Of a stretch of DNA of 64,000 nt, positions 1 to 64,000 are shown in pieces. The notes below the pieces were generated by a model. It was not told where the DNA came from. It saw nothing but the letters and a program-made list of their open reading frames with translations, and searched no databases. Position numbers and translations under genes: made by a program. Source of the DNA: Pseudomonas yamanorum. GTDB taxonomy: Bacteria > Pseudomonadota > Gammaproteobacteria > Pseudomonadales > Pseudomonadaceae. The stretch lies in the NCBI RefSeq assembly GCF_900105735.1, contig NZ_LT629793.1:4216001-4280000 (forward strand), in the 5' to 3' direction. The stretch's first letter is position 1. Every line of letters starts with the position of its first letter.

Positions 1-607
1 CGGTGTCATCCAGGCTGGCGCCGAGGTTGAAGCGGGTTTTCTCGTCACCGCCGGACAGGCCCAAGCTGCGGCCCCACGTCTGGTTGCTGCCAAAACCCAC
101 ATGCAGGCGGGGTTGCAGGCCGGACTCGTTGCTGCGCCGGGTAAAGATCTGAATCACCCCGCCAATCGCATCGCTGCCGTAGATCACCGATCGCGAACCG
201 CGCAGCACTTCCACCCGTTCGATCTGTTGGATGTTCAGGTGCTGCAGGTTGCTGTCGCCGGAGGTCGAGTTGCCAATGCGCTGGCCATCGACCAACACCA
301 GGCTTTGGGCCGATTTGGTGCCACGAATGTAAATGCTTGCCAGGCTGCCACGGCCACCGGCTTGTGAAACCTGTACGCCGGGCACGCGGCTCAGCAGGTC
401 GGTCACGCTGGTGGGTTGCAGGCGGTCGATGTCGTCGCGGGTAAAGACGGTGTTGGCGGCACTGCTATCGTTGCGCGCCTGGACCTGGCGGTTGGCGCTG
501 ATCACCACGTCGGGCAGCTTGAGGGCGTCGTCGCGTTCGAAGCTGTCGGCGAGCAGGTCGGTGGCTGGCAGTAACAGAAGGGGCAGGGCGAGGCGAAGGC
601 GGATCAT
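1..607 (-). CDS. btuB: TonB-dependent vitamin B12 receptor BtuB-like, 5' part only
   Basis: Outer-membrane, TonB-driven receptor, probably for cobalamin. The visible 202 residues start MIRLRLALP with a leucine-rich signal peptide (LPLLLLPATDLLA), then a TonB box-like stretch (LPDVVISANR) and the plug domain with the landmarks TSVTDLLSRVPGV, YIRGT and SVIYGSDAIGGVI, the spacing seen in BtuB. The gene runs off the left edge, so barrel and C-terminus are missing. It lies downstream of dxs on the same strand, separated by about 140 bases filled by a REP doublet. No cobalamin riboswitch fits in that gap. Another TonB plug family with similar motifs is possible. The eutBC lyase elsewhere in the window would use the cofactor. 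Confidence 0.75.
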   Translation of the reverse strand, partial: MIRLRLALPLLLLPATDLLADSFERDDALKLPDVVISANRQVQARNDSSAANTVFTRDDIDRLQPTSVTDLLSRVPGVQVSQAGGRGSLASIYIRGTKSAQSLVLVDGQRIGNSTSGDSNLQHLNIQQIERVEVLRGSRSVIYGSDAIGGVIQIFTRRSNESGLQPRLHVGFGSNQTWGRSLGLSGGDEKTRFNLGASLDDT

Positions 608-641
608 GGGCTGTCCGTAGCATTTGAAGTGAGCATAAAAC

Positions 642-737
642 AAATGTGGGAGCGGGCTTGCTCGCGAAGGCGCAGTGTCAGTCAATACATCTGTTGACTG
701 ACCCACCGCTTTCGCGAGCAAGCCCGCTCCCACATTT
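642..737. repeat. REP doublet
   Basis: Two inverted arms (left TGTGGGAGCGGGCTTGCTCG, right its complement) flank a short variable centre. It is the standard fluorescent-pseudomonad REP pair and occupies most of the btuB-dxs gap. Related copies lie near 21081, 27261, 45938, 47103 and 58774. Confidence 0.92.
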
Positions 738-749
738 TTAATCGCGTTT

Positions 750-2648
750 CTACAGGCCCAGCAGGGCCATGCGCTGACGAACCGAAGCTTCAATCCCCGC
801 TTCATCCAGCCCACACTCGGCCAGCATCTGCGCCGGTTTGGCATGCTCGACATACACGTCCGGCAAGCCCAGATGCAGCACCGACTTGAGGATGTTCTCC
901 CGCGCCAGGAACTCACTGACTGCCGCACCGGCGCCGCCCATGATGGCGTTTTCTTCAAGGGTCACCAGCAGCGCATGGCTGCCGGCGATCTCGCGCACCA
1001 GGGCTTCGTCCAGTGGTTTGACGAAGCGCATGTCCACCACCGTGGCGTCGATCTTCTCGGCCACTTTCAAGGCTTCAGCCAATTGCACGCCGAACACCAG
1101 CAAGGCAACGTTGCTGCCCTGGCGACGCACGATGCCCTTGCCGATCTCGATAGGCTCAAGGTCCTTTTCGATCACGGCATTCGGGCCGTTGCCCCGCGGG
1201 TAACGCACAGCCGCCGGGCCGTTGTACAGGTGGCCGGTGCTGAGCATCTTGCGCAGTTCGTTCTCGTCGCTTGGGGTCATCACCAGCATACCGGGGATGC
1301 AGCGCAGGTACGACAGGTCGAAGCTGCCGGCGTGGGTCGGGCCGTCTTCGCCCACCAAACCGGCACGGTCGATGGCGAACAACACGTCGAGGTTCTGCAC
1401 CGCGACGTCATGAATCAACTGGTCATAACCACGTTGCAGGAACGTGGAGTAGATCGCGACTACCGGCTTGGCGCCTTCACAGGCCATGCCGGCGGCGAAG
1501 GTCACCGCGTGTTGCTCGGCGATGGCCACGTCGAAATAGCGCAGCGGGAAACGCTCGCTGAATTCCACCAGGTCGGAACCTTCCTTCATCGCCGGGGTGA
1601 TGCCCACCAGGCGTGGATCGGCGGCGGCCATATCGCACAACCATTCGCCAAACACACCAGAGTACTTCGGCCCGCTGGCTTTCTTGGGCGCAGCAGCCGG
1701 GGCGTTCAGCGGTTCAAGCTTGGTGATCGCGTGGTAACCAATCGGGTCGACTTCCGCCGGGGCGAAGCCTTTGCCTTTTTTGGTGACGATGTGCAGGAAC
1801 TGCGGGCCTTTAAGGTCACGCATGTTGCGCAGGGTCGCGATCAGGGTTGGCAGGTCGTGGCCGTCGATCGGGCCGATGTAGTTCCAGCCCAGCTCTTCGA
1901 ACAGGGTGCCGGGAACCAGCATGCCCTTGGCATATTCTTCGGTACGACGGGCAATTTCCCACGCGCCGGGCAAACGCGAGAGCACCTTTTTGCTGCCTTC
2001 ACGCATGCTGGCGTAAGTGCGGCTGGAGAGGATTTTTGCCAGGTAATTCGACAGGCCACCGACATTGCGCGAGATCGACATGTCGTTGTCGTTGAGGATT
2101 ACCAACATGTTGGCGTTCACTTCCGGCGCGTGGTTCAGCGCCTCGAAGGCCATGCCGGCGGTCAACGCGCCATCACCGATCACCGCAATCGCCTTGCGAT
2201 CACTGTTCTGCAGGCGGGCGGCAATGGCCATGCCCAGCGCTGCACTGATGGAGGTGCTGGAGTGGCCGACGCCAAAGGTGTCGTACTCGCTCTCGGAGCG
2301 ACGCGGGAAGGCGGCGATGCCGTCCTTCTGGCGCAGGCTGGCCATGCGCTCGCGGCGTCCGGTGAGGATCTTGTGCGGATAGGCCTGATGACCCACGTCC
2401 CACACCAGCCGGTCGTCCGGGGTGTCGAACACGTAATGCAGCGCAATGGTCAGCTCGATGACGCCCAGGCCGGCACCGAAATGCCCACCGGTCTGGCCGA
2501 CCGTGTAGAGCAATTCCAGGCGCAACTCATCGGCCAGGGTTTCCAGCTCGGCTTCACCCAGGCGGCGCAGACCGGCTGGCGTGTTGGCACGGTCCAGCAG
2601 GGGCGTGGCCGGGCGCTTGCGGGGAATCTCTTGGAACGTCGTGGGCAT
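750..2648 (-). CDS. dxs: 1-deoxy-D-xylulose-5-phosphate synthase
   Basis: Thiamine-diphosphate enzyme that condenses pyruvate and glyceraldehyde-3-phosphate to DXP, the first step of the MEP isoprenoid route (DXP also feeds thiamine and pyridoxal synthesis). At 632 residues it is full length. Visible marks are [15 protein letters not shown] with its catalytic histidine, the ThDP-binding [15 protein letters not shown], the transketolase-type [12 protein letters not shown] with the conserved glutamate, and a C-terminal transketolase domain ([13 protein letters not shown]). The start [13 protein letters not shown] matches the family. It follows ispA by about 110 bases on the same strand, so xseB-ispA-dxs is the usual proteobacterial cluster. 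Confidence 0.98.
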
Positions 2649-2758
2649 CAGGCGAATCGTTATAGGTATAGAAGAGGCGGCAGTTTACCTCAAGCATCGC
2701 AAACTGCCCACGCAGAGCGCCGAACTTGGCTGATATGCGGTGGAAGAGGCCGCTGCTG

Positions 2759-3646
2759 TCAGTGGCGACGTTCGACGATATACCGCGCCAGGTCACGCAG
2801 TGGCTCGGCAGCCGCGTCGAAAGGTCGCAGGGCATCCAGGGCCTGATCCCGCAGCTCCAGCGCGTAAGTCTTGGCGGCTTCCAGGCCGAGCAGTGAAGGA
2901 TAAGTCGGCTTGTCCCGTGCGATATCGGCACCCTGGCGTTTGCCGAGGGTTGCGGTATCACTTTCAACGTCGAGAATATCGTCCTGCACCTGGAAAGCCA
3001 GGCCGATGGCCCGCGCGTAGGTTTGCAGCGCCGCCAGTTGCGCGGCTTCGGCACGGCCACTGGCCAGGGCGCCGAGGTGCACGGCGGCTTCGATCAGCGC
3101 GCCGGTCTTGTGGCGGTGCATGTATTCCAAGGCTTTTTGATCGAGCTTCAAACCGACCGAGCCCAAGTCAATTGCCTGGCCGCCGACCATGCCGGCAGGG
3201 CCTGCGGCCAGTGCCAGCGCGGTAACCATGCGCAAGCGGATCTCGGCGTTGACGTTGCTCAGGCGCGGGTCCAGCAGAGCGCTGAACGCCAGGCTTTGCA
3301 GGCCGTCACCGGCGAGAATCGCACAGGCTTCATCAAAGGCTTTATGGGTAGTGGGCTGGCCGCGACGCAGATCGTCATCGTCCATCGCCGGCAAATCGTC
3401 GTGTACCAGGGAATAAGCGTGGATCAACTCCACCGCGCAGGCGGCGCCGTTGGCTTCCTCCGCCTGAGCGCCGAGTGCTTCGCAAGCCGCGTAGGCGAGC
3501 AAGGGGCGAACGCGCTTGCCACCGTTCATCACGCTGTAACGCATGGCCTCATACAGGCGGTTCAGCTCAGGGCTGGGCGCGACAAACAGCGGTTCCAGCG
3601 CAGCATTGACCCGGGCCTGGCTGCCGGCCTGATAAGCGTCGATCAT
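2759..3646 (-). CDS. ispA: (2E,6E)-farnesyl diphosphate synthase
   Basis: Prenyltransferase that adds two IPP units to DMAPP to make farnesyl diphosphate, the precursor of undecaprenyl phosphate, ubiquinone side chains and haem O. The 295 residues carry the first Asp-rich motif in [17 protein letters not shown] and the second in QVQDDILD, plus GGKRVRPLL at the N-terminus for IPP binding. The start codon overlaps the xseB stop by four bases (ATGA), indicating translational coupling. Confidence 0.98.
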
Positions 3647-3885
3647 TCAGGCTGTTCCGCATCGAAAGGTTCTTCGGCCAACTCCCCGTCGCGCTCCAGC
3701 AACACCTGGACCTTCTGCTCCGCCTGCGCCAGGGCGCTCTGGCAGTCGCGGGTCAGTCCGATGCCTTGCTCGAATGCGGTCAACGAGTCTTCCAGCGACA
3801 ACTCGCCGTTCTCCATACGCTCGACCAGGGTTTGCAGGTCAGCGAGGGATTGTTCGAAATCGAGTGCAACTTTTTTGCGGGCCAT
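3643..3885 (-). CDS. xseB: exodeoxyribonuclease VII small subunit
   Basis: Small subunit of exonuclease VII, which degrades single-stranded DNA to oligonucleotides with XseA. The 80 residues contain the family core [35 protein letters not shown], summarised here as a two-helix coiled coil, followed by an acidic tail. First gene of the xseB-ispA-dxs operon; it overlaps ispA by four bases. XseA is not in the window. Confidence 0.96.
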
Positions 3886-3973
3886 GGCGGCTATTCCGGT
3901 AGACGGTAAACCGGCGCGACACTAGCAGACATGGGGGATTGGGGCAAATGAGTGGGGGGATTTGCCTTGAAAA

Positions 3974-5113
3974 TCAATCGCCTTGAGTGTTGATTTGATA
4001 GCGGGTGCTGCGGCCGCCGCCGGGTAGTCGAACCAGGCAGTTTTTTTCCAGAAGATCGGCCAGATGTCGGGTCGCCGTGGCCTTGGAGACTTTGGCCACT
4101 GCTTGATATTGGGCCGCGCTGATCCCGTGCTCAAAGCCTTTTTCGCCGCCGTCGAGCAGGCGATTCAAGACTTTGGTCTGTTCTGCGCTGAATGCGTGGT
4201 CCCGATGCTGCTGCCAGAAGCGGGTTTTGCCCAGCACCCGGTCAATCCGCACCATGGCCTGCTGCAAGCTACGAAGCAGCGTTTGCAGGAACCACTCAAG
4301 CCAATCGGTGATATCCAGCGTGGCCTTTTGACTGGTTTCCAGTGCGCGGTAATAGCCCGCCCGATCTTCAAGGATGCTCGCCGACATGGCGTAGAAGCGG
4401 ATCGCCTGGTTCTCTGCCTGGGCAAGCGCGAGGTCGGTAATAGCCCGCGTCAGACGACCGTTGCCATCGTCGAAGGGGTGCAAGGTGACGAACCAGAAAT
4501 GCGCCAAACCTGCGCGCAGCAATGGGTCAAGGGCTGCATGATTCCGACTGGCTTCAAACCATTCGATGAAATCGTCCAGCGACTGCTCTAGCCCTTGGCG
4601 GGGTGGGGCTTCGAAATGCACAGTGGGTCGGTCCAGTCGTCCCGACACAACCTGCATGGGCTCATCCCCCCTTAGCGCGCCTACGTTCAAGCCGTGGGTG
4701 GAAAAGCGGGCCTCCTCGGCGGGAAACAACCACCGATGCCAGTTAAATAGACGGGTGAGGGTAAACGGTTGAGCAAACTGCTGCGTGGCGTCCAGCATCA
4801 AGTCAGCCAGACCCTCGCTACGTCGGCTCACGGAGCCGTCTTGCAATTGCTCCAGGCCCAGGCGTCGGGCCAAAGAGGAACGTACCGAGCCCACATTCAG
4901 CTGCTCACCCTCGATTGCCGAAGAGGTCAGAATGTTTTGCAGCAACGCATCCAGTTCATTCTCTGAATTCTGTGCCTGGCTGACCGAACCGAGCATGCCC
5001 AGCAACTTTCCTTGCGCCTGCGTGCACTCTCGCAATAACGCTGCGAGGCGCTCAGGTTGCCAGTGAAAGTGCGGCCAGTCGGGTTGTTGCCAGATCCAGT
5101 TCGGGTGATCCAT
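3974..5113 (-). CDS. Fic family AMPylase-type protein with N-terminal DUF4172-like domain and C-terminal HTH
   Basis: Predicted Fic enzyme that would transfer AMP (or another phosphate-containing moiety) to a protein target. With the start at 5113 (MDHPNWIWQQ) it has 379 residues. The active-site motif HPFDDGNGRLTR is intact at about 212-223. An inhibitory-helix motif SSAIEG at about 64-69 fits the (S/T)xxxE(G/N) consensus, so it should be an auto-inhibited class II Fic. The last 60 residues (KATATRHLADLLEK) look like a winged helix, so the protein may bind DNA. A longer frame reaches 5161, but that start lies inside the inverted-repeat array at 5132-5194 and has no clear Shine-Dalgarno, so I prefer 5113. 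The target is unknown. Confidence 0.85.
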   Translation of the reverse strand: MDHPNWIWQQPDWPHFHWQPERLAALLRECTQAQGKLLGMLGSVSQAQNSENELDALLQNILTSSAIEGEQLNVGSVRSSLARRLGLEQLQDGSVSRRSEGLADLMLDATQQFAQPFTLTRLFNWHRWLFPAEEARFSTHGLNVGALRGDEPMQVVSGRLDRPTVHFEAPPRQGLEQSLDDFIEWFEASRNHAALDPLLRAGLAHFWFVTLHPFDDGNGRLTRAITDLALAQAENQAIRFYAMSASILEDRAGYYRALETSQKATLDITDWLEWFLQTLLRSLQQAMVRIDRVLGKTRFWQQHRDHAFSAEQTKVLNRLLDGGEKGFEHGISAAQYQAVAKVSKATATRHLADLLEKNCLVRLPGGGRSTRYQINTQGD

Positions 5114-5131
5114 GGGGGCATACTCGGTGTG

Positions 5132-5194
5132 TGAGCCGAATAGAAGGCTTAATCGGCTCATTTGGTGAGCCGATTGTGTGAGCTATTCGGCTCA
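5132..5194. promoter_or_regulatory. double palindromic operator candidate upstream of fic
   Basis: Four copies of TGAGCCGAWT alternate in orientation: 5132-5141 forward, 5151-5160 reverse, 5166-5175 forward, 5185-5194 reverse. Spacers are 9, 5 and 9 bases, so the whole block is symmetrical about its centre. It covers the expected promoter/leader of the fic gene. Because the Fic protein ends in a helix-turn-helix-like segment, autoregulation is the simplest inference. Confidence 0.65.
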
Positions 5195-5202
5195 CTGTCC
5201 AG

Positions 5203-5698
5203 TCAGCTGCGAACGATCAACACCCGACGGGTGAGGGGAGTGGTGCGCAGTTTCTGACTGCTGATCAGCGCGTCTAAGGCACTGGCGACCTGATTCAGAT
5301 TGAATCTGGCGCTGATGGTGCGTTGCCCGACTTTATCGTCGAGCCAGATCACATGGCCGCCTTGATAGCGCACCAATTCTTCAAGCATCTCACTTAATGG
5401 TGCATCCCGCACACTTAGCTGGCAGTTGCGCCAGGGCGGCAGGTGTTCTGCGTCGACAGCTTGGAGGGCTTGCACATGCTCGCATCACGATGCGCAACTG
5501 TTCGCCCGGCAGCAGTAACTGATGTTGCCCGGCGGCGGCCACTTCAACACTGCCGCTTAACAGAATGACTTCGTCGGTTGTGTGGCTATGCGCGATGGAA
5601 AGTTCGTTGCCGAGTTGTGGGGCATGACTTGGTTTGAATGTTGCTTCATTCGCCTGGGGAGCAGTATTCAGACGGACGGTAATCTCCTTGTAGCTCAA
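5203..5698 (-). pseudogene. truncated, frameshifted FecR-type anti-sigma factor relic
   Basis: Two adjacent frames on the minus strand together resemble the periplasmic part of a FecR-like iron-sensing regulator. The upstream frame ends in TTDEVILLSGSVEV...LLLPGEQLRIV, like the conserved FecR core. The downstream frame continues QALQAVDAEHLPPWRNCQLSVRDAPLSEML and ELVRYQGGH, like the FecR C-terminal half. A single frameshift near 5480-5487 joins them. The N-terminal cytoplasmic sigma-binding part and the membrane helix are absent, the upstream frame has no ATG and is preceded directly by a stop, and no ECF sigma gene or receptor lies beside it. It should be non-functional. Confidence 0.65.
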
Positions 5699-5760
5699 TT
5701 ACTGGCGCTGGGCCGGGGGAGTTCTTTATGGATGGGCGAGGGGGGACGATGATCTTAAGT

Positions 5761-6183
5761 TTAGTCGTGCGTGAGGTCGGCGTAGTCTATTTGGCCTTCA
5801 AATGCTAAACAGGCAATCCAGTGTAGGCTCTGAGGAAAAATGTAGGTGTGTTGGGGGAAGTCTGCAAAGATCTCGAGTGCTTTCTTGATATCATTAATAT
5901 TTATAGAGTAAGCGTGCTCAATAGCGGAGTCACTCAGGAAAATTACTTGCTGAATTCCGAGGCTACCAAGCTTTTCTGCAACGATAGTTAGCGCTAAAGG
6001 TCTGTCCATATAGCTTAGTTCTGTAGCGTTCTCCAAAGCTTTCCAGTCTATTTTGCTTCCGGCGAAAATGATTTTATTTTGAATGTTATTTATAAAATCT
6101 TCCTGCTCCTTGTCTGATAGTCGCTCGTAAAGGATGCCATTTTTATTTAGCGTTTCTACAAGGTTGTTATCGAAGTAGTTCAT
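5761..6183 (-). CDS. hypothetical protein, probable immunity protein for the Rhs toxin
   Basis: A 140-residue soluble, acidic protein (starts MNYFDNNLVETLNKNG, ends YADLTHD) with no signal peptide or membrane segment and no family I can name with confidence. It starts one base after the rhs stop codon. Its codons are far more AT-rich than those of the surrounding core genes, as is usual for immunity genes swapped together with Rhs/CDI toxin tips. Position, size and composition are the evidence; the immunity role is inferred. Confidence 0.7.
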   Translation of the reverse strand: MNYFDNNLVETLNKNGILYERLSDKEQEDFINNIQNKIIFAGSKIDWKALENATELSYMDRPLALTIVAEKLGSLGIQQVIFLSDSAIEHAYSININDIKKALEIFADFPQHTYIFPQSLHWIACLAFEGQIDYADLTHD

Positions 6184-6184
6184 G

Positions 6185-9100
6185 TTATTTGAATCTCTTG
6201 TTTATTTTCATTACTAGTTTGTGTGAGCCCTCGAAAAGATAGTGAGGTCCTTTCTTTTTTTCAGACCAAACGTTTATGTGCGCACCATTCTTTTTGTCGT
6301 GTTCGACGCGGAATCCAGTTTTTTCATCCATTGTTTGCATACCTATGGGTTTGCCCGAACTGGTGCCGAACTTTCCAAGTTTAGGCTTTTCCGCATGGAA
6401 ATTATTTTCTCGCAGCCACCTCAGAGCCTTGTTTAAAGCCTGTTCATACGTTGAGGATCTAACTTCACCACCTGTTTCTGGTGGCTTTTCCTCATGACGC
6501 TGTCGGGCTGTTCTTTCTTTTTTACCCGGACAGTTCCCGGGAACGCATGCTAACCCCAGCGGGTCCACCCACCCCGTAGGGTTGGGCACGTACTGGTATC
6601 CGTTCAGCCCACCCGCCAGTTTCACCGGATCAGGCGTCAGATAGCGACCAACATCCGGATTGTAGTAGCGATGACGGTTGTAGTGCAGCCCGCTTTCCGG
6701 GTCGAAGTATTGGCCCTGGAAGCGCAGCGGGTTGGTAACGGTGTTGACGTCCAGCTTCGCGATTTGGCCGTAGGCGCGGTAGTGCGCGGACCAGACGATT
6801 TCGCCGTCGGGCGCGGCGAGTTCCTGCGGGGTGCCGAGGTGGTCGAGTTGGTAGTGGAAGGGTTTTACGTCTTCCGGGCCGTAGCCCTTCAGCAGAACTA
6901 ACGGGCGGAAGCTGTTGGGTTCGTAGAGGTAGCTCTGGTGGTGATCGGCGCGGTGTTCGGCGATCAGTGCGTCGCCTTGCCAGAAGAATTCGGTAGTTTG
7001 ACCGTTCACGACTTTTGCGACGCGCCGATCAAAAGGATCGTAGCGGTAGCTGGCCTGGGTGCCGTCGGGTTGGGTGACGGCAATCAGCCGGTGCTGGCAG
7101 TCGTAGCGGTATTCGGTGACCAGTTGTTGAGCGCGGCCCCGGCGTTCGCGCAGGAGGTTGCCGAAGGCGTCGTAGTCGTAATGACGGTCGCCTTGCATCA
7201 AGAGCCGGTTGCCTTTGACGATGCCGGGGCCGACGCGGTCTTGCATCAGCAGGTTGCCCGCCGGGTCGTGGACGAAGCGTTCCTGCAAGTCGTGCGAGTG
7301 GTTGGCGCGGGTCAGGCGGTCGAGTGGGTCATAGTGGTAGTCGTGCTGGCCTTTGCGGGTGTCGAGGATGCGGGTGAGGTTGCCGCGTTTGTCGTAGTCG
7401 TACTGGCGGCGCTGGTGGCGTTGTTCCTGTTGGGTGATGGCGTGGGCGTGCAGGCGGCCCTGGTCGTCGTAGTGGTAGTGGCTGAGGAGTTGGCCTTGCT
7501 GGCGTTGGTGCTCGCGGCCGGATTTGAACAGGTGCGAGGTGAGCAGGTTGCCGTTGAGTTCGATGGTGGCGAGGTCGCCGCCTTTTTCGTGGTGGAAAGC
7601 GAGGCGGTTGTTATCGGGCAGGCGCAGGTAGTTGAGTTGCCCGCATTCGTCGTAGCCATAGCGCAACGTGCCCCAGCCTTGGTGCTCGGCGGTGAGGCGG
7701 TTTTGCAGGTCGTATTCGTAATGGAGCGGCCAGTGACCGTCGTCGACGCTGAGGAGGTTGCCGAGGCGGTCGTAGGTGTAATCAACCGTGCTGCGGTCGG
7801 GCAGGGTTTTTCTTACGAGACGACCGGCCGCATCGCGCGCATAACCGGTAACCAGCTGACTGCCATCGTCGCCGTACTCGGTCTTTTCCAGCAGATGCCC
7901 GGCGAGGTCGTAGACATAGGCAGTACGGCGCCCATCAAAGCTGGTTTCCTGTTGGATCAGGCCGTTGGCGTGGTACTCAAGCCGATAGGTTTCGCCGACC
8001 TCGTTTTCGATTTCGGTCAGTAACAACCGGGCATTGTCGTAGCGGTATTTGAGTTGCGTGCCGTCCGGATTAATCCGATGGCTGATCAGGTGCAGACCGT
8101 CGGCATACTCATAGCGCGTAACCCGGCCCAGCTCGTCGCGCTCGGCAGTGATTTTTCCGTAGGGGTTGTAGCTGAATTCGCGAGTGGCGCCGTCCGGCTG
8201 AATCACCTTCAGCAAGCGTCCCATGGCGTCCCACTGATACTGGGTCAGCGCGCCATGCTCATCCTCGCAAGCAACCTGCCGCCCCAGGTCGTCGTAGCGA
8301 TAGTGCCTTACGCTACCATTCGCCAGCTTCTCCTCAATGAGCTGACCACGTTCGTCCCAGATCAGCCGCTGACTGCTGTTGTCCGGATACCAGACCCCGG
8401 TGAGCTTTCCGTGTTGGGTGTAGGTGTATTCGGTGTAGTTACCATCCGGATCGGTCTTGCGGGTGATATCGCCTTGATCGTTACGTTGGTATTTCCACAC
8501 CGCGTCACCACGGCGTACAACCCGCACGAAACCGTTGTCATGCTCGTAGGACGTGGGTGCATCGTCACCGGGAAACAGCGCAATCAACCGACCGGCTTCG
8601 TCGTACTGATAGGCCGTCACCGCTCCCAGCGGGTCCTGCTCGACCGTCAGGCGGCCTTTTTCATCGTAGGATTTGAAGTGCTGCGCGCCGTCCGGATCGA
8701 TCCGCTGCACCAGCCGTGCGCGCTGGTCGTGGACGTAGACTTCCTGGCTGCCATCGGCGTTGTGTACGGTGACAGTGCCGTTGTCATCCCACACATACCG
8801 CGTGTCCATCTGCGAAAAGCTGGCCCAGTGGCGGACACACCTTGCAGCCTTGCCAGACCGTTCCCACTCCCAAAAGAAACTCGCCCCACCGGCCAGTTCC
8901 CGCTCCAGGATTACCTGCTGATCGTCGTATCGATAACGCTCGCTTTCGCCTACCGCGTTGGTTGCTTCGATCAACCGCCACGCATCGTCGTACGTGTAGG
9001 CAACAACGTTCTGCTCGGTAACCCAGCCGATTTCCCGCTGCACCTGATAGTCGACCGCAACGATGTGTCCACGGTCATACCGCAGCAGCAATCCTTGGCC

Positions 9101-10744
9101 GGCGCCGTTATCGATACGCTGAATCCGTCCGGAATAGTCGCGGGCAATACGCAGCCGGTTGTCGTACGCGTCGCTGATCGACGTCAGCACACCGTCGCGG
9201 AAGTGGTAGAAAAGGGAGGCTTGAGCCAGCACCAACTCATCGGGCAAAGCACCCAGATAAATCGCCGCTTCCGCCAGGCTATTGGTGATGGCCGGCCGTG
9301 CAGCAGAAGGCAGGGGAAAGGTAGTGCTGCGGTTTTCGTGATCGGTCCACACCACCGACTCACCGCTCACCACCAACCGCTGCGCCAGCGCATGACTCCA
9401 GCCAAACCCCAACCCGCAATCCAACTCCACGGCACTGCTGCGATACAGCCGCGTCCAGGCAAACGGCAGCACACCCTCCAACGAGCCGTCAGTGAGGGTC
9501 AGCAGTTCCTCACCGGTAACCATTGATACCGGGCAGCCATTGGTTGCGGTCTTATCTGCGGGCGCCGCCGCGTCACCACCGGGATTCTTCGCAGGGGAGG
9601 GAACATCATCGACATGCGCTTTCTCGCGAACCACAGTGTTCTGACGCGGCCCCCAGCGCACCTGCACGCCACCTTTTTTCAACCCCTCCACAGCGCCCCG
9701 AACCGCCACGGCCTTATAGTGATTCACTGCCCCCATAAAGCTCTGAAGAACGTCGAAAATACCCTTCACAAACTCAATGGCTGCCTCAACAATCCGAGCG
9801 CCATACCTGAGCGCACGCGAACTCAGATAAGCGATGCCCGCCGCCGGCAAAACAACCGTCAGCAACGCAGCCACCAACAAGTCGATCAGCAACGACACCA
9901 CAAACCCGGCCACCGCCTCGGCGGTACTCCCGGCCACCTCACTGGGCGGCAACGCCGACAGCCAAATCATCGCCGTGCGCAACATCAGGTACAGCGCCGC
10001 CTCATCACTGGCCAGCAGCATCGCCTGTTCCATAACTTTTGGCGCAGTGCGAGTCAGCTCCATCAATTCGCTGGCTTTCGCCCCGAGGCTTTCAAACAGC
10101 TTGCCGGGGTCTTTGAAGATCTCCTGCACCTGCTTGATGGCGTCCCACACCCCGCTGATCGCCGCCCAACTTCCCGCCAGCACGCCATTGCCAATCGCGC
10201 TTGAAGTGGACCTTTCCCAGTGCGGCCGGAAACCACCCCATTGCTTGCGAAGCCAGCTTTCCAGGTCCGCGGTCAAACCGTCGTATGACGAAAACAGTGC
10301 CTCGACGTGCTCGTCCGAAACACCGCCTTGCACCCGTATCCGGTAACGCTGGCCGGCCAGGCAATGGTGAGAGCCTTTTCCCTGTTCATCGAGCATGACG
10401 ACGGTAGAGCTGCCGTCGTCCAGCCCAATTACCTCAATCGGGATACCTCCCAGCGGCACGTCATACACCGACTCGAACTTGCTCTCGATCTCCAGTACGC
10501 CACTGGCCTCACAGCGCACCACCGTCGAGAAGTTGTCATCGGCCATGCTCACCGACTTGCTTGAATCCCCTACCCGAATGATCCGGTCCATTCCCAGCAA
10601 CGACGGCAAATCCGGTGCATGGCTGACCTTATCCAGCGCTTGCGAATACCAGGCGCCCACCTGCTGGCGATACACCGCCAGGCTCTGATGAAAGCCATCC
10701 AGTTCGTGTTCGATATGGGCAATGTGGGACGAAGAAGCAGTCAT
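6185..10744 (-). CDS. Rhs-family polymorphic toxin (orphan, no PAAR domain)
   Basis: A 1519-residue Rhs/YD-repeat protein. The N-terminal ~400 residues are not a PAAR domain; they include hydrophobic segments (about 275-310, VVSLLIDLLVAALLTVVLPAAG). Next come an Rhs-entry (DUF6531-like) region NGCPVSMVTGEELL...LPFAWTRLYRS and some twenty YD repeats (e.g. YRYDDQ, YEYDLQNRL). The RHS core ends in RYYNPDVGRYLTPDP...GWVDPLGLA, after which a tip of about 120 residues starts. The tip (KKERTARQRH... GAHINVWSEKKKGPHYLFEG... INKRFK) is the putative toxin, rich in Lys/His and possibly nuclease-like. I cannot assign its family. Base composition drops towards AT in the tip. No vgrG, hcp or tss gene is nearby, so delivery would need a T6SS encoded elsewhere. 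Confidence 0.93.
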   Translation of the reverse strand: MTASSSHIAHIEHELDGFHQSLAVYRQQVGAWYSQALDKVSHAPDLPSLLGMDRIIRVGDSSKSVSMADDNFSTVVRCEASGVLEIESKFESVYDVPLGGIPIEVIGLDDGSSTVVMLDEQGKGSHHCLAGQRYRIRVQGGVSDEHVEALFSSYDGLTADLESWLRKQWGGFRPHWERSTSSAIGNGVLAGSWAAISGVWDAIKQVQEIFKDPGKLFESLGAKASELMELTRTAPKVMEQAMLLASDEAALYLMLRTAMIWLSALPPSEVAGSTAEAVAGFVVSLLIDLLVAALLTVVLPAAGIAYLSSRALRYGARIVEAAIEFVKGIFDVLQSFMGAVNHYKAVAVRGAVEGLKKGGVQVRWGPRQNTVVREKAHVDDVPSPAKNPGGDAAAPADKTATNGCPVSMVTGEELLTLTDGSLEGVLPFAWTRLYRSSAVELDCGLGFGWSHALAQRLVVSGESVVWTDHENRSTTFPLPSAARPAITNSLAEAAIYLGALPDELVLAQASLFYHFRDGVLTSISDAYDNRLRIARDYSGRIQRIDNGAGQGLLLRYDRGHIVAVDYQVQREIGWVTEQNVVAYTYDDAWRLIEATNAVGESERYRYDDQQVILERELAGGASFFWEWERSGKAARCVRHWASFSQMDTRYVWDDNGTVTVHNADGSQEVYVHDQRARLVQRIDPDGAQHFKSYDEKGRLTVEQDPLGAVTAYQYDEAGRLIALFPGDDAPTSYEHDNGFVRVVRRGDAVWKYQRNDQGDITRKTDPDGNYTEYTYTQHGKLTGVWYPDNSSQRLIWDERGQLIEEKLANGSVRHYRYDDLGRQVACEDEHGALTQYQWDAMGRLLKVIQPDGATREFSYNPYGKITAERDELGRVTRYEYADGLHLISHRINPDGTQLKYRYDNARLLLTEIENEVGETYRLEYHANGLIQQETSFDGRRTAYVYDLAGHLLEKTEYGDDGSQLVTGYARDAAGRLVRKTLPDRSTVDYTYDRLGNLLSVDDGHWPLHYEYDLQNRLTAEHQGWGTLRYGYDECGQLNYLRLPDNNRLAFHHEKGGDLATIELNGNLLTSHLFKSGREHQRQQGQLLSHYHYDDQGRLHAHAITQQEQRHQRRQYDYDKRGNLTRILDTRKGQHDYHYDPLDRLTRANHSHDLQERFVHDPAGNLLMQDRVGPGIVKGNRLLMQGDRHYDYDAFGNLLRERRGRAQQLVTEYRYDCQHRLIAVTQPDGTQASYRYDPFDRRVAKVVNGQTTEFFWQGDALIAEHRADHHQSYLYEPNSFRPLVLLKGYGPEDVKPFHYQLDHLGTPQELAAPDGEIVWSAHYRAYGQIAKLDVNTVTNPLRFQGQYFDPESGLHYNRHRYYNPDVGRYLTPDPVKLAGGLNGYQYVPNPTGWVDPLGLACVPGNCPGKKERTARQRHEEKPPETGGEVRSSTYEQALNKALRWLRENNFHAEKPKLGKFGTSSGKPIGMQTMDEKTGFRVEHDKKNGAHINVWSEKKKGPHYLFEGSHKLVMKINKRFK

Positions 10745-10891
10745 CCATGACGTCTCTGCAAAGGGGAGGCGTCGGAGTCTGCAACAGCAAAATGGGGCCT
10801 GGACGAGTGGTCCGGAAAATCAGATTGGGCTTACGAGGAGGGCGATTTTTTCCGTGCCAAGCTACTGCCCGGCACTACGTAAAACAGCGAT

Positions 10892-11284
10892 TCAGCTCAT
10901 TGACTGCAGTGGCGTTTTCAGTGGTGCGCTGCATTGACCCTGAGCGTCCTTGAGACTGGCTTCAAATTCGACCAATCCCTTGTGCATCTTTTGCAGCGCT
11001 TCGATTTGCCTCACCAGTTCCTGCTTTTTGTTGGTGATTGCCTTGTCCGCCAGCTCCCAGGGCAAGCCATCACCAGGATGCCCACCCAGAATCGCCTGCA
11101 ACTCCTTGAGCTTGAAACCCAACTGCTGAGCGCACTTGATGAACGTCAGCAGCTCGACACTTTGCGTGGAGTAAATGCGATAACGACCTTCCCGCTGCGG
11201 CGGCGGCAACAGGCCGATGGCCTCATAGTGACGAATCGCTTTGATGGTTGTGCCCGATAGTTGCGCGGCTTTGCCGATGTACAT
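10892..11284 (-). CDS. MerR family transcriptional regulator
   Basis: A 130-residue MerR-type activator/repressor. The N-terminal winged HTH is clear (MYIGKAAQLSGTTIKAIRHYEAIGLLPPPQREGRYRIYS), followed by a dimerisation helix (KKQELVRQIEALQKMHKGLVEFE). There is only one cysteine near the C-terminus (QGQCSAP), so a metal sensor of the MerR/CueR type is unlikely. Its start lies 62 bases inside the preceding oxidoreductase gene, so the two are co-transcribed and it probably controls that gene in response to a quinone, electrophile or redox signal (inferred). Confidence 0.9.
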   Translation of the reverse strand: MYIGKAAQLSGTTIKAIRHYEAIGLLPPPQREGRYRIYSTQSVELLTFIKCAQQLGFKLKELQAILGGHPGDGLPWELADKAITNKKQELVRQIEALQKMHKGLVEFEASLKDAQGQCSAPLKTPLQSMS

Positions 11285-11867
11285 GAAAAGTCCTTTTCAC
11301 AAAGAGTGCGCCGGCCTGTTTCAGCCACTGTTCCCGCTGTGCTGGCGTAGAGCCCAACACCGGCCCGAACTGCAATGTCTTGATCGGCTGGATGCCACAA
11401 AACTCCAGCGTCGTCTTGCGCATCTGATGCAGCGCGGGCATGCGGTAGAACCACCTGTAATACCACGCCGGCGTGTCCAGGGTCACCAGCAAATGCGCGG
11501 TTCGGCCCTTCAGGAGTTTGTCGGGGAAGGCCTTGCCTTTGCGGTATTTGAAGGCGAAACCGGATAGGAAAATTCGGTCGATAAACCCCTTCATCAATGC
11601 CGGAATGCCACCCCACCAGATGGGGAAAACAAACGTCAGGTGATTGGCCCACAAGATGTCGGATTGGGCGTTGAGCAGGTCGGGTTCCAGTGGCTGGGCC
11701 TGGCTGTAGCCGTTGTGCAGGATGGGGTCGAAAGTCAGGTCGCCCAGGCGTAGGACGCATACTTCGTGGCCGGCGGTTTTGGCGCTGGTGATGTAGGTGT
11801 CGGTGAGGGCGGAGCAGAAGCTGGTGCTGGAAGGGTGGCCGAGGATGACCAGGATGCGTTGGCTCAT
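11223..11867 (-). CDS. NAD(P)H-dependent oxidoreductase, flavodoxin-like fold
   Basis: A 214-residue member of the flavodoxin_2 (NQO1/MdaB/KefF-like) family that reduces quinones or similar electrophiles with FMN/FAD. The N-terminal RILVILGHPSSTSFCSAL is the phosphate-binding loop. The central FVFPIWWGGIPALMKGFIDRIF is the family signature, and HLLVTLDTPAWYYR follows. The last ~30 residues (RTFHVHRQSRATIGHNHQSDSSL) overlap the start of the merR gene and do not look conserved, so the C-terminus may have been extended by loss of an earlier stop. Confidence 0.87.
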   Translation of the reverse strand: MSQRILVILGHPSSTSFCSALTDTYITSAKTAGHEVCVLRLGDLTFDPILHNGYSQAQPLEPDLLNAQSDILWANHLTFVFPIWWGGIPALMKGFIDRIFLSGFAFKYRKGKAFPDKLLKGRTAHLLVTLDTPAWYYRWFYRMPALHQMRKTTLEFCGIQPIKTLQFGPVLGSTPAQREQWLKQAGALFVKRTFHVHRQSRATIGHNHQSDSSL

Positions 11868-12063
11868 GGCGGTGGGGTCCTGAAAGTTGGGGGTTCAGGG
11901 TGAGGTGTGACCTTAGGGGGAGAGTCAAGAAGAGGCGGTGATTGGGAATGGCCAGGAAGACTGATCCCTTTCATTTGCAGGACGTTTCCTAGAGAATTCC
12001 AAGCGCTTGCGCCAGCAAAATCCCGCGACTAGTCTGCGTTCCGTCACTGCATATTCGGTGATC
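11868..12063. other. gene-free stretch upstream of the antisense-RNA leader
   Basis: About 200 bases between the divergent oxidoreductase gene and the C4-like array. It must contain promoters in both directions, but I see no convincing -35/-10 pair and no open frame with a ribosome-binding site. Confidence 0.5.
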
Positions 12064-12263
12064 GGGTTTAGTCGCCCGGACAACGCTAGGCGTACAGCGC
12101 CATCTCAAAGCCAGGTATTTATCGCCTGCACTTTATGGTGGCTGTGCGCAGGGCACCTTCGGGTGCGCCGGTGCCTAGCGGCCGGTCGACTAACCTGCGT
12201 ACAGCTGCCACCTTCTGATCGTTTAGTCGCGAGAGGTTAGTGGTTTAACTCACTGCTAGGAGT
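12064..12263 (+). ncRNA. C4 / P4 CI-type antisense RNA leader (seqA-seqB-seqC array)
   Basis: The segment resembles the immunity RNAs of phages P1 (C4) and P4 (CI RNA). A GC-rich hairpin with a UUCG loop lies at 12153-12166 (GCACC-TTCG-GGTGC). It is followed by a 'seqB' arm at 12173-12196, made of GCCTAGCG, a short linker and GTCGACTAACCT. Upstream 'seqA' (12066-12091) is near-complementary to the whole arm: TTAGTCG pairs with CGACTAA, and CGCTAGGC is the exact complement of GCCTAGCG. Downstream 'seqC' offers TTAGTCG (12223-12229), AGGTTAGT (12234-12241, complementary to ACTAACCT) and GCTAGG (12255-12260), which overlaps the Shine-Dalgarno of the next gene. The processed RNA could thus block its own leader and the downstream start. 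The family assignment is from memory of the consensus. Confidence 0.7.
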
Positions 12264-12269
12264 TCTACC

Positions 12270-12581
12270 ATGGTCAAAGTTACCCCCGATCCACCCGCAT
12301 TCCATAAATCCTTACTTCGTGACACTGACGCCTCGCGCCGAGTGATTGATCACTACCTGAAAGCGCCGGACGCGCAGCCGTCCCCCAATCCGTTTACCGT
12401 TGATGACGAGCTGAGTTTCGAAGATGCGCTGGCCCATGCTGCCGAGTTGCTGCATTGCGCCGTGGCGACCGCCCAGGCGTCGACCGAGCCGCTGAACGGC
12501 GCGCAGCGGGCGGTGATGCATTTGGTGGAGATGTCGAAGGTGGTGGTGGATAGGGCGTTGGATTGCTTGCAGCCGAGGTGA
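12270..12581 (+). CDS. DUF6124 (DUF3077-like) family protein
   Basis: A 103-residue soluble protein of a Pseudomonas-restricted family of unknown function: MVKVTPDPPAFHKSLL at the N-terminus, DRALDCLQP near the C-terminus and an alpha-helical Ala/Val-rich middle (FEDALAHAAELLHCAVATAQ). The ATG at 12270 follows TAGGAG at about 12257-12262. That Shine-Dalgarno is embedded in the seqC part of the antisense-RNA array, so translation is probably gated by the RNA. It has no signal peptide. Any function is unknown. Confidence 0.85.
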   Translation: MVKVTPDPPAFHKSLLRDTDASRRVIDHYLKAPDAQPSPNPFTVDDELSFEDALAHAAELLHCAVATAQASTEPLNGAQRAVMHLVEMSKVVVDRALDCLQPR

Positions 12582-12610
12582 GGATCCTAAGCCGAAACTG
12601 AGGTAACGAT

Positions 12611-12641
12611 GCATTTGGTCAGCAACCTACTGACCAAATGC
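12611..12641. repeat. perfect 11-bp stem-loop after the DUF6124 gene
   Basis: GCATTTGGTCA at 12611-12621 and its exact complement at 12631-12641 surround a 9-base loop. There is no U-run on either side, so it is a weak candidate for an intrinsic terminator. It may stabilise the 3' end or mark an old insertion. Confidence 0.5.
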
Positions 12642-12704
12642 TAATCATCACGGCTCAGGGGCGCAGATCCCGGCAGACGATTGTCATCGAGTAAAGCTGT
12701 CCCC

Positions 12705-12944
12705 TCAGGCGTATGGCTTGAAGTCGTTGTTGTCGCGAGTGAGTAACTGCATCAGCTTGGGATGGATGAAGAGCTTTTCCTTGCCAACCTGAACCTCTTG
12801 CAGAACGCCGATGGCGACTAGTTCTTTGAGGTAACGGGAGGCTGCTTGACGCTGGGCAATCTGTTTGTCGACGACGTTGCTGATGCGGCAGTAGGGCTGT
12901 TCGAAAATGACGTCTACCAGCTCGCGGGTGTGCACTACGTGTCG
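12705..12944 (-). pseudogene. C-terminal relic of a second Fic family gene
   Basis: About 76-80 codons match the winged-helix tail that ends a different Fic subfamily (ELVDVIFEQPYCRISNVVDK, AASRYLKELVAIGVLQEV, GKEKLFIHPKLMQLL). The Fic catalytic domain is missing and a stop (TAG) lies just upstream at 12945-12947. No start with a ribosome-binding site is visible. It is a deletion remnant and is not derived from the intact fic gene at 3974-5113, whose tail differs. Confidence 0.75.
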
Positions 12945-13350
12945 CTATATTTTGATTTCTGCGACACGTCTTGATGTCATGTCGTTGGTAACGACAGGTA
13001 TGCGAAACGTGTTCTTGGAACGGGCTTTTAGCGACGTATCAGGCGAATGTCCTGAGGATGGAAAAGACGGCTTGCGTGCCTTGGAGCGGTTGGCGCGTTC
13101 TCAAATAGCTCGATGCCTGGCAGGTGTAGCGCATTTCTTCCAGGCATTAAAAAGCCGGCTTGTGGCCGGCTTCTCGGGGACTGGTTCAGCTTATTTTTGG
13201 TAAACCTCACCAGCCTTCAAATCGTTCACCCAGACTCACATCCAGGTGATATGGGGCATCAGCGGGAACTCCTCCGCATCGCCAGGCAGGGCGGACCGGC
13301 TTCACGCCAACCCCCTACCAAATGTGCGGCGGATAATACCCACATTCACT
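12945..13350. other. gene-poor stretch with a decayed gene end
   Basis: About 400 bases without a supportable gene. On the minus strand a short frame ending VNDLKAGEVYQK at about 13200 sits just before a clean terminator at 13147-13172, which suggests the 3' end of a lost gene. I could not identify its family. Confidence 0.45.
13147..13172 (-). terminator. intrinsic terminator
   Basis: Read on the minus strand: AAGCCGGC, 5-base loop, GCCGGCTT, then TTTAA, so the stem is 8 bp followed by a run of T. It would end transcripts coming from the S24 repressor gene or from the lost gene between. Confidence 0.8.
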
Positions 13351-14127
13351 TCAATTTCCCAGCTCCAGATCCGATTTAGAGCCTTCGTAGCCTAATAAAT
13401 GCTCATCCAGCGGCACCGGCGGGCGGCGGTTATTCAGTGTCGCCCACCAGAATACCCAACCCAGAATCTCAAAGTTCTGCTCGTGCCGCTGTTCGTAGGT
13501 CAAAAACTCGTCCGGATGCTCGGCGCTGTTGTGGCTGCGCATCCGCAGGCCGCCTCCGGGGCGGTTGTAGAGGTATTTGATCCTTAGCATTCCATCGTGC
13601 TGTACCGCGTAGATTTCGCCGTCGATGATCTGTTTGCGGCCACAGTCGATGGCGAGGGTACTTCCGTCCTGGATGATGTCGATCATGCTGTTGCCGACCA
13701 TGTAGGCACCGAGTGCCCGCTCCGGGCTTACGCCGATGGTTTCAAGGGCGTGCAGAGAGAGGCGGATGCTTTCGGTTGAGGTGAAGGTGGGGTGGAGGGG
13801 AATCTCCACGTCGATTTTTACCAGGCCGGAGACCGGGTGGGTGATGTAGTTGCCAGTGCTTTCCCTGGCGATACGGTGGGAGTGGTCTGCATCGGGGCCG
13901 TCCAGTTGGTAGTTGACGGGTGGATGTTTGGGGCCTTCGCCGGTACGCAGCCAACGGCTGGTGACGCACAGCAGTTCTGCGATCTCGTTGAGTCGGCCCA
14001 TGGGGACGCCGCGTTTGAACCAGTTGTTTACGTGTTGAGGCGTAACATCGCGGTTCTTGGCGAAGTCGGAAGCGGAAAGATGAACTTCCCGTAATAGCAC
14101 TCTTAAGCGATCACCTGATGTATTCAT
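13351..14127 (-). CDS. XRE/S24 phage-type repressor (LexA-like, PrtR/CI class)
   Basis: A 258-residue repressor. The N-terminal HTH (residues ~1-65) reads LREVHLSASDFAKNRDVTPQHVNNWFKRG. The C-terminal peptidase S24 domain has the catalytic serine in MVGNSMIDII and the lysine in GMLRIKYLYN, so RecA-stimulated self-cleavage is expected. Pseudomonads use such repressors to hold prophages and pyocin/tailocin genes silent, but no phage structural or lysis gene is present here. It is probably a stand-alone regulator or a prophage leftover. A likely operator lies upstream at 14219-14245. Confidence 0.9.
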   Translation of the reverse strand: MNTSGDRLRVLLREVHLSASDFAKNRDVTPQHVNNWFKRGVPMGRLNEIAELLCVTSRWLRTGEGPKHPPVNYQLDGPDADHSHRIARESTGNYITHPVSGLVKIDVEIPLHPTFTSTESIRLSLHALETIGVSPERALGAYMVGNSMIDIIQDGSTLAIDCGRKQIIDGEIYAVQHDGMLRIKYLYNRPGGGLRMRSHNSAEHPDEFLTYEQRHEQNFEILGWVFWWATLNNRRPPVPLDEHLLGYEGSKSDLELGN

Positions 14128-14218
14128 AAACGCAGAGTTTACTGGCCGTTAAAATAGATCAAATAAACCATGCGTTGAGTTGCCGTATGTAGGTGTTTCC
14201 TTATTGCGGGAATGTTCT

Positions 14219-14245
14219 ACTGGTTAACTAAGTTGGTTAAACAGT
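14219..14245. promoter_or_regulatory. inverted repeat, probable operator of the S24 repressor
   Basis: ACTGGTTAAC (14219-14228) and GTTAAACAGT (14236-14245) form a 10-bp inverted repeat with one mismatch and a 7-base spacer. A looser related palindrome, ACTGGCCGTTAAA, sits at 14141-14153 next to the repressor start. The AT-rich gap (14128-14290) contains no gene. Confidence 0.5.
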
Positions 14246-14293
14246 TGCTGTAAATGCGTTTATTAAAATGCTCGGATGTTTATATTTTTCCCA

Positions 14294-14325
14294 CAAAAAA
14301 AGCCCCGATTAATCGGGGCTTTTTT
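14294..14325. terminator. bidirectional intrinsic terminator after ppa
   Basis: The perfect palindrome AGCCCCGATT/AATCGGGGCT (14301-14320) is flanked by an A-run on the left and a T-run on the right, so it can stop transcription from either strand. It follows the ppa stop. Confidence 0.93.
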
Positions 14326-14341
14326 AGAGCGAGTAGCGGTA

Positions 14342-14869
14342 TCAGCCTTTGTAGGCAGCGACCGACTTCATGATCTCGGCGCGGGCGGCGTCTGCGTTGC
14401 CCCAACCGTCGATCTTCACCCATTTGCCTTTTTCGAGGTCTTTGTAGTTCTCGAAGAAGTGTTTGATCTGTTCCAGCAGCAGTGGCGGCAGATCGGTGTA
14501 TTCCTTCACGTCGACATACAGCTGGGACAGCTTGTCGTGTGGCACTGCGATAACTTTGGCATCGCCGCCGCCGTCGTCAGTCATGTTCAGGATGCCGACC
14601 GGGCGTGCGCGGATAACCGAGCCTGGGGTAACCGGGTAAGGGGTCACGACCAGCACGTCGAGGGGGTCACCGTCGTCTGCCAGGGTATTGGGGATGAAAC
14701 CGTAGTTGGCCGGGTAGAACATCGGGGTGGCCATGAAACGGTCAACGAACAGGCAGTCGCTGTCTTTGTCGATTTCGTATTTGATCGGCGCGTGGTTGGC
14801 CGGAATCTCGATGGCGACGTAGATGTCGTTCGGCAGGTCTTTGCCAGCCGGAATCTTGCTGTAGCTCAT
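14342..14869 (-). CDS. ppa: inorganic pyrophosphatase (family I)
   Basis: Cytoplasmic Mg-dependent enzyme that hydrolyses PPi and pulls biosynthetic reactions forward. The 175 residues start [18 protein letters not shown]; an in-frame codon 11 residues upstream would add a non-conserved leader, so 14869 is chosen. The metal-binding signature is in [10 protein letters not shown], with the substrate residues in KYEIDKDS and [16 protein letters not shown]-type -10 on the minus strand (14930-14935) places the start of transcription about 55 bases upstream. Confidence 0.97.
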
Positions 14870-14929
14870 TGGGCGTTGCCCCCGTAGTTGGCCATGAAAC
14901 ATGGCCGGATTGGCCTAAAAGTGGCGGCG

Positions 14930-14935
14930 ATTATA
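14930..14935 (-). promoter_or_regulatory. -10 box of ppa promoter
   Basis: Perfect TATAAT read on the minus strand, about 60 bases upstream of the ppa ATG. No strong -35 is visible at the right spacing. Confidence 0.55.
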
Positions 14936-14962
14936 GGCATATTCTGACGCCGATGCCATGCG

Positions 14963-15793
14963 TCAGACGTCGTACGGCGCTTGGCGTTCAGTCTGATACC
15001 GCACGTCGCCGGCCTGCAGCTGATGCAGGCGCGCCAGGGGATCCTGGCGGTAGAAGTGGCTCAGTTGTTCGTACACCTGTGGATAAGTGCTGACCAGTAA
15101 ATCCGGGGCACTGAAGAAATATTCGCTGGTGACGGCAAAGAACTCGGCCGGGTTTTCCGCGGCGTAGGGGTCGATGGCAGTCTCGGCGTCTGGGTTGCGG
15201 TCGAGCTGGCGGTTGAGGTCGTCGAAGGCGCTTTGCATGACGCTGGCCCATTCCTGCACCCGCATGTCGTGGTGCAACGGCGGCAGGCCGTTGGCGTCTC
15301 CGTTGAGCATGTCCAGCTTGTGGGCCAGTTCGTGGATCACCAGGTTGTAGCCTTCCCAGTTGCCGCTGGCCAGCACGCCGGGCCAGGCGAGGATCACCGG
15401 ACCTTGCTGCCAGGCTTCGCCGCTGTGCTCGCCGTCCCATTCGTGTTCCACGCCGCTGGCGTCCCGATGGCGCTGGGGGCTGAGGAAGTCGTCGGGGTAC
15501 AGCACGATCTCGTGGAAACCCTGGTACCAGTCGAGGTCGCCAAGGTTCATCAGCGGCAGTTGTGCCTGGGCGGCGAGCAGCAGGCGTTGTTCCTGGTGCA
15601 GTTCGTCGCCGGGCAGGGCGGTGAGGTGTTTTTCGGCGAGGAACACCACGCAGGCTTCCCGCAGCCACTGGTCTTGCTCGGCAGTGATGCCGTCGAGGAA
15701 GGTCAGGTGATGGCGCACCCGCTGCCACGTTTCATCGGCAATCGGGTGCTTGGCCAGCAGGCGCCGGCGACGCCAGGCGCTGAGGGACCACAT
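14963..15793 (-). CDS. mtfA: M90 zinc peptidase MtfA
   Basis: A 276-residue cytosolic zinc-dependent peptidase of the MtfA family. In enterobacteria MtfA binds the Mlc repressor and modulates PTS glucose control; the role in Pseudomonas is unclear. The zinc motif HELAH is at residues 154-158, with a downstream glutamate in the NPAEFFAVTSEYFF segment as a probable third ligand. The N-terminus (WRRRRLLAKHPI) is basic and matches the family. It is followed 6 bases on by a DedA gene reading the same way. Confidence 0.92.
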   Translation of the reverse strand: MWSLSAWRRRRLLAKHPIADETWQRVRHHLTFLDGITAEQDQWLREACVVFLAEKHLTALPGDELHQEQRLLLAAQAQLPLMNLGDLDWYQGFHEIVLYPDDFLSPQRHRDASGVEHEWDGEHSGEAWQQGPVILAWPGVLASGNWEGYNLVIHELAHKLDMLNGDANGLPPLHHDMRVQEWASVMQSAFDDLNRQLDRNPDAETAIDPYAAENPAEFFAVTSEYFFSAPDLLVSTYPQVYEQLSHFYRQDPLARLHQLQAGDVRYQTERQAPYDV

Positions 15794-15799
15794 CGCAGG

Positions 15800-16465
15800 T
15801 TACTGCGGCTTGGCTTCGGTGGAATTGCGGCCAAAGCGGCTGCGGAACACGCCGATGATCATCGGTACCAGCGACAGCAGGATGATGAACACCACCAGCA
15901 GCGACAGGTTTTTCTTGATGAACGGCACGTTGCCGAAGAAGTAGCCCAGGGTTACCAGGCCGCCGACCCAGAGGACGGTGCCGAACACGCTGAAGCCGAA
16001 GAAGCGCGGGTAAGGCATTTTCGCGATACCGGCGACGAACGGTGCAAACGTGCGCAGGATCGGCAGGAAGCGCGCCAGGGTCACGGTTTTGCCGCCGTGC
16101 TTGTCGTAGAAGTCGTGGGTTTTTTGCAGGTAGTCGCGGCGGAAGATCTTCGAGTTGGGGTTGCTGAACAAGCGTTCCCCGGCCGTTCGTCCGATCACGT
16201 AGTTGGTACTGTCACCCAGGATGGCCGCGAGCATCAGCAGGCCGCCCAGCAATATCGGGTCCATGCCGCCGCCCGCTGCAACAGCACCGGCGATGAACAG
16301 CAAGGAATCACCCGGCAGGAACGGCATGACCACCAGGCCTGTTTCGCAAAAGATAACCAGGAACAGAATGGCGTAGATCCACACTCCGTAGTTTCTCACC
16401 AGCATGTCGAGGTACACGTCGAGATGCAGGATAAGGTCGAGCGGGTTGAAATCCATGGATGGCAC
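15800..16465 (-). CDS. DedA family membrane protein
   Basis: A 221-residue integral inner-membrane protein of the DedA/SNARE-associated (YqjA/YghB-like) family, members of which recycle polyprenyl or other lipid carriers and support proton-motive-force homeostasis. Family motifs are FCETGLVVMPFLPGDSLLF (first long hydrophobic segment) and the conserved FxRxxPxxRTFxPFxAG helix, seen here as ARFLPILRTFAPFVAG. About 5 membrane segments are visible. The start MPSMDFNPLDLILHLD fits the family. Confidence 0.92.
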   Translation of the reverse strand: MPSMDFNPLDLILHLDVYLDMLVRNYGVWIYAILFLVIFCETGLVVMPFLPGDSLLFIAGAVAAGGGMDPILLGGLLMLAAILGDSTNYVIGRTAGERLFSNPNSKIFRRDYLQKTHDFYDKHGGKTVTLARFLPILRTFAPFVAGIAKMPYPRFFGFSVFGTVLWVGGLVTLGYFFGNVPFIKKNLSLLVVFIILLSLVPMIIGVFRSRFGRNSTEAKPQ

Positions 16466-16647
16466 CTGTGTGAATGGCCTGGCTCAGCGGGCCTGTGCGG
16501 AGGCTTCGGGTAATAAGGGCTACAAGGTTGTGTCTTGTTTCTTACGACCCTGAAAGGTCCGCATTATACGGATAGAGTCGTGAAAAGCGTGTTGGTTTTG
16601 TAGCGGGGGATGTCGCGGCATCGATCTTATTGTAGACACAGAGTCAG

Positions 16648-16669
16648 TGTGGGAGGGGGGCTCCCACAA
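16648..16669. repeat. short degenerate REP-like inverted repeat
   Basis: TGTGGGAG and CTCCCACA face each other across a 6-base G-rich loop, a shortened relative of the REP arms seen elsewhere. It lies in the gap between the GNAT and DedA genes. Confidence 0.5.
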
Positions 16670-16697
16670 CCGATGCATGAGGTTTGGTTAATAGATG

Positions 16698-17156
16698 TCA
16701 GTCATCGCTGATGGGCAGCACGTAGTTTTTGAACTCGGTGTCTTCCCGGAAACCAATGGATTCGTAGGTTTTCTGCGCCACCTTGTTGTCGCTGCTGGTG
16801 GAAACACGCAAGCGCACAGCATGGGTTTCCTTGGCCATCTTCTTCGCAGTACGCATCAGGTTATCGGCCACCAACTGTCGGCGCGCGTCTTCGGCCACGT
16901 AAATGTCGTTGAGTATCCATACGCGTTTCAACGATAGAGAGGAGTAGCTCGGATACAGCTGGCAGAAACCGAGCAGCTTCTTGTCGTCATCGTCGGCCAG
17001 TGCCAGATAGATCACGGATTCCTTGCGGCGCAGGCGTTTTTCCAGAAAGGCACGGCTCGAATCAGGGAAAGGCAGCGCGCCGTAAAACTCGCGGTATTTG
17101 ACGAAAAGCGGAGTCAACAGGTCCAGGTGTTCCAGGGTCGCTTGAGTTATCCGCAT
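16698..17156 (-). CDS. GNAT family N-acetyltransferase
   Basis: A 152-residue acetyl-CoA-dependent acetyltransferase. The start MRITQATLEHLDLLTPLF is chosen over an upstream in-frame codon because the fold begins here and the extra 27 residues look non-conserved. The acetyl-CoA-binding segment is around IYVAEDARRQLVADNLM, a degenerate Q/RxxGxG/A motif, and the C-terminus has the typical KTYESIGFRED. Its substrate cannot be told from sequence. Confidence 0.9.
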   Translation of the reverse strand: MRITQATLEHLDLLTPLFVKYREFYGALPFPDSSRAFLEKRLRRKESVIYLALADDDDKKLLGFCQLYPSYSSLSLKRVWILNDIYVAEDARRQLVADNLMRTAKKMAKETHAVRLRVSTSSDNKVAQKTYESIGFREDTEFKNYVLPISDD

Positions 17157-17248
17157 GCCAGGCCTCAACTTCCAAATGGGGGATGACCACACAAGCGGCC
17201 GTGTTTCGATGCTGCCTAAAGCGGAGAAAAAGCGCAATCGTGCAGGGA

Positions 17249-18097
17249 TCAGTCCTTCGGTGGGCTGAGCAGGAAGTTGCCTTTCATCAGGTCGGGATCG
17301 TCCGATTCGAGGGTTTGTACCTGGGCTTCATCCTTGAGGTTGACCCCCGACAACTGCCGGCGACAGGCCTCGCGCATCAAGTAAAGCAAGCGGTGAGCGG
17401 CCATGCCGTAGCTCAAGCCTTCCAGGCGCACATTGGAGATGCAGTTACGGTACGCATCGGTGAGGCCGACCTTGGGGTTGTAGGTGAAGTACAGGCCCAG
17501 GCTGTCCGGCGAGCTAAGTCCTGGTCGCTCGCCGATCAGGATCACCACCATCTTCGCCCCCAGCAACTGGCCGACTTCATCCGCCACGGCGACGCGGCCC
17601 TGTTCCACCAGAATCACCGGCGACAGCGACCAACCCTCCGCGTGGGTTTGTTCCTCCATACGTGTAAGAAACGGCAACGTATGTTTATGCACCGCCAGCG
17701 CCGACAAGCCATCGGCCACCACCACCGCCAGGTCCACACCGCCGGGATTGGCTGCGGCATAGTCCCGCAGGGCCTGGGCCGATTCATCGCTGAGGCGCCG
17801 CCCAAGGTCCGGGCGTTGCAGGTAGCTGTGACGGTCGACGGCGGCGCTGTGCAGCAACAGGCTGTCACGGCCACGTTCGGCCAGTTGGCTGCTGAGTCCT
17901 ACATGGTCAAACGGCAGGTGTACGGCGTCCCGCGCCTGGGCGTGGGCGAACTGGAAATCCAGCTGCGCACCGGTAGGAATGCTGGTGCCGGTACGGCCCA
18001 GGGCAATTCGCGCCGGGGTCAGGCGCCGCAGTTCCAGCCACGGGTTGTCCACGTTGTTTTCCGGGGTGTCGATGTGCACAGGCGGTTCCTTCTTCAT
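17249..18097 (-). CDS. eutC: ethanolamine ammonia-lyase small subunit
   Basis: Light chain of the adenosylcobalamin-dependent lyase that converts ethanolamine to acetaldehyde and ammonia. The 282 residues start [15 protein letters not shown], four bases inside the eutB stop (ATGA), so the subunits are translationally coupled. Family landmarks are [40 protein letters not shown] and [18 protein letters not shown] near the cobalamin site. The long open frame upstream to 18196 only reads into eutB and is not used. Confidence 0.97.
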
Positions 18098-19488
18098 CCC
18101 AATTGCGCCAAGGCGTGGCGGAATGCCGGTGGCAGGCTGTTGCCGAAGTGCACCTTGCCGTCGGCTTGCGTGAAGATGCCCATTTTCGCCAGCCACTGTT
18201 CAAACTCCGGTGCCGGCTTTAAACCCAATGTTTGCCGGGCGTAGAGCGCGTCGTGGAACGAGGTGGTCTGGTAGTTGAGCATGATGTCGTCGGAGCCCGG
18301 GATGCCCATGATGAAGTTGATCCCGGCCACGCCCAGCAGGGTGAGCAGGGTGTCCATGTCGTCCTGGTCGGCTTCGGCGTGGTTGGTGTAGCAGATGTCG
18401 CACCCCATCGGCACGCCCAGCAGCTTGCCGCAGAAGTGGTCTTCGAGGCCGGCGCGGATGATCTGCTTGCCGTTGTACAGGTATTCGGGGCCGATAAAAC
18501 CGACCACGGTGTTCACCAAAAACGGTTTGAAGTGCCGGGCCACGGCGTAGGCGCGGGTTTCGCAGGTTTGCTGGTCGACGCCAAAGTGCGCGTTGGCCGA
18601 CAAGGCGCTGCCCTGGCCGGTTTCGAAATACATCAGGTTTTGCCCGAGGGTGCCGCGATTAAGGCTCAGGCCCGCGTCGTAGCCTTCCTGCAACACGCTC
18701 AGGCTGATGCCGAAACTGGCGTTGGCCGCTTCGGTGCCGGCGATCGACTGGAACACCAGGTCCAGCGGCACGCCACGGTTGATGGCTTCGATGGAGGTGG
18801 TGACGTGGGTCAGCACGCAGGCCTGGGTCGGAATTTCGTAGCGCTGGATGATCGCGTCGAGCATTTCCAGCATGGCGCAGATCGAGGCGATGCTGTCGGT
18901 GGCCGGGTTGATGCCGATCATTGCGTCGCCGTTGCCGTAGAGCAGGCCGTCGAGAATGCTCGCGGCGATGCCCGCCGGTTCATCGGTGGGGTGGTTGGGT
19001 TGCAGGCGGGTGGACAGGCGCCCGCGCAGGCCCATCGTGCCGCGAAACTGTGTGACGACGCGGATCTTCTGCGCCACCAGTACCAGGTCCTGCACGCGCA
19101 TGATCTTCGACACGGCGGCGGCCATTTCCGGTGTCAGTCCGGGCGCCAGGGCGCGCAGGCTTTGTTCGTCGGCCGCGTCGCTGAGCAGCCAATCCCGCAA
19201 ACCCCCGACGGTCAGATGGCTGACCACGGAAAACGCCTGTTTATCGTGGGTGTCGATAATCAGTCGGGTGACTTCGTCGCTTTCGTACGGGATCAAGACT
19301 TCTTCGAGAAAGTGCTTCAACGGAATATTGGCCAGGGCCATTTGCGCTGCCACCCGCTCACCGTCGTTCTGCGCGGCAACACCGGCGAGGAAATCCCCGG
19401 AACGCGCCGGGCTGGCCTTGGCCATCACGTCCTTGAGGCTGTCGAAGCGGTAGGTCAATGCACCGACCGCGTGGGAAAAGCTTGCCAT
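18094..19488 (-). CDS. eutB: ethanolamine ammonia-lyase large subunit
   Basis: Catalytic heavy chain of ethanolamine ammonia-lyase; with EutC it performs the B12-radical deamination. The 464 residues (start [18 protein letters not shown], preceded by AGGAGAC) match the usual EutB length. Visible marks include the TIM-barrel segments [34 protein letters not shown] and [23 protein letters not shown]. The gene lies 64 bases after eat and overlaps eutC. No carboxysome shell genes or EutA reactivase are present in the window, so this is the simple cytosolic type. Confidence 0.98.
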
Positions 19489-19552
19489 ACAGAGTCTCCT
19501 TGTCGGCGCGGGCAGAATGTGAGTAAAGAGCCCGCACCGAGGTTTACGGCGT

Positions 19553-21001
19553 TTAGTGCAAGGCGGCCTCTGCGGCCTGGATCGCCGCAAATTCTTCTTC
19601 CGGCGTGCCTGCTACCAAGTGATGCCGACTGTAGAAAGCAAAGTAAGCAATTAATACTCCATAGATGATCGCGGCGCCAATCACCACGCGTGGATCCACC
19701 AGAAAGCCCGCCACAACGGCGATGCAGGCCAGTACCAGGGCGACGCCCGAGGTGAAGATGCCGCCCGGTGTGCGGTAAGGGCGATCCATTTTGGGGCGGC
19801 GGATGCGCAAGGTGATGTGCGCGGCCATCATCAGCACGTAGGAAATGGTCGCGCCGAACACGGCCACCAGGATCAGCAAATCACCCTGGCCGGTCAGCGA
19901 CAGACCAAACCCGATAATGCCGGGGATCACCAGGGCCAGGACCGGCGCCTTGCTTTTGTTGGTCTGCGACAGCTTGCGCGGCAGGTAGCCGGCGCGGGAC
20001 AGGGCGAAGATCTGCCGGGAGTAGGCGTAGATGATCGAGAAGAAACTCGCGATCAGCCCGGCCAGGCCCACCAGATTGACGAAGTGGCCCATCCAGGTGG
20101 AACCGCCATAAGCTTTGGACAGCGCCTCCACCAGCGGATTGCCCGACGCCATCAGCGCATAGGCGCCGGCACCGCCCGGGGCGATCACCAGAATCAGCAG
20201 GGCGAAGCTGGTCAGCACCACAATGGCGCCAATCAGGCCGCGGGGCAGGTCGCGTTTCGGGTTCTTGGTTTCTTCGGCGGCCAGGGGCACGCCTTCGACG
20301 GCCAGGAAGAACCAGATTGCATAGGGAATCGCCGCCCATACGCCCACATAGCCGAACGGCAGGAAGCTGCTGGCGCCCTTGGCCTCGGTTACTGGAATAT
20401 CCAGCAGGTTGGCGACACTGAAGTGCGGCACCATCGACACCAGGAATACACCCAGGGCAATCGCGGCGACGGCAGTAATCACAAACATCAGCTTCAGCGC
20501 TTCACCCACACCGAAGATGTGGATGCCGATAAAGATGATGTAGAACGCCAGGTAGATCATCCAGCCGCCAATGCCGAACAACGACTCGCAATAGGCGCCG
20601 ATAAACACCGCGATGGCGGCGGGGGCGATGGCGTATTCGATGAGGATCGCGGTGCCGGTGAGGAACCCGCCCCAGGGGCCGAATGCGCTGCGGGCAAAGC
20701 CGTAGCCGCCGCCGGCGGTAGGAATCATGGAGGACAGTTCGGCCAGGGAGAAACACATGCACAGGTACATGGTGGCCATCAGCAGTGTGGCGAGGAACAT
20801 GCCGCCCCAGCCACCCTGGGCGAGGCCGAAGTTCCAGCCGGCGTAGTCGCCGGAGATCACGTACGCAACCCCGAGACCGACCAGAAGCACCCAGCCGGCA
20901 GCGCCTTTTTTCAGTTCCCGTTGTTGGAAGTATTCGGTGCCGACCTTTTCAAAGTCGACAGAAGACCCGGACGCCGGAGCGCCATTCGGTTCGCTGGGCA
21001 T
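19553..21001 (-). CDS. eat: ethanolamine permease
   Basis: Amino acid-polyamine-organocation (APC) transporter that brings ethanolamine in. The 482 residues have about 12 hydrophobic segments. The N-terminal soluble part (GTEYFQQRELKKGAAGWVLL) and the motif GDYAGWNFGLAQGGWGG are characteristic of the Eat/EutP group. It sits between exaC and eutB on the same strand, which supports the substrate. A 20-base palindrome lies just upstream. Confidence 0.95.
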   Translation of the reverse strand: MPSEPNGAPASGSSVDFEKVGTEYFQQRELKKGAAGWVLLVGLGVAYVISGDYAGWNFGLAQGGWGGMFLATLLMATMYLCMCFSLAELSSMIPTAGGGYGFARSAFGPWGGFLTGTAILIEYAIAPAAIAVFIGAYCESLFGIGGWMIYLAFYIIFIGIHIFGVGEALKLMFVITAVAAIALGVFLVSMVPHFSVANLLDIPVTEAKGASSFLPFGYVGVWAAIPYAIWFFLAVEGVPLAAEETKNPKRDLPRGLIGAIVVLTSFALLILVIAPGGAGAYALMASGNPLVEALSKAYGGSTWMGHFVNLVGLAGLIASFFSIIYAYSRQIFALSRAGYLPRKLSQTNKSKAPVLALVIPGIIGFGLSLTGQGDLLILVAVFGATISYVLMMAAHITLRIRRPKMDRPYRTPGGIFTSGVALVLACIAVVAGFLVDPRVVIGAAIIYGVLIAYFAFYSRHHLVAGTPEEEFAAIQAAEAALH

Positions 21002-21030
21002 GATGGAATCCCTTTCTTATTGTTTTATCC

Positions 21031-21050
21031 CGGCTTACTTAAGTAAGCCG
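21031..21050. repeat. 20-base perfect palindrome upstream of eat
   Basis: CGGCTTACTTAAGTAAGCCG reads the same on both strands and begins 30 bases upstream of the eat start. No U-run follows on either strand, so it is more likely an operator or RNA-processing hairpin than a terminator. Confidence 0.6.
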
Positions 21051-21080
21051 AATGAGTAGCAAGGTCTTGTGAAGATCAAG

Positions 21081-21200
21081 TGTGGGAGCGGGCTTGCTCG
21101 CGAATGCGGTGGGTCAGTTGAAAATTCAGTAACTGATGCACCGCATTCGCGAGCAAGCCCGCTCCCACATTTTTATTGCATTTCAAATGTGGGAGCGGGT
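21081..21200. repeat. REP doublet plus truncated third arm
   Basis: Facing REP arms at 21081-21105 and about 21146-21172 are followed at 21186-21200 by a third, cut-off arm (TGTGGGAGCGGGT). The set fills the gap between exaC and eat. Confidence 0.9.
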
Positions 21201-21206
21201 TGTGAG

Positions 21207-22727
21207 TTAGAAGAAGCCCAGTGGGTTGATGTCGTAGCTCACCAGCAGGTTTTTGGTCTGCTGATAGTGATCAAGCATCATCTTGTGAGTCTCACGGCCC
21301 ACACCGGACTTCTTGTAACCACCGAACGCGGCATGCGCCGGGTACAGGTGGTAGCAGTTGGTCCACACGCGCCCGGCCTTGATCGCCCGGCCCATGCGGT
21401 AGGCGCGGTTGATGTCGCGGGTCCACAGGCCGGCACCCAGGCCGAACTCGGTGTCGTTGGCGATCGCCAGGGCTTCGGCTTCATCCTTGAACGTGGTGAT
21501 GCTCACCACCGGGCCAAAGATTTCTTCCTGGAACACCCGCATCTTGTTGGTGCCTTTGAGCAGGGTTGGCTGGATGTAATAGCCGGTGGCCAGATCGCCG
21601 GTCAGCTTCTCGACCTTGCCACCGGTCAGCAGCTCGGCGCCTTCGCCCTTGGCGATTTCGAGGTAGGACAAAATCTTGTCGAACTGCTGTTCGGACGCCT
21701 GGGCGCCGACCATGGTGTCGGTGTCCAGCGGGTCGCCACGTTTGATCGACTCGACCTTCTTCATCACCACTTTCATGAAGTCGTCGTAGATCGACTCTTC
21801 CACCAGTGCGCGGGAAGGACAGGTGCAGACTTCGCCCTGGTTGAAGAACGCCAGCACCAAACCTTCGGCGGCTTTCTCGATGAATTGCGGTTCGGCTTTC
21901 ATGATGTCGGCGAAGAAGATGTTCGGCGACTTGCCGCCCAGTTCAACGGTGGACGGAATGATGTTCTCGGCGGCCGCATGCATGATGTGCGAGCCCACTG
22001 GCGTGGACCCGGTAAAGGCGATCTTGGCGATGCGCTTGCTGGTGGCCAGGGCTTCGCCGGCTTCTTTGCCGTAGCCGTGCACCACGTTCAGTACGCCCGG
22101 CGGCAGCAGGTCGCCGATCAATTCCATCAGTACGTTTATGCCCAGCGGGGTTTGCTCGGCGGGTTTGAGCACCACGCAGTTACCGGCAGCGAGGGCTGGC
22201 GCGAGTTTCCAGGCGGCCATCAGCAGCGGGAAGTTCCACGGGATGATCTGGCCGACCACGCCCAGCGGCTCGTGGAAGTGATAGGCGGCGGTGTGTTCGT
22301 TGATTTCGGCGCTGCTGCCTTCCTGGGCGCGGATGCAGCCGGCGAAGTAGCGGAAGTGGTCAGCGGCCAGCGGGATGTCGGCGTTCAGGGTTTCACGAAC
22401 GGCCTTGCCGTTGTCCCAGGTTTCGGTGATGGCCAGCAGTTCGAGGTTCTGTTCGATGCGGTCGGCGATTTTCAGCAGTACCAGCGAACGGTCCTGGGCC
22501 GAGGTCTTGCCCCAGGCGTCAGCGGCAGCGTGGGCGGCGTCCAGGGCCTTGTCGATATCTTTGGCCGTGGAGCGCGGGAATTCGGCGATGGGCTTGCCGT
22601 TGACCGGCGAGGTATTGGTGAAATAGTTGCCATCGACCGGCGCGACAAATTCACCGCCGATGTAGTTGCCGTACTTGGCCTTGAACGAAACGATAGCGCC
22701 TTCAGTACCGGGGTGTGCGTAACGCAT
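21207..22727 (-). CDS. exaC: NAD-dependent aldehyde dehydrogenase (acetaldehyde)
   Basis: Oxidises acetaldehyde, the lyase product, to acetate with NAD+. The 506 residues have the catalytic cysteine in [17 protein letters not shown], the catalytic glutamate in [10 protein letters not shown], the Rossmann GSTPVGSHI motif and the N-terminal [19 protein letters not shown] block of the ExaC/AcoD/AldB branch. First gene of the ethanolamine set, with a sigma-54 type promoter upstream. Its neighbours favour acetaldehyde over other substrates. Confidence 0.95.
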
Positions 22728-22792
22728 GGTGGGTATCTCCTGGCTTTTTTGTGTTTATTGGAGGACGCACGGTTGTGCTTGTTAAAGCGTAG

Positions 22793-22808
22793 AGCAAAGG
22801 TCGGGCCA
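22793..22808 (-). promoter_or_regulatory. sigma-54 -24/-12 promoter of exaC
   Basis: On the minus strand the sequence is TGGCCC-GACCT-TTGCT, which fits TGGCACN5TTGC(A/T) with the invariant GG and GC in place. It lies about 65 bases upstream of the exaC ATG. The divergent neighbour encodes a sigma-54 activator. Confidence 0.7.
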
Positions 22809-22873
22809 GTGCCTCGTAGAGCCCGTAAATCAGGGGTTTAGAGGTTGTTGCAAACCGTTGCTGTGGCAGGGTT

Positions 22874-22900
22874 GGCACAGCTCGGGTGACAGTTTGTGCC
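22874..22900. promoter_or_regulatory. inverted repeat, probable activator site (UAS)
   Basis: GGCACA (22874-22879) and TGTGCC (22895-22900) face each other about 80-100 bases upstream of the sigma-54 promoter and in front of the regulator gene. This is the usual place for an enhancer-binding-protein site. Confidence 0.45.
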
Positions 22901-23012
22901 ATAAGCGATACAGCCTGTGACCGGTCGGTCTGCCCGGGATTGCAATGGTCGGGAGGCTGGAGGATGCTGGGCACTCGCGCGCGGTAGTTCACGCAGGGAG
23001 AATAATAAGAAC

Positions 23013-24917
23013 ATGCAAAACGATCATTTCAGTCGCCATGCCCAGCAAGTCCTGACGGTCACCCGAGGGCAGGACCCGTTGCACGGCCCCGGCAGCGATC
23101 CGTCCATCGCCCGCTCCTGGTTGCGTTGCCTGGAGGACTATCACCTCGACCCCGCGCTGACCATCGCGCCCACTGTGCTCGAACATGATCGCCTGCTGGA
23201 AAGTCGCGAACGCCTGCAACAAGTGTTGAGCATCGCCGGCAGCGAAATGAACAGTCTGCACCAACAGCTCTCCGGCGCTGGTCACGCGGTACTGCTGACC
23301 GACGCCCGTGGGGTGATCCTCAACTGCGTCACCGCCCCCAGCGAGCGCAAGATTTTCGAGCGTGCCGGCCTGTGGCTGGGCGCCGACTGGAGCGAGGCCT
23401 GCGAAGGCACCAACGGCATCGGCACCTGCCTGGTGGAGCGCCAGTCCCTGACGATTCATCGTGATGAACACTTTCGTGGCCGACATACCGGCCTGACCTG
23501 CTCGGCCAGCCCGGTATTCGACCCCCATGGCGAACTGCTGGCGGTGCTGGATGTGTCCTCGGCCCGGGAGGCGGTGTCGCGCCAGAGCCAATTCCACACC
23601 ATGGCGCTGGTCAATCTTTCGGCGAAGATGATCGAGAGCTGCTACTTCCTGCGGCATTTTGAGCACCACTGGTTGCTGCGCTTTCATTTGCAGGCCGAGT
23701 CTGTGGGGCTGTTCAGCGAAGGGTTGCTGGCGTTCGATGGCGAAGGGCGCATTTGCGCGGTGAACCAGAGTGCGTTGAACCTGCTCGGGCAGATCCGTGG
23801 CGGCCTGTTGGGGCAGCCGGTGGAGGCGTTTTTCGATTGCTCCCTGGACGAATTGCTCGGGCGTGCCAGCGCGAATGCCAGCGCCAGTTGGCCCTTGCGT
23901 ACCCGCGATGGTCGTGGGTTGTTCGCGGTGTTGCGCGGCCAGCCCCGCAGCGTACCGGTGCCAGCTCCACAGCCCTTGCCCGAACGGCCTCGGTTGCCGG
24001 GCATTTGCCTGGGTGATGCGGCGCTGCAAAACGATTTCCGTAAGGCGTTGCGTGTGTTTGAGCGCGACGTGCCGTTGCTGATCAATGGCGAAACCGGCTC
24101 CGGTAAGGAGGCGTTTGCCAAGGCGGTGCACCATGCCAGCCTCCGGGCCGACAAAGCCTTTATCGCCCTGAACTGCGCGGCCATCCCGGAAAGCCTGATC
24201 GAGAGCGAGCTGTTCGGCTATCGCGGTGGCAGTTTCACCGGCGCCCGCAAGGAAGGCATGCGCGGCAAGCTGCAACAAGCGGATGGTGGCACGTTGTTTC
24301 TGGATGAAATCGGCGATATGCCCCTCGCTTTGCAAACGCGCCTGTTAAGGGTTTTGGAAGACCGACTCGTCGTGCCCATCGGCGGCGAGCCGCAGGCGGT
24401 GAACGTCAGAATCATCAGCGCCACTCACCGTAATTTGCTGGAGCGGGTAGAGGACGGCAGTTTTCGCGAAGACCTGTACTACCGGCTGAACGGTCTGGAA
24501 ATCGCCTTGCCGCCGTTGCGGGAGCGCAGCGACAAGTCGCAGTTGCTGGACTTTCTGCTGGCGGAGGAGGCGGGCGACCAGCCGGTGTTGCTGGACGGTC
24601 CTGCGCGTCAGGCACTGTTGGCCTTTGCCTGGCCGGGCAATGTGCGGCAGTTGCGCACGGTATTGCGCACGTTGGCGGCGTTATGTGACGACGGACGGAT
24701 TGGGCTTGAGGACCTGCCGGCAGTCATTCGCCAGGCGCGCCCGCAGCCTGCAGTAGTGGAGGACCGTTCGGATTCGCCCTTGGACGACGCAGAGCGCCTG
24801 GCGCTGCTCAATGCCCTGGAGCAACAGCGCTGGCACATGAGCCATACGGCAGAGCAACTGGGGGTTAGCCGTAACACCTTGTATAGAAAACTGCGCAAAC
24901 ACGGGATCGCCCGTTAG
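23013..24917 (+). CDS. sigma-54-dependent Fis-type activator (AcoR-like) of the ethanolamine genes
   Basis: A 634-residue enhancer-binding protein. Residues ~1-200 form a GAF-type sensor (SEACEGTNGIGTCLVERQSLTIH), followed by a PAS-like segment. The AAA+ domain has Walker A GETGSGKEAF, the sigma-54 contact loop GSFTGA (a Ser variant of GAFTGA), and Walker B GGTLFLDEIGDMP. The C-terminal Fis HTH is WHMSHTAEQLGVSRNTLYRKLRK. The start at 23013 (MQNDHFSRHAQQVL) follows GGGAG. It is divergent from exaC and resembles AcoR-type acetoin/ethanolamine regulators. Confidence 0.93.
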   Translation: MQNDHFSRHAQQVLTVTRGQDPLHGPGSDPSIARSWLRCLEDYHLDPALTIAPTVLEHDRLLESRERLQQVLSIAGSEMNSLHQQLSGAGHAVLLTDARGVILNCVTAPSERKIFERAGLWLGADWSEACEGTNGIGTCLVERQSLTIHRDEHFRGRHTGLTCSASPVFDPHGELLAVLDVSSAREAVSRQSQFHTMALVNLSAKMIESCYFLRHFEHHWLLRFHLQAESVGLFSEGLLAFDGEGRICAVNQSALNLLGQIRGGLLGQPVEAFFDCSLDELLGRASANASASWPLRTRDGRGLFAVLRGQPRSVPVPAPQPLPERPRLPGICLGDAALQNDFRKALRVFERDVPLLINGETGSGKEAFAKAVHHASLRADKAFIALNCAAIPESLIESELFGYRGGSFTGARKEGMRGKLQQADGGTLFLDEIGDMPLALQTRLLRVLEDRLVVPIGGEPQAVNVRIISATHRNLLERVEDGSFREDLYYRLNGLEIALPPLRERSDKSQLLDFLLAEEAGDQPVLLDGPARQALLAFAWPGNVRQLRTVLRTLAALCDDGRIGLEDLPAVIRQARPQPAVVEDRSDSPLDDAERLALLNALEQQRWHMSHTAEQLGVSRNTLYRKLRKHGIAR

Positions 24918-24978
24918 CTAAAGGGTGCGATTTTTTCCACCCTACGCTAACCTGCCTCGATGTTTTACGAGGTCGACT

Positions 24979-26328
24979 ATGCACATTCATATTCTCGGTA
25001 TTTGCGGCACGTTCATGGGCTCGATGGCGGTTCTCGCCAAAGAACTGGGCCATCATGTTACTGGCTCCGATGCCAACGTATACCCACCCATGAGCACGCA
25101 GCTGCAGGCCCAGGGCATTGAGCTGACCCAAGGCTACGACCCCGCGCAGTTCGACCCGGTCCCGGACCTGGTGGTGATCGGCAATGCCATGAGCCGCGGT
25201 AACCCGGCGGTCGAGTACGTACTGAATAAAGGTTTGCCTTATGTGTCTGGCCCGCAATGGCTGGCAGACCACGTGTTGCAAGGCCGTTGGGTGCTGGCGG
25301 TTGCCGGAACCCACGGCAAGACCACCACCAGCAGCATGCTGGCCTGGGTGTTGGAGCACGCGGGCATGAGCCCGGGCTTCCTGATCGGTGGTGTACCGCA
25401 GAATTTTTCGGTGTCGGCGCGCCTCGGCGATACCCCGTTCTTTGTCATCGAAGCCGATGAATATGACAGCGCGTTCTTCGACAAGCGTTCCAAGTTCGTT
25501 CACTACCGCCCGCGCACGGCGATCCTGAACAACCTGGAGTTCGATCACGCGGATATCTTCCCCGATCTGGCGGCCATCGAGCGGCAGTTCCACCACTTGG
25601 TGCGCACAATTCCCAGCGAAGGCCTGGTGATTCACCCGAGCACCGAGCCAGCCCTGCAGCGGGTCATCGAGATGGGCTGCTGGACTCCGGTACAAACCAC
25701 CGGCGCGGGCGGCCAATGGCAGGTCAAGCTGCTGAGTGAAGACGGTTCAAAATTTGAAGTGCTGTTCGAAGGCGTCGCCCAAGGCATCGTCGATTGGGAC
25801 ATGACGGGCCAGCACAATGTCGCCAACGCCTTGGTCACCCTGGCGGCCGCGCGGCATGTCGGCGTGGTGCCATCCATGGGCATCGCCGCCTTGAGCGCAT
25901 TCAAGAGCGTCAAGCGCCGTATGGAAAAGGTCGCCGAAGTGAATGGGATTACCATCTACGACGACTTTGCCCACCACCCGACGGCCATCGCCACCACCTT
26001 GGATGGCTTGCGCAAGCGCGTGGGTGACGCCCAGGTAATCGCGATTATCGAGCCACGCTCCAACTCCATGAAGCTGGGCGCCCACCGTGATGGTTTGCCG
26101 GAAAGCGTGAACGATGCAGACCAGGCTGTGTGGTATGCACCGGCCAACCTCGGCTGGGACTTGCCCGCCATCGCCGCGCTGTGCACGGTGCCGTCGATTT
26201 GCTGCGACTCTCTGGAAGGCATCATCGAGCACGTGAAACACCAGGCCAAGCCCGGCACTCACGTGGTGATCATGAGCAACGGCGGCTTCGGCGGCCTGCA
26301 CGGCAAACTCGCCGAGGCCCTGAAGTGA
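24979..26328 (+). CDS. mpl: UDP-N-acetylmuramate:L-alanyl-gamma-D-glutamyl-meso-diaminopimelate ligase
   Basis: Murein-peptide recycling ligase that attaches recovered tripeptide to UDP-MurNAc, bypassing MurC-E. The 449 residues start [25 protein letters not shown]. The ATP-binding loop is [15 protein letters not shown] and the family motif [19 protein letters not shown] is intact; the C-terminal ligase domain contains [10 protein letters not shown]. The upstream in-frame codons are ignored because they precede the conserved HILG start. Its stop overlaps the ubiX start. Confidence 0.97.
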
Positions 26329-26954
26329 GCGGCCCGGAACGCGTCACCCTGGCGATGACCGGCGCATCGGGCGCGCCCTATGGCTTGCGCCTGCTGGACT
26401 GCCTGGTGCGCGAAGACCGCGAGGTGCATTTCCTGATCTCCAAGGCCGCGCAATTGGTGCTGGCCACCGAGACCGATGTTGCGTTGCCGCCCAAGGTGCA
26501 GATGATGCAGGCCTTCCTCACCGAGTACACCGGTGCGGCGGCGGGGCAGATCAAGGTCTATGGCAAGGAAGACTGGATGTCGCCGGTGGCCTCGGGCTCC
26601 GGCGCGCCAGCCGCGATGGTGGTGGTGCCGTGCTCCACCGGGACCTTGTCGGCGATTGCCACCGGGGCCTGCAACAACCTGATCGAGCGCGCGGCGGACG
26701 TGACCTTGAAAGAGCGTCGCCAGCTGATTCTGGTGCCGCGCGAAGCGCCGTATTCGAGCATCCACCTGGAGCACATGCTCAAACTGTCGAACATGGGCGT
26801 GACCATCTTGCCGGCGTCGCCGGGTTTCTATCACCAGCCGCAGACCATCGATGACCTGGTGGACTTTGTGGTGGCGCGGATTCTCAACCTGCTGAACATT
26901 CCCCAGGACATGCTGCCGCGCTGGGGCGAGCACCATTTGAGCAGTGATGAATAA
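26325..26954 (+). CDS. ubiX: flavin prenyltransferase UbiX
   Basis: Makes prenylated FMN for the UbiD decarboxylase of ubiquinone synthesis. The 209 residues begin with GTG ([24 protein letters not shown]), four bases inside the mpl stop, the usual linkage in pseudomonads. Family motifs are [36 protein letters not shown] and [21 protein letters not shown]. The gene overlaps the next lipoprotein gene by 11 bases. Confidence 0.96.
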
Positions 26955-27231
26955 ACTACTGATGACCTTGCTGGCGCTGCAACTGACGGGGTGCGCGACG
27001 GCGCGCACGCTGGATGCGGCGCAACCTGGTGCGTCGGTGGTGTATGCCGGGACGCGCCTGGATATGTATGCCATTCAGGGTGGGTGCTGCGCGATGGACC
27101 GCTTCGGAGCCGAGGCGCCGAGCTATCCCCATGTGGACCTGCCGGCCAGCGCGCTGCTCGACACGCTGCTGTTGCCGCTGTCGGTGCTGACGGTGTTGGG
27201 GGTTGGGTTTAACGCGACGGGCGGGCTCTAG
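26944..27231 (+). CDS. YceK/YidQ family lipoprotein
   Basis: A 95-residue small lipoprotein with a lipobox LQLTGC near the N-terminus ([20 protein letters not shown]), so it should be exported and lipidated. The conserved core [11 protein letters not shown] and the C-terminal hydrophobic [19 protein letters not shown] are typical of the YceK/YidQ (DUF1375) family, whose function is unknown. The first or second Met may be used; it overlaps the ubiX end. Confidence 0.85.
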
Positions 27232-27260
27232 TACTTAATCTCAGGATTAACAGAAATCCA

Positions 27261-27353
27261 ATGTGGGAGCGGGCTTGCTCGCGAATGCGCAGTGTCAGTC
27301 AATACATCAGTGACTGATCCACCGCATTCGCGAGCAAGCCCGCTCCCACATTT
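27261..27353. repeat. REP doublet
   Basis: Two facing REP arms with an ~40-base centre containing GTGACTGA, between the lipoprotein gene and the convergent SDR-like gene. Arm sequence matches the copy at 642-737. Confidence 0.92.
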
Positions 27354-27379
27354 TGATTGTGTTCGGCCTGGATTACGGG

Positions 27380-28021
27380 TTACTTGCCGAGCTTACGCAA
27401 CTCATCCGACTCCACAACCCGCACCCCATCCTGCTCTTCCAGCGCCAGCCGCCACATCGCGCGCGCCAGTTCGCACACTTCAATGCCGTGGTACTTGCCC
27501 GGAATCAGCCGCGACAATGGCCCGGCCAGTTGCTCGGCCAGGCGTGGCTCCAACCGCTCACCCAGCAACAGTGAAGGTCGGACGATGGTCAACTGCGGCC
27601 AATCCTGAGTCTTCAGCGCCTGTTCCATCTCGCCCTTGACCCGGTTGTAGAAGATCGAGGATTTCGGATCGGCACCAATCGCGCTGATCACGATCAGGTG
27701 CCGCGCACCCATTTCCCGGGCGCGCTTGGCAAAGGCCACGACCATGTCCAGGTCGACGGCGCGGAAGGCTGCTTCAGACCCGGCCTGTTTGATGGTGGTG
27801 CCCAGGCAGCAGAAGGCGATGTCCACTTGGCCGCTCAACTGCGGCAGGAACACCGCCGGGTCGCCCACCGGGTTTTCCAGGTGTGGATGCTCGGCCAGCG
27901 GCTTGCGGCTGGGCGCCAGCACCCGGGTCACGGTCGGCTCGTTGAGCAGGCGGTCCAGCAGGTGCTCCCCGGTCAGGCCGGTCGCTCCTGCGAGCAAAAT
28001 ATGCTGAGGCGTCAGGTACAT
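27380..28021 (-). CDS. NAD(P)-binding oxidoreductase (atypical SDR, HTATIP2-like)
   Basis: A 213-residue Rossmann-fold protein. The glycine-rich nucleotide loop is [18 protein letters not shown], and [22 protein letters not shown] plus [23 protein letters not shown] (YxxxK type) are family marks of the nucleoside-diphosphate-sugar epimerase/HTATIP2 group. The substrate cannot be inferred. It lies downstream of the MORN/C13 gene on the same strand, 29 bases away. Confidence 0.88.
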
Positions 28022-28049
28022 GGTGTTTCCCCCTTTATACAGATTCAGC

Positions 28050-29768
28050 TTAGTTGCTCTTGGCTTCCTTGCTATTCATTGAGACGCTTTCGAGCGCCTT
28101 TCGTGCCTGCTGTTTGCGTAATAATTGCCAATGGGCGATCACGCCTTTGGGGGCCCAGATCTGCGGTTCGGAGGCTTCGAAGTTGTCCGCCTGTTCACGT
28201 TCGGCCACGTGGGTCTGCGCCAGCTTGAAGGCTTGCTGCAAATCGTCGGTCTGGTTGAAGGCCTGGGCGAAGAGGGCGTCGCCGAAATAGGTGAAATCAG
28301 CCTCTTCAGAGCAGCCGAACGATACGCGGTCGGCCCGCGAGGCGGTCATGATCAGGGTGTGTTCGTCTTTCAGGGCCGGGATGAACCCGCCGGAATAGCA
28401 GGCCGAAATCACGATGATCTTGTCGCGATTTTTCAGCGGTGCCAGCACGGCGGCCAGTTCATCGGCCGGCAGGTCGGCCAGCTCCATGCGCGGCTGGTCG
28501 AGCACCAGTTCGTGTTCGTGGGTGCCGTGGCTGGTCAGGTAGATGAACACCAGGTCTTGCGGGCCACTGCGTTCGGCCAGGGTCTGCACCGCACGGCGCA
28601 GGCTTTCACGAGTGGCCATCGGGCGGTCGGCGATATGGTCGCGATGGTTCACCAGGCGGATCTGGCCATAGGCGCCGAAACGGGTGGCGAGCATGTTGCT
28701 GACGTAGTCGGCTTCACGCAGGAATACGCTTTGTTTGCCGTCGCCGGCCACCACCAGGCTGTACAGCTCCACGCCCGATTTGGACGCGGGCACGGCGGCG
28801 AGGGCCTCATCCAGTAAGCGACCCTGGGCAAACAGGCCGATCTCCAATGGGTCAGGCAATAATTTGCCATCGGCGTCGCGCACGCGCATGCCGTTGACCC
28901 AAGTGCCGGCCTGTACGGTACCGTCGGTGAGCACCAGGGTGCCGCGGCCTTGATAGCTGTCGCTGTCGAAGCCGCCAATATAGAAGCTGCCGTCGGTGAG
29001 GTTCAGGCGGCCTGGGCCGGTGAAGCGCCAGTCGACGAATTGGCCGACGTAGTGGCTGCCGTCGACGCCGATCAGTTCACCCTTGCCGCTGAGGGCGCCT
29101 TCCTTGAATTCGCCGATCCACACGTCGCCGTCGGCGTTTTCATAACGGCCCTTGCCATTGAGCTGGTTCTGTTTGAAGTGGCCGATGTACATGTCGCCTT
29201 CGGCGCTGTTGAAGGTGCCGTTGCCCTCCAACTGGCCATCGACGAAGTGGCCGCTGAACTGGTTGCCGCTGTCGTCGTTGCGCTGGCCTTCGCCGTTGGG
29301 CTTGCCGTGGGCGAACTGGCCCTGGTACTGGCTGCCGTCGGCCAGTTCGAGACGGCCGAGACCGGAATACTGGTCGTCCTTGAATTCGCCGCGATAGGTC
29401 ATCTGCCCTTCTTTGAGGGTGCCTTCGCCGTTGCGCTTGCCTTGCTTGAACCCGCCGACGTAGCTGTTGCCCGCGGTGGTCAGGCTGCCCTGGCCGTCAA
29501 ACAGGCCTTGCTGGAACTGGCCTTTATAGACCTCGCCGTTGCTGCCATGCCATTCGCCCTGGCCGTGCCACTGGCCTTTATCGAACTGGCCGGCGTACCA
29601 ACTGCCGTTGGGATAGTCCACTCGGCCCTGGCCTTGCAGCAAGCCATTGACCACATCGCCACGGTAACGACCGCCATCGGGCAGCCGCGCATCGGGCGGC
29701 AACAGCGATTCGCCGTCGCCGCACGCGGTGAGCAACAGGACAAGAGCAAGGGGAGCGAGTGGGCGCAT
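28050..29768 (-). CDS. MORN-repeat lipoprotein with C13 (legumain-like) cysteine protease domain
   Basis: A 572-residue lipoprotein. The signal [20 protein letters not shown] ends in a lipobox (LTAC). Residues ~30-300 are about 11 MORN repeats (YxGxFxxGxxxGxG, e.g. [14 protein letters not shown] and [14 protein letters not shown]). The C-terminal part is a caspase-like peptidase C13 fold with His414 in YLTSHGT and Cys457 in ISACYSGGF, the correct pair. MORN repeats usually bind membranes or proteins, so a periplasm-facing envelope protease is possible. The substrate is unknown. Confidence 0.88.
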
Positions 29769-29870
29769 AGCGGGATCCGGATAATTAAGCGCCGAGTATG
29801 CCGCAGCTGCGAGATCTATACATAAATTTACATGAATTGTGGTGAGCAGACGGGCTCACCACAGCCAGGC

Positions 29871-30326
29871 TCAGACGAAGCAGAGTGACAACGACTCGGC
29901 TATATACGCCGGTTTCTCCTGGCCATCGATTTCCAGGGTGCAGGTGGCCTTAAGCAGCCATTGCCCGGGTTTTTTCTCGGTGGCGGCGGTGAGGGTCACG
30001 GCCAGACGCACTTTGGAGTCGACCTTCACCGGCTGAATGAAGCGCACGCTGTCCAGGCCATAGTTGACGGCCATTTTCAGGCCTTCGGGCATGATCAGGA
30101 TGTCTTCGATCAGCTTGGGTATCAGCGACAGCGACAGGAAACCGTGGGCGATGGTGCTGCCAAACGGCGTCTTGGCGGCTTTCACCGGGTCGACGTGGAT
30201 GAACTGAAAATCGCCGGTGGCCTCCGCGAACAGGTTGATGCGCTCCTGGTCGATGGTGAGCCATGCGGAACGTCCCAGTTCCTTGCCGACATAATCCTTG
30301 AGTTGCTCTACGGGTACTGAGGGCAT
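29871..30326 (-). CDS. MaoC family (R)-specific enoyl-CoA hydratase-like protein
   Basis: A 151-residue hot-dog-fold protein. The start MPSVPVEQLKDYVGKELG follows AAGGAGA; longer in-frame codons upstream are rejected because the family starts here. The hydratase motif DFQFIHVDPVKAAKTPFGSTIAHGFLSLSL contains the conserved Asp and His. The MaoC fold hydrates trans-2-enoyl-CoA; its role in this strain (PHA supply or another fatty-acid route) is not fixed. Confidence 0.93.
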   Translation of the reverse strand: MPSVPVEQLKDYVGKELGRSAWLTIDQERINLFAEATGDFQFIHVDPVKAAKTPFGSTIAHGFLSLSLIPKLIEDILIMPEGLKMAVNYGLDSVRFIQPVKVDSKVRLAVTLTAATEKKPGQWLLKATCTLEIDGQEKPAYIAESLSLCFV

Positions 30327-30470
30327 TGCGACTCTCCTTCTTTGTTCGATTGGCTTCATCGTTTTGTATTTTTGGACAGGTCCAGAGAACCAATGTAGAT
30401 CATCACGGGGACTTGGCCCGGTCAACCCACCATGCTTTTGGCGAATGCCGTTCCATAGAGGCGGCGTGCT

Positions 30471-30476
30471 TATAAT
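30471..30476 (+). promoter_or_regulatory. -10 box of the cidA/lrgB-like operon
   Basis: Perfect TATAAT about 30 bases before the ATG of the CidA-like gene. No good -35 is visible at standard spacing. Confidence 0.5.
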
Positions 30477-30505
30477 GCCGACACGCTTTTGGGGGGGAAG
30501 AACGG

Positions 30506-30859
30506 ATGCTGTTACGCGGTCTGACATGGCTGGTGCTGTTTCAATTGCTCGGCACGGCGATCAATCATTTGTTTGTCCCGGTGCTGCCGGGGCCGATTAT
30601 CGGGCTGCTGCTGATGCTGGCCTTTCTGGTGTGGCGCGGCGAAGTCGGTGAACCCCTGAGCCTGGCGGCCAGCAGTCTTCTTCGTTATTTGCCGTTGCTG
30701 CTGGTGCCGCCTGCGGTCGGCGTGATGGTGTATGCCAAGGACATCGCCGCCGACTTCTGGGCCATCGTCGGCGCGTTGGTCTTGTCGCTGGTGATTGCCA
30801 TGGGCTTTGTCGGCGTGCTGATGCAGCAGATGGTCAAGCGCAAGGAGAAGGATCAATGA
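30506..30859 (+). CDS. CidA/LrgA family holin-like protein
   Basis: A 117-residue inner-membrane protein with 4 hydrophobic segments of the CidA/LrgA family (FVPVLPGPIIGLLLMLAFLVW; LLRYLPLLLVPPAVGVMVY), the holin-like partner of the LrgB/CidB system, which affects cell lysis, autolysin activity and pyruvate transport in some bacteria. Its stop overlaps the next gene by four bases. Whether it behaves as Cid or Lrg cannot be told. Confidence 0.9.
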   Translation: MLLRGLTWLVLFQLLGTAINHLFVPVLPGPIIGLLLMLAFLVWRGEVGEPLSLAASSLLRYLPLLLVPPAVGVMVYAKDIAADFWAIVGALVLSLVIAMGFVGVLMQQMVKRKEKDQ

Positions 30860-31572
30860 TCTTCGACTGGCACGGCGCGTGGACGGCGGTCATCCATCAC
30901 CCGCTGTTCGGCATCGGCATCACCCTTGGCGCCTATCAACTGGTGCTGGCCGGCTTCGAGAAAACCCGCTGGATTTTCCTGCAGCCGGTGCTGGTGTCGA
31001 TGCTGCTGGTGATCGGCGTGTTGCTCAGTTGCGGCCTGACCTACGTCGAGTACCGCAAGAGCACCGAGATCATGAGCATCCTGCTGGGCCCGGCGACGGT
31101 TGCCCTGGCGGTGCCGCTTTACCTGAATCTGCGACGGATTCGCCAATTGTTCTGGCCGATTTTTACTACGCTGGTGGTGGGAGGCGTATTGGCGACCGGC
31201 CTGTGCGTGCTGCTGGGCTGGTGGTTTGGCGCTGAACACATGATGCTGATGACCATGGCGCCCAAGTCCGTGACGTCACCGATTGCGATGCTGGTGGCCG
31301 AGCAGATTGGCGGCGTGGCGGCATTGGCGGCGGTGTTTGTGCTGATCACCGGAGTGATCGGCGCGATGATCGGCCCGGCGTATTTATCGCGTCTGGGCGT
31401 GCACAGCCCCGAGGCGCGCGGCATGGCGCTGGGGATGACCGCCCACGCGGTGGGTACCTCGGTGGCCTTGCAGGAAAGCGAAGAGACCGGCGCCTTTGCG
31501 GCGCTGGCCATGAGTTTGATGGGCGTGGCCACGGCGGTGTTCTTGCCGTTGGCCGTGTCGCTGGTTATTTAA
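30856..31572 (+). CDS. LrgB/CidB family membrane protein
   Basis: A 238-residue multi-pass inner-membrane partner of the upstream CidA-like protein, ATGA-coupled to it. Family landmarks are FGIGITLGAYQLVLAGF, LLGPATVALAVPLYLNLRRI and MTMAPKSVTSPIAMLVAEQIGG. No separate LytSR-type regulator lies in the window. Confidence 0.92.
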   Translation: MIFDWHGAWTAVIHHPLFGIGITLGAYQLVLAGFEKTRWIFLQPVLVSMLLVIGVLLSCGLTYVEYRKSTEIMSILLGPATVALAVPLYLNLRRIRQLFWPIFTTLVVGGVLATGLCVLLGWWFGAEHMMLMTMAPKSVTSPIAMLVAEQIGGVAALAAVFVLITGVIGAMIGPAYLSRLGVHSPEARGMALGMTAHAVGTSVALQESEETGAFAALAMSLMGVATAVFLPLAVSLVI

Positions 31573-31593
31573 GTCGGGTTTAAGGAAACCTTT

Positions 31594-32187
31594 ATGAGTC
31601 TGGCGCTTTTCCCGCTCAATACCGTGCTGTTTCCCGGGTGCACCCTCGACCTGCAATTGTTCGAGGCCCGCTATCTGGACATGATCAGCCGCTGCATGAA
31701 AAAGGGCGAAAGCTTTGGCGTGGTGTGCATCCTCGACGGCAAGGAAGTCGGGCTTGCGCCGGATGGCTATGCGTTGATTGGCTGCGAAGCGCTGATCCGC
31801 GACTTCAAGCAGCAGGACAATGGCCTGCTGGGGATTCGGGTCGAGGGCGGTCGGCGCTTCCGTGTGCGTGATGCCGGTGTGCAGAAAGACCAACTGCTGG
31901 TGGCTGAGGTGCAATGGCTGGACGAACATCCCGAGCAGCCCCTGGAAGAGGAAGACGCCGACTTGTTGGCGTTGCTCCATGCCCTGGCCGAGCACCCGAT
32001 GGTGGCGTCCCTGGACATGGGCACCCACGCCGATGGCCAGCAGGCCTTGGCCAATCAGTTGGCGTATCTGCTGCCCTTTACCGAGGCTGACAAGATCGAC
32101 CTGCTGCAACTCGATGACCCGCAACAGCGTCTGGATGCGATCCAGCTGTTGTTGGATGAGTTGCAGGGTGAACTGTTTACTCAGTAG
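31594..32187 (+). CDS. LON peptidase substrate-binding domain protein
   Basis: A 197-residue stand-alone version of the Lon N-terminal substrate-binding domain (LFPLNTVLFPGCTLDLQLFEARYLDMISRCM), without AAA+ or protease domains. Such proteins are common in proteobacteria; their exact role is not established. It converges with the DedA-PAP2 gene, the two stops overlapping by 7 bases. Confidence 0.9.
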   Translation: MSLALFPLNTVLFPGCTLDLQLFEARYLDMISRCMKKGESFGVVCILDGKEVGLAPDGYALIGCEALIRDFKQQDNGLLGIRVEGGRRFRVRDAGVQKDQLLVAEVQWLDEHPEQPLEEEDADLLALLHALAEHPMVASLDMGTHADGQQALANQLAYLLPFTEADKIDLLQLDDPQQRLDAIQLLLDELQGELFTQ

Positions 32188-33497
32188 GCGTACCTGAGCA
32201 GCGCGTGGGAGGTGCCGGTAAACGCAATGAACCCGAGCACCGCGCCACACGCCGGCAAGATCAGCCACCAGACTTTCGGCGGCATCGGTGGCAGCGGGCT
32301 GCGGTGCTGGCTTAGCGTCAGGCTGAAGGCGCAGACCGTCATTGCCAGCAGAGTGCCGGCCAGAATGTCTGTTGGCCAATGCGCGCCCAGGTAGACCCGG
32401 GAGATGGCGATGGTGGCGGCGGGGATGCAGCCGAGCACCAGCCAGGTCAGGCGCAGGCGGGTCGGCTGACCACGGCCGGCCAGCACTGCCAATGCCAGGA
32501 AGAATGCGAACGAGCCGGACGCATGGCCGCTGGGCATGCTGAAGCTGGTGAGCGGGTCGGTCAGCACTTCAGGGCGCATCCGCGCAAAAAACAGCTTGGT
32601 CCCGGTATTGATCAGCGCAGCGCCCAGCAGGGTGGCGCCAACAAAGATTGCCTGGCGCCATTGCCGCGCCACTACCAGCAGGCCGGTCAACACGGCGCTG
32701 GCCACAAACATCTTCTTGAACTCGCCGAGCTGGGTCACCATCACCATCGCCCGATCAATCGCCGGGCCGCGGTGTTCCTGCACCAGCGCCATCAAGCCTT
32801 GGTCAAAGTCGTTCAGGTAGGGATAGCCGATAAACAGCGCGAGCAGCAATGTGCCGCCGATGCAGCCAATCCACAGGGTGGCGCGCCGGTGGCCGCGCAG
32901 GCTGCTGTTGAGGCTCACACCGATCAGCACCGCCAGGCACGCGGCGACAATCCCGGCCTCCGGCCAGAAACCTTCGGGCAGTGGCAGGCGGAAGGCCGCG
33001 CCGGTGGCCCAGCCCGGCAGCAGATACGCCACCGACCATCCCGCGCCGGCCAGCAGGCTCACGGCAGCAAAGCGTGGGAAGGGCATGTCGCACATGCCCG
33101 CAACCATCGGTAACATCGGCCGCAGCGGGCCAATGAAGCGTCCTACCAGCAGGCTCGCAATGCCGTATTTGTGGAAGTAAGTCTCGGCGCCGCTCATCCA
33201 TTCAGGGTGGTGCCGCAGGCCGGGCAGGCGCCGGATGTTCTGGTGGAAATGGCGACCGAGGAAGTAGGAAGCCACATCGCCCACCACACCACCGAGGAAG
33301 CCCAGTAACAGGGTTTCTCCCAGGGACAGTGCGCCGCTGCCGGCCAATGCGGCGATGGCAAACAGCAACACCGTACCCGGTACGATCAGGCCGGCAATGG
33401 CCAGGCACTCCACGCACGCCACGATAAACACCGCTACGGCCAGCCATTGCGGGTTCAGGGTCAGCCAGCCGGTAATGCCATCGAGCCATGGGCCCAT
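32181..33497 (-). CDS. DedA-PAP2 fusion membrane phosphatase
   Basis: A 438-residue membrane protein joining two domains. The first ~200 residues are DedA-like (IAGLIVPGTVLLF, VVGDVASYFLGR, SLLVGRFIGPLRPMLPMVAG). The C-terminal part is a PAP2/phosphatidic-acid phosphatase with all three signatures: KLFFARMRPE, MPSGHASGSF and SRVYLGAHWPTD. Such fusions are thought to act on undecaprenyl-PP or phosphatidyl phosphates at the inner membrane. The natural substrate here is not known. Confidence 0.93.
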   Translation of the reverse strand: MGPWLDGITGWLTLNPQWLAVAVFIVACVECLAIAGLIVPGTVLLFAIAALAGSGALSLGETLLLGFLGGVVGDVASYFLGRHFHQNIRRLPGLRHHPEWMSGAETYFHKYGIASLLVGRFIGPLRPMLPMVAGMCDMPFPRFAAVSLLAGAGWSVAYLLPGWATGAAFRLPLPEGFWPEAGIVAACLAVLIGVSLNSSLRGHRRATLWIGCIGGTLLLALFIGYPYLNDFDQGLMALVQEHRGPAIDRAMVMVTQLGEFKKMFVASAVLTGLLVVARQWRQAIFVGATLLGAALINTGTKLFFARMRPEVLTDPLTSFSMPSGHASGSFAFFLALAVLAGRGQPTRLRLTWLVLGCIPAATIAISRVYLGAHWPTDILAGTLLAMTVCAFSLTLSQHRSPLPPMPPKVWWLILPACGAVLGFIAFTGTSHALLRYAY

Positions 33498-33531
33498 ACA
33501 ATCAAACTCCCTTTGTGAATATTGCCCCCTC

Positions 33532-33632
33532 TGTAGGAGCGAGCTTGCTCGCGAAAGTCGTTAACGCTAACGCGGGCTATCTGGTTTTGCGCGGCGCTCT
33601 CGGGTTCTTCGCGAGCAAGCTCGCTCCTACAG
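33532..33632. repeat. REP-like doublet of a second type
   Basis: Arms read CTGTAGGAGCGAGCTTGCTCG rather than TGTGGGAGCGGGCTTG, with the complement at 33608-33632. It occupies the gap between the DedA-PAP2 and mpg genes. Confidence 0.88.
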
Positions 33633-33647
33633 GGGGGCTAGTGTGTT

Positions 33648-34331
33648 TCAAATCAAAAAATAGTCGCGGCCTTCGACCTGGCCCCGGCGCAGCGGGTTCC
33701 GTGTGCAATACGGCGCGTACCCGGCATCCACGAATCGGTACATCAGGTGTTCATCGCGCCCGCCGGGGATGCCCAGGCGGGTGGTCTGGATGATCTGCGC
33801 CGGCGCAAGCCCCACGTCTTCCACGTAGAGCCGCTCCTGGTCGAAGCGTTTGGCATCCCACATCGGCACCTTCAAACCCAGCGCCTTGCACAGCAAGGTC
33901 TGGCCGGCACACAGCTTTTGCGAGGGGCGCGGCTTGCCGCTGGCGTCCGGGTTGTTCAACAGCATTTGCGCCAGGCTGGCCGGGCCGGACACTTCGTCGA
34001 CCCACGGATAGGCCGATTTGATCAACACCGCATTGCCTGGGCCCTGGGCGCTGAAGTTCAGCGAATCACCGCCACGGGCGTAGTACATATAGATGTGGCC
34101 GCCATCCAGAAACAAAGCCTTACGCTTTTCTGTGTAGCCGAGGGACGCGTGGCTGCCTTTTTCGGCGAGGTAATAGGCTTCGGTTTCGATAATTCGCGCC
34201 GACAGCCACAAATCACCGACACGGTGGCGAATGACTTTTCCCAGCAATTCGCGCGCGAGCAGTTGCGCGTCACGGTCGAAAAAGCCGTCGGGCAGGGCGT
34301 TGGCGGGGATCAGTGGCGAAAAACTGGACAT
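33648..34331 (-). CDS. mpg: DNA-3-methyladenine glycosylase (AAG/Mpg family)
   Basis: Base-excision repair enzyme that removes alkylated purines. The 227 residues start MSSFSPLIPANALPDGFFDRD. The family core is RIIETEAYYLAEKGSHASLG with the catalytic Glu, followed by GGHIYMYYARGGDSLNFSA and SQKLCAGQTLLCKALGL. The TTG in frame three codons upstream is possible, but the ATG fits better. It is divergent from proA. Confidence 0.95.
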   Translation of the reverse strand: MSSFSPLIPANALPDGFFDRDAQLLARELLGKVIRHRVGDLWLSARIIETEAYYLAEKGSHASLGYTEKRKALFLDGGHIYMYYARGGDSLNFSAQGPGNAVLIKSAYPWVDEVSGPASLAQMLLNNPDASGKPRPSQKLCAGQTLLCKALGLKVPMWDAKRFDQERLYVEDVGLAPAQIIQTTRLGIPGGRDEHLMYRFVDAGYAPYCTRNPLRRGQVEGRDYFLI

Positions 34332-34465
34332 GGCGATCAAAGGTAATGCAGCTAAATGTGACAGGATGATAACAACTCCAGCCTTAATTCCCGCTGAACG
34401 TCGGGTTTTTACAGTTCATTTCGACCATCCGCCCCTCACCGCTGTCCGTAGGACGGCGTCACAGC

Positions 34466-34471
34466 TATAAT
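34466..34471 (+). promoter_or_regulatory. -10 box of proA
   Basis: TATAAT about 37 bases before the proA ATG. The -35 region is weak. Confidence 0.5.
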
Positions 34472-34507
34472 CTGCCGCTTTCCTCTTTGCCAAGACCCCA
34501 CCAGACC

Positions 34508-35773
34508 ATGACTGAGTCCGTTCTTGACTACATGACCCGCCTGGGTCGCGCTGCCCGTCAGGCTTCGCGGTTGATCGCCCGTGCGAGCACGGCGCAGAAG
34601 AACCGCGCCTTGCTGGCGGCTGCCGACGCTCTGGATGCTTCGCGCTCCGAGCTGACCGCCGCCAACGAGCAAGACCTGGCCAACGGCCGGGCAAATGGTC
34701 TGGAGCCTGCCTTGCTGGATCGCCTGGCGCTGACGCCGGAACGCATCGACGACATGATCGAAGGTTTGCGCCAGGTGGCGAAGCTGCCTGACCCCATCGG
34801 TGAAATCCGCGACATGCGCTACCTGCCCTCGGGTATCCAGGTGGGCAAGATGCGCGTGCCCCTGGGCGTGATCGGCATCATCTATGAGTCGCGCCCGAAC
34901 GTGACCATCGACGCCGCAAGCCTGTGCCTCAAGTCCGGCAATGCCACCATCCTGCGGGGCGGCTCCGAGGCCATCAATTCCAACCGTGCCATCGCCGCGT
35001 GCATTCAGCAGGGCCTGGCCGTAGCCGAGCTGCCGGCCGAAGTGGTGCAAGTAGTCGAGACCACTGACCGCGCTGCCGTTGGTGCGCTGATCACCATGCC
35101 TGAATTCGTTGACGTGATCGTGCCGCGCGGCGGCAAGAGCCTGATCGAGCGCGTGAGCCGTGATGCCAAGGTGCCGGTTATCAAGCACCTGGATGGCGTC
35201 TGCCACGTGTTCATCGACATCGCTGCCGACCTGGACAAGGCGATCCGCATCGCCGACAACGCCAAGACCCACCGCTACGCCCCGTGCAACACCATGGAAA
35301 CCCTGCTGGTGCACGCCGGCATTGCCGATCGCGTGCTGCCGCCGCTGGCTGCCATCTACCGCGACAAGGGCGTTGAACTGCGCGGCTGCGAACGTACCCG
35401 GGCGATCCTCGGCAGCGACGTGATTGAAGCCACCGAGCAAGACTGGTACACCGAATACACGGCGCCGATCCTGTCGATCCGCATTGTCGACGACCTGGAT
35501 CAGGCCATCGAACACATCAACCAATACGGCTCCAAGCACACCGACGCCATTGTCACCGAGCATTTCAGCGACGCTCGGCGTTTCCTCAACGAAGTGGATT
35601 CCGCTTCGGTGATGGTCAACGCTTCGACGCGCTTCGCCGACGGCTTCGAGTATGGCCTGGGGGCGGAGATCGGTATCTCCACCGACAAGCTCCACGCACG
35701 CGGCCCGGTTGGCCTGGAAGGGCTGACCAGCGAGAAGTACGTGGTGTTCGGTGACGGTCATGTGCGCACTTGA
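34508..35773 (+). CDS. proA: gamma-glutamyl phosphate reductase
   Basis: Second step of proline biosynthesis: NADPH-dependent reduction of glutamyl-5-phosphate to glutamate semialdehyde. The 421 residues start [21 protein letters not shown]; the upstream codons are non-conserved. Aldehyde-dehydrogenase-fold marks include [27 protein letters not shown] and the catalytic cysteine in [13 protein letters not shown]. First of a long run of same-strand genes; its stop overlaps the nadD start by one base. Confidence 0.98.
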
Positions 35774-36417
35774 TGGGTAAACGCATCGGGCTGCTCGGCG
35801 GCACCTTCGACCCCGTGCACATCGGCCATTTGCGCAGTGCTCTGGAAGTCGCGGACGCCCTCGGGCTGGATGAGTTGCGCCTGGCACCGAATGCCCGGCC
35901 GCCCCATCGCGACACGCCGCAGGTGTCTGCGCAGCAGCGCCTGGAGATGGTCCGCCTGGCGGTGGCCGGCATCGCACCACTGGTGGTGGACGACCGCGAA
36001 CTCAAACGCGACAAACCGTCCTACACTGTCGACACCCTGGAACTGATGCGGGCCGAGTTGGCCGCGGATGACCAGTTATTTCTACTTTTGGGCTGGGACG
36101 CGTTTTGCGGCCTGCCCACTTGGCACCGCTGGGAAGAGTTGCTCCAGCATTGCCACATCCTGGTGCTGCAACGCCCGGATGCCGACGCAGAATCGCCGGA
36201 TGCCTTGCGCAACCTGCTGGCAGCGCGGTCGGTAAGTGACCCTTTGGCCCTGACCGGGCCGAGCGGGAATATTGCATTCGTCTGGCAAACCCCGCTTGCG
36301 GTGTCTGCCACCCAGATCCGTCAACTGCTGGCCAGCGGGAAGTCGGTACGTTTCCTGGTGCCTGACGCGGTCCTGGCCTACATCGATGCGCACGGGCTTT
36401 ACCGTGCGTCGAACTGA
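35773..36417 (+). CDS. nadD: nicotinate-nucleotide adenylyltransferase
   Basis: Makes deamido-NAD from nicotinate mononucleotide and ATP. The 214 residues (ATG at 35773, [23 protein letters not shown]) carry the nucleotidyltransferase GTFDPxHxGH and, at the C-terminus, [24 protein letters not shown] (the ISxTxIR motif). It directly follows proA, as in other pseudomonads. Confidence 0.98.
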
Positions 36418-36486
36418 AAAGGCGCGCTTGAACGCACGAACAGTCGTGCAGCGAGCGCCCGAACATACGAGCAAAACGAGTTTTAT

Positions 36487-36981
36487 ATGACGAACAAAGA
36501 CGTAAGCAAAGTTAAGCGCAAAGGCACGTTCAAGAGCGCTCCTCTGCCAGTAGAAGCCCACACCGGCCCTGAGCTGGCCGGCGAAGAGCTGGTCAAGGTT
36601 GCCGTGGCTGCCCTGGAAGACGTGAAGGCTCAGGACATTCAAGTCCTGGACGTGCGCGACAAGCAGAGCATCACCGACTTCATGATCATCGCCACCGGTA
36701 CCTCCAACCGCCAGATCGGCGCGATGCTGGACAAGGTACGCGAAGCGGTCAAAGCCCAGGGCGTCAAGCCATTGGGTGAAGAAGGCAAGGGCGACAGCGA
36801 CTGGGTACTGTTGGACATGGACGACGTGATCGTTCACATGATGACCAGCAACGCCCGTCAGTTCTACGACCTTGAGCGTCTGTGGAAAGGCGCCGAGCAG
36901 AGCCGTGCTGCGGATGGCAAGCACCACAGCCCTGAAGTCGGCCACGCGCACTTCGACAAGCTCAACAAAGACCAGGAATAA
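36487..36981 (+). CDS. rsfS: ribosome silencing factor RsfS
   Basis: Binds L14 on the 50S subunit and blocks subunit joining under starvation. The 164 residues have the DUF143 core LEDVKAQDIQVLDVRDKQSITDFMIIATGTSNRQ and DWVLLDMDDVIVHMMTSNARQFYDLERLW. A basic N-terminal extension of about 30 residues (MTNKDVSKVKRKGTFKSAP) and a tail of about 25 residues (DGKHHSPEVGHAHF) exceed the usual length. Gene order nadD-rsfS-rlmH is conserved. Confidence 0.96.
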   Translation: MTNKDVSKVKRKGTFKSAPLPVEAHTGPELAGEELVKVAVAALEDVKAQDIQVLDVRDKQSITDFMIIATGTSNRQIGAMLDKVREAVKAQGVKPLGEEGKGDSDWVLLDMDDVIVHMMTSNARQFYDLERLWKGAEQSRAADGKHHSPEVGHAHFDKLNKDQE

Positions 36982-36990
36982 GGAACGGCT

Positions 36991-37458
36991 GTGCGCCTGC
37001 GTCTGATCGCTGTCGGTTCACGCATGCCCAAGTGGGTGGAAGAAGGCTGGCATGAATATGCCAAGCGCCTGCCATCCGAATTGGCGCTGGAACTGGTGGA
37101 AATACCGCTCAACACCCGGGGCAAGAATGCCGACGTGGCCCGCTTTATCCGTCAGGAAGGCGAAGCCATGCTGGCCAAGGTCGGGCCCAACGAGCGGATC
37201 GTGACCCTCGAAGTGCACGGCAAGCCCTGGAGCACCGAGCAGTTGGCGGTGGAACTGGATCGCTGGCGCCTGGATTCGCGCACGGTCAACTTCATGGTCG
37301 GCGGCCCCGAGGGGCTGGCGCCGGAAGTGTGCGCGCGGGCGGATCAGCGCTGGTCGCTGTCGCCCCTGACACTGCCGCACCCGCTGGTAAGAATTCTGAT
37401 CGGTGAACAGCTGTATCGCGCCTGGACAGTTCTGTCCGGGCACCCTTACCACAAATAA
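36991..37458 (+). CDS. rlmH: 23S rRNA pseudouridine-1915 N3-methyltransferase
   Basis: SPOUT-class methyltransferase acting on 23S rRNA Psi1915 of the assembled 70S ribosome. The 155 residues match the family along their length: [41 protein letters not shown] and [24 protein letters not shown] near the SAM-knot C-terminus. It follows rsfS by 9 bases. Confidence 0.98.
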
Positions 37459-37473
37459 TCTGCGCCCTGCCTG

Positions 37474-39372
37474 ATGACCCAGCCGATCCGCATCAAGGAC
37501 CACGAGAAAGACGCACGTCTTGTACGCGCGCGGGTGGTGTTTGGCGCGATTTTGGTGGTGGCGTTGCTGGGGGTGCTGATTGCGCGCCTGTATTTCCTGC
37601 AGGTGATCCAGTACGACTATCACTCCACATTGTCGGAAAACAACCGGGTGCACGTGCAGCCGATTCCGCCGACCCGTGGGCTGATTTTCGACCGCAATGG
37701 CGTGGTGGTCGCGGATAACCGGCCCAGCTTCAGCCTGAGCATGACCCGCGAACGTTCCGGCGATTGGCAGCAGATCCTCGATGTGATCGTCGAGGTGCTG
37801 CAACTGACACCGGAAGACCGGGTGATTTTCGAGAAACGCATGAAGCAGGGGCGCCGGCCGTTTGAGCCAGTGCCGATCCTGTTCGAGCTGACCGAAGAGC
37901 AGATCGCCCGGATCGCGGTGAACCAGTTCCGACTGCCGGGTGTGGAAGTGGTGGCGCAGTTGGTGCGGCACTACCCGCAAGGGGCGCACTTCGCGCATTC
38001 GGTCGGCTACATGGGCCGGATCAACGAGAAAGAGCTGAAGACCCTCGATCCGGTCAACTACAGCGGCACCCACCATATCGGCAAGACCGGCATCGAGCGT
38101 TTTTACGAGCCGGAACTGCATGGCCAGGTGGGTTACGAGGAAGTCGAGACCAACGCCCGTGGACGCGTGCTGCGGGTGCTCAAGCGTACCGATCCGGTGC
38201 CCGGCAAGGACATCGTGCTGAGCCTGGACATCAAGTTGCAGGAAGCGGCGGAGATGGCCCTGGGCGGGCGTCGGGGTGCCGTGGTGGCGCTGGACCCGAG
38301 CACAGGCGAAGTGCTGGCGATGGTCAGTCAGCCGAGTTTTGACCCGAACCTGTTTGTCACCGGGATCAGCTTCAAGGCCTACGCCGAGCTGCGCGATTCC
38401 ATTGATCGTCCGTTGTTCAACCGTGTGTTGCGCGGCCTGTATCCACCGGGTTCGACCATCAAGCCGGCGGTAGCCATTGCCGGCCTGGACTCGGGTGTGG
38501 TCACGGCGTCGAGCCGCGTGTTCGACCCCGGCTACTACATGCTGCCCAATTACGATCACAAATACCGTAACTGGAACCGTACCGGCGACGGCTATGTGGA
38601 CCTGGACACGGCGATCATGCGGTCCAACGACACCTACTTCTATGACCTGGCCCACAAGCTGGGGATTGATCGGCTGTCGGAGTACATGGGCAAGTTCGGC
38701 CTCGGTCAGAAAGTCTCCCTGGACATGTTCGAAGAATCCCCAGGCCTGATGCCGTCCCGCGAGTGGAAGCGAGCAACCCGTCGACAGGCGTGGTTCCCAG
38801 GTGAAACCCTGATTCTGGGGATCGGCCAGGGCTATATGCAGGCCACGCCGCTGCAACTGGCCCAGGCCACCGCGCTGGTGGCCAACAAGGGTGTATGGAA
38901 CCGTCCGCACCTGGCCAAGACCATCGAGGGCGAACGCCCGGTGGATGAAAACCCGATTCCCGACATTGTGCTGCGCGACCCGTCCGACTGGACCAAGGTC
39001 AACCACGGCATGCAGCAAGTGATGCACGGCGCCCGGGGTACCGCGCGTAAAGCGGCGGCCGGCGCGCAATACCGGATTGCCGGCAAGAGCGGTACGGCCC
39101 AGGTGGTCGCGATCAAGCAGGGTGAGAAGTACGACCGCTCCAAGGTTCAGGAGCGCCACCGTGACCACGCCTTGTTCGTCGGCTTTGCCCCGGCCGACAA
39201 CCCGAAGATCGCCGTGGCGGTGATGGTCGAGAACGGTGAATCCGGTTCCGGCGTGGCAGCACCCGTGGTGCGTCAAGTCATGGATGCCTGGCTGTTGACC
39301 GAAGACGGCAAGCTCAAGCCCGAATATGGCGGCACCCCATCCAGCGTGGAGGCTACGGCCCGTGAAGAGTAA
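37474..39372 (+). CDS. mrdA: penicillin-binding protein 2 (elongation transpeptidase)
   Basis: PG transpeptidase of the elongasome, partner of RodA. The 632 residues have one N-terminal membrane anchor (VFGAILVVALLGVLIARLYF) and a periplasmic pedestal. The transpeptidase domain has the active-site Ser327 in PPGSTIK, the SxN motif MRSND and the KTG-type box GKSGTAQ. The gene overlaps rodA by 11 bases. It is a target of mecillinam-type beta-lactams. Confidence 0.98.
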   Translation: MTQPIRIKDHEKDARLVRARVVFGAILVVALLGVLIARLYFLQVIQYDYHSTLSENNRVHVQPIPPTRGLIFDRNGVVVADNRPSFSLSMTRERSGDWQQILDVIVEVLQLTPEDRVIFEKRMKQGRRPFEPVPILFELTEEQIARIAVNQFRLPGVEVVAQLVRHYPQGAHFAHSVGYMGRINEKELKTLDPVNYSGTHHIGKTGIERFYEPELHGQVGYEEVETNARGRVLRVLKRTDPVPGKDIVLSLDIKLQEAAEMALGGRRGAVVALDPSTGEVLAMVSQPSFDPNLFVTGISFKAYAELRDSIDRPLFNRVLRGLYPPGSTIKPAVAIAGLDSGVVTASSRVFDPGYYMLPNYDHKYRNWNRTGDGYVDLDTAIMRSNDTYFYDLAHKLGIDRLSEYMGKFGLGQKVSLDMFEESPGLMPSREWKRATRRQAWFPGETLILGIGQGYMQATPLQLAQATALVANKGVWNRPHLAKTIEGERPVDENPIPDIVLRDPSDWTKVNHGMQQVMHGARGTARKAAAGAQYRIAGKSGTAQVVAIKQGEKYDRSKVQERHRDHALFVGFAPADNPKIAVAVMVENGESGSGVAAPVVRQVMDAWLLTEDGKLKPEYGGTPSSVEATAREE

Positions 39373-40507
39373 TTTTGACCGCATCCTCTCCAGCGAGGAT
39401 GTGATGCGCCGTCGCGCCACCTTGCTGCAGCGCATGCACATTGATGGCCCGTTGCTGATCCTGCTGCTGACCCTCGCGGCCGGCAGCTTGTTTGTTTTGT
39501 ATTCGGCCAGTGGCAAAAACTGGGACCTGCTGATCAAGCAGGCGTCTTCGTTTGGCCTGGGCCTGTTGTCGATGGTGGTGATCGCTCAGCTGGAGCCGCG
39601 CTTCATGGCGCGCTGGGTGCCGCTGGGGTACGTCGCCGGGGTGTTGCTGCTGGTGGTGGTGGATGTCATGGGGCACAACGCCATGGGTGCCACCCGCTGG
39701 ATCAACATCCCGGGGGTGATTCGCTTCCAGCCGTCGGAATTCATGAAGATCCTGATGCCGGCGACCATCGCCTGGTACCTGTCAAAACGCACATTGCCGC
39801 CGCAGCTCAAGCACGTGGGCATCAGCCTGATATTGATCGGCGTGCCGTTTATCCTGATCGTGCGCCAGCCCGACCTCGGCACCTCGCTGCTGATCCTCGC
39901 GGGCGGCGCGTTCGTGCTGTTCATGGGGGGGCTGCGCTGGCGCTGGATCCTCAGCGTGCTGGCCGCCGCCGTGCCGGTGGCCGTGGCCATGTGGTTCTTT
40001 TTCATGCACGACTATCAGAAGCAGCGAATCCTCACGTTCCTCGATCCGGAGAGCGATCCGCTGGGCACCGGCTGGAACATCATCCAGTCCAAGGCTGCCA
40101 TCGGTTCCGGCGGCGTATTCGGCAAGGGCTGGCTGCTGGGCACCCAGTCGCACCTGGACTTTTTGCCGGAAAGCCACACCGACTTTATTATCGCGGTGAT
40201 GGGCGAGGAGTTCGGCCTGGTGGGCATCTGCGCACTGTTGCTGATTTACTTGCTGCTGATCGGTCGTGGCCTGGTGATTACTGCCCAGGCGCAAACGCTG
40301 TTCGGCAAATTGCTCGCCGGCAGCCTCACCATGACGTTTTTTGTTTACGTTTTCGTCAACATCGGTATGGTCAGTGGCCTGTTGCCGGTGGTTGGGGTGC
40401 CGTTGCCGTTCATTAGCTACGGCGGAACTTCGCTGGTGACATTGATGTCAGCGTTTGGGGTTTTGATGTCGATCCATACCCATCGTAAGTGGATCGCACA
40501 GGTTTGA
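39362..40507 (+). CDS. rodA: rod-shape determining PG polymerase RodA (SEDS)
   Basis: SEDS-family glycosyltransferase that polymerises lipid II with PBP2. It begins with GTG at 39362 (VKSNFDRILSSEDVMRRRATLLQR), inside the mrdA 3' end, giving 381 residues. About 10 membrane segments are visible; SEDS marks include LDPESDPLGTGWNIIQSKAAIGSGGVFGKGW and LPFISYGGTSLVTLM. An ATG-initiated longer form (from 39326) would read through mrdA and is rejected. Confidence 0.97.
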   Translation: MKSNFDRILSSEDVMRRRATLLQRMHIDGPLLILLLTLAAGSLFVLYSASGKNWDLLIKQASSFGLGLLSMVVIAQLEPRFMARWVPLGYVAGVLLLVVVDVMGHNAMGATRWINIPGVIRFQPSEFMKILMPATIAWYLSKRTLPPQLKHVGISLILIGVPFILIVRQPDLGTSLLILAGGAFVLFMGGLRWRWILSVLAAAVPVAVAMWFFFMHDYQKQRILTFLDPESDPLGTGWNIIQSKAAIGSGGVFGKGWLLGTQSHLDFLPESHTDFIIAVMGEEFGLVGICALLLIYLLLIGRGLVITAQAQTLFGKLLAGSLTMTFFVYVFVNIGMVSGLLPVVGVPLPFISYGGTSLVTLMSAFGVLMSIHTHRKWIAQV

Positions 40508-40518
40508 ATAAGGTGAAG

Positions 40519-41538
40519 ATGTCAATGCAAGTAATGCGCGGCTGGGCTGCTCGGCACGTGTCCTGGATGGGCCTGTTGGGCCTGCTGGGGGCCGCTGTGC
40601 AGGAAGCGCAGGCCGGCGACTACGACGGCTCGCCCCAGGTCGCCGAATTTGTCGGTGAGATGACCCGTGACTATGGTTTCGCCGGTGAACAGCTGATGGG
40701 CGTGTTCCGCGAGGCCCAGCGCAAGCAGGCAATTCTCGACGCCATCTCCCGGCCCGCCGAACGCGTGAAGCAGTGGAAGGAATATCGCCCGATGTTCCTG
40801 ACCGACGCCCGCGTGGCGCGTGGTGTGGACTTCTGGCGCCAGCACGAAGCCGTACTGGCCCGCGCCGAGCAGGAATACGGGGTTCCGGCCCAAGTGATCG
40901 TAGCCATCATCGGCATCGAAACCTTCTACGGCCGCAACACCGGCAGCTACCGGGTGATCGACGCCTTGTCGACCCTGGGCTTTGATTACCCGCCGCGCGC
41001 CGAATTCTTCCGCAAAGAGCTGCGCGAATTCCTGTTGTTGGCCCGTGAAGAGCAGGTCGACCCGTTGACCCTCAAGGGTTCCTACGCCGGGGCCATGGGC
41101 TTGCCGCAGTTCATGCCGAGCAGCTTTCGCGCCTACGCCGTGGATTTCGACGGCGACGGCCATATCAATATCTGGAGCAACCCCGATGACGCCATCGGCA
41201 GCGTCGCCAGCTACTTCAAGCGTCACGGTTGGGTAGCCGGCGAGCCGGTGGTGATTCGCGCCGATGTGACCGGTGACAGCGCCGACGAAGGCCTGACCCA
41301 GGGTATCGAGCCCGTCAAGACAGTGGGGGAGTTGCGGGCGCTGGGCTGGTCGAGTCAGAATGCGCCACGCGATGATATGCCGGTGACGGCGTTCCGCCTC
41401 GAAGGCGAAAATGGCCCGGAATATTGGATGGGCCTGAAGAATTTCTACGCAATCACGCGTTATAACCGCAGTGTGATGTACGCCATGGCCGTGCATCAGC
41501 TGTCAGACATGCTGGTCCAAGCACGGGGCGTCAAGTAA
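40519..41538 (+). CDS. mltB: membrane-bound lytic murein transglycosylase B
   Basis: Cleaves glycan strands with a 1,6-anhydro end. The start MSMQVMRGWAARHVSW at 40519 follows AAGGTGAAG, and an Ala-rich signal peptide ends QEAQAGDYDG. The catalytic glutamate is in IIGIETFYGRNTGSYRVIDALSTL, and the SLT fold has AGAMGLPQFMPSSF. There is no lipobox, so it is probably a soluble periplasmic form (SltB-type). Translationally coupled to rlpA (TAATG). Confidence 0.96.
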   Translation: MSMQVMRGWAARHVSWMGLLGLLGAAVQEAQAGDYDGSPQVAEFVGEMTRDYGFAGEQLMGVFREAQRKQAILDAISRPAERVKQWKEYRPMFLTDARVARGVDFWRQHEAVLARAEQEYGVPAQVIVAIIGIETFYGRNTGSYRVIDALSTLGFDYPPRAEFFRKELREFLLLAREEQVDPLTLKGSYAGAMGLPQFMPSSFRAYAVDFDGDGHINIWSNPDDAIGSVASYFKRHGWVAGEPVVIRADVTGDSADEGLTQGIEPVKTVGELRALGWSSQNAPRDDMPVTAFRLEGENGPEYWMGLKNFYAITRYNRSVMYAMAVHQLSDMLVQARGVK

Positions 41539-42536
41539 TGCCGGTATCACCGATGTACAAACCCCTGAAGCTGGTGGCTTACGCCGCATTGTCGTTATTG
41601 GTGGTCAGTTGCTCCACCAGTCGTGCACCGGTGCAAAAGTCCGGTGGCACGGCCATCCGCTCTCAACCGGGGCTGGATATCAACCGCGCCCACAAAGACG
41701 GCGCGCCGTGGTGGGATGTGGATGTGTCGAAAATCCCGGATGCCACGCCGACCCTGCACACCGGTCCTTACAAGGCCAACCCTTACACCGTGCTGGGCAA
41801 AAACTACTTCCCGCTGCAAGACTCCAAGACCTACGTGCAATCGGGTACGGCGTCCTGGTACGGGACCAAATTCCATGGCCAGAACACCGCCAACGGCGAA
41901 GTGTATGACCTGTACGGCATGAGCGCGGCGCACAAGACCCTGCCACTGCCCAGCTATGTACGCGTGACCAACCTGGACAACAACCGCTCGGTGATCCTGC
42001 GGGTCAATGACCGTGGGCCGTTCTATTCGGACCGGATCATCGACTTGTCCTACGCCGCCGCGAAGAAGCTCGGTTATGCCGAGATCGGCACGGCGCGGGT
42101 GAAGGTTGAAGGTATCGACCCTGCCCAGTATTGGGCCCAGCGTGGCAAGCCGGCGCCGTTGATGCTCAACGAACCGCAAACCCCGCAACCACAAGTTACC
42201 GCCTCGGCCGGCAAGATCGAGCAGTGGACACCGCCACCGGCGCAGCATGCCCCGGACACGGTCGTCATCCCCCATGCAGCGCCGGGAGCCTCTACCGTGG
42301 GCGGCCAGTACCTGCAAGTGGGCGCTTTCGCCAACCCTGACGCGGCAGAGCTGTTAAGGTCCAAGCTCAGCGGAATGGTCAGTGCGCCGGTGTTTATCAG
42401 CTCTATTGTGCGTAACCAGCAAACCTTGCACCGTGTGCGCATGGGGCCGATCGGCTCGCCGAGCGAAGTTGCACAAGTGCAGAACAGTGTGCGCATGGCC
42501 AACCTGGGGCAACCCAGCGTGGTCACCGCCGAATAA
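41538..42536 (+). CDS. rlpA: septal ring lytic transglycosylase RlpA
   Basis: Outer-membrane lipoprotein that cleaves denuded glycan strands at septa. The 332 residues start MPVSPMYKPLKLVAYAALSLLVVSCSTS with a lipobox. The double-psi beta-barrel domain is SGTASWYGTKFHGQNTANGEVYDLYGMSAAHKTLPLPS followed by VILRVNDRGPF. The C-terminal SPOR domain (YLQVGAFANPDAAELLRSKL) binds denuded septal glycan. It overlaps mltB by one base. Confidence 0.97.
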   Translation: MPVSPMYKPLKLVAYAALSLLVVSCSTSRAPVQKSGGTAIRSQPGLDINRAHKDGAPWWDVDVSKIPDATPTLHTGPYKANPYTVLGKNYFPLQDSKTYVQSGTASWYGTKFHGQNTANGEVYDLYGMSAAHKTLPLPSYVRVTNLDNNRSVILRVNDRGPFYSDRIIDLSYAAAKKLGYAEIGTARVKVEGIDPAQYWAQRGKPAPLMLNEPQTPQPQVTASAGKIEQWTPPPAQHAPDTVVIPHAAPGASTVGGQYLQVGAFANPDAAELLRSKLSGMVSAPVFISSIVRNQQTLHRVRMGPIGSPSEVAQVQNSVRMANLGQPSVVTAE

Positions 42537-42721
42537 GCAGTACAAAGGATTGATGGCTCAGGCTCGCATGCGGGTTTGAGCCTTGGTTGTTGGCTCGTTG
42601 AACAATAAAAACCCAGGGGCAAGGGGTGGGCGTACAACCGAACACGCGACAGTCTGGCGACGGGCTGTCTGAATAGTTTTGCCCGCGAGGGCAAGTTTCC
42701 ATAAGCAATTTCGAGAGACGG

Positions 42722-43879
42722 ATGAACATCACCACCTTAGCCAAACGCACGTGCCTGCTTCTTTCGCTGATCATCACCCCGGCCGCCTGGGCGGTTGAAA
42801 TGGTGCCAGCTTCCCCGCAACTGGCTGCCAAGGCCTGGGTCCTGATGGACGCCGCCAGCGGCAACGTGCTGGTGGAGAACAACGGTGACCAGCGCCTGCC
42901 CCCAGCCAGCCTGACCAAGCTGATGACTGCCTACATCGCGACCCTGGAAATCCGTCGCGGCCAGATCGGTGAAAACGATCCGGTGACCGTCAGCGAAAAC
43001 GCCTGGCGCACCGGCGGTTCGCGGATGTTCATCAAGGTCGGTTCGCAGGTGACTGTCAGCGACCTGCTGCACGGCATCATCATCCAGTCCGGTAACGATG
43101 CCAGCGTGGCCTTGGCCGAGCACATCGCCGGCAGCGAAGACGCGTTCGCCGACATGATGAACAAAACCGTGGCCGACCTGGGCATGACCAACAGCCACTT
43201 CATGAACCCGACCGGCCTGCCGAATCCGGAGCACTACTCGTCGGCTCACGACATGGCCATCCTGGCCCGCGCGATCATTCGTGTCGACCCGGTGCACTAC
43301 GCGATCTACTCCCAGAAAGAGTTCTTCTGGAACAACATCAAGCAACCTAACCGCAACCTGTTGCTGTGGCGTGACAAGACCGTCGATGGTCTGAAAACCG
43401 GTCACACCGACGAAGCGGGCTACTGCATGGTGTCGTCCGCTGTCCGTGACGGCCAGCGCCTGATTGCCGTGGTATTCGGTACCAACAGCGAGCAGGCCCG
43501 TGCGGCCGAGACGCAGAAGCTGCTGACCTATGGCTTCCGTTTCTTCGAAACCCAGACCTTCTACCAGAAAGGCACCGAGCTGGCTCAAGCCCCTGTGTGG
43601 AAAGGCGCGACCCATCAAGTCAAGGCCGGCCTGGCTGAAGACCTGACCCTGACCATGCCTAAAGGCCAGCTCAAGAAGCTGGTGGCCAGCATGACCATGA
43701 ACCCGCAGCTGGTCGCACCGATCGCCAAGGGCGATGTCATCGGTAAGGTCGAAGTGAAGCTGGACGACAAGGTGGTGCACAGCGCCGACCTGATCGCTCT
43801 GGACGCCGTCGACGAAGGTGGTATCTTCCGACGCGTGTGGGATAGCATCCGTCTATTCTTCTACAGCTTGTTCAACTGA
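42722..43879 (+). CDS. dacA: D-alanyl-D-alanine carboxypeptidase (PBP5/6 type)
   Basis: Trims the terminal D-Ala of PG pentapeptides in the periplasm. The 385 residues have a signal peptide (LSLIITPAAWAVEM), the active-site SLTK in PASLTKLMTAYIA, the SGN motif in IIIQSGNDASVALAEH and KTG in DGLKTGHTDEAGY. The C-terminal amphipathic helix that anchors PBP5 is present (FRRVWDSIRLFFYSLFN). The untranslated region upstream is about 180 bases and contains no gene. Confidence 0.97.
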   Translation: MNITTLAKRTCLLLSLIITPAAWAVEMVPASPQLAAKAWVLMDAASGNVLVENNGDQRLPPASLTKLMTAYIATLEIRRGQIGENDPVTVSENAWRTGGSRMFIKVGSQVTVSDLLHGIIIQSGNDASVALAEHIAGSEDAFADMMNKTVADLGMTNSHFMNPTGLPNPEHYSSAHDMAILARAIIRVDPVHYAIYSQKEFFWNNIKQPNRNLLLWRDKTVDGLKTGHTDEAGYCMVSSAVRDGQRLIAVVFGTNSEQARAAETQKLLTYGFRFFETQTFYQKGTELAQAPVWKGATHQVKAGLAEDLTLTMPKGQLKKLVASMTMNPQLVAPIAKGDVIGKVEVKLDDKVVHSADLIALDAVDEGGIFRRVWDSIRLFFYSLFN

Positions 43880-43896
43880 TAGTGTGCACCTGCATG

Positions 43897-43922
43897 ACCC
43901 CGCGCTGATCCGGCGCGGGGTT
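43897..43922 (+). terminator. putative terminator after dacA
   Basis: A 9-bp stem (ACCCCGCGC and its complement) with a 7-base loop, followed only by TTATG. It is a strong hairpin but has a short T-run, so read-through into ybeD is possible. Confidence 0.55.
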
Positions 43923-43963
43923 ATGCCCGTCGCCACGGCTTACGCTTACGAGGCCGTTACGCC

Positions 43964-44239
43964 ATGACCGATACCGAAGTAAAGGCGCCAAAGATCGAAT
44001 TCCCAAACGTGGACTATCCCGTCAAGGTGATCAGCGATACGGGTGTGGGCAACAAAGACAAGATCATCGAGATCGTCAAGAAACACGCGACGATCAACCA
44101 TGACCGTGTGGATGAGCGTCAAAGCACCAACGGCAAGTACACCACCATTCAGTTGCACATCGTTGCAACTGACCAGGACCAGCTCTACAACATCAACAGC
44201 GAACTGCGGGCCACCGGCTTCGTGCACATGGTGTTGTGA
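43964..44239 (+). CDS. ybeD: DUF493 family protein YbeD
   Basis: A 91-residue ferredoxin-fold protein. The core [32 protein letters not shown] and the tail [23 protein letters not shown] ending are typical of YbeD, which is found beside dacA and lipB in many gamma-proteobacteria. Its function is unknown, possibly regulatory (ACT-like). It overlaps lipB by one base. Confidence 0.95.
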
Positions 44240-44886
44240 TGTCACAGACCCTGGGCTTTCGCGAGCTCGGCCAAATGGCATATGAACCGGTGTGGCACGC
44301 CATGCAGCGGTTCACCAACGAGCGCGGCACCGAAGCCCCGGATGAAATCTGGCTGGTGGAACACCCGCCGGTTTTCACCCAGGGCCAGGCCGGCAAGGCC
44401 GAGCATTTGTTGCTGCCGGGAGAAATCCCGGTGGTGCAGGTCGACCGCGGCGGGCAGGTGACTTACCATGGCCCAGGCCAATTGGTGGCTTATCTGTTGC
44501 TGGACGTGCGCAGGCTAGGTTTTGGCGTACGTGAGCTGGTCAGTCGCATGGAGTCATGCCTGATCGAGTTGCTGGCCAGCTACGGTGTGACCGCAGCGGC
44601 CAAGCCGGATGCTCCGGGGGTTTACGTAGAGGGCGCGAAAATCGCCTCCCTGGGCCTGCGGATTCGCCACGGCTGTTCCTTTCACGGCCTGGCCTTGAAC
44701 GTGGACATGGACCTGGCGCCGTTTCGACGGATCAATCCCTGCGGTTACGCCGGTTTGGCGATGACCCAGTTGAGCGATCACGCAACACCACTAGAATTTG
44801 CCGAGGTAAGTGCCCGGCTGCGCGCGCAGCTCGTCAAACACCTCGACTATGCTGAGCAGACGACCCTAACGGGCGGAATCGACTGA
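44239..44886 (+). CDS. lipB: octanoyltransferase LipB
   Basis: Moves octanoate from acyl-ACP to lipoyl domains, the first step of lipoate attachment. The 215 residues start [19 protein letters not shown] at the ATG that shares a base with the ybeD stop. Landmarks are [23 protein letters not shown], the lysine in [11 protein letters not shown] and [16 protein letters not shown]. It is followed 2 bases on by lipA. Confidence 0.97.
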
Positions 44887-44888
44887 TT

Positions 44889-45908
44889 ATGACTACTGAT
44901 GCAGTGCAAACCATGATCCCGACGCTGGATGTTACCGAGCGTCCGGCCCCGCGTGCCAAGGTAGAAGCCGGCGTCAAGCTGCGCGGCGCCGAGAAGGTTG
45001 CACGCATCCCGGTGAAGATCATTCCGACCACCGAACTGCCGAAAAAGCCTGACTGGATTCGCGTGCGTATCCCGGTTTCGCCGGAAGTCGACCGCATCAA
45101 GGCCCTGCTGCGCAAACACAAGCTGCACAGCGTCTGCGAAGAGGCGTCTTGCCCGAACCTGGGCGAGTGCTTCTCCGGCGGCACTGCGACCTTCATGATC
45201 ATGGGTGACATCTGCACCCGTCGTTGCCCGTTCTGCGACGTTGGCCACGGCCGGCCGAAACCGCTGGACGTCAACGAGCCGGAAAGCCTGGCCATCGCCA
45301 TCGCCGACCTCAAACTCAAGTACGTCGTGATCACCTCGGTAGACCGTGACGACCTGCGCGACGGCGGTGCCCAGCACTTTGCCGACTGCATCCGCGAGAT
45401 CCGCAAGCTGTCGCCGAACGTGATGCTCGAGACCCTCGTCCCGGACTACCGTGGCCGTATGGACGTGGCGCTGGAAATCACCGCCGCCGAGCCGCCGGAT
45501 GTGTTCAACCATAACCTGGAAACCGTACCGCGCCTGTACAAGGCTGCGCGTCCGGGTTCGGACTACCAGTGGTCGCTGACCCTGCTGCAGAAATTCAAGC
45601 AGATGATGCCGCACATTCCGACCAAATCCGGCCTGATGCTGGGCCTGGGCGAAACCGACGAAGAAGTCATCGAAGTCATGAAGCGCATGCGCGAACACGA
45701 CATCGACATGCTGACCCTCGGCCAGTACCTGCAGCCATCCCGTAGCCACTTGCCAGTACAGCGCTTCGTGCACCCGGACGTGTTCGCCTGGTTTGCCGAA
45801 GAAGGCTACAAGATGGGCTTCAAGAACGTCGCTTCCGGCCCGCTGGTACGTTCCTCGTACCACGCCGACGAGCAGGCGAAATTGGTCAAGGCCAGCCTGG
45901 TTTCCTGA
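44889..45908 (+). CDS. lipA: lipoyl synthase
   Basis: Radical-SAM enzyme that inserts two sulfurs into octanoyl-lipoyl domains. The 339 residues carry the auxiliary cluster cysteines in [13 protein letters not shown] and the radical-SAM motif [15 protein letters not shown], followed by the conserved [11 protein letters not shown] and MTPxSGLM-like block ([14 protein letters not shown]). It ends the proA-lipA run; a REP element follows. Confidence 0.98.
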
Positions 45909-45937
45909 TACGCGGAACGCCGGACACTGCAGGACCC

Positions 45938-46062
45938 TTGTGGGAGCGGGCCTGGATGGGAGCGGGCTTGCTCGCGAATGCGTTGGATCAGTTGACCTAT
46001 CCGGTGACTGACTGACCGCTTTCGCGAGCAAGCCCGCTCCCACCCAAGCCCGCTCCCACATT
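45938..46062. repeat. nested double-arm REP element
   Basis: Both arms are duplicated. The left side reads TGTGGGAGCGGGC, 5 bases, then the full arm TGGGAGCGGGCTTGCTCG. The right side is its mirror, with an arm, a short spacer and a second CCCGCTCCCACA. The structure is symmetrical, unlike the simple doublets elsewhere. Confidence 0.85.
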
Positions 46063-46141
46063 TGCTACTGACTCTTCCTCTTCTGTTTGCAACCATTGCT
46101 GTTTAGAGTGCCTTGGGCAATCCACACGAGGAGAACCATGG

Positions 46142-47077
46142 ATGACGACTCAATTGACCACTTGTGCGGTACCTGCGCTGCGCGCCGAAGGCGTGATCGG
46201 GCTGATTGCCCCTGCCGGGCCGGCCGAGCTGGATATCGACAAGGCCACGCAATGGATGCGCGCCCGGGGCTACACACTGCGGATCTTTCCGGGCGTGAGC
46301 CAGCGTGATGGCTATCTCGCCGGCAGTGATGACGTACGCCTTAATGACCTGCACGCGGCGTTTGCCGACTCGACCATCGACGCGATTTTCTGCCTGCGCG
46401 GCGGCTACGGCACCCCACGCCTGCTGGACCGCCTGGACTTTGACCTGCTGCGGGCCAACCCCAAGCCATTCGTAGGCTACAGCGATATCACCGCCTTACA
46501 CCTGGCGATCAACCGCTATGCCGGTTTCGTCACCTTTCACGGGCCGATGTACAACGCTGACCTGTTAGGCGAAAAGCAACAGCCTACCGAGTCGTCGCTG
46601 TTCAGCATGCTGCGGGGGCAAGTGAAAGCCGGTAGCCAGCTGACTCACCCGGTGGCCTACCCGCTGACCACCGTCGAGCCAGGCATCGCCTGTGGGCGTC
46701 TGCTGGGCGGCAATCTATCGATGATCGCAGCGGTGATGGGCACGGCGTACGAGATTGACGCCGAGGGCATCATTCTGTTTATCGAAGATGTTAACGAGCC
46801 GTTGTACCGCATTGATCGGTTGCTCACCCATTTGCGCCTGGCCGGCAAGCTGGCTCAGGTGGCGGGTGTGGTGGTGGGGGATGTGGCTGGGGTTGATAGC
46901 CTTGCGCTTGAGCGCTTGCTGAAGCAGACCTTCGAGCCGTTGTGCATTCCTGTGCTGTCCGGCTGGCGCAGTGGGCACTGCAATCCGAACCTGACCTTGC
47001 CGATGGGCGCGAGGGTGCGGTTGGATGCGGGGGAGAGGCGGTTGGTGTTGGAGCAGGATGTGGTGTTTAAGGCCTGA
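46142..47077 (+). CDS. ldcA: muramoyltetrapeptide carboxypeptidase (LD-carboxypeptidase, S66)
   Basis: Cytoplasmic recycling enzyme that removes the terminal D-Ala from muropeptide tetrapeptides. The 311 residues start MTTQLTTCAVPALRAEGVIGLIAPAGP after an AGGAG at about 46129. Catalytic residues are visible: Ser in FVGYSDITALHLA, Glu in LFIEDVNEPLYRIDR and His in WRSGHCNPNLTLPMG. With mpl in this window it suggests an active murein-recycling route. Confidence 0.95.
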   Translation: MTTQLTTCAVPALRAEGVIGLIAPAGPAELDIDKATQWMRARGYTLRIFPGVSQRDGYLAGSDDVRLNDLHAAFADSTIDAIFCLRGGYGTPRLLDRLDFDLLRANPKPFVGYSDITALHLAINRYAGFVTFHGPMYNADLLGEKQQPTESSLFSMLRGQVKAGSQLTHPVAYPLTTVEPGIACGRLLGGNLSMIAAVMGTAYEIDAEGIILFIEDVNEPLYRIDRLLTHLRLAGKLAQVAGVVVGDVAGVDSLALERLLKQTFEPLCIPVLSGWRSGHCNPNLTLPMGARVRLDAGERRLVLEQDVVFKA

Positions 47078-47102
47078 ACTTTGTAGCGCCGGTAAAGGCC
47101 TC

Positions 47103-47188
47103 TTCGCGAGCAAGCCCGCTCCCACATTTCGATCGCGTTCCTTCAGGAAGTGCACGGTCAAAATGTGGGAGCGGGCTTGCTCGCGAAT
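47103..47188. repeat. REP doublet, opposite arm order
   Basis: Here the arms point away from each other: TTCGCGAGCAAGCCC first, then TGTGGGAGCGGGCTTGCTCG. The other doublets are arranged the other way round. It sits between ldcA and the transglycosylase stop. Confidence 0.88.
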
Positions 47189-47210
47189 GCGGTAGCAGCC
47201 ATACGCCAAT

Positions 47211-48536
47211 CTATCGGCTTTGCAGCGACTCGAGCAACTTCACCGTCGGATACCCGTCCGCCGGCCAGCCCAGGGATTGCTGCGCTGCACGAATCGCCTT
47301 GCGGGTATTGGCGCCAATGATCCCGTCCGGGTTGCCCGCATCGTAGCCATGGGCACTGAGCACCGTCTGCAAATCAATCCGCTGTGAGCGGGTCAACGGC
47401 AGCTCATCTTTCGGCCAGCTCCCACGAATCAAGCCACCCCCGCCGAACCGTTCCGACAGCAAACCGACCGCCAACGCATAGGACGAAGAGTTGTTGTACT
47501 TGAGGATCGCGCGGAAGTTATCCAGCACCAGGAACGCCGGGCCACGATAGCCGGCGGGCAGCAGCAGGGCCGCGGAAAGCTGGTCCACGTTGGCCGGCAC
47601 ACTGGCGCCAGGCGGCACCTGGATTCCCAGTTTCAACCATTCGCCTACAGTTTTACGCACGCTGCCATCGGCCAGGGCGTAATCGAAGTTCAACGGCAGT
47701 TGCTGCACCTCAAAACCCCACGGCTGGCCTTTCTGCCAACCGGAGCTTTGCAGGTAGTGCGCGGTGGAGGCGAGGGCGTCGGCCGGGCTGTTCCAGATAT
47801 CCCGGCGACCGTCACCGTCGAAGTCCACGGCGTGGGTGTTGTAGGTGGTCGGAATGAACTGGGTCTGGCCCATGGCCCCGGCCCAGGAGCCTTTCATCTG
47901 GTCAGCAGAGATATCGCCGTGCTGGATGATTTGCAGTGCTGCCAGCAATTGGGCCTGGGCGAATGCCGGGCGACGGCCTTCATATGCCAGGGTCGCCAAG
48001 GAGCGAATCACCGAGTTGTTGCCCTGGAACTGGCCGAAGTTACTTTCCATGCCCCACACCGAGACCAGTGCCTGGCGGTCGACGCCATAACGGTCCTCTA
48101 TGCGTTGCAGAGTGTCAGCGTATTTCACCAGCAGCGACTGGCCATTGCGCACGCGCAGCGGCGACAGGGCGCCATCGAGGTATTCCCACACCGGGCGCGA
48201 GAACTCCGGCTGGCTGCGGTCGGCACGGATCACCGCCATATCGGGGACGACATTGGCAAAGGCTGTGTCGAAAACCTGGGGCGTGATACCGGCCTTCAGG
48301 GCTTCCACGCGAAAGCCTGCCTGCCATTCGGCAAACGTCTGGGTCGGCTGGATATCAAGGTTGTCCACCGCCAGTGGCGCAACGACGGCAGGCGCAGCTA
48401 CCGGTGCAGTCTGGAGCGGGGGCAGGGGTTGAGCATCGGCGGCGGTGGGTTTTTCCGCGCAGGCGACTAACAGAATGAGGCTGGAGGCAGCGATCAGTTG
48501 GCGAAGGTGCCAACGACGGGAAAGACTAGAGGGCAT
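47211..48536 (-). CDS. lytic murein transglycosylase (MltB-like) with PG-binding domain
   Basis: A 441-residue lipoprotein (lipobox LILLVACAEK after start MPSSLSRRWHLRQL; the longer upstream frame reads through arfA and is rejected). The catalytic glutamate is in VWGMESNFGQFQGN, the SLT_2 fold has AGAMGQTQFIPTTYNTHAVDFDG, and the C-terminus is a PG_binding_1 domain (GIIGANTRKAIRAAQQSLG). It is distinct from the mltB gene at 40.5 kb, so the strain carries at least two MltB-type enzymes. Confidence 0.95.
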   Translation of the reverse strand: MPSSLSRRWHLRQLIAASSLILLVACAEKPTAADAQPLPPLQTAPVAAPAVVAPLAVDNLDIQPTQTFAEWQAGFRVEALKAGITPQVFDTAFANVVPDMAVIRADRSQPEFSRPVWEYLDGALSPLRVRNGQSLLVKYADTLQRIEDRYGVDRQALVSVWGMESNFGQFQGNNSVIRSLATLAYEGRRPAFAQAQLLAALQIIQHGDISADQMKGSWAGAMGQTQFIPTTYNTHAVDFDGDGRRDIWNSPADALASTAHYLQSSGWQKGQPWGFEVQQLPLNFDYALADGSVRKTVGEWLKLGIQVPPGASVPANVDQLSAALLLPAGYRGPAFLVLDNFRAILKYNNSSSYALAVGLLSERFGGGGLIRGSWPKDELPLTRSQRIDLQTVLSAHGYDAGNPDGIIGANTRKAIRAAQQSLGWPADGYPTVKLLESLQSR

Positions 48537-48597
48537 GCACAGGTCCAGGGAGTACGAATCAGGTACAGACCTTATCATGCCAGAGGGGCGCTTGCCT

Positions 48598-48762
48598 TCA
48601 GGCAGCCAGAAAGTAAGAAGCCTCCCAGCTATTAGACTGGAAGGCTTCGCGGCGGTAGCTGCCTTTGCCTTTGCCGGCTCGTTCCTGGCGACTGCGGAAC
48701 AACGGCTGGGCGATGATGGATTTGGCCTTGTTGGGGCCATGCTTGGATGGCTTTTTGCTCAT
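48598..48762 (-). CDS. arfA: alternative ribosome-rescue factor ArfA
   Basis: A 54-residue basic protein starting MSKKPSKHGPNKAKSIIAQPLF and carrying the ArfA core RSRQERAGKGKGSYRREAF. ArfA brings RF2 to stalled ribosomes when tmRNA is limiting. A 12-bp hairpin (48617-48648) lies inside the 3' coding part, followed by a U-rich stretch before the stop. This is the hallmark of arfA mRNAs: processing or termination there gives a non-stop message whose product is degraded through tmRNA, so ArfA accumulates only when trans-translation fails. The start at 48762 follows TACC, with no strong Shine-Dalgarno. Confidence 0.88.
   Translation of the reverse strand: MSKKPSKHGPNKAKSIIAQPLFRSRQERAGKGKGSYRREAFQSNSWEASYFLAA
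48617..48648 (-). promoter_or_regulatory. intragenic hairpin of arfA
   Basis: GAAGCCTTCCAG and CTGGGAGGCTTC (minus strand) pair over 12 positions with one G-U, around an 8-base loop, followed by TTACTTTC. It sits 17 codons to 6 codons before the stop. It acts as RNase III site or internal terminator in the known arfA switch. Confidence 0.75.
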
Positions 48763-48846
48763 GATAGGTACTCTTTGGCGGGTTGATGATGCGGTGCGAA
48801 TCATCGGCCGAAGTTTGGATTCTGTCCAGCCCGGCGAGACGTAGGA

Positions 48847-49884
48847 CTATTCAGCAGGCAGCGCCAAGCGCTGTCCTGACATCAAAAGTGACAAACGACT
48901 CAAGCTCATCCAGGGCGATCCCGCCGCCTGGCCCTTGATCTGCGCGTCAATGCGCTGGGCTTCCAGCAGCAATTGCGCCCAGCGTTGCGCCGAGTGCCGT
49001 TGCAGGGCTTTGCTGATCAGCGGTTTGCGTTTGTCCCATACCGGTGGCCGTGCTTGGCTGAAGGCCTTGTCCAGCGGGATGCCTTGGCTGTATTGCAGGG
49101 CAATATTGGCCAGCAGGCGTAATTCCCGGGCCAGGGCCCAGAGAATCACCGGTGGCTCGACGCCTTCGCCGCGCAGCCCTTCGAGCATGCGCAGGGCGTG
49201 GGCGGGTTCGCCGTTGAGGATCGCATCCACCAGACCAAACACGTCAAAGCGCGCGCTGTCAGCCACGGCGCCTTGTACGGTTTCGACAGTGATCTGGCCG
49301 CCTTCTGCCATCAGCTTGAGCTTTTCGATTTCCTGGGCGGCGGCCAGCAGGTTGCCTTCCACTCGCGCCGCGATCAGCTCTACGGCGTCCTGGCTGGCAC
49401 TCAGCCCGGATTGCGACAGGCGCTGACGGATCCACTGCGGCAGCTGACTGCTGTCCACTGGCCAGATCTGTATGAATTGGGTCTGGCCGCCTTCCACCAG
49501 CGCCTTGCCCCACTTGGTTTTCTGCGCGCTGCCATCCAGCTTGGGCAGGCTGATCAGCAGCAACGTGTCTTCGGCAGGGCGTGCGCAGTATTCCATCAAT
49601 GCCGCCGCGCCTTTGTCGCCGGGCTTGCCCGAAGGCAGGCGCAGTTCCAGCAGGCGTTTCTCGGCAAACAGCGACATGCTCGCCCCGGCTTGCAGCAGCG
49701 TCCCCCAGTCGAAACTGGCATCGGCGCTGAACACCTGGCGTTCATCGAAGCCCTGTTGACGGGCGGCCGTGCGGATCGCGTCCGCAGCTTCCTGGCAGAG
49801 CAACGGGTCATCACCGCTGACGATGTAGACGGGCGCGAGGCTGCCTTGCAGGTGCTTGGCGAGTTGGGCGGGGGCAAGTTTCAT
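48847..49884 (-). CDS. holA: DNA polymerase III delta subunit
   Basis: Clamp-loader subunit that opens the beta clamp. The 345 residues start MKLAPAQLAKHLQGSLAPVYIVSGDDPLLCQEAADAIR. Typical blocks include LLLISLPKLDGSAQKTKWGKAL, AARVEGNLLAAAQEIEKLKL and FDVFGLVDAILNGEPAHALRMLEGLRGEGVEPPVILWALARELRLL. It follows lptE by 39 bases. Confidence 0.97.
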   Translation of the reverse strand: MKLAPAQLAKHLQGSLAPVYIVSGDDPLLCQEAADAIRTAARQQGFDERQVFSADASFDWGTLLQAGASMSLFAEKRLLELRLPSGKPGDKGAAALMEYCARPAEDTLLLISLPKLDGSAQKTKWGKALVEGGQTQFIQIWPVDSSQLPQWIRQRLSQSGLSASQDAVELIAARVEGNLLAAAQEIEKLKLMAEGGQITVETVQGAVADSARFDVFGLVDAILNGEPAHALRMLEGLRGEGVEPPVILWALARELRLLANIALQYSQGIPLDKAFSQARPPVWDKRKPLISKALQRHSAQRWAQLLLEAQRIDAQIKGQAAGSPWMSLSRLSLLMSGQRLALPAE

Positions 49885-49923
49885 AGGCAGGGCGAACGGG
49901 GCGCCAGGGGCGCCCCGTCTGGC

Positions 49924-50529
49924 TTACTCAGCTGGGACTTCGACAGGCGATTGTTTCGGCTGGCTATTTTCATACTCTTGCGCCGCTTTCAGCGCATCGG
50001 CATCTGCCTTGGCCTTGTTATCTGCCGTTTGCTGCAGTTGATCCAGTTTTTCCGGGGTGATCAGCTGCAGGCGCAGAAGCATGCGCTGTACCAGCTCACG
50101 ACGCATTTCCTTGCGCACCTGGATGGTTTCGGAGTCCGAGCCCACCAGGTTGTTGCCGTCGTGGCTCACGACTTTCTGTACCTGGATTTTGTCGCCCATC
50201 AACGGCAGGTGGTCGTGGCCCTGGATTTCGAAGAAGAGCGTGGTGCTCAGCTCGATGTCCGAAGCACGCCCGGCACTGGCATAGCTGAGGTTGCGCTGCT
50301 CTTCTTTCTCATCCAGCAGGTTCAGTTTGTAAGCCGCGCCTGAATAGACTTTGACACCACTGTTTTCCAGGACCTGGCGCAGCTGTTGAACGGTCTCGCC
50401 GTATGAGTTACGGGCGGTGACGTCCAGTTCCTTGATCGCCAGTTCGGTGTGGCCGGTGCCGCGCAGCTGGAAGCCGCAAGCGCTCAGCAGCACGGCAAGG
50501 CCCATAACCAGCAGATTGCGTTTGATCAT
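49924..50529 (-). CDS. lptE: LPS-assembly lipoprotein LptE
   Basis: Outer-membrane lipoprotein that plugs LptD and helps deliver LPS to the surface. The 201 residues start MIKRNLLVMGLAVLLSACGFQLRGTG with lipobox LSAC; GFQLRGTG is a family mark. The C-terminal ~30 residues (ADNKAKADADALKAAQEYENSQPKQ) are an added charged, Ala-rich tail. Gene order leuS-lptE-holA is conserved. Confidence 0.96.
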   Translation of the reverse strand: MIKRNLLVMGLAVLLSACGFQLRGTGHTELAIKELDVTARNSYGETVQQLRQVLENSGVKVYSGAAYKLNLLDEKEEQRNLSYASAGRASDIELSTTLFFEIQGHDHLPLMGDKIQVQKVVSHDGNNLVGSDSETIQVRKEMRRELVQRMLLRLQLITPEKLDQLQQTADNKAKADADALKAAQEYENSQPKQSPVEVPAE

Positions 50530-50618
50530 TTTGATGCTCCCCTTGAAACCATGTGGGCCTTATCGAGGCCCTGGAGGTTTTGTTCGGCGCCAAGGTAATG
50601 CCCTGGCGCCCGATCCGA

Positions 50619-53465
<2,847 letters not shown>

Positions 53466-53486
53466 TTATCTTCAATGAGGTGAGGG

Positions 53487-53804
53487 ATGGTTGATTTGCA
53501 GAGAACTTTAACGAAACCGCAGGTGTACGAAGGACTGATCGACCGTTTGGGTCGAGCACTGGATGCAGCAAAAACCGCAGGCCGATTGTGTGATGAGCGG
53601 CCTCTGGAGTTGGAACTGCGTGGCTTGAGCCAGGCAGAGCTGGACGTGATCAAGGTGTATCTGGAGTTAAATGAGCATCGCGCGCCCCATGGCATGGCCT
53701 CCCCGCCGGCCCAGGAGGTTTCGCGCTCGGCCAAGGTGGTATGGCTCAAGGATCTGTCGGCCGGTCGCGGCCCGGAAAAACTCCGGTCCGTGCGTTTCAA
53801 GTGA
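53487..53804 (+). CDS. hypothetical protein (Pseudomonas-type, unknown function)
   Basis: A 105-residue protein, start MVDLQRTLTKPQVYEGLIDRLGRALDAAKTAGR with GGTGAGGG at -9. It has no membrane segment and ends in basic RPEKLRSVRFK-like residues (GRGPEKLRSVRFK). The amphipathic helices (ELELRGLSQAELDVIKVYLEL) resemble a helical bundle. I recognise no named family. Lies alone between leuS (divergent) and the YdcF gene, about 260 bases after the leuS start. Confidence 0.7.
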   Translation: MVDLQRTLTKPQVYEGLIDRLGRALDAAKTAGRLCDERPLELELRGLSQAELDVIKVYLELNEHRAPHGMASPPAQEVSRSAKVVWLKDLSAGRGPEKLRSVRFK

Positions 53805-53907
53805 AGTACCGCGTTAGTGATCTGTAGCCTTCTCAACGTTTGTTCTTGTAAAGATTGTCGCTAAACCTCGTTACACCTTAGGCTTCGGGCATCTTTGGAG
53901 ATGCCCG

Positions 53908-54669
53908 ATGCCTATTCGTTATTTCATTAAACAATTGTTGTTGCCGCCCGGCATTCTGTTGCTGTTGCTGGCGCTTGCCTGGTGGTTTCGTCGCAACCGG
54001 CCGCGACTGGCGGCGGTGTGCTTTGCCCTGGGGTTCGGCGGGATGTGGTTGATGAGCCTGCCGGTGGTGGTGCAGTGGGGGGCCAAGGCCCTGGAGACCG
54101 AGCCGCCTTTGGCGCGTGACGAATGGGCAACCCTGGCGCAGCGGGCTGATGCCATTGTGGTATTGGGCTCCGGGCGTGAACGCGGGGATCCGGCGTGGGG
54201 CTCCGATCAGCCGACGGGTATCGGTCTTGAGCGCCAGCGCTATGCGGCCCGCTTGGCCAAGGCTTCGGGCTTGCCGGTGCTGACCAGCGGTGGTTTGCAC
54301 TACGGCACGCCACCAAGCGAGGCGGAGGTGATGGCGGTGTCGATGCAGGATGACTTTGGCGTGAGCGTACGCTGGAAGGAAGAACGCAGCCGTACCACTT
54401 GGGAAAACGCGCAAATGAGTGCAGAGATTCTGCTGCCCCAGGGGATCAAACGTGTGGTCGTCGTAACCCAGGCCTGGCACATGCCGCGTTCGCGCTGGAG
54501 CTTCGAAAAGGCCGGGTTTACGGTGGTTCCGGCGCCGGTGGGATTCCTGGGCCTGGACAACGCCCGGCCGCTGGGTGGCTGGATGCCGGAATTCAAGTCG
54601 GTCTGGCAGAGCGGGCAGTTGCTCAATGAGGCGGTGGGGCAGGTGGGTTATCGGATGTTTTACAGGTAA
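53908..54669 (+). CDS. YdcF family (DUF218) membrane protein, ElyC-like
   Basis: A 253-residue inner-membrane protein with two N-terminal hydrophobic segments (LLLPPGILLLLLALAWWF; LAAVCFALGFGGMWLMSLPVVV). The DUF218 domain has AIVVLGSGRERGDPAWGSDQPTGIGLERQRYAARLAKASG, VLTSGGLHYGTPPSEAEVMA and VVVTQAWHMPRSRWSFEKAG. E. coli ElyC and SanA of this family affect envelope integrity and the undecaprenyl carrier. It converges with lnt. Confidence 0.92.
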   Translation: MPIRYFIKQLLLPPGILLLLLALAWWFRRNRPRLAAVCFALGFGGMWLMSLPVVVQWGAKALETEPPLARDEWATLAQRADAIVVLGSGRERGDPAWGSDQPTGIGLERQRYAARLAKASGLPVLTSGGLHYGTPPSEAEVMAVSMQDDFGVSVRWKEERSRTTWENAQMSAEILLPQGIKRVVVVTQAWHMPRSRWSFEKAGFTVVPAPVGFLGLDNARPLGGWMPEFKSVWQSGQLLNEAVGQVGYRMFYR

Positions 54670-54684
54670 CACCGCCGGGCAAAT

Positions 54685-54789
54685 ATGGGAGCGGGCTTCT
54701 GTGGGAGCCGGGCTTGCCCGCGATGCAGGCACCTCGGTGTGTCAGTTACACCGAGGTGATGCTATCGCAGGCAAGCCAGCTCCCACATT
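54685..54789. repeat. variant REP element with inner hairpin
   Basis: Outer arms (TGTGGGAGCCGGGCTTGCCCG, plus a partial copy at 54685-54700) resemble a different REP type. The centre has the hairpin CACCTCGGTGT/ACACCGAGGTG at about 54730-54759. It lies between the YdcF and lnt stops. Confidence 0.85.
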
Positions 54790-54805
54790 CATCCGAGTAT
54801 GCCTG

Positions 54806-56329
54806 TTAAACCGTTTTCGACATCCGGCCCACCAACAGCGCCCAGCCAAACAGGCCAAAGCACAGGATGATCAACGGCCACGAGCGCCATTCCAGATACG
54901 GCGTGAGGTTGTGCATCGGCACCACTTCACCGTAGAGAATCCCGCGTTCAAACTGCGGGATCTGCACGGTAATCTGCCCGTACGGGTTGATCAGGCCGGT
55001 CACGCCGTTGTTGGTGGCGCGGATCATCCAGCGACCGGCTTCCAGGGCGCGCATCTGGGCCATCTGCAAATGCTGCAGCGGGCCGATGGAGCGGCCGAAC
55101 CAGGTGTCGTTGCTGATGGTCAGCAACAAGTCGCTGCGGGCCGACAGGCCAGCGGCGAACTCCGGGTACACCACTTCATAGCAAATGAAGGGCGCAATCT
55201 GATAGCCCTTGGCTTGCAGCAGGGCCTGGTCGGACGGCCCACGGGCGAAGTCCGACATCGGCAGGTCAAAGAACGCGATCAAGCCGCGTAGCATGTCTTG
55301 CAGCGGCACGTACTCGCCAAATGGCACCAGCTTCTGCTTCAGGTAGGTACCGTCGCCTTCACCCACCACGGTGATGCCGTTGAAGAAGCGCTTGTGGTGG
55401 TGCACTTCCTGGCGAATCGGCACGCCGGTGATCAGCGCGGTGTGCCGGTCGGCAGCGAACTTGCCCATCATGCCCAGGTAGCCTTCAACAGATTCCTTGA
55501 GCACCGGCACGGCGGTTTCTGGCCATACCAGCAGGTCAACAGGCTTGGAACTGAAGCTCATGTCGCGGTACAGGGCGAGCTGTGCATTGAGCTGCTCGGG
55601 GTCCCACTTCATGCTTTGCTCGACGTTGCCCTGAACGGCCGCCACCGTCAGCGGCGCGCCGGCGGGTGTGGTCCAGGCGTGATGCTTGAGTGCCAGGCCG
55701 ATGGCCCATGGCGCCACCAACAGCAGCAAGCCGGCACCGATGAACAGGTTGCGCTTAGCCGCCAGCAGACGCGGCAGGTTGCAGATCAGTGCGGCGGTCA
55801 GCGCCAGGGCAAAGGAAATCAGCCACATCCCGCCCAGCGGCGCGAGGCCGGTAAGAGGGCCGTCGAGCTGGCTGTAACCGGAATAGAGCCAAGGGAAACC
55901 GGTGAGGAACCAGCCGCGAAACGCTTCCTGGCCAACCCACAGTGCCGCGAAGGCCAGGGCATCGGCCAGTGGCGCTTCGTTGCGGCGCAGCCAGCGCGCC
56001 CAGAGCCAGGCGGGCAGGGCAAAGAACCAGGCTATTGCCGCCGTAAACGCCAGCATCAGCATGCCAGCCAGCAGCACCGAAGCGCCGCCAAAATGGTGAA
56101 TGCTGTAGTAAATCCAGCTGGTACCGGCGCCAAACAGGCCGAAACCGAAACACCAGCCACGGCCCAGGGCCTGGCGTGGTGTCAGTTCACGCAATCCCGC
56201 ATAAAAGAACCCGACGGCTACCAGCGCAAACGGCCAGAGGTCGAACGGCGCCAGCGCCAGGGTAGTGATGGCGCCGGCCACCACGGCCAGCAGGTTACCG
56301 GGCCAGCCGGGTGCAATCATACGGCGCAT
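54806..56329 (-). CDS. lnt: apolipoprotein N-acyltransferase
   Basis: Adds the third acyl chain to lipoprotein N-termini, using phospholipid, at the inner membrane. The 507 residues have an N-terminal bundle of about 7-8 hydrophobic segments and a periplasmic nitrilase-like domain with the catalytic Glu in LLVWPETAVPVL, Lys in TYLKQKLVPFGEYVPLQDML and Cys in IAPFICYEVVYPEF. The C-terminal helix returns to the membrane. Several lipoproteins in this window (RlpA, LptE, the transglycosylase) would be its substrates. It follows corC by 8 bases. Confidence 0.97.
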   Translation of the reverse strand: MRRMIAPGWPGNLLAVVAGAITTLALAPFDLWPFALVAVGFFYAGLRELTPRQALGRGWCFGFGLFGAGTSWIYYSIHHFGGASVLLAGMLMLAFTAAIAWFFALPAWLWARWLRRNEAPLADALAFAALWVGQEAFRGWFLTGFPWLYSGYSQLDGPLTGLAPLGGMWLISFALALTAALICNLPRLLAAKRNLFIGAGLLLLVAPWAIGLALKHHAWTTPAGAPLTVAAVQGNVEQSMKWDPEQLNAQLALYRDMSFSSKPVDLLVWPETAVPVLKESVEGYLGMMGKFAADRHTALITGVPIRQEVHHHKRFFNGITVVGEGDGTYLKQKLVPFGEYVPLQDMLRGLIAFFDLPMSDFARGPSDQALLQAKGYQIAPFICYEVVYPEFAAGLSARSDLLLTISNDTWFGRSIGPLQHLQMAQMRALEAGRWMIRATNNGVTGLINPYGQITVQIPQFERGILYGEVVPMHNLTPYLEWRSWPLIILCFGLFGWALLVGRMSKTV

Positions 56330-56337
56330 GTCAGTCC

Positions 56338-57177
56338 TTAGCGGGCAATAGGTGTCAGGCGAATCAGATGGATCCTGCGGCTATCAGCATTCAGGATGCG
56401 GAAGCGGTAAGCACCGATCTCGGTGGTCTCGTTACGTTTTGGCAGATGCCCGAACGCACTCATCACCAGGCCGCCAACGGTATCGAACTCATCGTCGGAG
56501 AATTCGCTGTCGAAGAACTCGTTGAAGTTCTCGATCGGCGTCAGGGCCTTGACCAGGAAATCACCGCTGGGCAGCGGCTTGATGTAGCTGTCTTCTTCCA
56601 CATCGTGTTCGTCTTCGATGTCGCCGACGATCTGTTCCAGCACGTCTTCGATGGTCACGAGGCCGGCCACACCGCCGTATTCGTCGATCACGATGGCCAT
56701 GTGATTGTGGTTCGCACGAAATTCGCGCAGCAGCACATTCAGGCGCTTGGATTCGGGGACGAAGGTGGCAGGACGCAGCAGGTCCTTGATGTTGAAGCTG
56801 TCGCCGTTCTCCTTGAGGATCAGCGGCAGCAGGTCCTTGGCCAACAGGACACCCATGACGTCGTCATGGCTTTCGCCGATCACCGGGTAGCGCGAGTGCG
56901 CCGAATCGATAACGGCCGGGAGGAATTCCCGTGGGGTCTGGGTCGCCTTGATGCTGACCATCTGCGAGCGCGGAACCATGATGTCCCGCACTTGCAAGTC
57001 AGCGACCTGGATGGCGCCTTCGACGATGGCCAGCGCTTCGCTGTCCAGCAACTTGTTCTGATGTGCCTCGCGCAGCAGCTCCAGCAGCTCCTGGCGGTTT
57101 TTCGGCTCGTGGGCAAAGGCCTGGGTGAGTTTCCCCAGCCATGACTTTTGCCCGTTGCTCGATCGGTCTTCGCTCAT
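56338..57177 (-). CDS. corC: CorC/HlyC transporter-associated protein
   Basis: A 279-residue cytosolic protein with two CBS domains (VRDIMVPRSQMVSI, GYPVIGESHDDVMGVLLAKDLLP) and a C-terminal CorC_HlyC domain (FLVKALTPIENFNEFFDSEFSDDEFDTVGGLVM). In enterobacteria CorC works with CorA in Mg/Co efflux. The cluster ybeY-corC-lnt is standard; it lies between them. Confidence 0.96.
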   Translation of the reverse strand: MSEDRSSNGQKSWLGKLTQAFAHEPKNRQELLELLREAHQNKLLDSEALAIVEGAIQVADLQVRDIMVPRSQMVSIKATQTPREFLPAVIDSAHSRYPVIGESHDDVMGVLLAKDLLPLILKENGDSFNIKDLLRPATFVPESKRLNVLLREFRANHNHMAIVIDEYGGVAGLVTIEDVLEQIVGDIEDEHDVEEDSYIKPLPSGDFLVKALTPIENFNEFFDSEFSDDEFDTVGGLVMSAFGHLPKRNETTEIGAYRFRILNADSRRIHLIRLTPIAR

Positions 57178-57204
57178 AGCGATTACTCTAAATCCTTTGT
57201 TGTG

Positions 57205-57678
57205 TCAGTTAGGTGTAGTTTCTATTTCGTCATCTGCATATGGGTCGCGATGACCCAGTTCTGCAAGCAACGTTCGTTCCAGTGCTTCCATTTCTTCGGC
57301 TTCGTCATCGTCTATATGGTCGTAACCCAAGAGATGCAAGCAGCCGTGGATGACTAGATGGGCCCAATGGGCCTCAAGTTCCTTGCCCTGTTCCTTCGCT
57401 TCACGCTCGACCACTTCGACGCAGATCACCAGGTCGCCCAGCAATGGGATATCCAGCAACTCGTCGGGGACGTCAGCGGGAAAGGACAGCACGTTGGTCG
57501 CGTAGTCTTTTTGTCGCCAGGTGTGATTCAGTTCACGGCCTTCGGGCTCGTCCACCAGGCGAATGGTCAGTTCCGAGTCGGCGGTGCGCTGGCGCAGGGC
57601 CAGGGCGCACCATTGGCGGAACTGTTCTTCGCTGGGGGCGGGCGCTTCGGTGGCCAGCTGCAGGTCAAGCTCAAGCAT
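57205..57678 (-). CDS. ybeY: rRNA maturation endoribonuclease YbeY
   Basis: Zinc endoribonuclease for 16S rRNA 3' processing and late ribosome quality control. The 157 residues start [19 protein letters not shown], 8 bases inside the phoH stop. The metal motif is [11 protein letters not shown] (HxxxHxxxxxH), preceded by [10 protein letters not shown] and [11 protein letters not shown]. The frame is open further upstream, but those codons are non-conserved. Confidence 0.96.
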
Positions 57679-58672
57679 CGCGGCGAGTGTCCTTGGCCGG
57701 TTGGTCATCGCGGTGTTCGAAGCGCTCGTAGGCTTCGACAATGCGCTGCACCAGCGGGTGACGTACCACGTCCTTGGGCATGAAGTGGGTGAAGCTGATC
57801 CCCGGCACGTCCTTGAGCACGTCGATCACCTGGGCCAGGCCCGACTTGGTGCCTTTGGGCAGGTCGACCTGGGTGACGTCGCCGGTGATCACGGCCGTTG
57901 AGCCGAAGCCGATCCGGGTCAGGAACATTTTCATTTGCTCGACGGTGGTGTTCTGGCTTTCGTCGAGGATGATGAAGCTGTTGTTCAGCGTCCGGCCGCG
58001 CATGTAGGCCAGCGGGGCGATCTCGATCACCTGGCGCTCGATCAGCTTGGCCACGTATTCGAAGCCGAGCATCTCGTAGAGCGCGTCGTAGAGCGGGCGC
58101 AGGTACGGGTCGATCTTCTGGGCCAGGTCGCCGGGCAAAAAGCCCAGTTTTTCGCCGGCTTCCACCGCCGGGCGCACCAGCAGGATGCGTCGCACCTGCT
58201 CACGCTCGAGGGCGTCGACCGCACAGGCCACGGCCAGGTAGGTCTTGCCGGTACCGGCAGGGCCGATGCCGAAGTTGATGTCGTTACCCAGAATCTCTTT
58301 GACGTAGCGCTGCTGATTCAAGCCGCGAGGGCGAATCATGCCTTTCTTGGTGCGCAACGCGACGCTGGCTTCGGCTACCGGGTTATTCGCCAGGTCTTCC
58401 ACGGCGGATTCCTGCAGGTACAGGTGCACCGTTTCCGGCGACAGCTCGCTACCTTTGGTTTCCCGGTAGAGGCGGCGCAGAAGGTTTTCTGCCGAGGTGG
58501 TGTGTTGGGGTTCACCAATAAGCTCGAATTGATTCCCGCGGTTGCGGATCTCGATGCTCAGGCGTTGTTCGATCAGGCGCAGGTGCTCGTCGAACTGTCC
58601 GCACAGATTGGCGAAACGGCGAGCCTCAAAGGGCTCGAGGAGGAAACGATGTGGTTCTATGGGTGCGTTCAA
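57671..58672 (-). CDS. phoH: PhoH family ATPase
   Basis: A 333-residue PhoH/YbeZ protein, a predicted RNA-related ATPase with Walker [17 protein letters not shown] and Walker [18 protein letters not shown]. The N-terminal ~100 residues are a KH-like region ([23 protein letters not shown]). Its stop overlaps the ybeY start, and the pair often acts together in rRNA processing. It lies downstream of miaB beyond a REP element. Confidence 0.95.
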
Positions 58673-58773
58673 GGTCGTTTTTAGCCGCCCTGGGGCAATT
58701 AAGATGAAATCAAGGATAACGCCAGCAGGCGGTGTGCGAAAGCACTTATATATCCCGAAGCTGGCACCGTTCT

Positions 58774-58866
58774 AATGTGGGAGCGGGCTTGCTCGCGAAT
58801 GCGGTGGTTCAGTCAGCCTATTCGTTGCCTGACACACTGCCTTCGCGAGCAAGCCCGCTCCCACAT
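58774..58866. repeat. REP doublet
   Basis: Facing REP arms separated by about 45 bases, between phoH and miaB. Same arm as the copies near 642 and 27261. Confidence 0.92.
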
Positions 58867-58890
58867 GGGTTCCCGGTGGCCGAATTATTG

Positions 58891-60216
58891 TTACACCAGC
58901 GAGCCGCGCAGCGAGTGCGGTTGTGCCGCGTCAATGTGCACGTCGGCGAACTGCCCGATCAGTGTCGGATTATCGCAACGGAAGTTGACGATCCGGTTGT
59001 TCTCGGTCCGGCCCTGCAATTCGCCAGGGTCTTTTTTCGAGTAGTCGGTCACCAGGATACGCTGGGTCGAGCCCACCATCTGTCGGCTGATCTCGAAGCC
59101 TTGCTGGTTGAGGCGATGCTGCAGCGCGTTCAAGCGCTCCTTCTTCTCCGCTTCCGGAGTCTCGTCCACCAAATCCGCCGCCGGAGTGCCCGGGCGCTGG
59201 CTGTAGACGAAGGAGTAGGAGAAGTCGAAACCAACGTCTTCGATCAGCTTCATGGTCTGCTGGAAGTCTTTCTCGGTTTCCCCCGGGAAGCCGACGATAA
59301 AGTCCGAGCTGATGCAGATCCCCGGCACCGCCGCACGCAATTTTCGCAGTTTGGATTTGTATTCCAGGGCGGTGTGGTTGCGCTTCATCGCCGAGAGGAT
59401 GCGGTCCGAGCCAGATTGCACTGGCAAGTGCAGGTGTTTGACCAGTTCCGGCACTTCGGCGTGGGCCTGGATCAGGCTGTCGGAGAATTCCAGCGGGTGC
59501 GAGGTGGTGTAGCGAATCCGCTCGATCCCATCGACGGCGGCGACTACGCGGATCAACTCCGCGAGGTCCGCCAGGCGCCCGTCATGGGTCTGGCCGCGAT
59601 AGCCGTTGACGTTCTGCCCCAGCAGGGTCACTTCACGCACGCCGTTCTCGGCCAGGTGAATGATCTCTGCCAGTACGTCGTCGAACGGGCGGCTGACTTC
59701 TTCACCGCGGGTGTAGGGCACCACGCAGAAGGTGCAGTACTTGCTGCAGCCTTCCATCACCGACACATAAGCGCTCGGGCCGTCGATACGCGGCTCGGGC
59801 AAATGGTCGAACTTTTCGATTTCCGGGAACGAGACGTCGACTTGCGGCAGCTTGGTGATGCGCGCGGCGTCGATCATTTCCGGCAGGCGGTGTAGGGTTT
59901 GCGGGCCGAACACCACGTCGACGTACGGTGCGCGGTCGCGAATGGCGGCGCCTTCCTGGCTGGCCACGCAACCGCCGACGGCGATCACCATGTCCGGGTT
60001 GGCCAGTTTCAGTTCGCGCCAGCGGCCCAACTGCGAGTAGACCCGGTCCTGGGCTCGCTCGCGGATCGAGCAGGTATTGAGCAGGATCACGTCGGCGTCT
60101 TCAGCGCGGGCGGTGACTTCCAGGGCCTGATGTTCACCCAGCAGATCGACCATGCGCGAGCTGTCGTACTCGTTCATCTGGCAACCGTGGGTTTCGATGT
60201 AAAGCTTCTTGGCCAT
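58891..60216 (-). CDS. miaB: tRNA-2-methylthio-N6-dimethylallyladenosine synthase
   Basis: Radical-SAM methylthiotransferase for position 37 of UNN-reading tRNAs. The start is [26 protein letters not shown] at 60216, after a TTG that could add four residues. N-terminal cluster cysteines are in [14 protein letters not shown] and VGGCVAS; the radical-SAM motif is [15 protein letters not shown]; a C-terminal TRAM domain follows ([13 protein letters not shown]). 441 residues. A TATAAT-type -10 is at 60249-60254 on the minus strand. Confidence 0.98.
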
Positions 60217-60248
60217 GGGGATCGTCAACTGGTGGTAAAGAACCGCGC

Positions 60249-60254
60249 ATTATA
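60249..60254 (-). promoter_or_regulatory. -10 box of miaB
   Basis: Perfect TATAAT read on the minus strand, about 35 bases upstream of the miaB ATG. The divergent DUF1820 gene has its own -10, TATAGT, at 60301-60306. Confidence 0.55.
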
Positions 60255-60300
60255 GGGGGCATGCCGATAGGTTCCTAGCACTGTGCATCGGACGCCATGC

Positions 60301-60306
60301 TATAGT
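60301..60306 (+). promoter_or_regulatory. -10 box of the DUF1820 gene
   Basis: TATAGT on the plus strand, about 43 bases before the ATG at 60349; the preceding GCATCGGACGC offers only a weak -35. Confidence 0.5.
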
Positions 60307-60348
60307 TCGCGCCCTCTTTTATATCCCCCGATGTGTTACCCGCCCACC

Positions 60349-60675
60349 ATGACCAAACGTGAAGCTCCAATCTACAAGGTGATTTTCCTTAACCAGGGCC
60401 AGGTGTTCGAAATGTACGCCAAGCAGATCTATCAAAGTGATCTGTGGGGCTTCCTGGAAGTGGAAGAGTTCGTCTTTGGCGAGCGCACACAGCTGGTTGT
60501 CGATCCGGGCGAGGAAAAACTCAAGGCCCAGTTCGAAGGCGTGGTGCGCAGTTTTGTGCCGATGCATTCGATCGTGCGCATCGATGAAGTCGAGCGCCTG
60601 GGCACGCCGAAAATCAGCGAAGCCCGTGGCATGAGCAATGTCATGCCGTTTCCGATGCCGATGCCTGAGAAGTAA
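60349..60675 (+). CDS. DUF1820 family protein
   Basis: A 108-residue protein with start MTKREAPIYKVIFLNQGQVFEMYAKQIYQSDLWGFLEVEEFVFGE, typical of the DUF1820 family near miaB in pseudomonads. The in-frame codons upstream (from 60283) are not conserved. The C-terminus is Met/Pro-rich (SNVMPFPMPMPEK). Function unknown. Confidence 0.93.
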   Translation: MTKREAPIYKVIFLNQGQVFEMYAKQIYQSDLWGFLEVEEFVFGERTQLVVDPGEEKLKAQFEGVVRSFVPMHSIVRIDEVERLGTPKISEARGMSNVMPFPMPMPEK

Positions 60676-60715
60676 GAGCGCTGAACCTTCCCATGCGGGG
60701 GATGGGAGCAATCAA

Positions 60716-61282
60716 TCAGCGTGAAGGATCCGGCAGTGGCGAAAATGGCGAGCTGCCATCTGCGCTCTGCAGTTCCTGCAGGTAGTTGCGGAAAATCTGT
60801 CCCAGTACCTGAGTCGCCACTTCCAGTTCGTCCCGCTGCATGTGCTCGGCCACTTCATCGGCCGTGTCCAGTGCATCTTCGGCGCCGTTGACCGCCGCCA
60901 TTTTCAGCACGATATACGCCTGAACGTTATTGGCCGGTACGCCTTCGCCGTGGAAAAACATGGTGCCCAGCTGGAATTGCGCCTGGGCGTGGCCCTGCAA
61001 CGAGGCTTTCTCGAAGTAGCTCAAGGCCTTGTTGAGGTCGCGTGCGGGGTTTTTACTGTCGTAGAAGTACTCGCCCAACTCGTATTGCGCCTGCGCATCC
61101 CCACCGTCGGCCTGTTTCTGGCACGCGCTCAAGGCTTCGGCCTGGCTTTCTGGCTGGGTATTGAGGGTGCAACGACCCATCGCTGGGATTAACAACGAGT
61201 TGCCGCCTGCCTGGGCAAACGCCAGCAGCGGCTGAAGGAGCAACAGGCAGCCCAGAACCAGGGTGCGGCCGGTGCGTTTCAT
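60716..61282 (-). CDS. secreted Sel1-like/TPR-repeat protein
   Basis: A 188-residue exported protein. The start MKRTGRTLVLGCLLLLQPLLAFAQAGG gives a signal peptide with predicted cleavage at AFA-Q. Sel1-type repeats (AQAQYELGEYFYDS, AQAQFQLGTMFFHGEGV) follow, and the C-terminal half is a helical TPR-like region. Sel1 proteins act as scaffolds; the partner is unknown. It lies downstream of hemL on the same strand. Confidence 0.88.
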   Translation of the reverse strand: MKRTGRTLVLGCLLLLQPLLAFAQAGGNSLLIPAMGRCTLNTQPESQAEALSACQKQADGGDAQAQYELGEYFYDSKNPARDLNKALSYFEKASLQGHAQAQFQLGTMFFHGEGVPANNVQAYIVLKMAAVNGAEDALDTADEVAEHMQRDELEVATQVLGQIFRNYLQELQSADGSSPFSPLPDPSR

Positions 61283-61461
61283 GGGAATCGACTTACCTCT
61301 GACGGGGCGCGGGACCCACGGGGGGATCCAATAAGCGCGCATTATGAAATAAGCAGGCACCTGCTTACAAAGTCTTTACTCGTTTTTCTGCTGCGTGGGC
61401 AAGTTATCTGCCGGATTGCAGGTGAATTCTCGAAAAAAGACGGAAATGCCTGTAAGCAAAG

Positions 61462-61486
61462 TAGCAAATCTGACGCCGCCAGGGGC
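61462..61486. terminator. putative terminator of hemL
   Basis: A 9-bp stem with one wobble (GACGTCGCC against GGCGGCGTC) lies just after the hemL stop. On the minus strand it is followed by AGATTTGC, a weak T-run. Confidence 0.45.
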
Positions 61487-61507
61487 GACGTCGGATTTTT
61501 GCGCCGC

Positions 61508-62791
61508 TTATTTCAAGGCGGCGAAGGCGCGCTCGGCGGCATCGAGGGTCAGTTTCAGCTCGGCATCACCATGGGCGATCGAGGTGAAGCCGGCTTCAAA
61601 GGCGCTCGGCGCCAGATACACACCACCTTCCAGCATCAGGTGGAAGAAGCGCTTGAACAGGTCGGCATCGCTGCCCATCACGTCGTCGAAGGTGACGATG
61701 TCGTCAGCGCCGCTGAAGTACAGGCCGAACATGCCGCCCGCCTGGGTGGTCACGAATGGAATACCGGCGGCATCGGCGCGCTGTTGCAGGCCGTCCAACA
61801 GGCGAGTGGTGTAGTCGGTCAGCTCGGCGTGGAAGCCCGGGCGGCTGATCAGGCGCAGGGTGGTCAGGCCGGCGGCCATGGCCAACGGGTTGCCCGACAG
61901 AGTGCCTGCCTGGTACACCGGGCCCAGCGGCGCGATGTGTTGCATGATTTCGCGCTTGCCGCCGAAGCAGCCCACCGGCATGCCGCCACCGATGATCTTG
62001 CCGAAGGTGCTCAGGTCCGGCGTGACGCCGTAGTAAGCCTGGGCGCCGCCGAGGGCAACGCGGAAACCGGTCATCACTTCATCAAAAATCAGCACGACGC
62101 CATGCTTGTCGCACTGTTCCCGCAGGCCTTCCAGGAAACCCGGCGCCGGCGGCACGCAGTTCATGTTGCCGGCCACCGGCTCGACGATGATGCACGCCAC
62201 TTCCTGGCCGACTTCGCTGAGCATCTGCTCGACGGCAGCGATGTCGTTGAACGGCAGGGTCAGGGTGTGTTTGGCAAACGCGGCCGGTACACCGGCGGAG
62301 CTCGGTACGCCTTGGGTCAGCGCGCCGGAGCCGGCCTTGACCAGCAGGCTGTCGGAGTGGCCGTGGTAGCAGCCTTCGAACTTGATGATGCTGTCGCGAC
62401 CGGTAAACCCACGGGCCAGGCGAATCGCACTCATGGTGGCTTCGGTGCCGGAGCTGACCATCCGCACCATCTCCATGGACGGCACGATGGAACAGACCAG
62501 GTCGGCCATCTCGGTTTCCATGGCGGTCGGTGCGCCATAGGACAAGCCGTGTTGCAGCTGCTGGCGCACCGCGTCCAGCACGTCGGGATGGCTGTGGCCG
62601 AGGATCATCGGGCCCCACGAACCCACGTAGTCGACGTAGCGCTTGTCATCTTCGTCGGTGACGTAGGCGCCTTCGGCGTGTTTGAAGAACAGCGGGGTGC
62701 CGCCAACGCTCTTGAACGCTCGCACGGGGGAGTTCACACCGCCGGGGATGTGTTTCTGGGCATTGGCAAACAGGGTTTCGGAACGGGACAT
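61508..62791 (-). CDS. hemL: glutamate-1-semialdehyde 2,1-aminomutase
   Basis: PLP enzyme that makes 5-aminolevulinate in the C5 haem route. The 427 residues start [31 protein letters not shown]; the PLP region is [47 protein letters not shown] (active-site Lys in TFGKIIGGG), and [20 protein letters not shown] is the amino-group site. thiE follows upstream 21 bases away on the same strand. Confidence 0.98.
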
Positions 62792-62812
62792 GATCGGGCT
62801 CTCTGAAATCGA

Positions 62813-63439
62813 TTATTGAGGCTTGAGCAATTCGTTGAAGGCGCGGGCGCGGCGTGTGACTTCCTGGGTGCTGTCGGCACCAAACAGGCCGTGGACTACC
62901 GCCAGCAGGTCGGCACCGTGGGCTACCAATGGCTCGGCGTTTTCCAGGGTGATGCCGCCGATCACGCAGATCGGCAGGTGCAACCGCGCGCGAGCCTGGG
63001 CCAGCAGTTCAACGGTGGCAGCCGGCGCGCCGGGCTTGGTGTTGGAGTTGAAGAAACGGCCGAAGGCGACGTAACTGGCGCCCTCCTTGGCAGCCTGCTC
63101 AGCCAGTTCGATCTGGCTGTGGCAGGTGGAGCCGATGATCGCCTTGGAGCCCAGCAGCGCGCGGGCCGGGGTCAGCGGGCCGTCGGTCTGGCCCAGGTGC
63201 ACGCCGACGCCGAGGCGCGCGGCCAGTTCGGCGTCATCGTTGATGATCAGTTGCGTCTTGTAGCGCGAGCACAGTTCCCGCAGTTTTTCGGCTTCCCGCA
63301 GGCGGCGCGCTTCGTCGCTGCTTTTATCGCGGTATTGCAGCAGGGTCACGCCACCGTCCAACGCCGCTTCGACGTAGGCCAGGAACTTGCCGGCCAACAG
63401 TTGGCTGTCGGTAATGGCATAAAGGCCACGTAGTTTCAT
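62813..63439 (-). CDS. thiE: thiamine-phosphate synthase
   Basis: Couples HMP-pyrophosphate with thiazole phosphate to make thiamine monophosphate. The 208 residues start [21 protein letters not shown]-barrel landmarks are [44 protein letters not shown] and [23 protein letters not shown]. It lies 19 bases from thiD, so thiD-thiE-hemL form an operon-like row. Confidence 0.98.
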
Positions 63440-63457
63440 CGGGCAGGCCTCTTGGTG

Positions 63458-64000
63458 TTACGAGCAGAAATCCAACGGCAGACGACGAGGCACGAATTGC
63501 CCCCGGCCGAGTTGTTCAGCGTCACGCAGGGTGCGCCAAGTGTAGTTGAGGGCCGATTGCACCGCGCTGACCAAACCTTCGCCTTGCGCCAGTCGACCGG
63601 CCAATGCGCTGGCCAGGGTGCAGCCGGAACCGTGATAGCTGCCGGGCAGGCGCTGGCAGGTAAAGGTCTGGTGCGTGCCGTCGCGGCTGTAGAGACGGTT
63701 GTGCACTTCGTGCTCGTCGCCATGGCCGCCGGTGATCAGCAGGTGCTTGATGAAAGGCAGCAGTTTCGCGGCGCACTCGTCCGCCGAGCCTTCGGGCAGT
63801 TCGGCGAGGATGCGGGCTTCGGGCAGGTTCGGCGTGGCAATCAGCGACAGCGGCAACAGCCGCTCGCGCATGGCGTAGCCAACCTCGTCCTTGCCCAGGC
63901 TGCCGCCGCCACCGGCGCGCAGCACCGGGTCGCAGACCACCGGCAGATGCGGGTGCGCCTTGAGCAGTTCGACCACAGTGTCGACCATTTCCAGGGAACC
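63458..64000 (-). CDS. thiD: hydroxymethylpyrimidine/phosphomethylpyrimidine kinase, 5' end missing
   Basis: Phosphorylates HMP-P for thiamine synthesis. The visible ~180 residues include the ribokinase-fold blocks VVCDPVLRAGGGGSL, LLITGGHGDEHEVHNRLY and the C-terminal anion-hole LPGSYHGSGCTLASALAGRLAQG. The start lies beyond the right edge. It is adjacent to thiE, as expected. Confidence 0.95.
   Translation of the reverse strand, partial: GSLEMVDTVVELLKAHPHLPVVCDPVLRAGGGGSLGKDEVGYAMRERLLPLSLIATPNLPEARILAELPEGSADECAAKLLPFIKHLLITGGHGDEHEVHNRLYSRDGTHQTFTCQRLPGSYHGSGCTLASALAGRLAQGEGLVSAVQSALNYTWRTLRDAEQLGRGQFVPRRLPLDFCS

Follow-up and report, generated by a model that had tools for sequence, protein, structure and literature searches.

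Chromosomal C4-type antisense RNAs with differing pairing codes ahead of DUF6124 genes in Pseudomonas

An antisense RNA of the C4/P4 CI type lies ahead of a chromosomal DUF6124 gene in Pseudomonas yamanorum, as the original prediction had proposed for a 64-kb stretch of this genome (hereafter the window), and this is supported by an Rfam match, by conservation and by covariation. C4 was first defined as a phage immunity RNA. Here, we describe its chromosomal relatives, which we consider very likely to repress each its own linked gene; the pairing is read from sequence, while processing and repression would follow better-known systems.

Scanning the window with the Rfam covariance models, as had been suggested, returned a single family above its cut-off, the C4 antisense RNA family RF01695, which matches the forward strand at 12131-12215 with 75.9 bits (cut-off 45, E 4.9e-13). 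Folded alone, this RNA has a predicted minimum-energy structure of three stems (-50.0 kcal/mol), with which the Rfam cmscan alignment agrees. Two segments are unpaired in this predicted fold, namely b' (GCCTAGCG, 12173-12180), which occupies the second hairpin loop, and a' (CGACTAA, 12187-12193), which lies in the linker and is assigned from sequence, predicted fold and covariation. Besides the score and the three-stem fold, the locus displays the other features of the family, that is, downstream a2 and b2 sites with b2 at the ribosome-binding site, and upstream a1 and b1 sites. The predicted RNase P 5' end is G12137 (in GGT), which would give an RNA of ~77 nt if processing is as in P1, and GG[CT] is found at the expected position in 168 of 169 modules. 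By analogy with P1 and Acinetobacter baumannii, and given this conserved GG, RNase P would process the C4 RNA at the locus, and by analogy with P1 the RNA would repress DUF6124 translation.

Mutually complementary segments had been proposed to surround a hairpin, and all the strings then named, including ACTAACCT (12189-12196), are indeed present; the summed match of a' and b' to their own flanks was reached in none of 20,000 mononucleotide shuffles of these flanks. On the upstream side of the C4, and like all the sites on the forward strand, a1 (TTTAGTCG, 12067-12074, core 12068-12074) is part of the hairpin CGGG-TTTAGTCG-CCCG (12063-12078) and is followed by the b1 target CGCTAGGC (12084-12091). 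On the downstream side, a2 (TTTAGTCG, 12222-12229, core 12223-12229) is part of the hairpin TCG-TTTAGTCG-CGA (TCGTTTAGTCGCGA, 12219-12232), and both a cores are predicted to sit in short hairpin loops. The b2 site (GCTAGG, 12255-12260) overlaps the Shine-Dalgarno sequence AGGAG (12258-12262), contained in GCTAGGAG (12255-12262) ahead of the ATG at 12270, and lies in the loop of another predicted hairpin, whose stem contains part of the Shine-Dalgarno. The downstream pairing as first drawn therefore needs partial revision: the overlap of b2 with the Shine-Dalgarno stands, but the downstream a site is TTTAGTCG at 12222-12229 and not AGGTTAGT (12234-12241), which is present but was rejected as a partner since it is not conserved in four orthologues. 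Cofolding of the whole C4 yielded a gain of only -1.7 kcal/mol with a1b1 and -3.7 with a2b2, which counts against our reading, in a method that cannot score loop-loop contacts.

Upstream of these sites, we recognize a candidate sigma-70-type promoter on the same strand (12006-12035), with CTTGCG (12006-12011) on the -35 side and TAGTCT (12030-12035) as the -10 hexamer. A TANNCT hexamer located 35-38 nt before a1 is the sole such match in 104 of 167 modules, while its absence in 55 of the 167 counts against our reading; CTTGTGC (45) and CTTGCGC (38) are among the commonest 7-mers upstream of modules. Farther upstream than the promoter, GACGTTTCC(N)AGA(N)AAT (11981-11998 in the window) recurs in several modules (e.g., L002, L004 and L012), its counts being inflated by orthologous loci. 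The leader resembles two Rfam families on the forward strand, in both cases below cut-off: RF03163, a model added later to Rfam for the a1/b1 target (c4-a1b1 motif), at 12029-12082 (37.1 bits, cut-off 46.7, E 1e-7) and, weakly, isrK (RF01394) at 12043-12122 (29.5 bits, cut-off 50, E 2e-4), a score that does not make the leader a member of the isrK family. Weinberg et al. (2010) reported both the c4 motif and the c4-a1b1 motif in Proteobacteria and phages, the available text mentioning neither linked genes nor copy numbers in Pseudomonas (PMC2864571).

The complementary segments are conserved in related strains and covary, with compensatory changes in a1/b1, a'/b' and a2/b2, as the original prediction demanded. 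The same holds for its question of whether other DUF6124 genes share the leader, since a C4 lies at most 150 nt upstream at every one of the 38 loci with a DUF6124 homologue in named Pseudomonas records. Using both flanks, orthologous groups of 17, 12 and 3 loci could be defined, which L161, L170 and L172 join by one flank. In the orthologous P. yamanorum locus L158, which is 90.5% and 93.7% identical to the window on the two sides, two positions of the b code have changed in concert in b1, b' and b2, by two compensatory double changes on either side, and pairing is kept; this could also have happened by tract exchange with another module. Over the window and four orthologues, pairs are Watson-Crick in 35/35 a cells (a1-a') and 30/30 b cells, compared with 0.13-0.51 standard pairs when the partner is slid by 1-3 columns as a control (five sequences). 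In the 12-locus group, which we take to represent Pseudomonas syringae and relatives, a single-base difference in the a code (4 versus 8 loci) is mirrored in a1, a' and a2 in 12/12 loci, and a pairs are Watson-Crick in 84/84 cells, twice. The b pairs of this group are standard in 92/94 cells for b1-b' and 89/96 for b'-b2, the remaining 2/94 and 7/96 non-standard cells counting against our reading. In the 17-locus group, a' is fixed and b' varies among loci, with a change in b2 that is visible by inspection. Covariation in these alignments thus supports pairing of a'/b' both with a2/b2 and with a1/b1. As for a clean empty site indicative of mobility, the relative L197 lacks a C4 at this locus but has another gene between the same flanks, with no readable insertion boundary.

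Self-matching of this kind extends to paralogous modules. We compared 131 distinct modules, derived from 134 loci (137 C4 matches), in a set that over-represents high-scoring C4s and contains 50 of the 55 C4 matches of G049, the five weakest (L140-L144) having been left out. At a threshold of 6 nt or longer, a' matches its own upstream region in 129/131 modules and its own downstream region in 129/131, and b' matches its own downstream region in only 112/131 and upstream region in 93/131, counts that weigh against our reading; non-self match rates in the 131 modules are 12-20% for a' and 20-38% for b'. When partners were permuted among the 16 modules of the window's genome (G000) and among the 50 of G049, the observed self sums were reached in 0/5,000 permutations for all six scores. 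Chance complementarity is therefore disfavored. The codes are diverse, with 34 different a' 7-mers among all 131 modules and 27 among the 50 of G049. Considering a' and b' together on downstream sites, self alone ranks as the best target in 12/16 modules of G000 and 39/50 of G049, and the other 4/16 and 11/50, in which it is not the unique best target, count against our reading. Matches of at least 6 nt at both sites occur in 53/66 self pairs versus 25/2,690 within-genome non-self pairs. Among G049 paralogues, 51 pairs have 75-98% protein identity, of which 10% have the a code in common and none shows a b cross-match of 7 or more; near-identical proteins thus sit behind different codes. In 205 between-genome pairs of like protein identity, which are probably mostly orthologues, a is shared in 85% and b in 20%, each locus outside G000 and G049 being treated as its own genome and some same-genome pairs thereby being counted as between-genome. 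We discarded avoidance of cross-talk within a genome as a result, since the comparison (25/2,690 within versus 25/1,600 between, Fisher p 0.04; a' alone p 0.68) is confounded by shared descent between genomes.

The window's genome (7.09 Mb, one contig) contains 16 C4 matches, all above cut-off, and 16 DUF6124 matches above cut-off. A DUF6124 gene follows the C4 in 12 of the 16 cases, a DUF3077 gene in one (L003) and a gene of an 89-aa family in two (L001 and L007); behind the C4 of L006, no ORF was called in the usual position. The four of 16 DUF6124 genes that have no C4 count against our reading. One of them, L135, retains an a1-like leader, and another, L138, is truncated behind its leader, as if the C4 had been lost through deletion between the repeated a/b sites; at L136 and L137, no leader was seen by eye. 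A PrrF RNA gene (L137:258-407, reverse strand) adjoins the C4-less DUF6124/DUF3077 gene. Counts for our wider surveys are lower bounds, with at most 61 candidates per genome scored in the genus and at most 18, under stricter filters, in the class: at least 54 of 59 same-genus genomes (own included) carry C4, 53 of them above cut-off, and 47 carry DUF6124, with totals at E<=0.001 of at least 1,002 C4 and 696 DUF6124 matches. Copy numbers of C4 and DUF6124 in the 59 genomes are correlated (Spearman 0.88, uncorrected for phylogeny), and DUF6124 is likewise absent from the five genomes that lack C4. The highest number is seen in G049, in which 52 of the 55 C4 matches are above cut-off. Across the class, at least 12 of 229 sampled genomes have a C4, or 11 of 228 without the window's own, all of other genera and with one to four each.

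The presumed regulated gene (12270-12581, forward strand) encodes a 103-aa protein that matches PF19619 (DUF6124) with 45.1 bits (cut-off 27) and also PF11275 (DUF3077) with 27.8 bits (cut-off 21), two families that are hardly mentioned in the open-licence literature that we searched. Its closest homologue in named records, in P. yamanorum IPO3780, is 97% identical. DUF6124 is under purifying selection as judged from its coding sequences, with a dN/dS of 0.05-0.09 relative to the four orthologues, medians of 0.11, 0.20 and 0.15 in the three orthogroups, and a range of 0.05-0.39 over usable pairs in these groups (235/236). AlphaFold2 predicts a helical hairpin at residues 50-98 (pLDDT ~90; overall 78.3, pTM 0.49), with which fold searches were uninformative (lowest E 0.83 against the PDB and 0.20 against BFVD), while a profile search of the PDB gave one match, with an E of 1.5. 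Homology with P1 Icd was rejected (hhalign probability 0.1). According to Pfam, the gene is preceded by a MerR regulator (10892-11284) and a flavodoxin-fold oxidoreductase (11223-11867), and followed, on the reverse strand, by a fragment from the C-terminus of a SoFic-like Fic protein (12705-12935) and by an S24/CI-like repressor (13351-14127). At the position of the Fic fragment, L159 has a longer Fic-like ORF, the corresponding DNA being absent in L158 and L160. The original prediction had seen no phage structural genes nearby, to which it is relevant that one of the five ORFs around the locus submitted to Pfam is the S24 repressor. The latter has 41% identity over 113 aa to PrtR of the DVM-2008 phage record, in which a C4-DUF6124 pair is also found beside prtR. 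A link between the C4 module and such repressors was rejected, since among the loci then compared, with flanks mostly of 1.5 kb, only the window copy, L158-L160 and DVM-2008 have one nearby. Elsewhere in the window, a 1,519-aa RHS-repeat-like protein (5761-10744, reverse strand) with a 140-aa ORF directly behind it looks by eye like a polymorphic toxin and its partner.

DUF6124 is one of several cargos. A heuristic called the cargo of 155/169 modules, with representatives checked using Pfam and PHROGs, and 115 of these are DUF6124/DUF3077-like, 14 belong to a family of 52-57 aa, 13 to the 89-aa family, 7 are Bro-N-like and 6 are single. An N-terminal [NDT]P[PSAT] motif is present in 107/115 DUF6124-type proteins and 14/14 members of the 52-aa family and is rarer in two other families (3/13 and 1/7); it may act in the protein, as a signal, or in the RNA, as an element immediately downstream of the start codon. 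On the phage side, we considered at least 85 loci (five phage records and 80 stretches of viral contigs, which may contain host flanks, among the matches listed), with at least 82 C4s read. The 68 phage-side modules with a called ORF among the matches listed comprise 35 DUF6124-like, 20 52-aa-type, 3 89-aa-type, 2 Bro-N and 8 other cargos. The Bro-N proteins are those of the Pseudomonas phages PAJU2 and CF74b, each with a C4 ahead. Two small elements bearing an integrase and a primase, phiAH14b (L229) and vB_Pae_U10 (L230), have a C4 for which their record tables show no feature, with a 52-aa-type ORF as cargo in phiAH14b and a similar N-terminus in vB_Pae_U10. The DVM-2008 record has its C4-DUF6124 pair near the record end. 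The window's DUF6124 protein has no match at E<=0.01 in 50,697 phage and 72,556 plasmid records, in a tblastn search that also missed the DUF6124 of DVM-2008, and no PHROG.

How does the window module compare with known C4-type systems? In the c4-icd-ant operon of P1, the annotated order a1-b1-C4-a2-b2-gene is the same as in the window, b2 is at the ribosome site in both, and spacings are close (29 nt in P1 and 32 in the window from a2 to the start of b2, and 18 and 15 nt from b2 to the gene start). In contrast to P1/P7 C4, the window module is chromosomal, is present in many copies per genome and is linked to DUF6124 rather than icd/ant. Within the cI gene of the P4 record, RF01695 scores 74.9 bits, with an isrK match of 60.8 bits upstream. 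The module does not, as first thought, combine the order of P4 with the ribosome-site overlap of P1, since the whole order, up to icd, is annotated in P1 itself and P4 cI fits the same Rfam model. P4 CI is described as acting through premature transcription termination (PMC4825925), whereas nothing at the window locus shows termination. An isrK-type leader and a C4-type RNA on one transcript, as we propose here, are reported for Gifsy-1 (PMC4825925), in which STnc1160 has been likened to CI, and for Burkholderia cenocepacia (PMC4603805); however, the Gifsy-1 unit is a prophage antirepressor unit, and the isrK match in the window is below cut-off. The closest precedent in numbers is A. baumannii AB5075, whose Group 1 C4-like sRNAs (21 members, to its authors' knowledge the first large such group in one genome) are chromosomal, expressed and apparently processed by RNase P, with a variable a', and also b' according to the discussion, and with targets left open (PMC5320573). 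The available text of that report names no linked target gene, whereas in Pseudomonas most of the RNAs have a linked gene with covarying sites. The intergenic repeat R178 (101 bp, 18/28/9 copies in SBW25/Pf0-1/Pf-5, with an internal inverted repeat) (PMC2718517) could, at a guess from its description rather than its sequence, be C4. We found no description of C4-DUF6124 units in the open-licence literature, judged on titles and the starts of abstracts, and the linked gene family, the private codes and the code switching at a fixed locus are new as far as we searched.

By analogy with P1 and P4, we envisage that one transcript starting near 12040 would comprise the a1/b1 leader, the C4, and then a2/b2 with the DUF6124 coding region. 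RNase P would free the C4 RNA at G12137, as P1 and the conserved GG suggest. In the freed RNA, the b' loop would pair with b2 across the Shine-Dalgarno and the a' linker with the loop of the a2 hairpin, which as in P1 would block DUF6124 translation. Covariation also supports pairing of a'/b' with the upstream a1/b1, through which C4 may limit its own transcript or the leader may act as a sponge. Judging from the many modules with differing codes in one genome, a C4 RNA should in most cases act mainly on the gene linked to it. We weakly infer that the DUF6124 protein is probably dose-sensitive and has to be kept off for most of the time. More tentatively, and as a view that we find plausible rather than favored, Pseudomonas chromosomes would contain a large repertoire of insulated C4 switches, each locking one of a family of near-identical small proteins, in which duplication would be followed by new codes under selection against cross-talk, and a1/b1, a'/b' and a2/b2 would be rewritten in concert, also where the locus stays the same.

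Much the same features might be expected of a selfish module resembling a type I toxin-antitoxin system, in which DUF6124 or other cargo would be harmful and C4 its RNA antidote. An antisense RNA adjoining a conserved small gene, its many copies with differing codes, several cargo families (DUF6124/DUF3077, 89-aa, 52-aa and Bro-N) and the control of the cell-division inhibitor icd by P1's C4 all speak for this, but DUF6124 is unlike Icd, no PADLOC model matches four cargo proteins, and four DUF6124 genes of the window's genome, one of them truncated, exist without C4, so we find this reading doubtful. We think it improbable that the module is a purely cis-acting leader, the a/b pairings being alternative, attenuator-like folds of one transcript with no free C4 acting in trans, even though all sites would share a transcript and the a1 and a2 sites are each predicted to form a hairpin loop. 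A run of at least five T is present within 60 nt ahead of the C4 in 62/169 modules, which makes termination at that point possible in some, but this count made us reject an intrinsic terminator as a general feature. What weighs against a cis-only device is the RNase P-type GG in 168/169 modules, the apparent processing of C4 relatives reported in A. baumannii (PMC5320573), and the differing codes of paralogues, for which such a device has no need.

Equally unlikely, in our view, is a resident immunity library, in which chromosomal C4s would act in trans on incoming phages or satellites with C4-controlled antirepressors. This option was raised for A. baumannii by Weiss et al. (PMC5320573), and there are suitable carriers, since PAJU2 and CF74b have a C4 before Bro-N, and phiAH14b and vB_Pae_U10 have a C4. 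However, most modules have their own covarying cis target, and when five phage-side modules were compared with 169 genome-derived C4s, nothing convincing was found: for four of the five, the best C4 reached only 13-14 nt over a plus b and, as we read the matches listed, was never long at both, and the best match to phiAH14b, although 17 nt, includes an a match shifted off the loop. This comparison is a weak one, with few phage modules and a self a'-a2 match of only 4 nt in PAJU2 and CF74b. Finally, that the module is a decaying prophage remnant without function seems to us scarcely credible. The architecture is as in phages, and the loss of the C4 at L135 and the truncation of L138 would fit decay, but three-point compensatory changes at orthologous loci, a dN/dS of 0.05-0.39 and groups of 17, 12 and 3 loci that are syntenic on both sides speak against it, and neither lost pairing nor frameshifts were seen in most close relatives among the loci read. 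We thus retain repression of each linked gene by its own C4 as the preferred reading.

If the tentative view of a repertoire of insulated switches is correct, C4 RNAs would have a chromosomal, nonimmune role, and a single cell would naturally contain dozens of orthogonal RNA regulators. C4 is here a multicopy element in most sampled Pseudomonas genomes (at least 54 of 59), and its codes amount to natural RNA switches in one cell that are apparently insulated from each other. Through the matched sites, trans-action and cross-talk can be tested directly in laboratory strains, as can the role of DUF6124.
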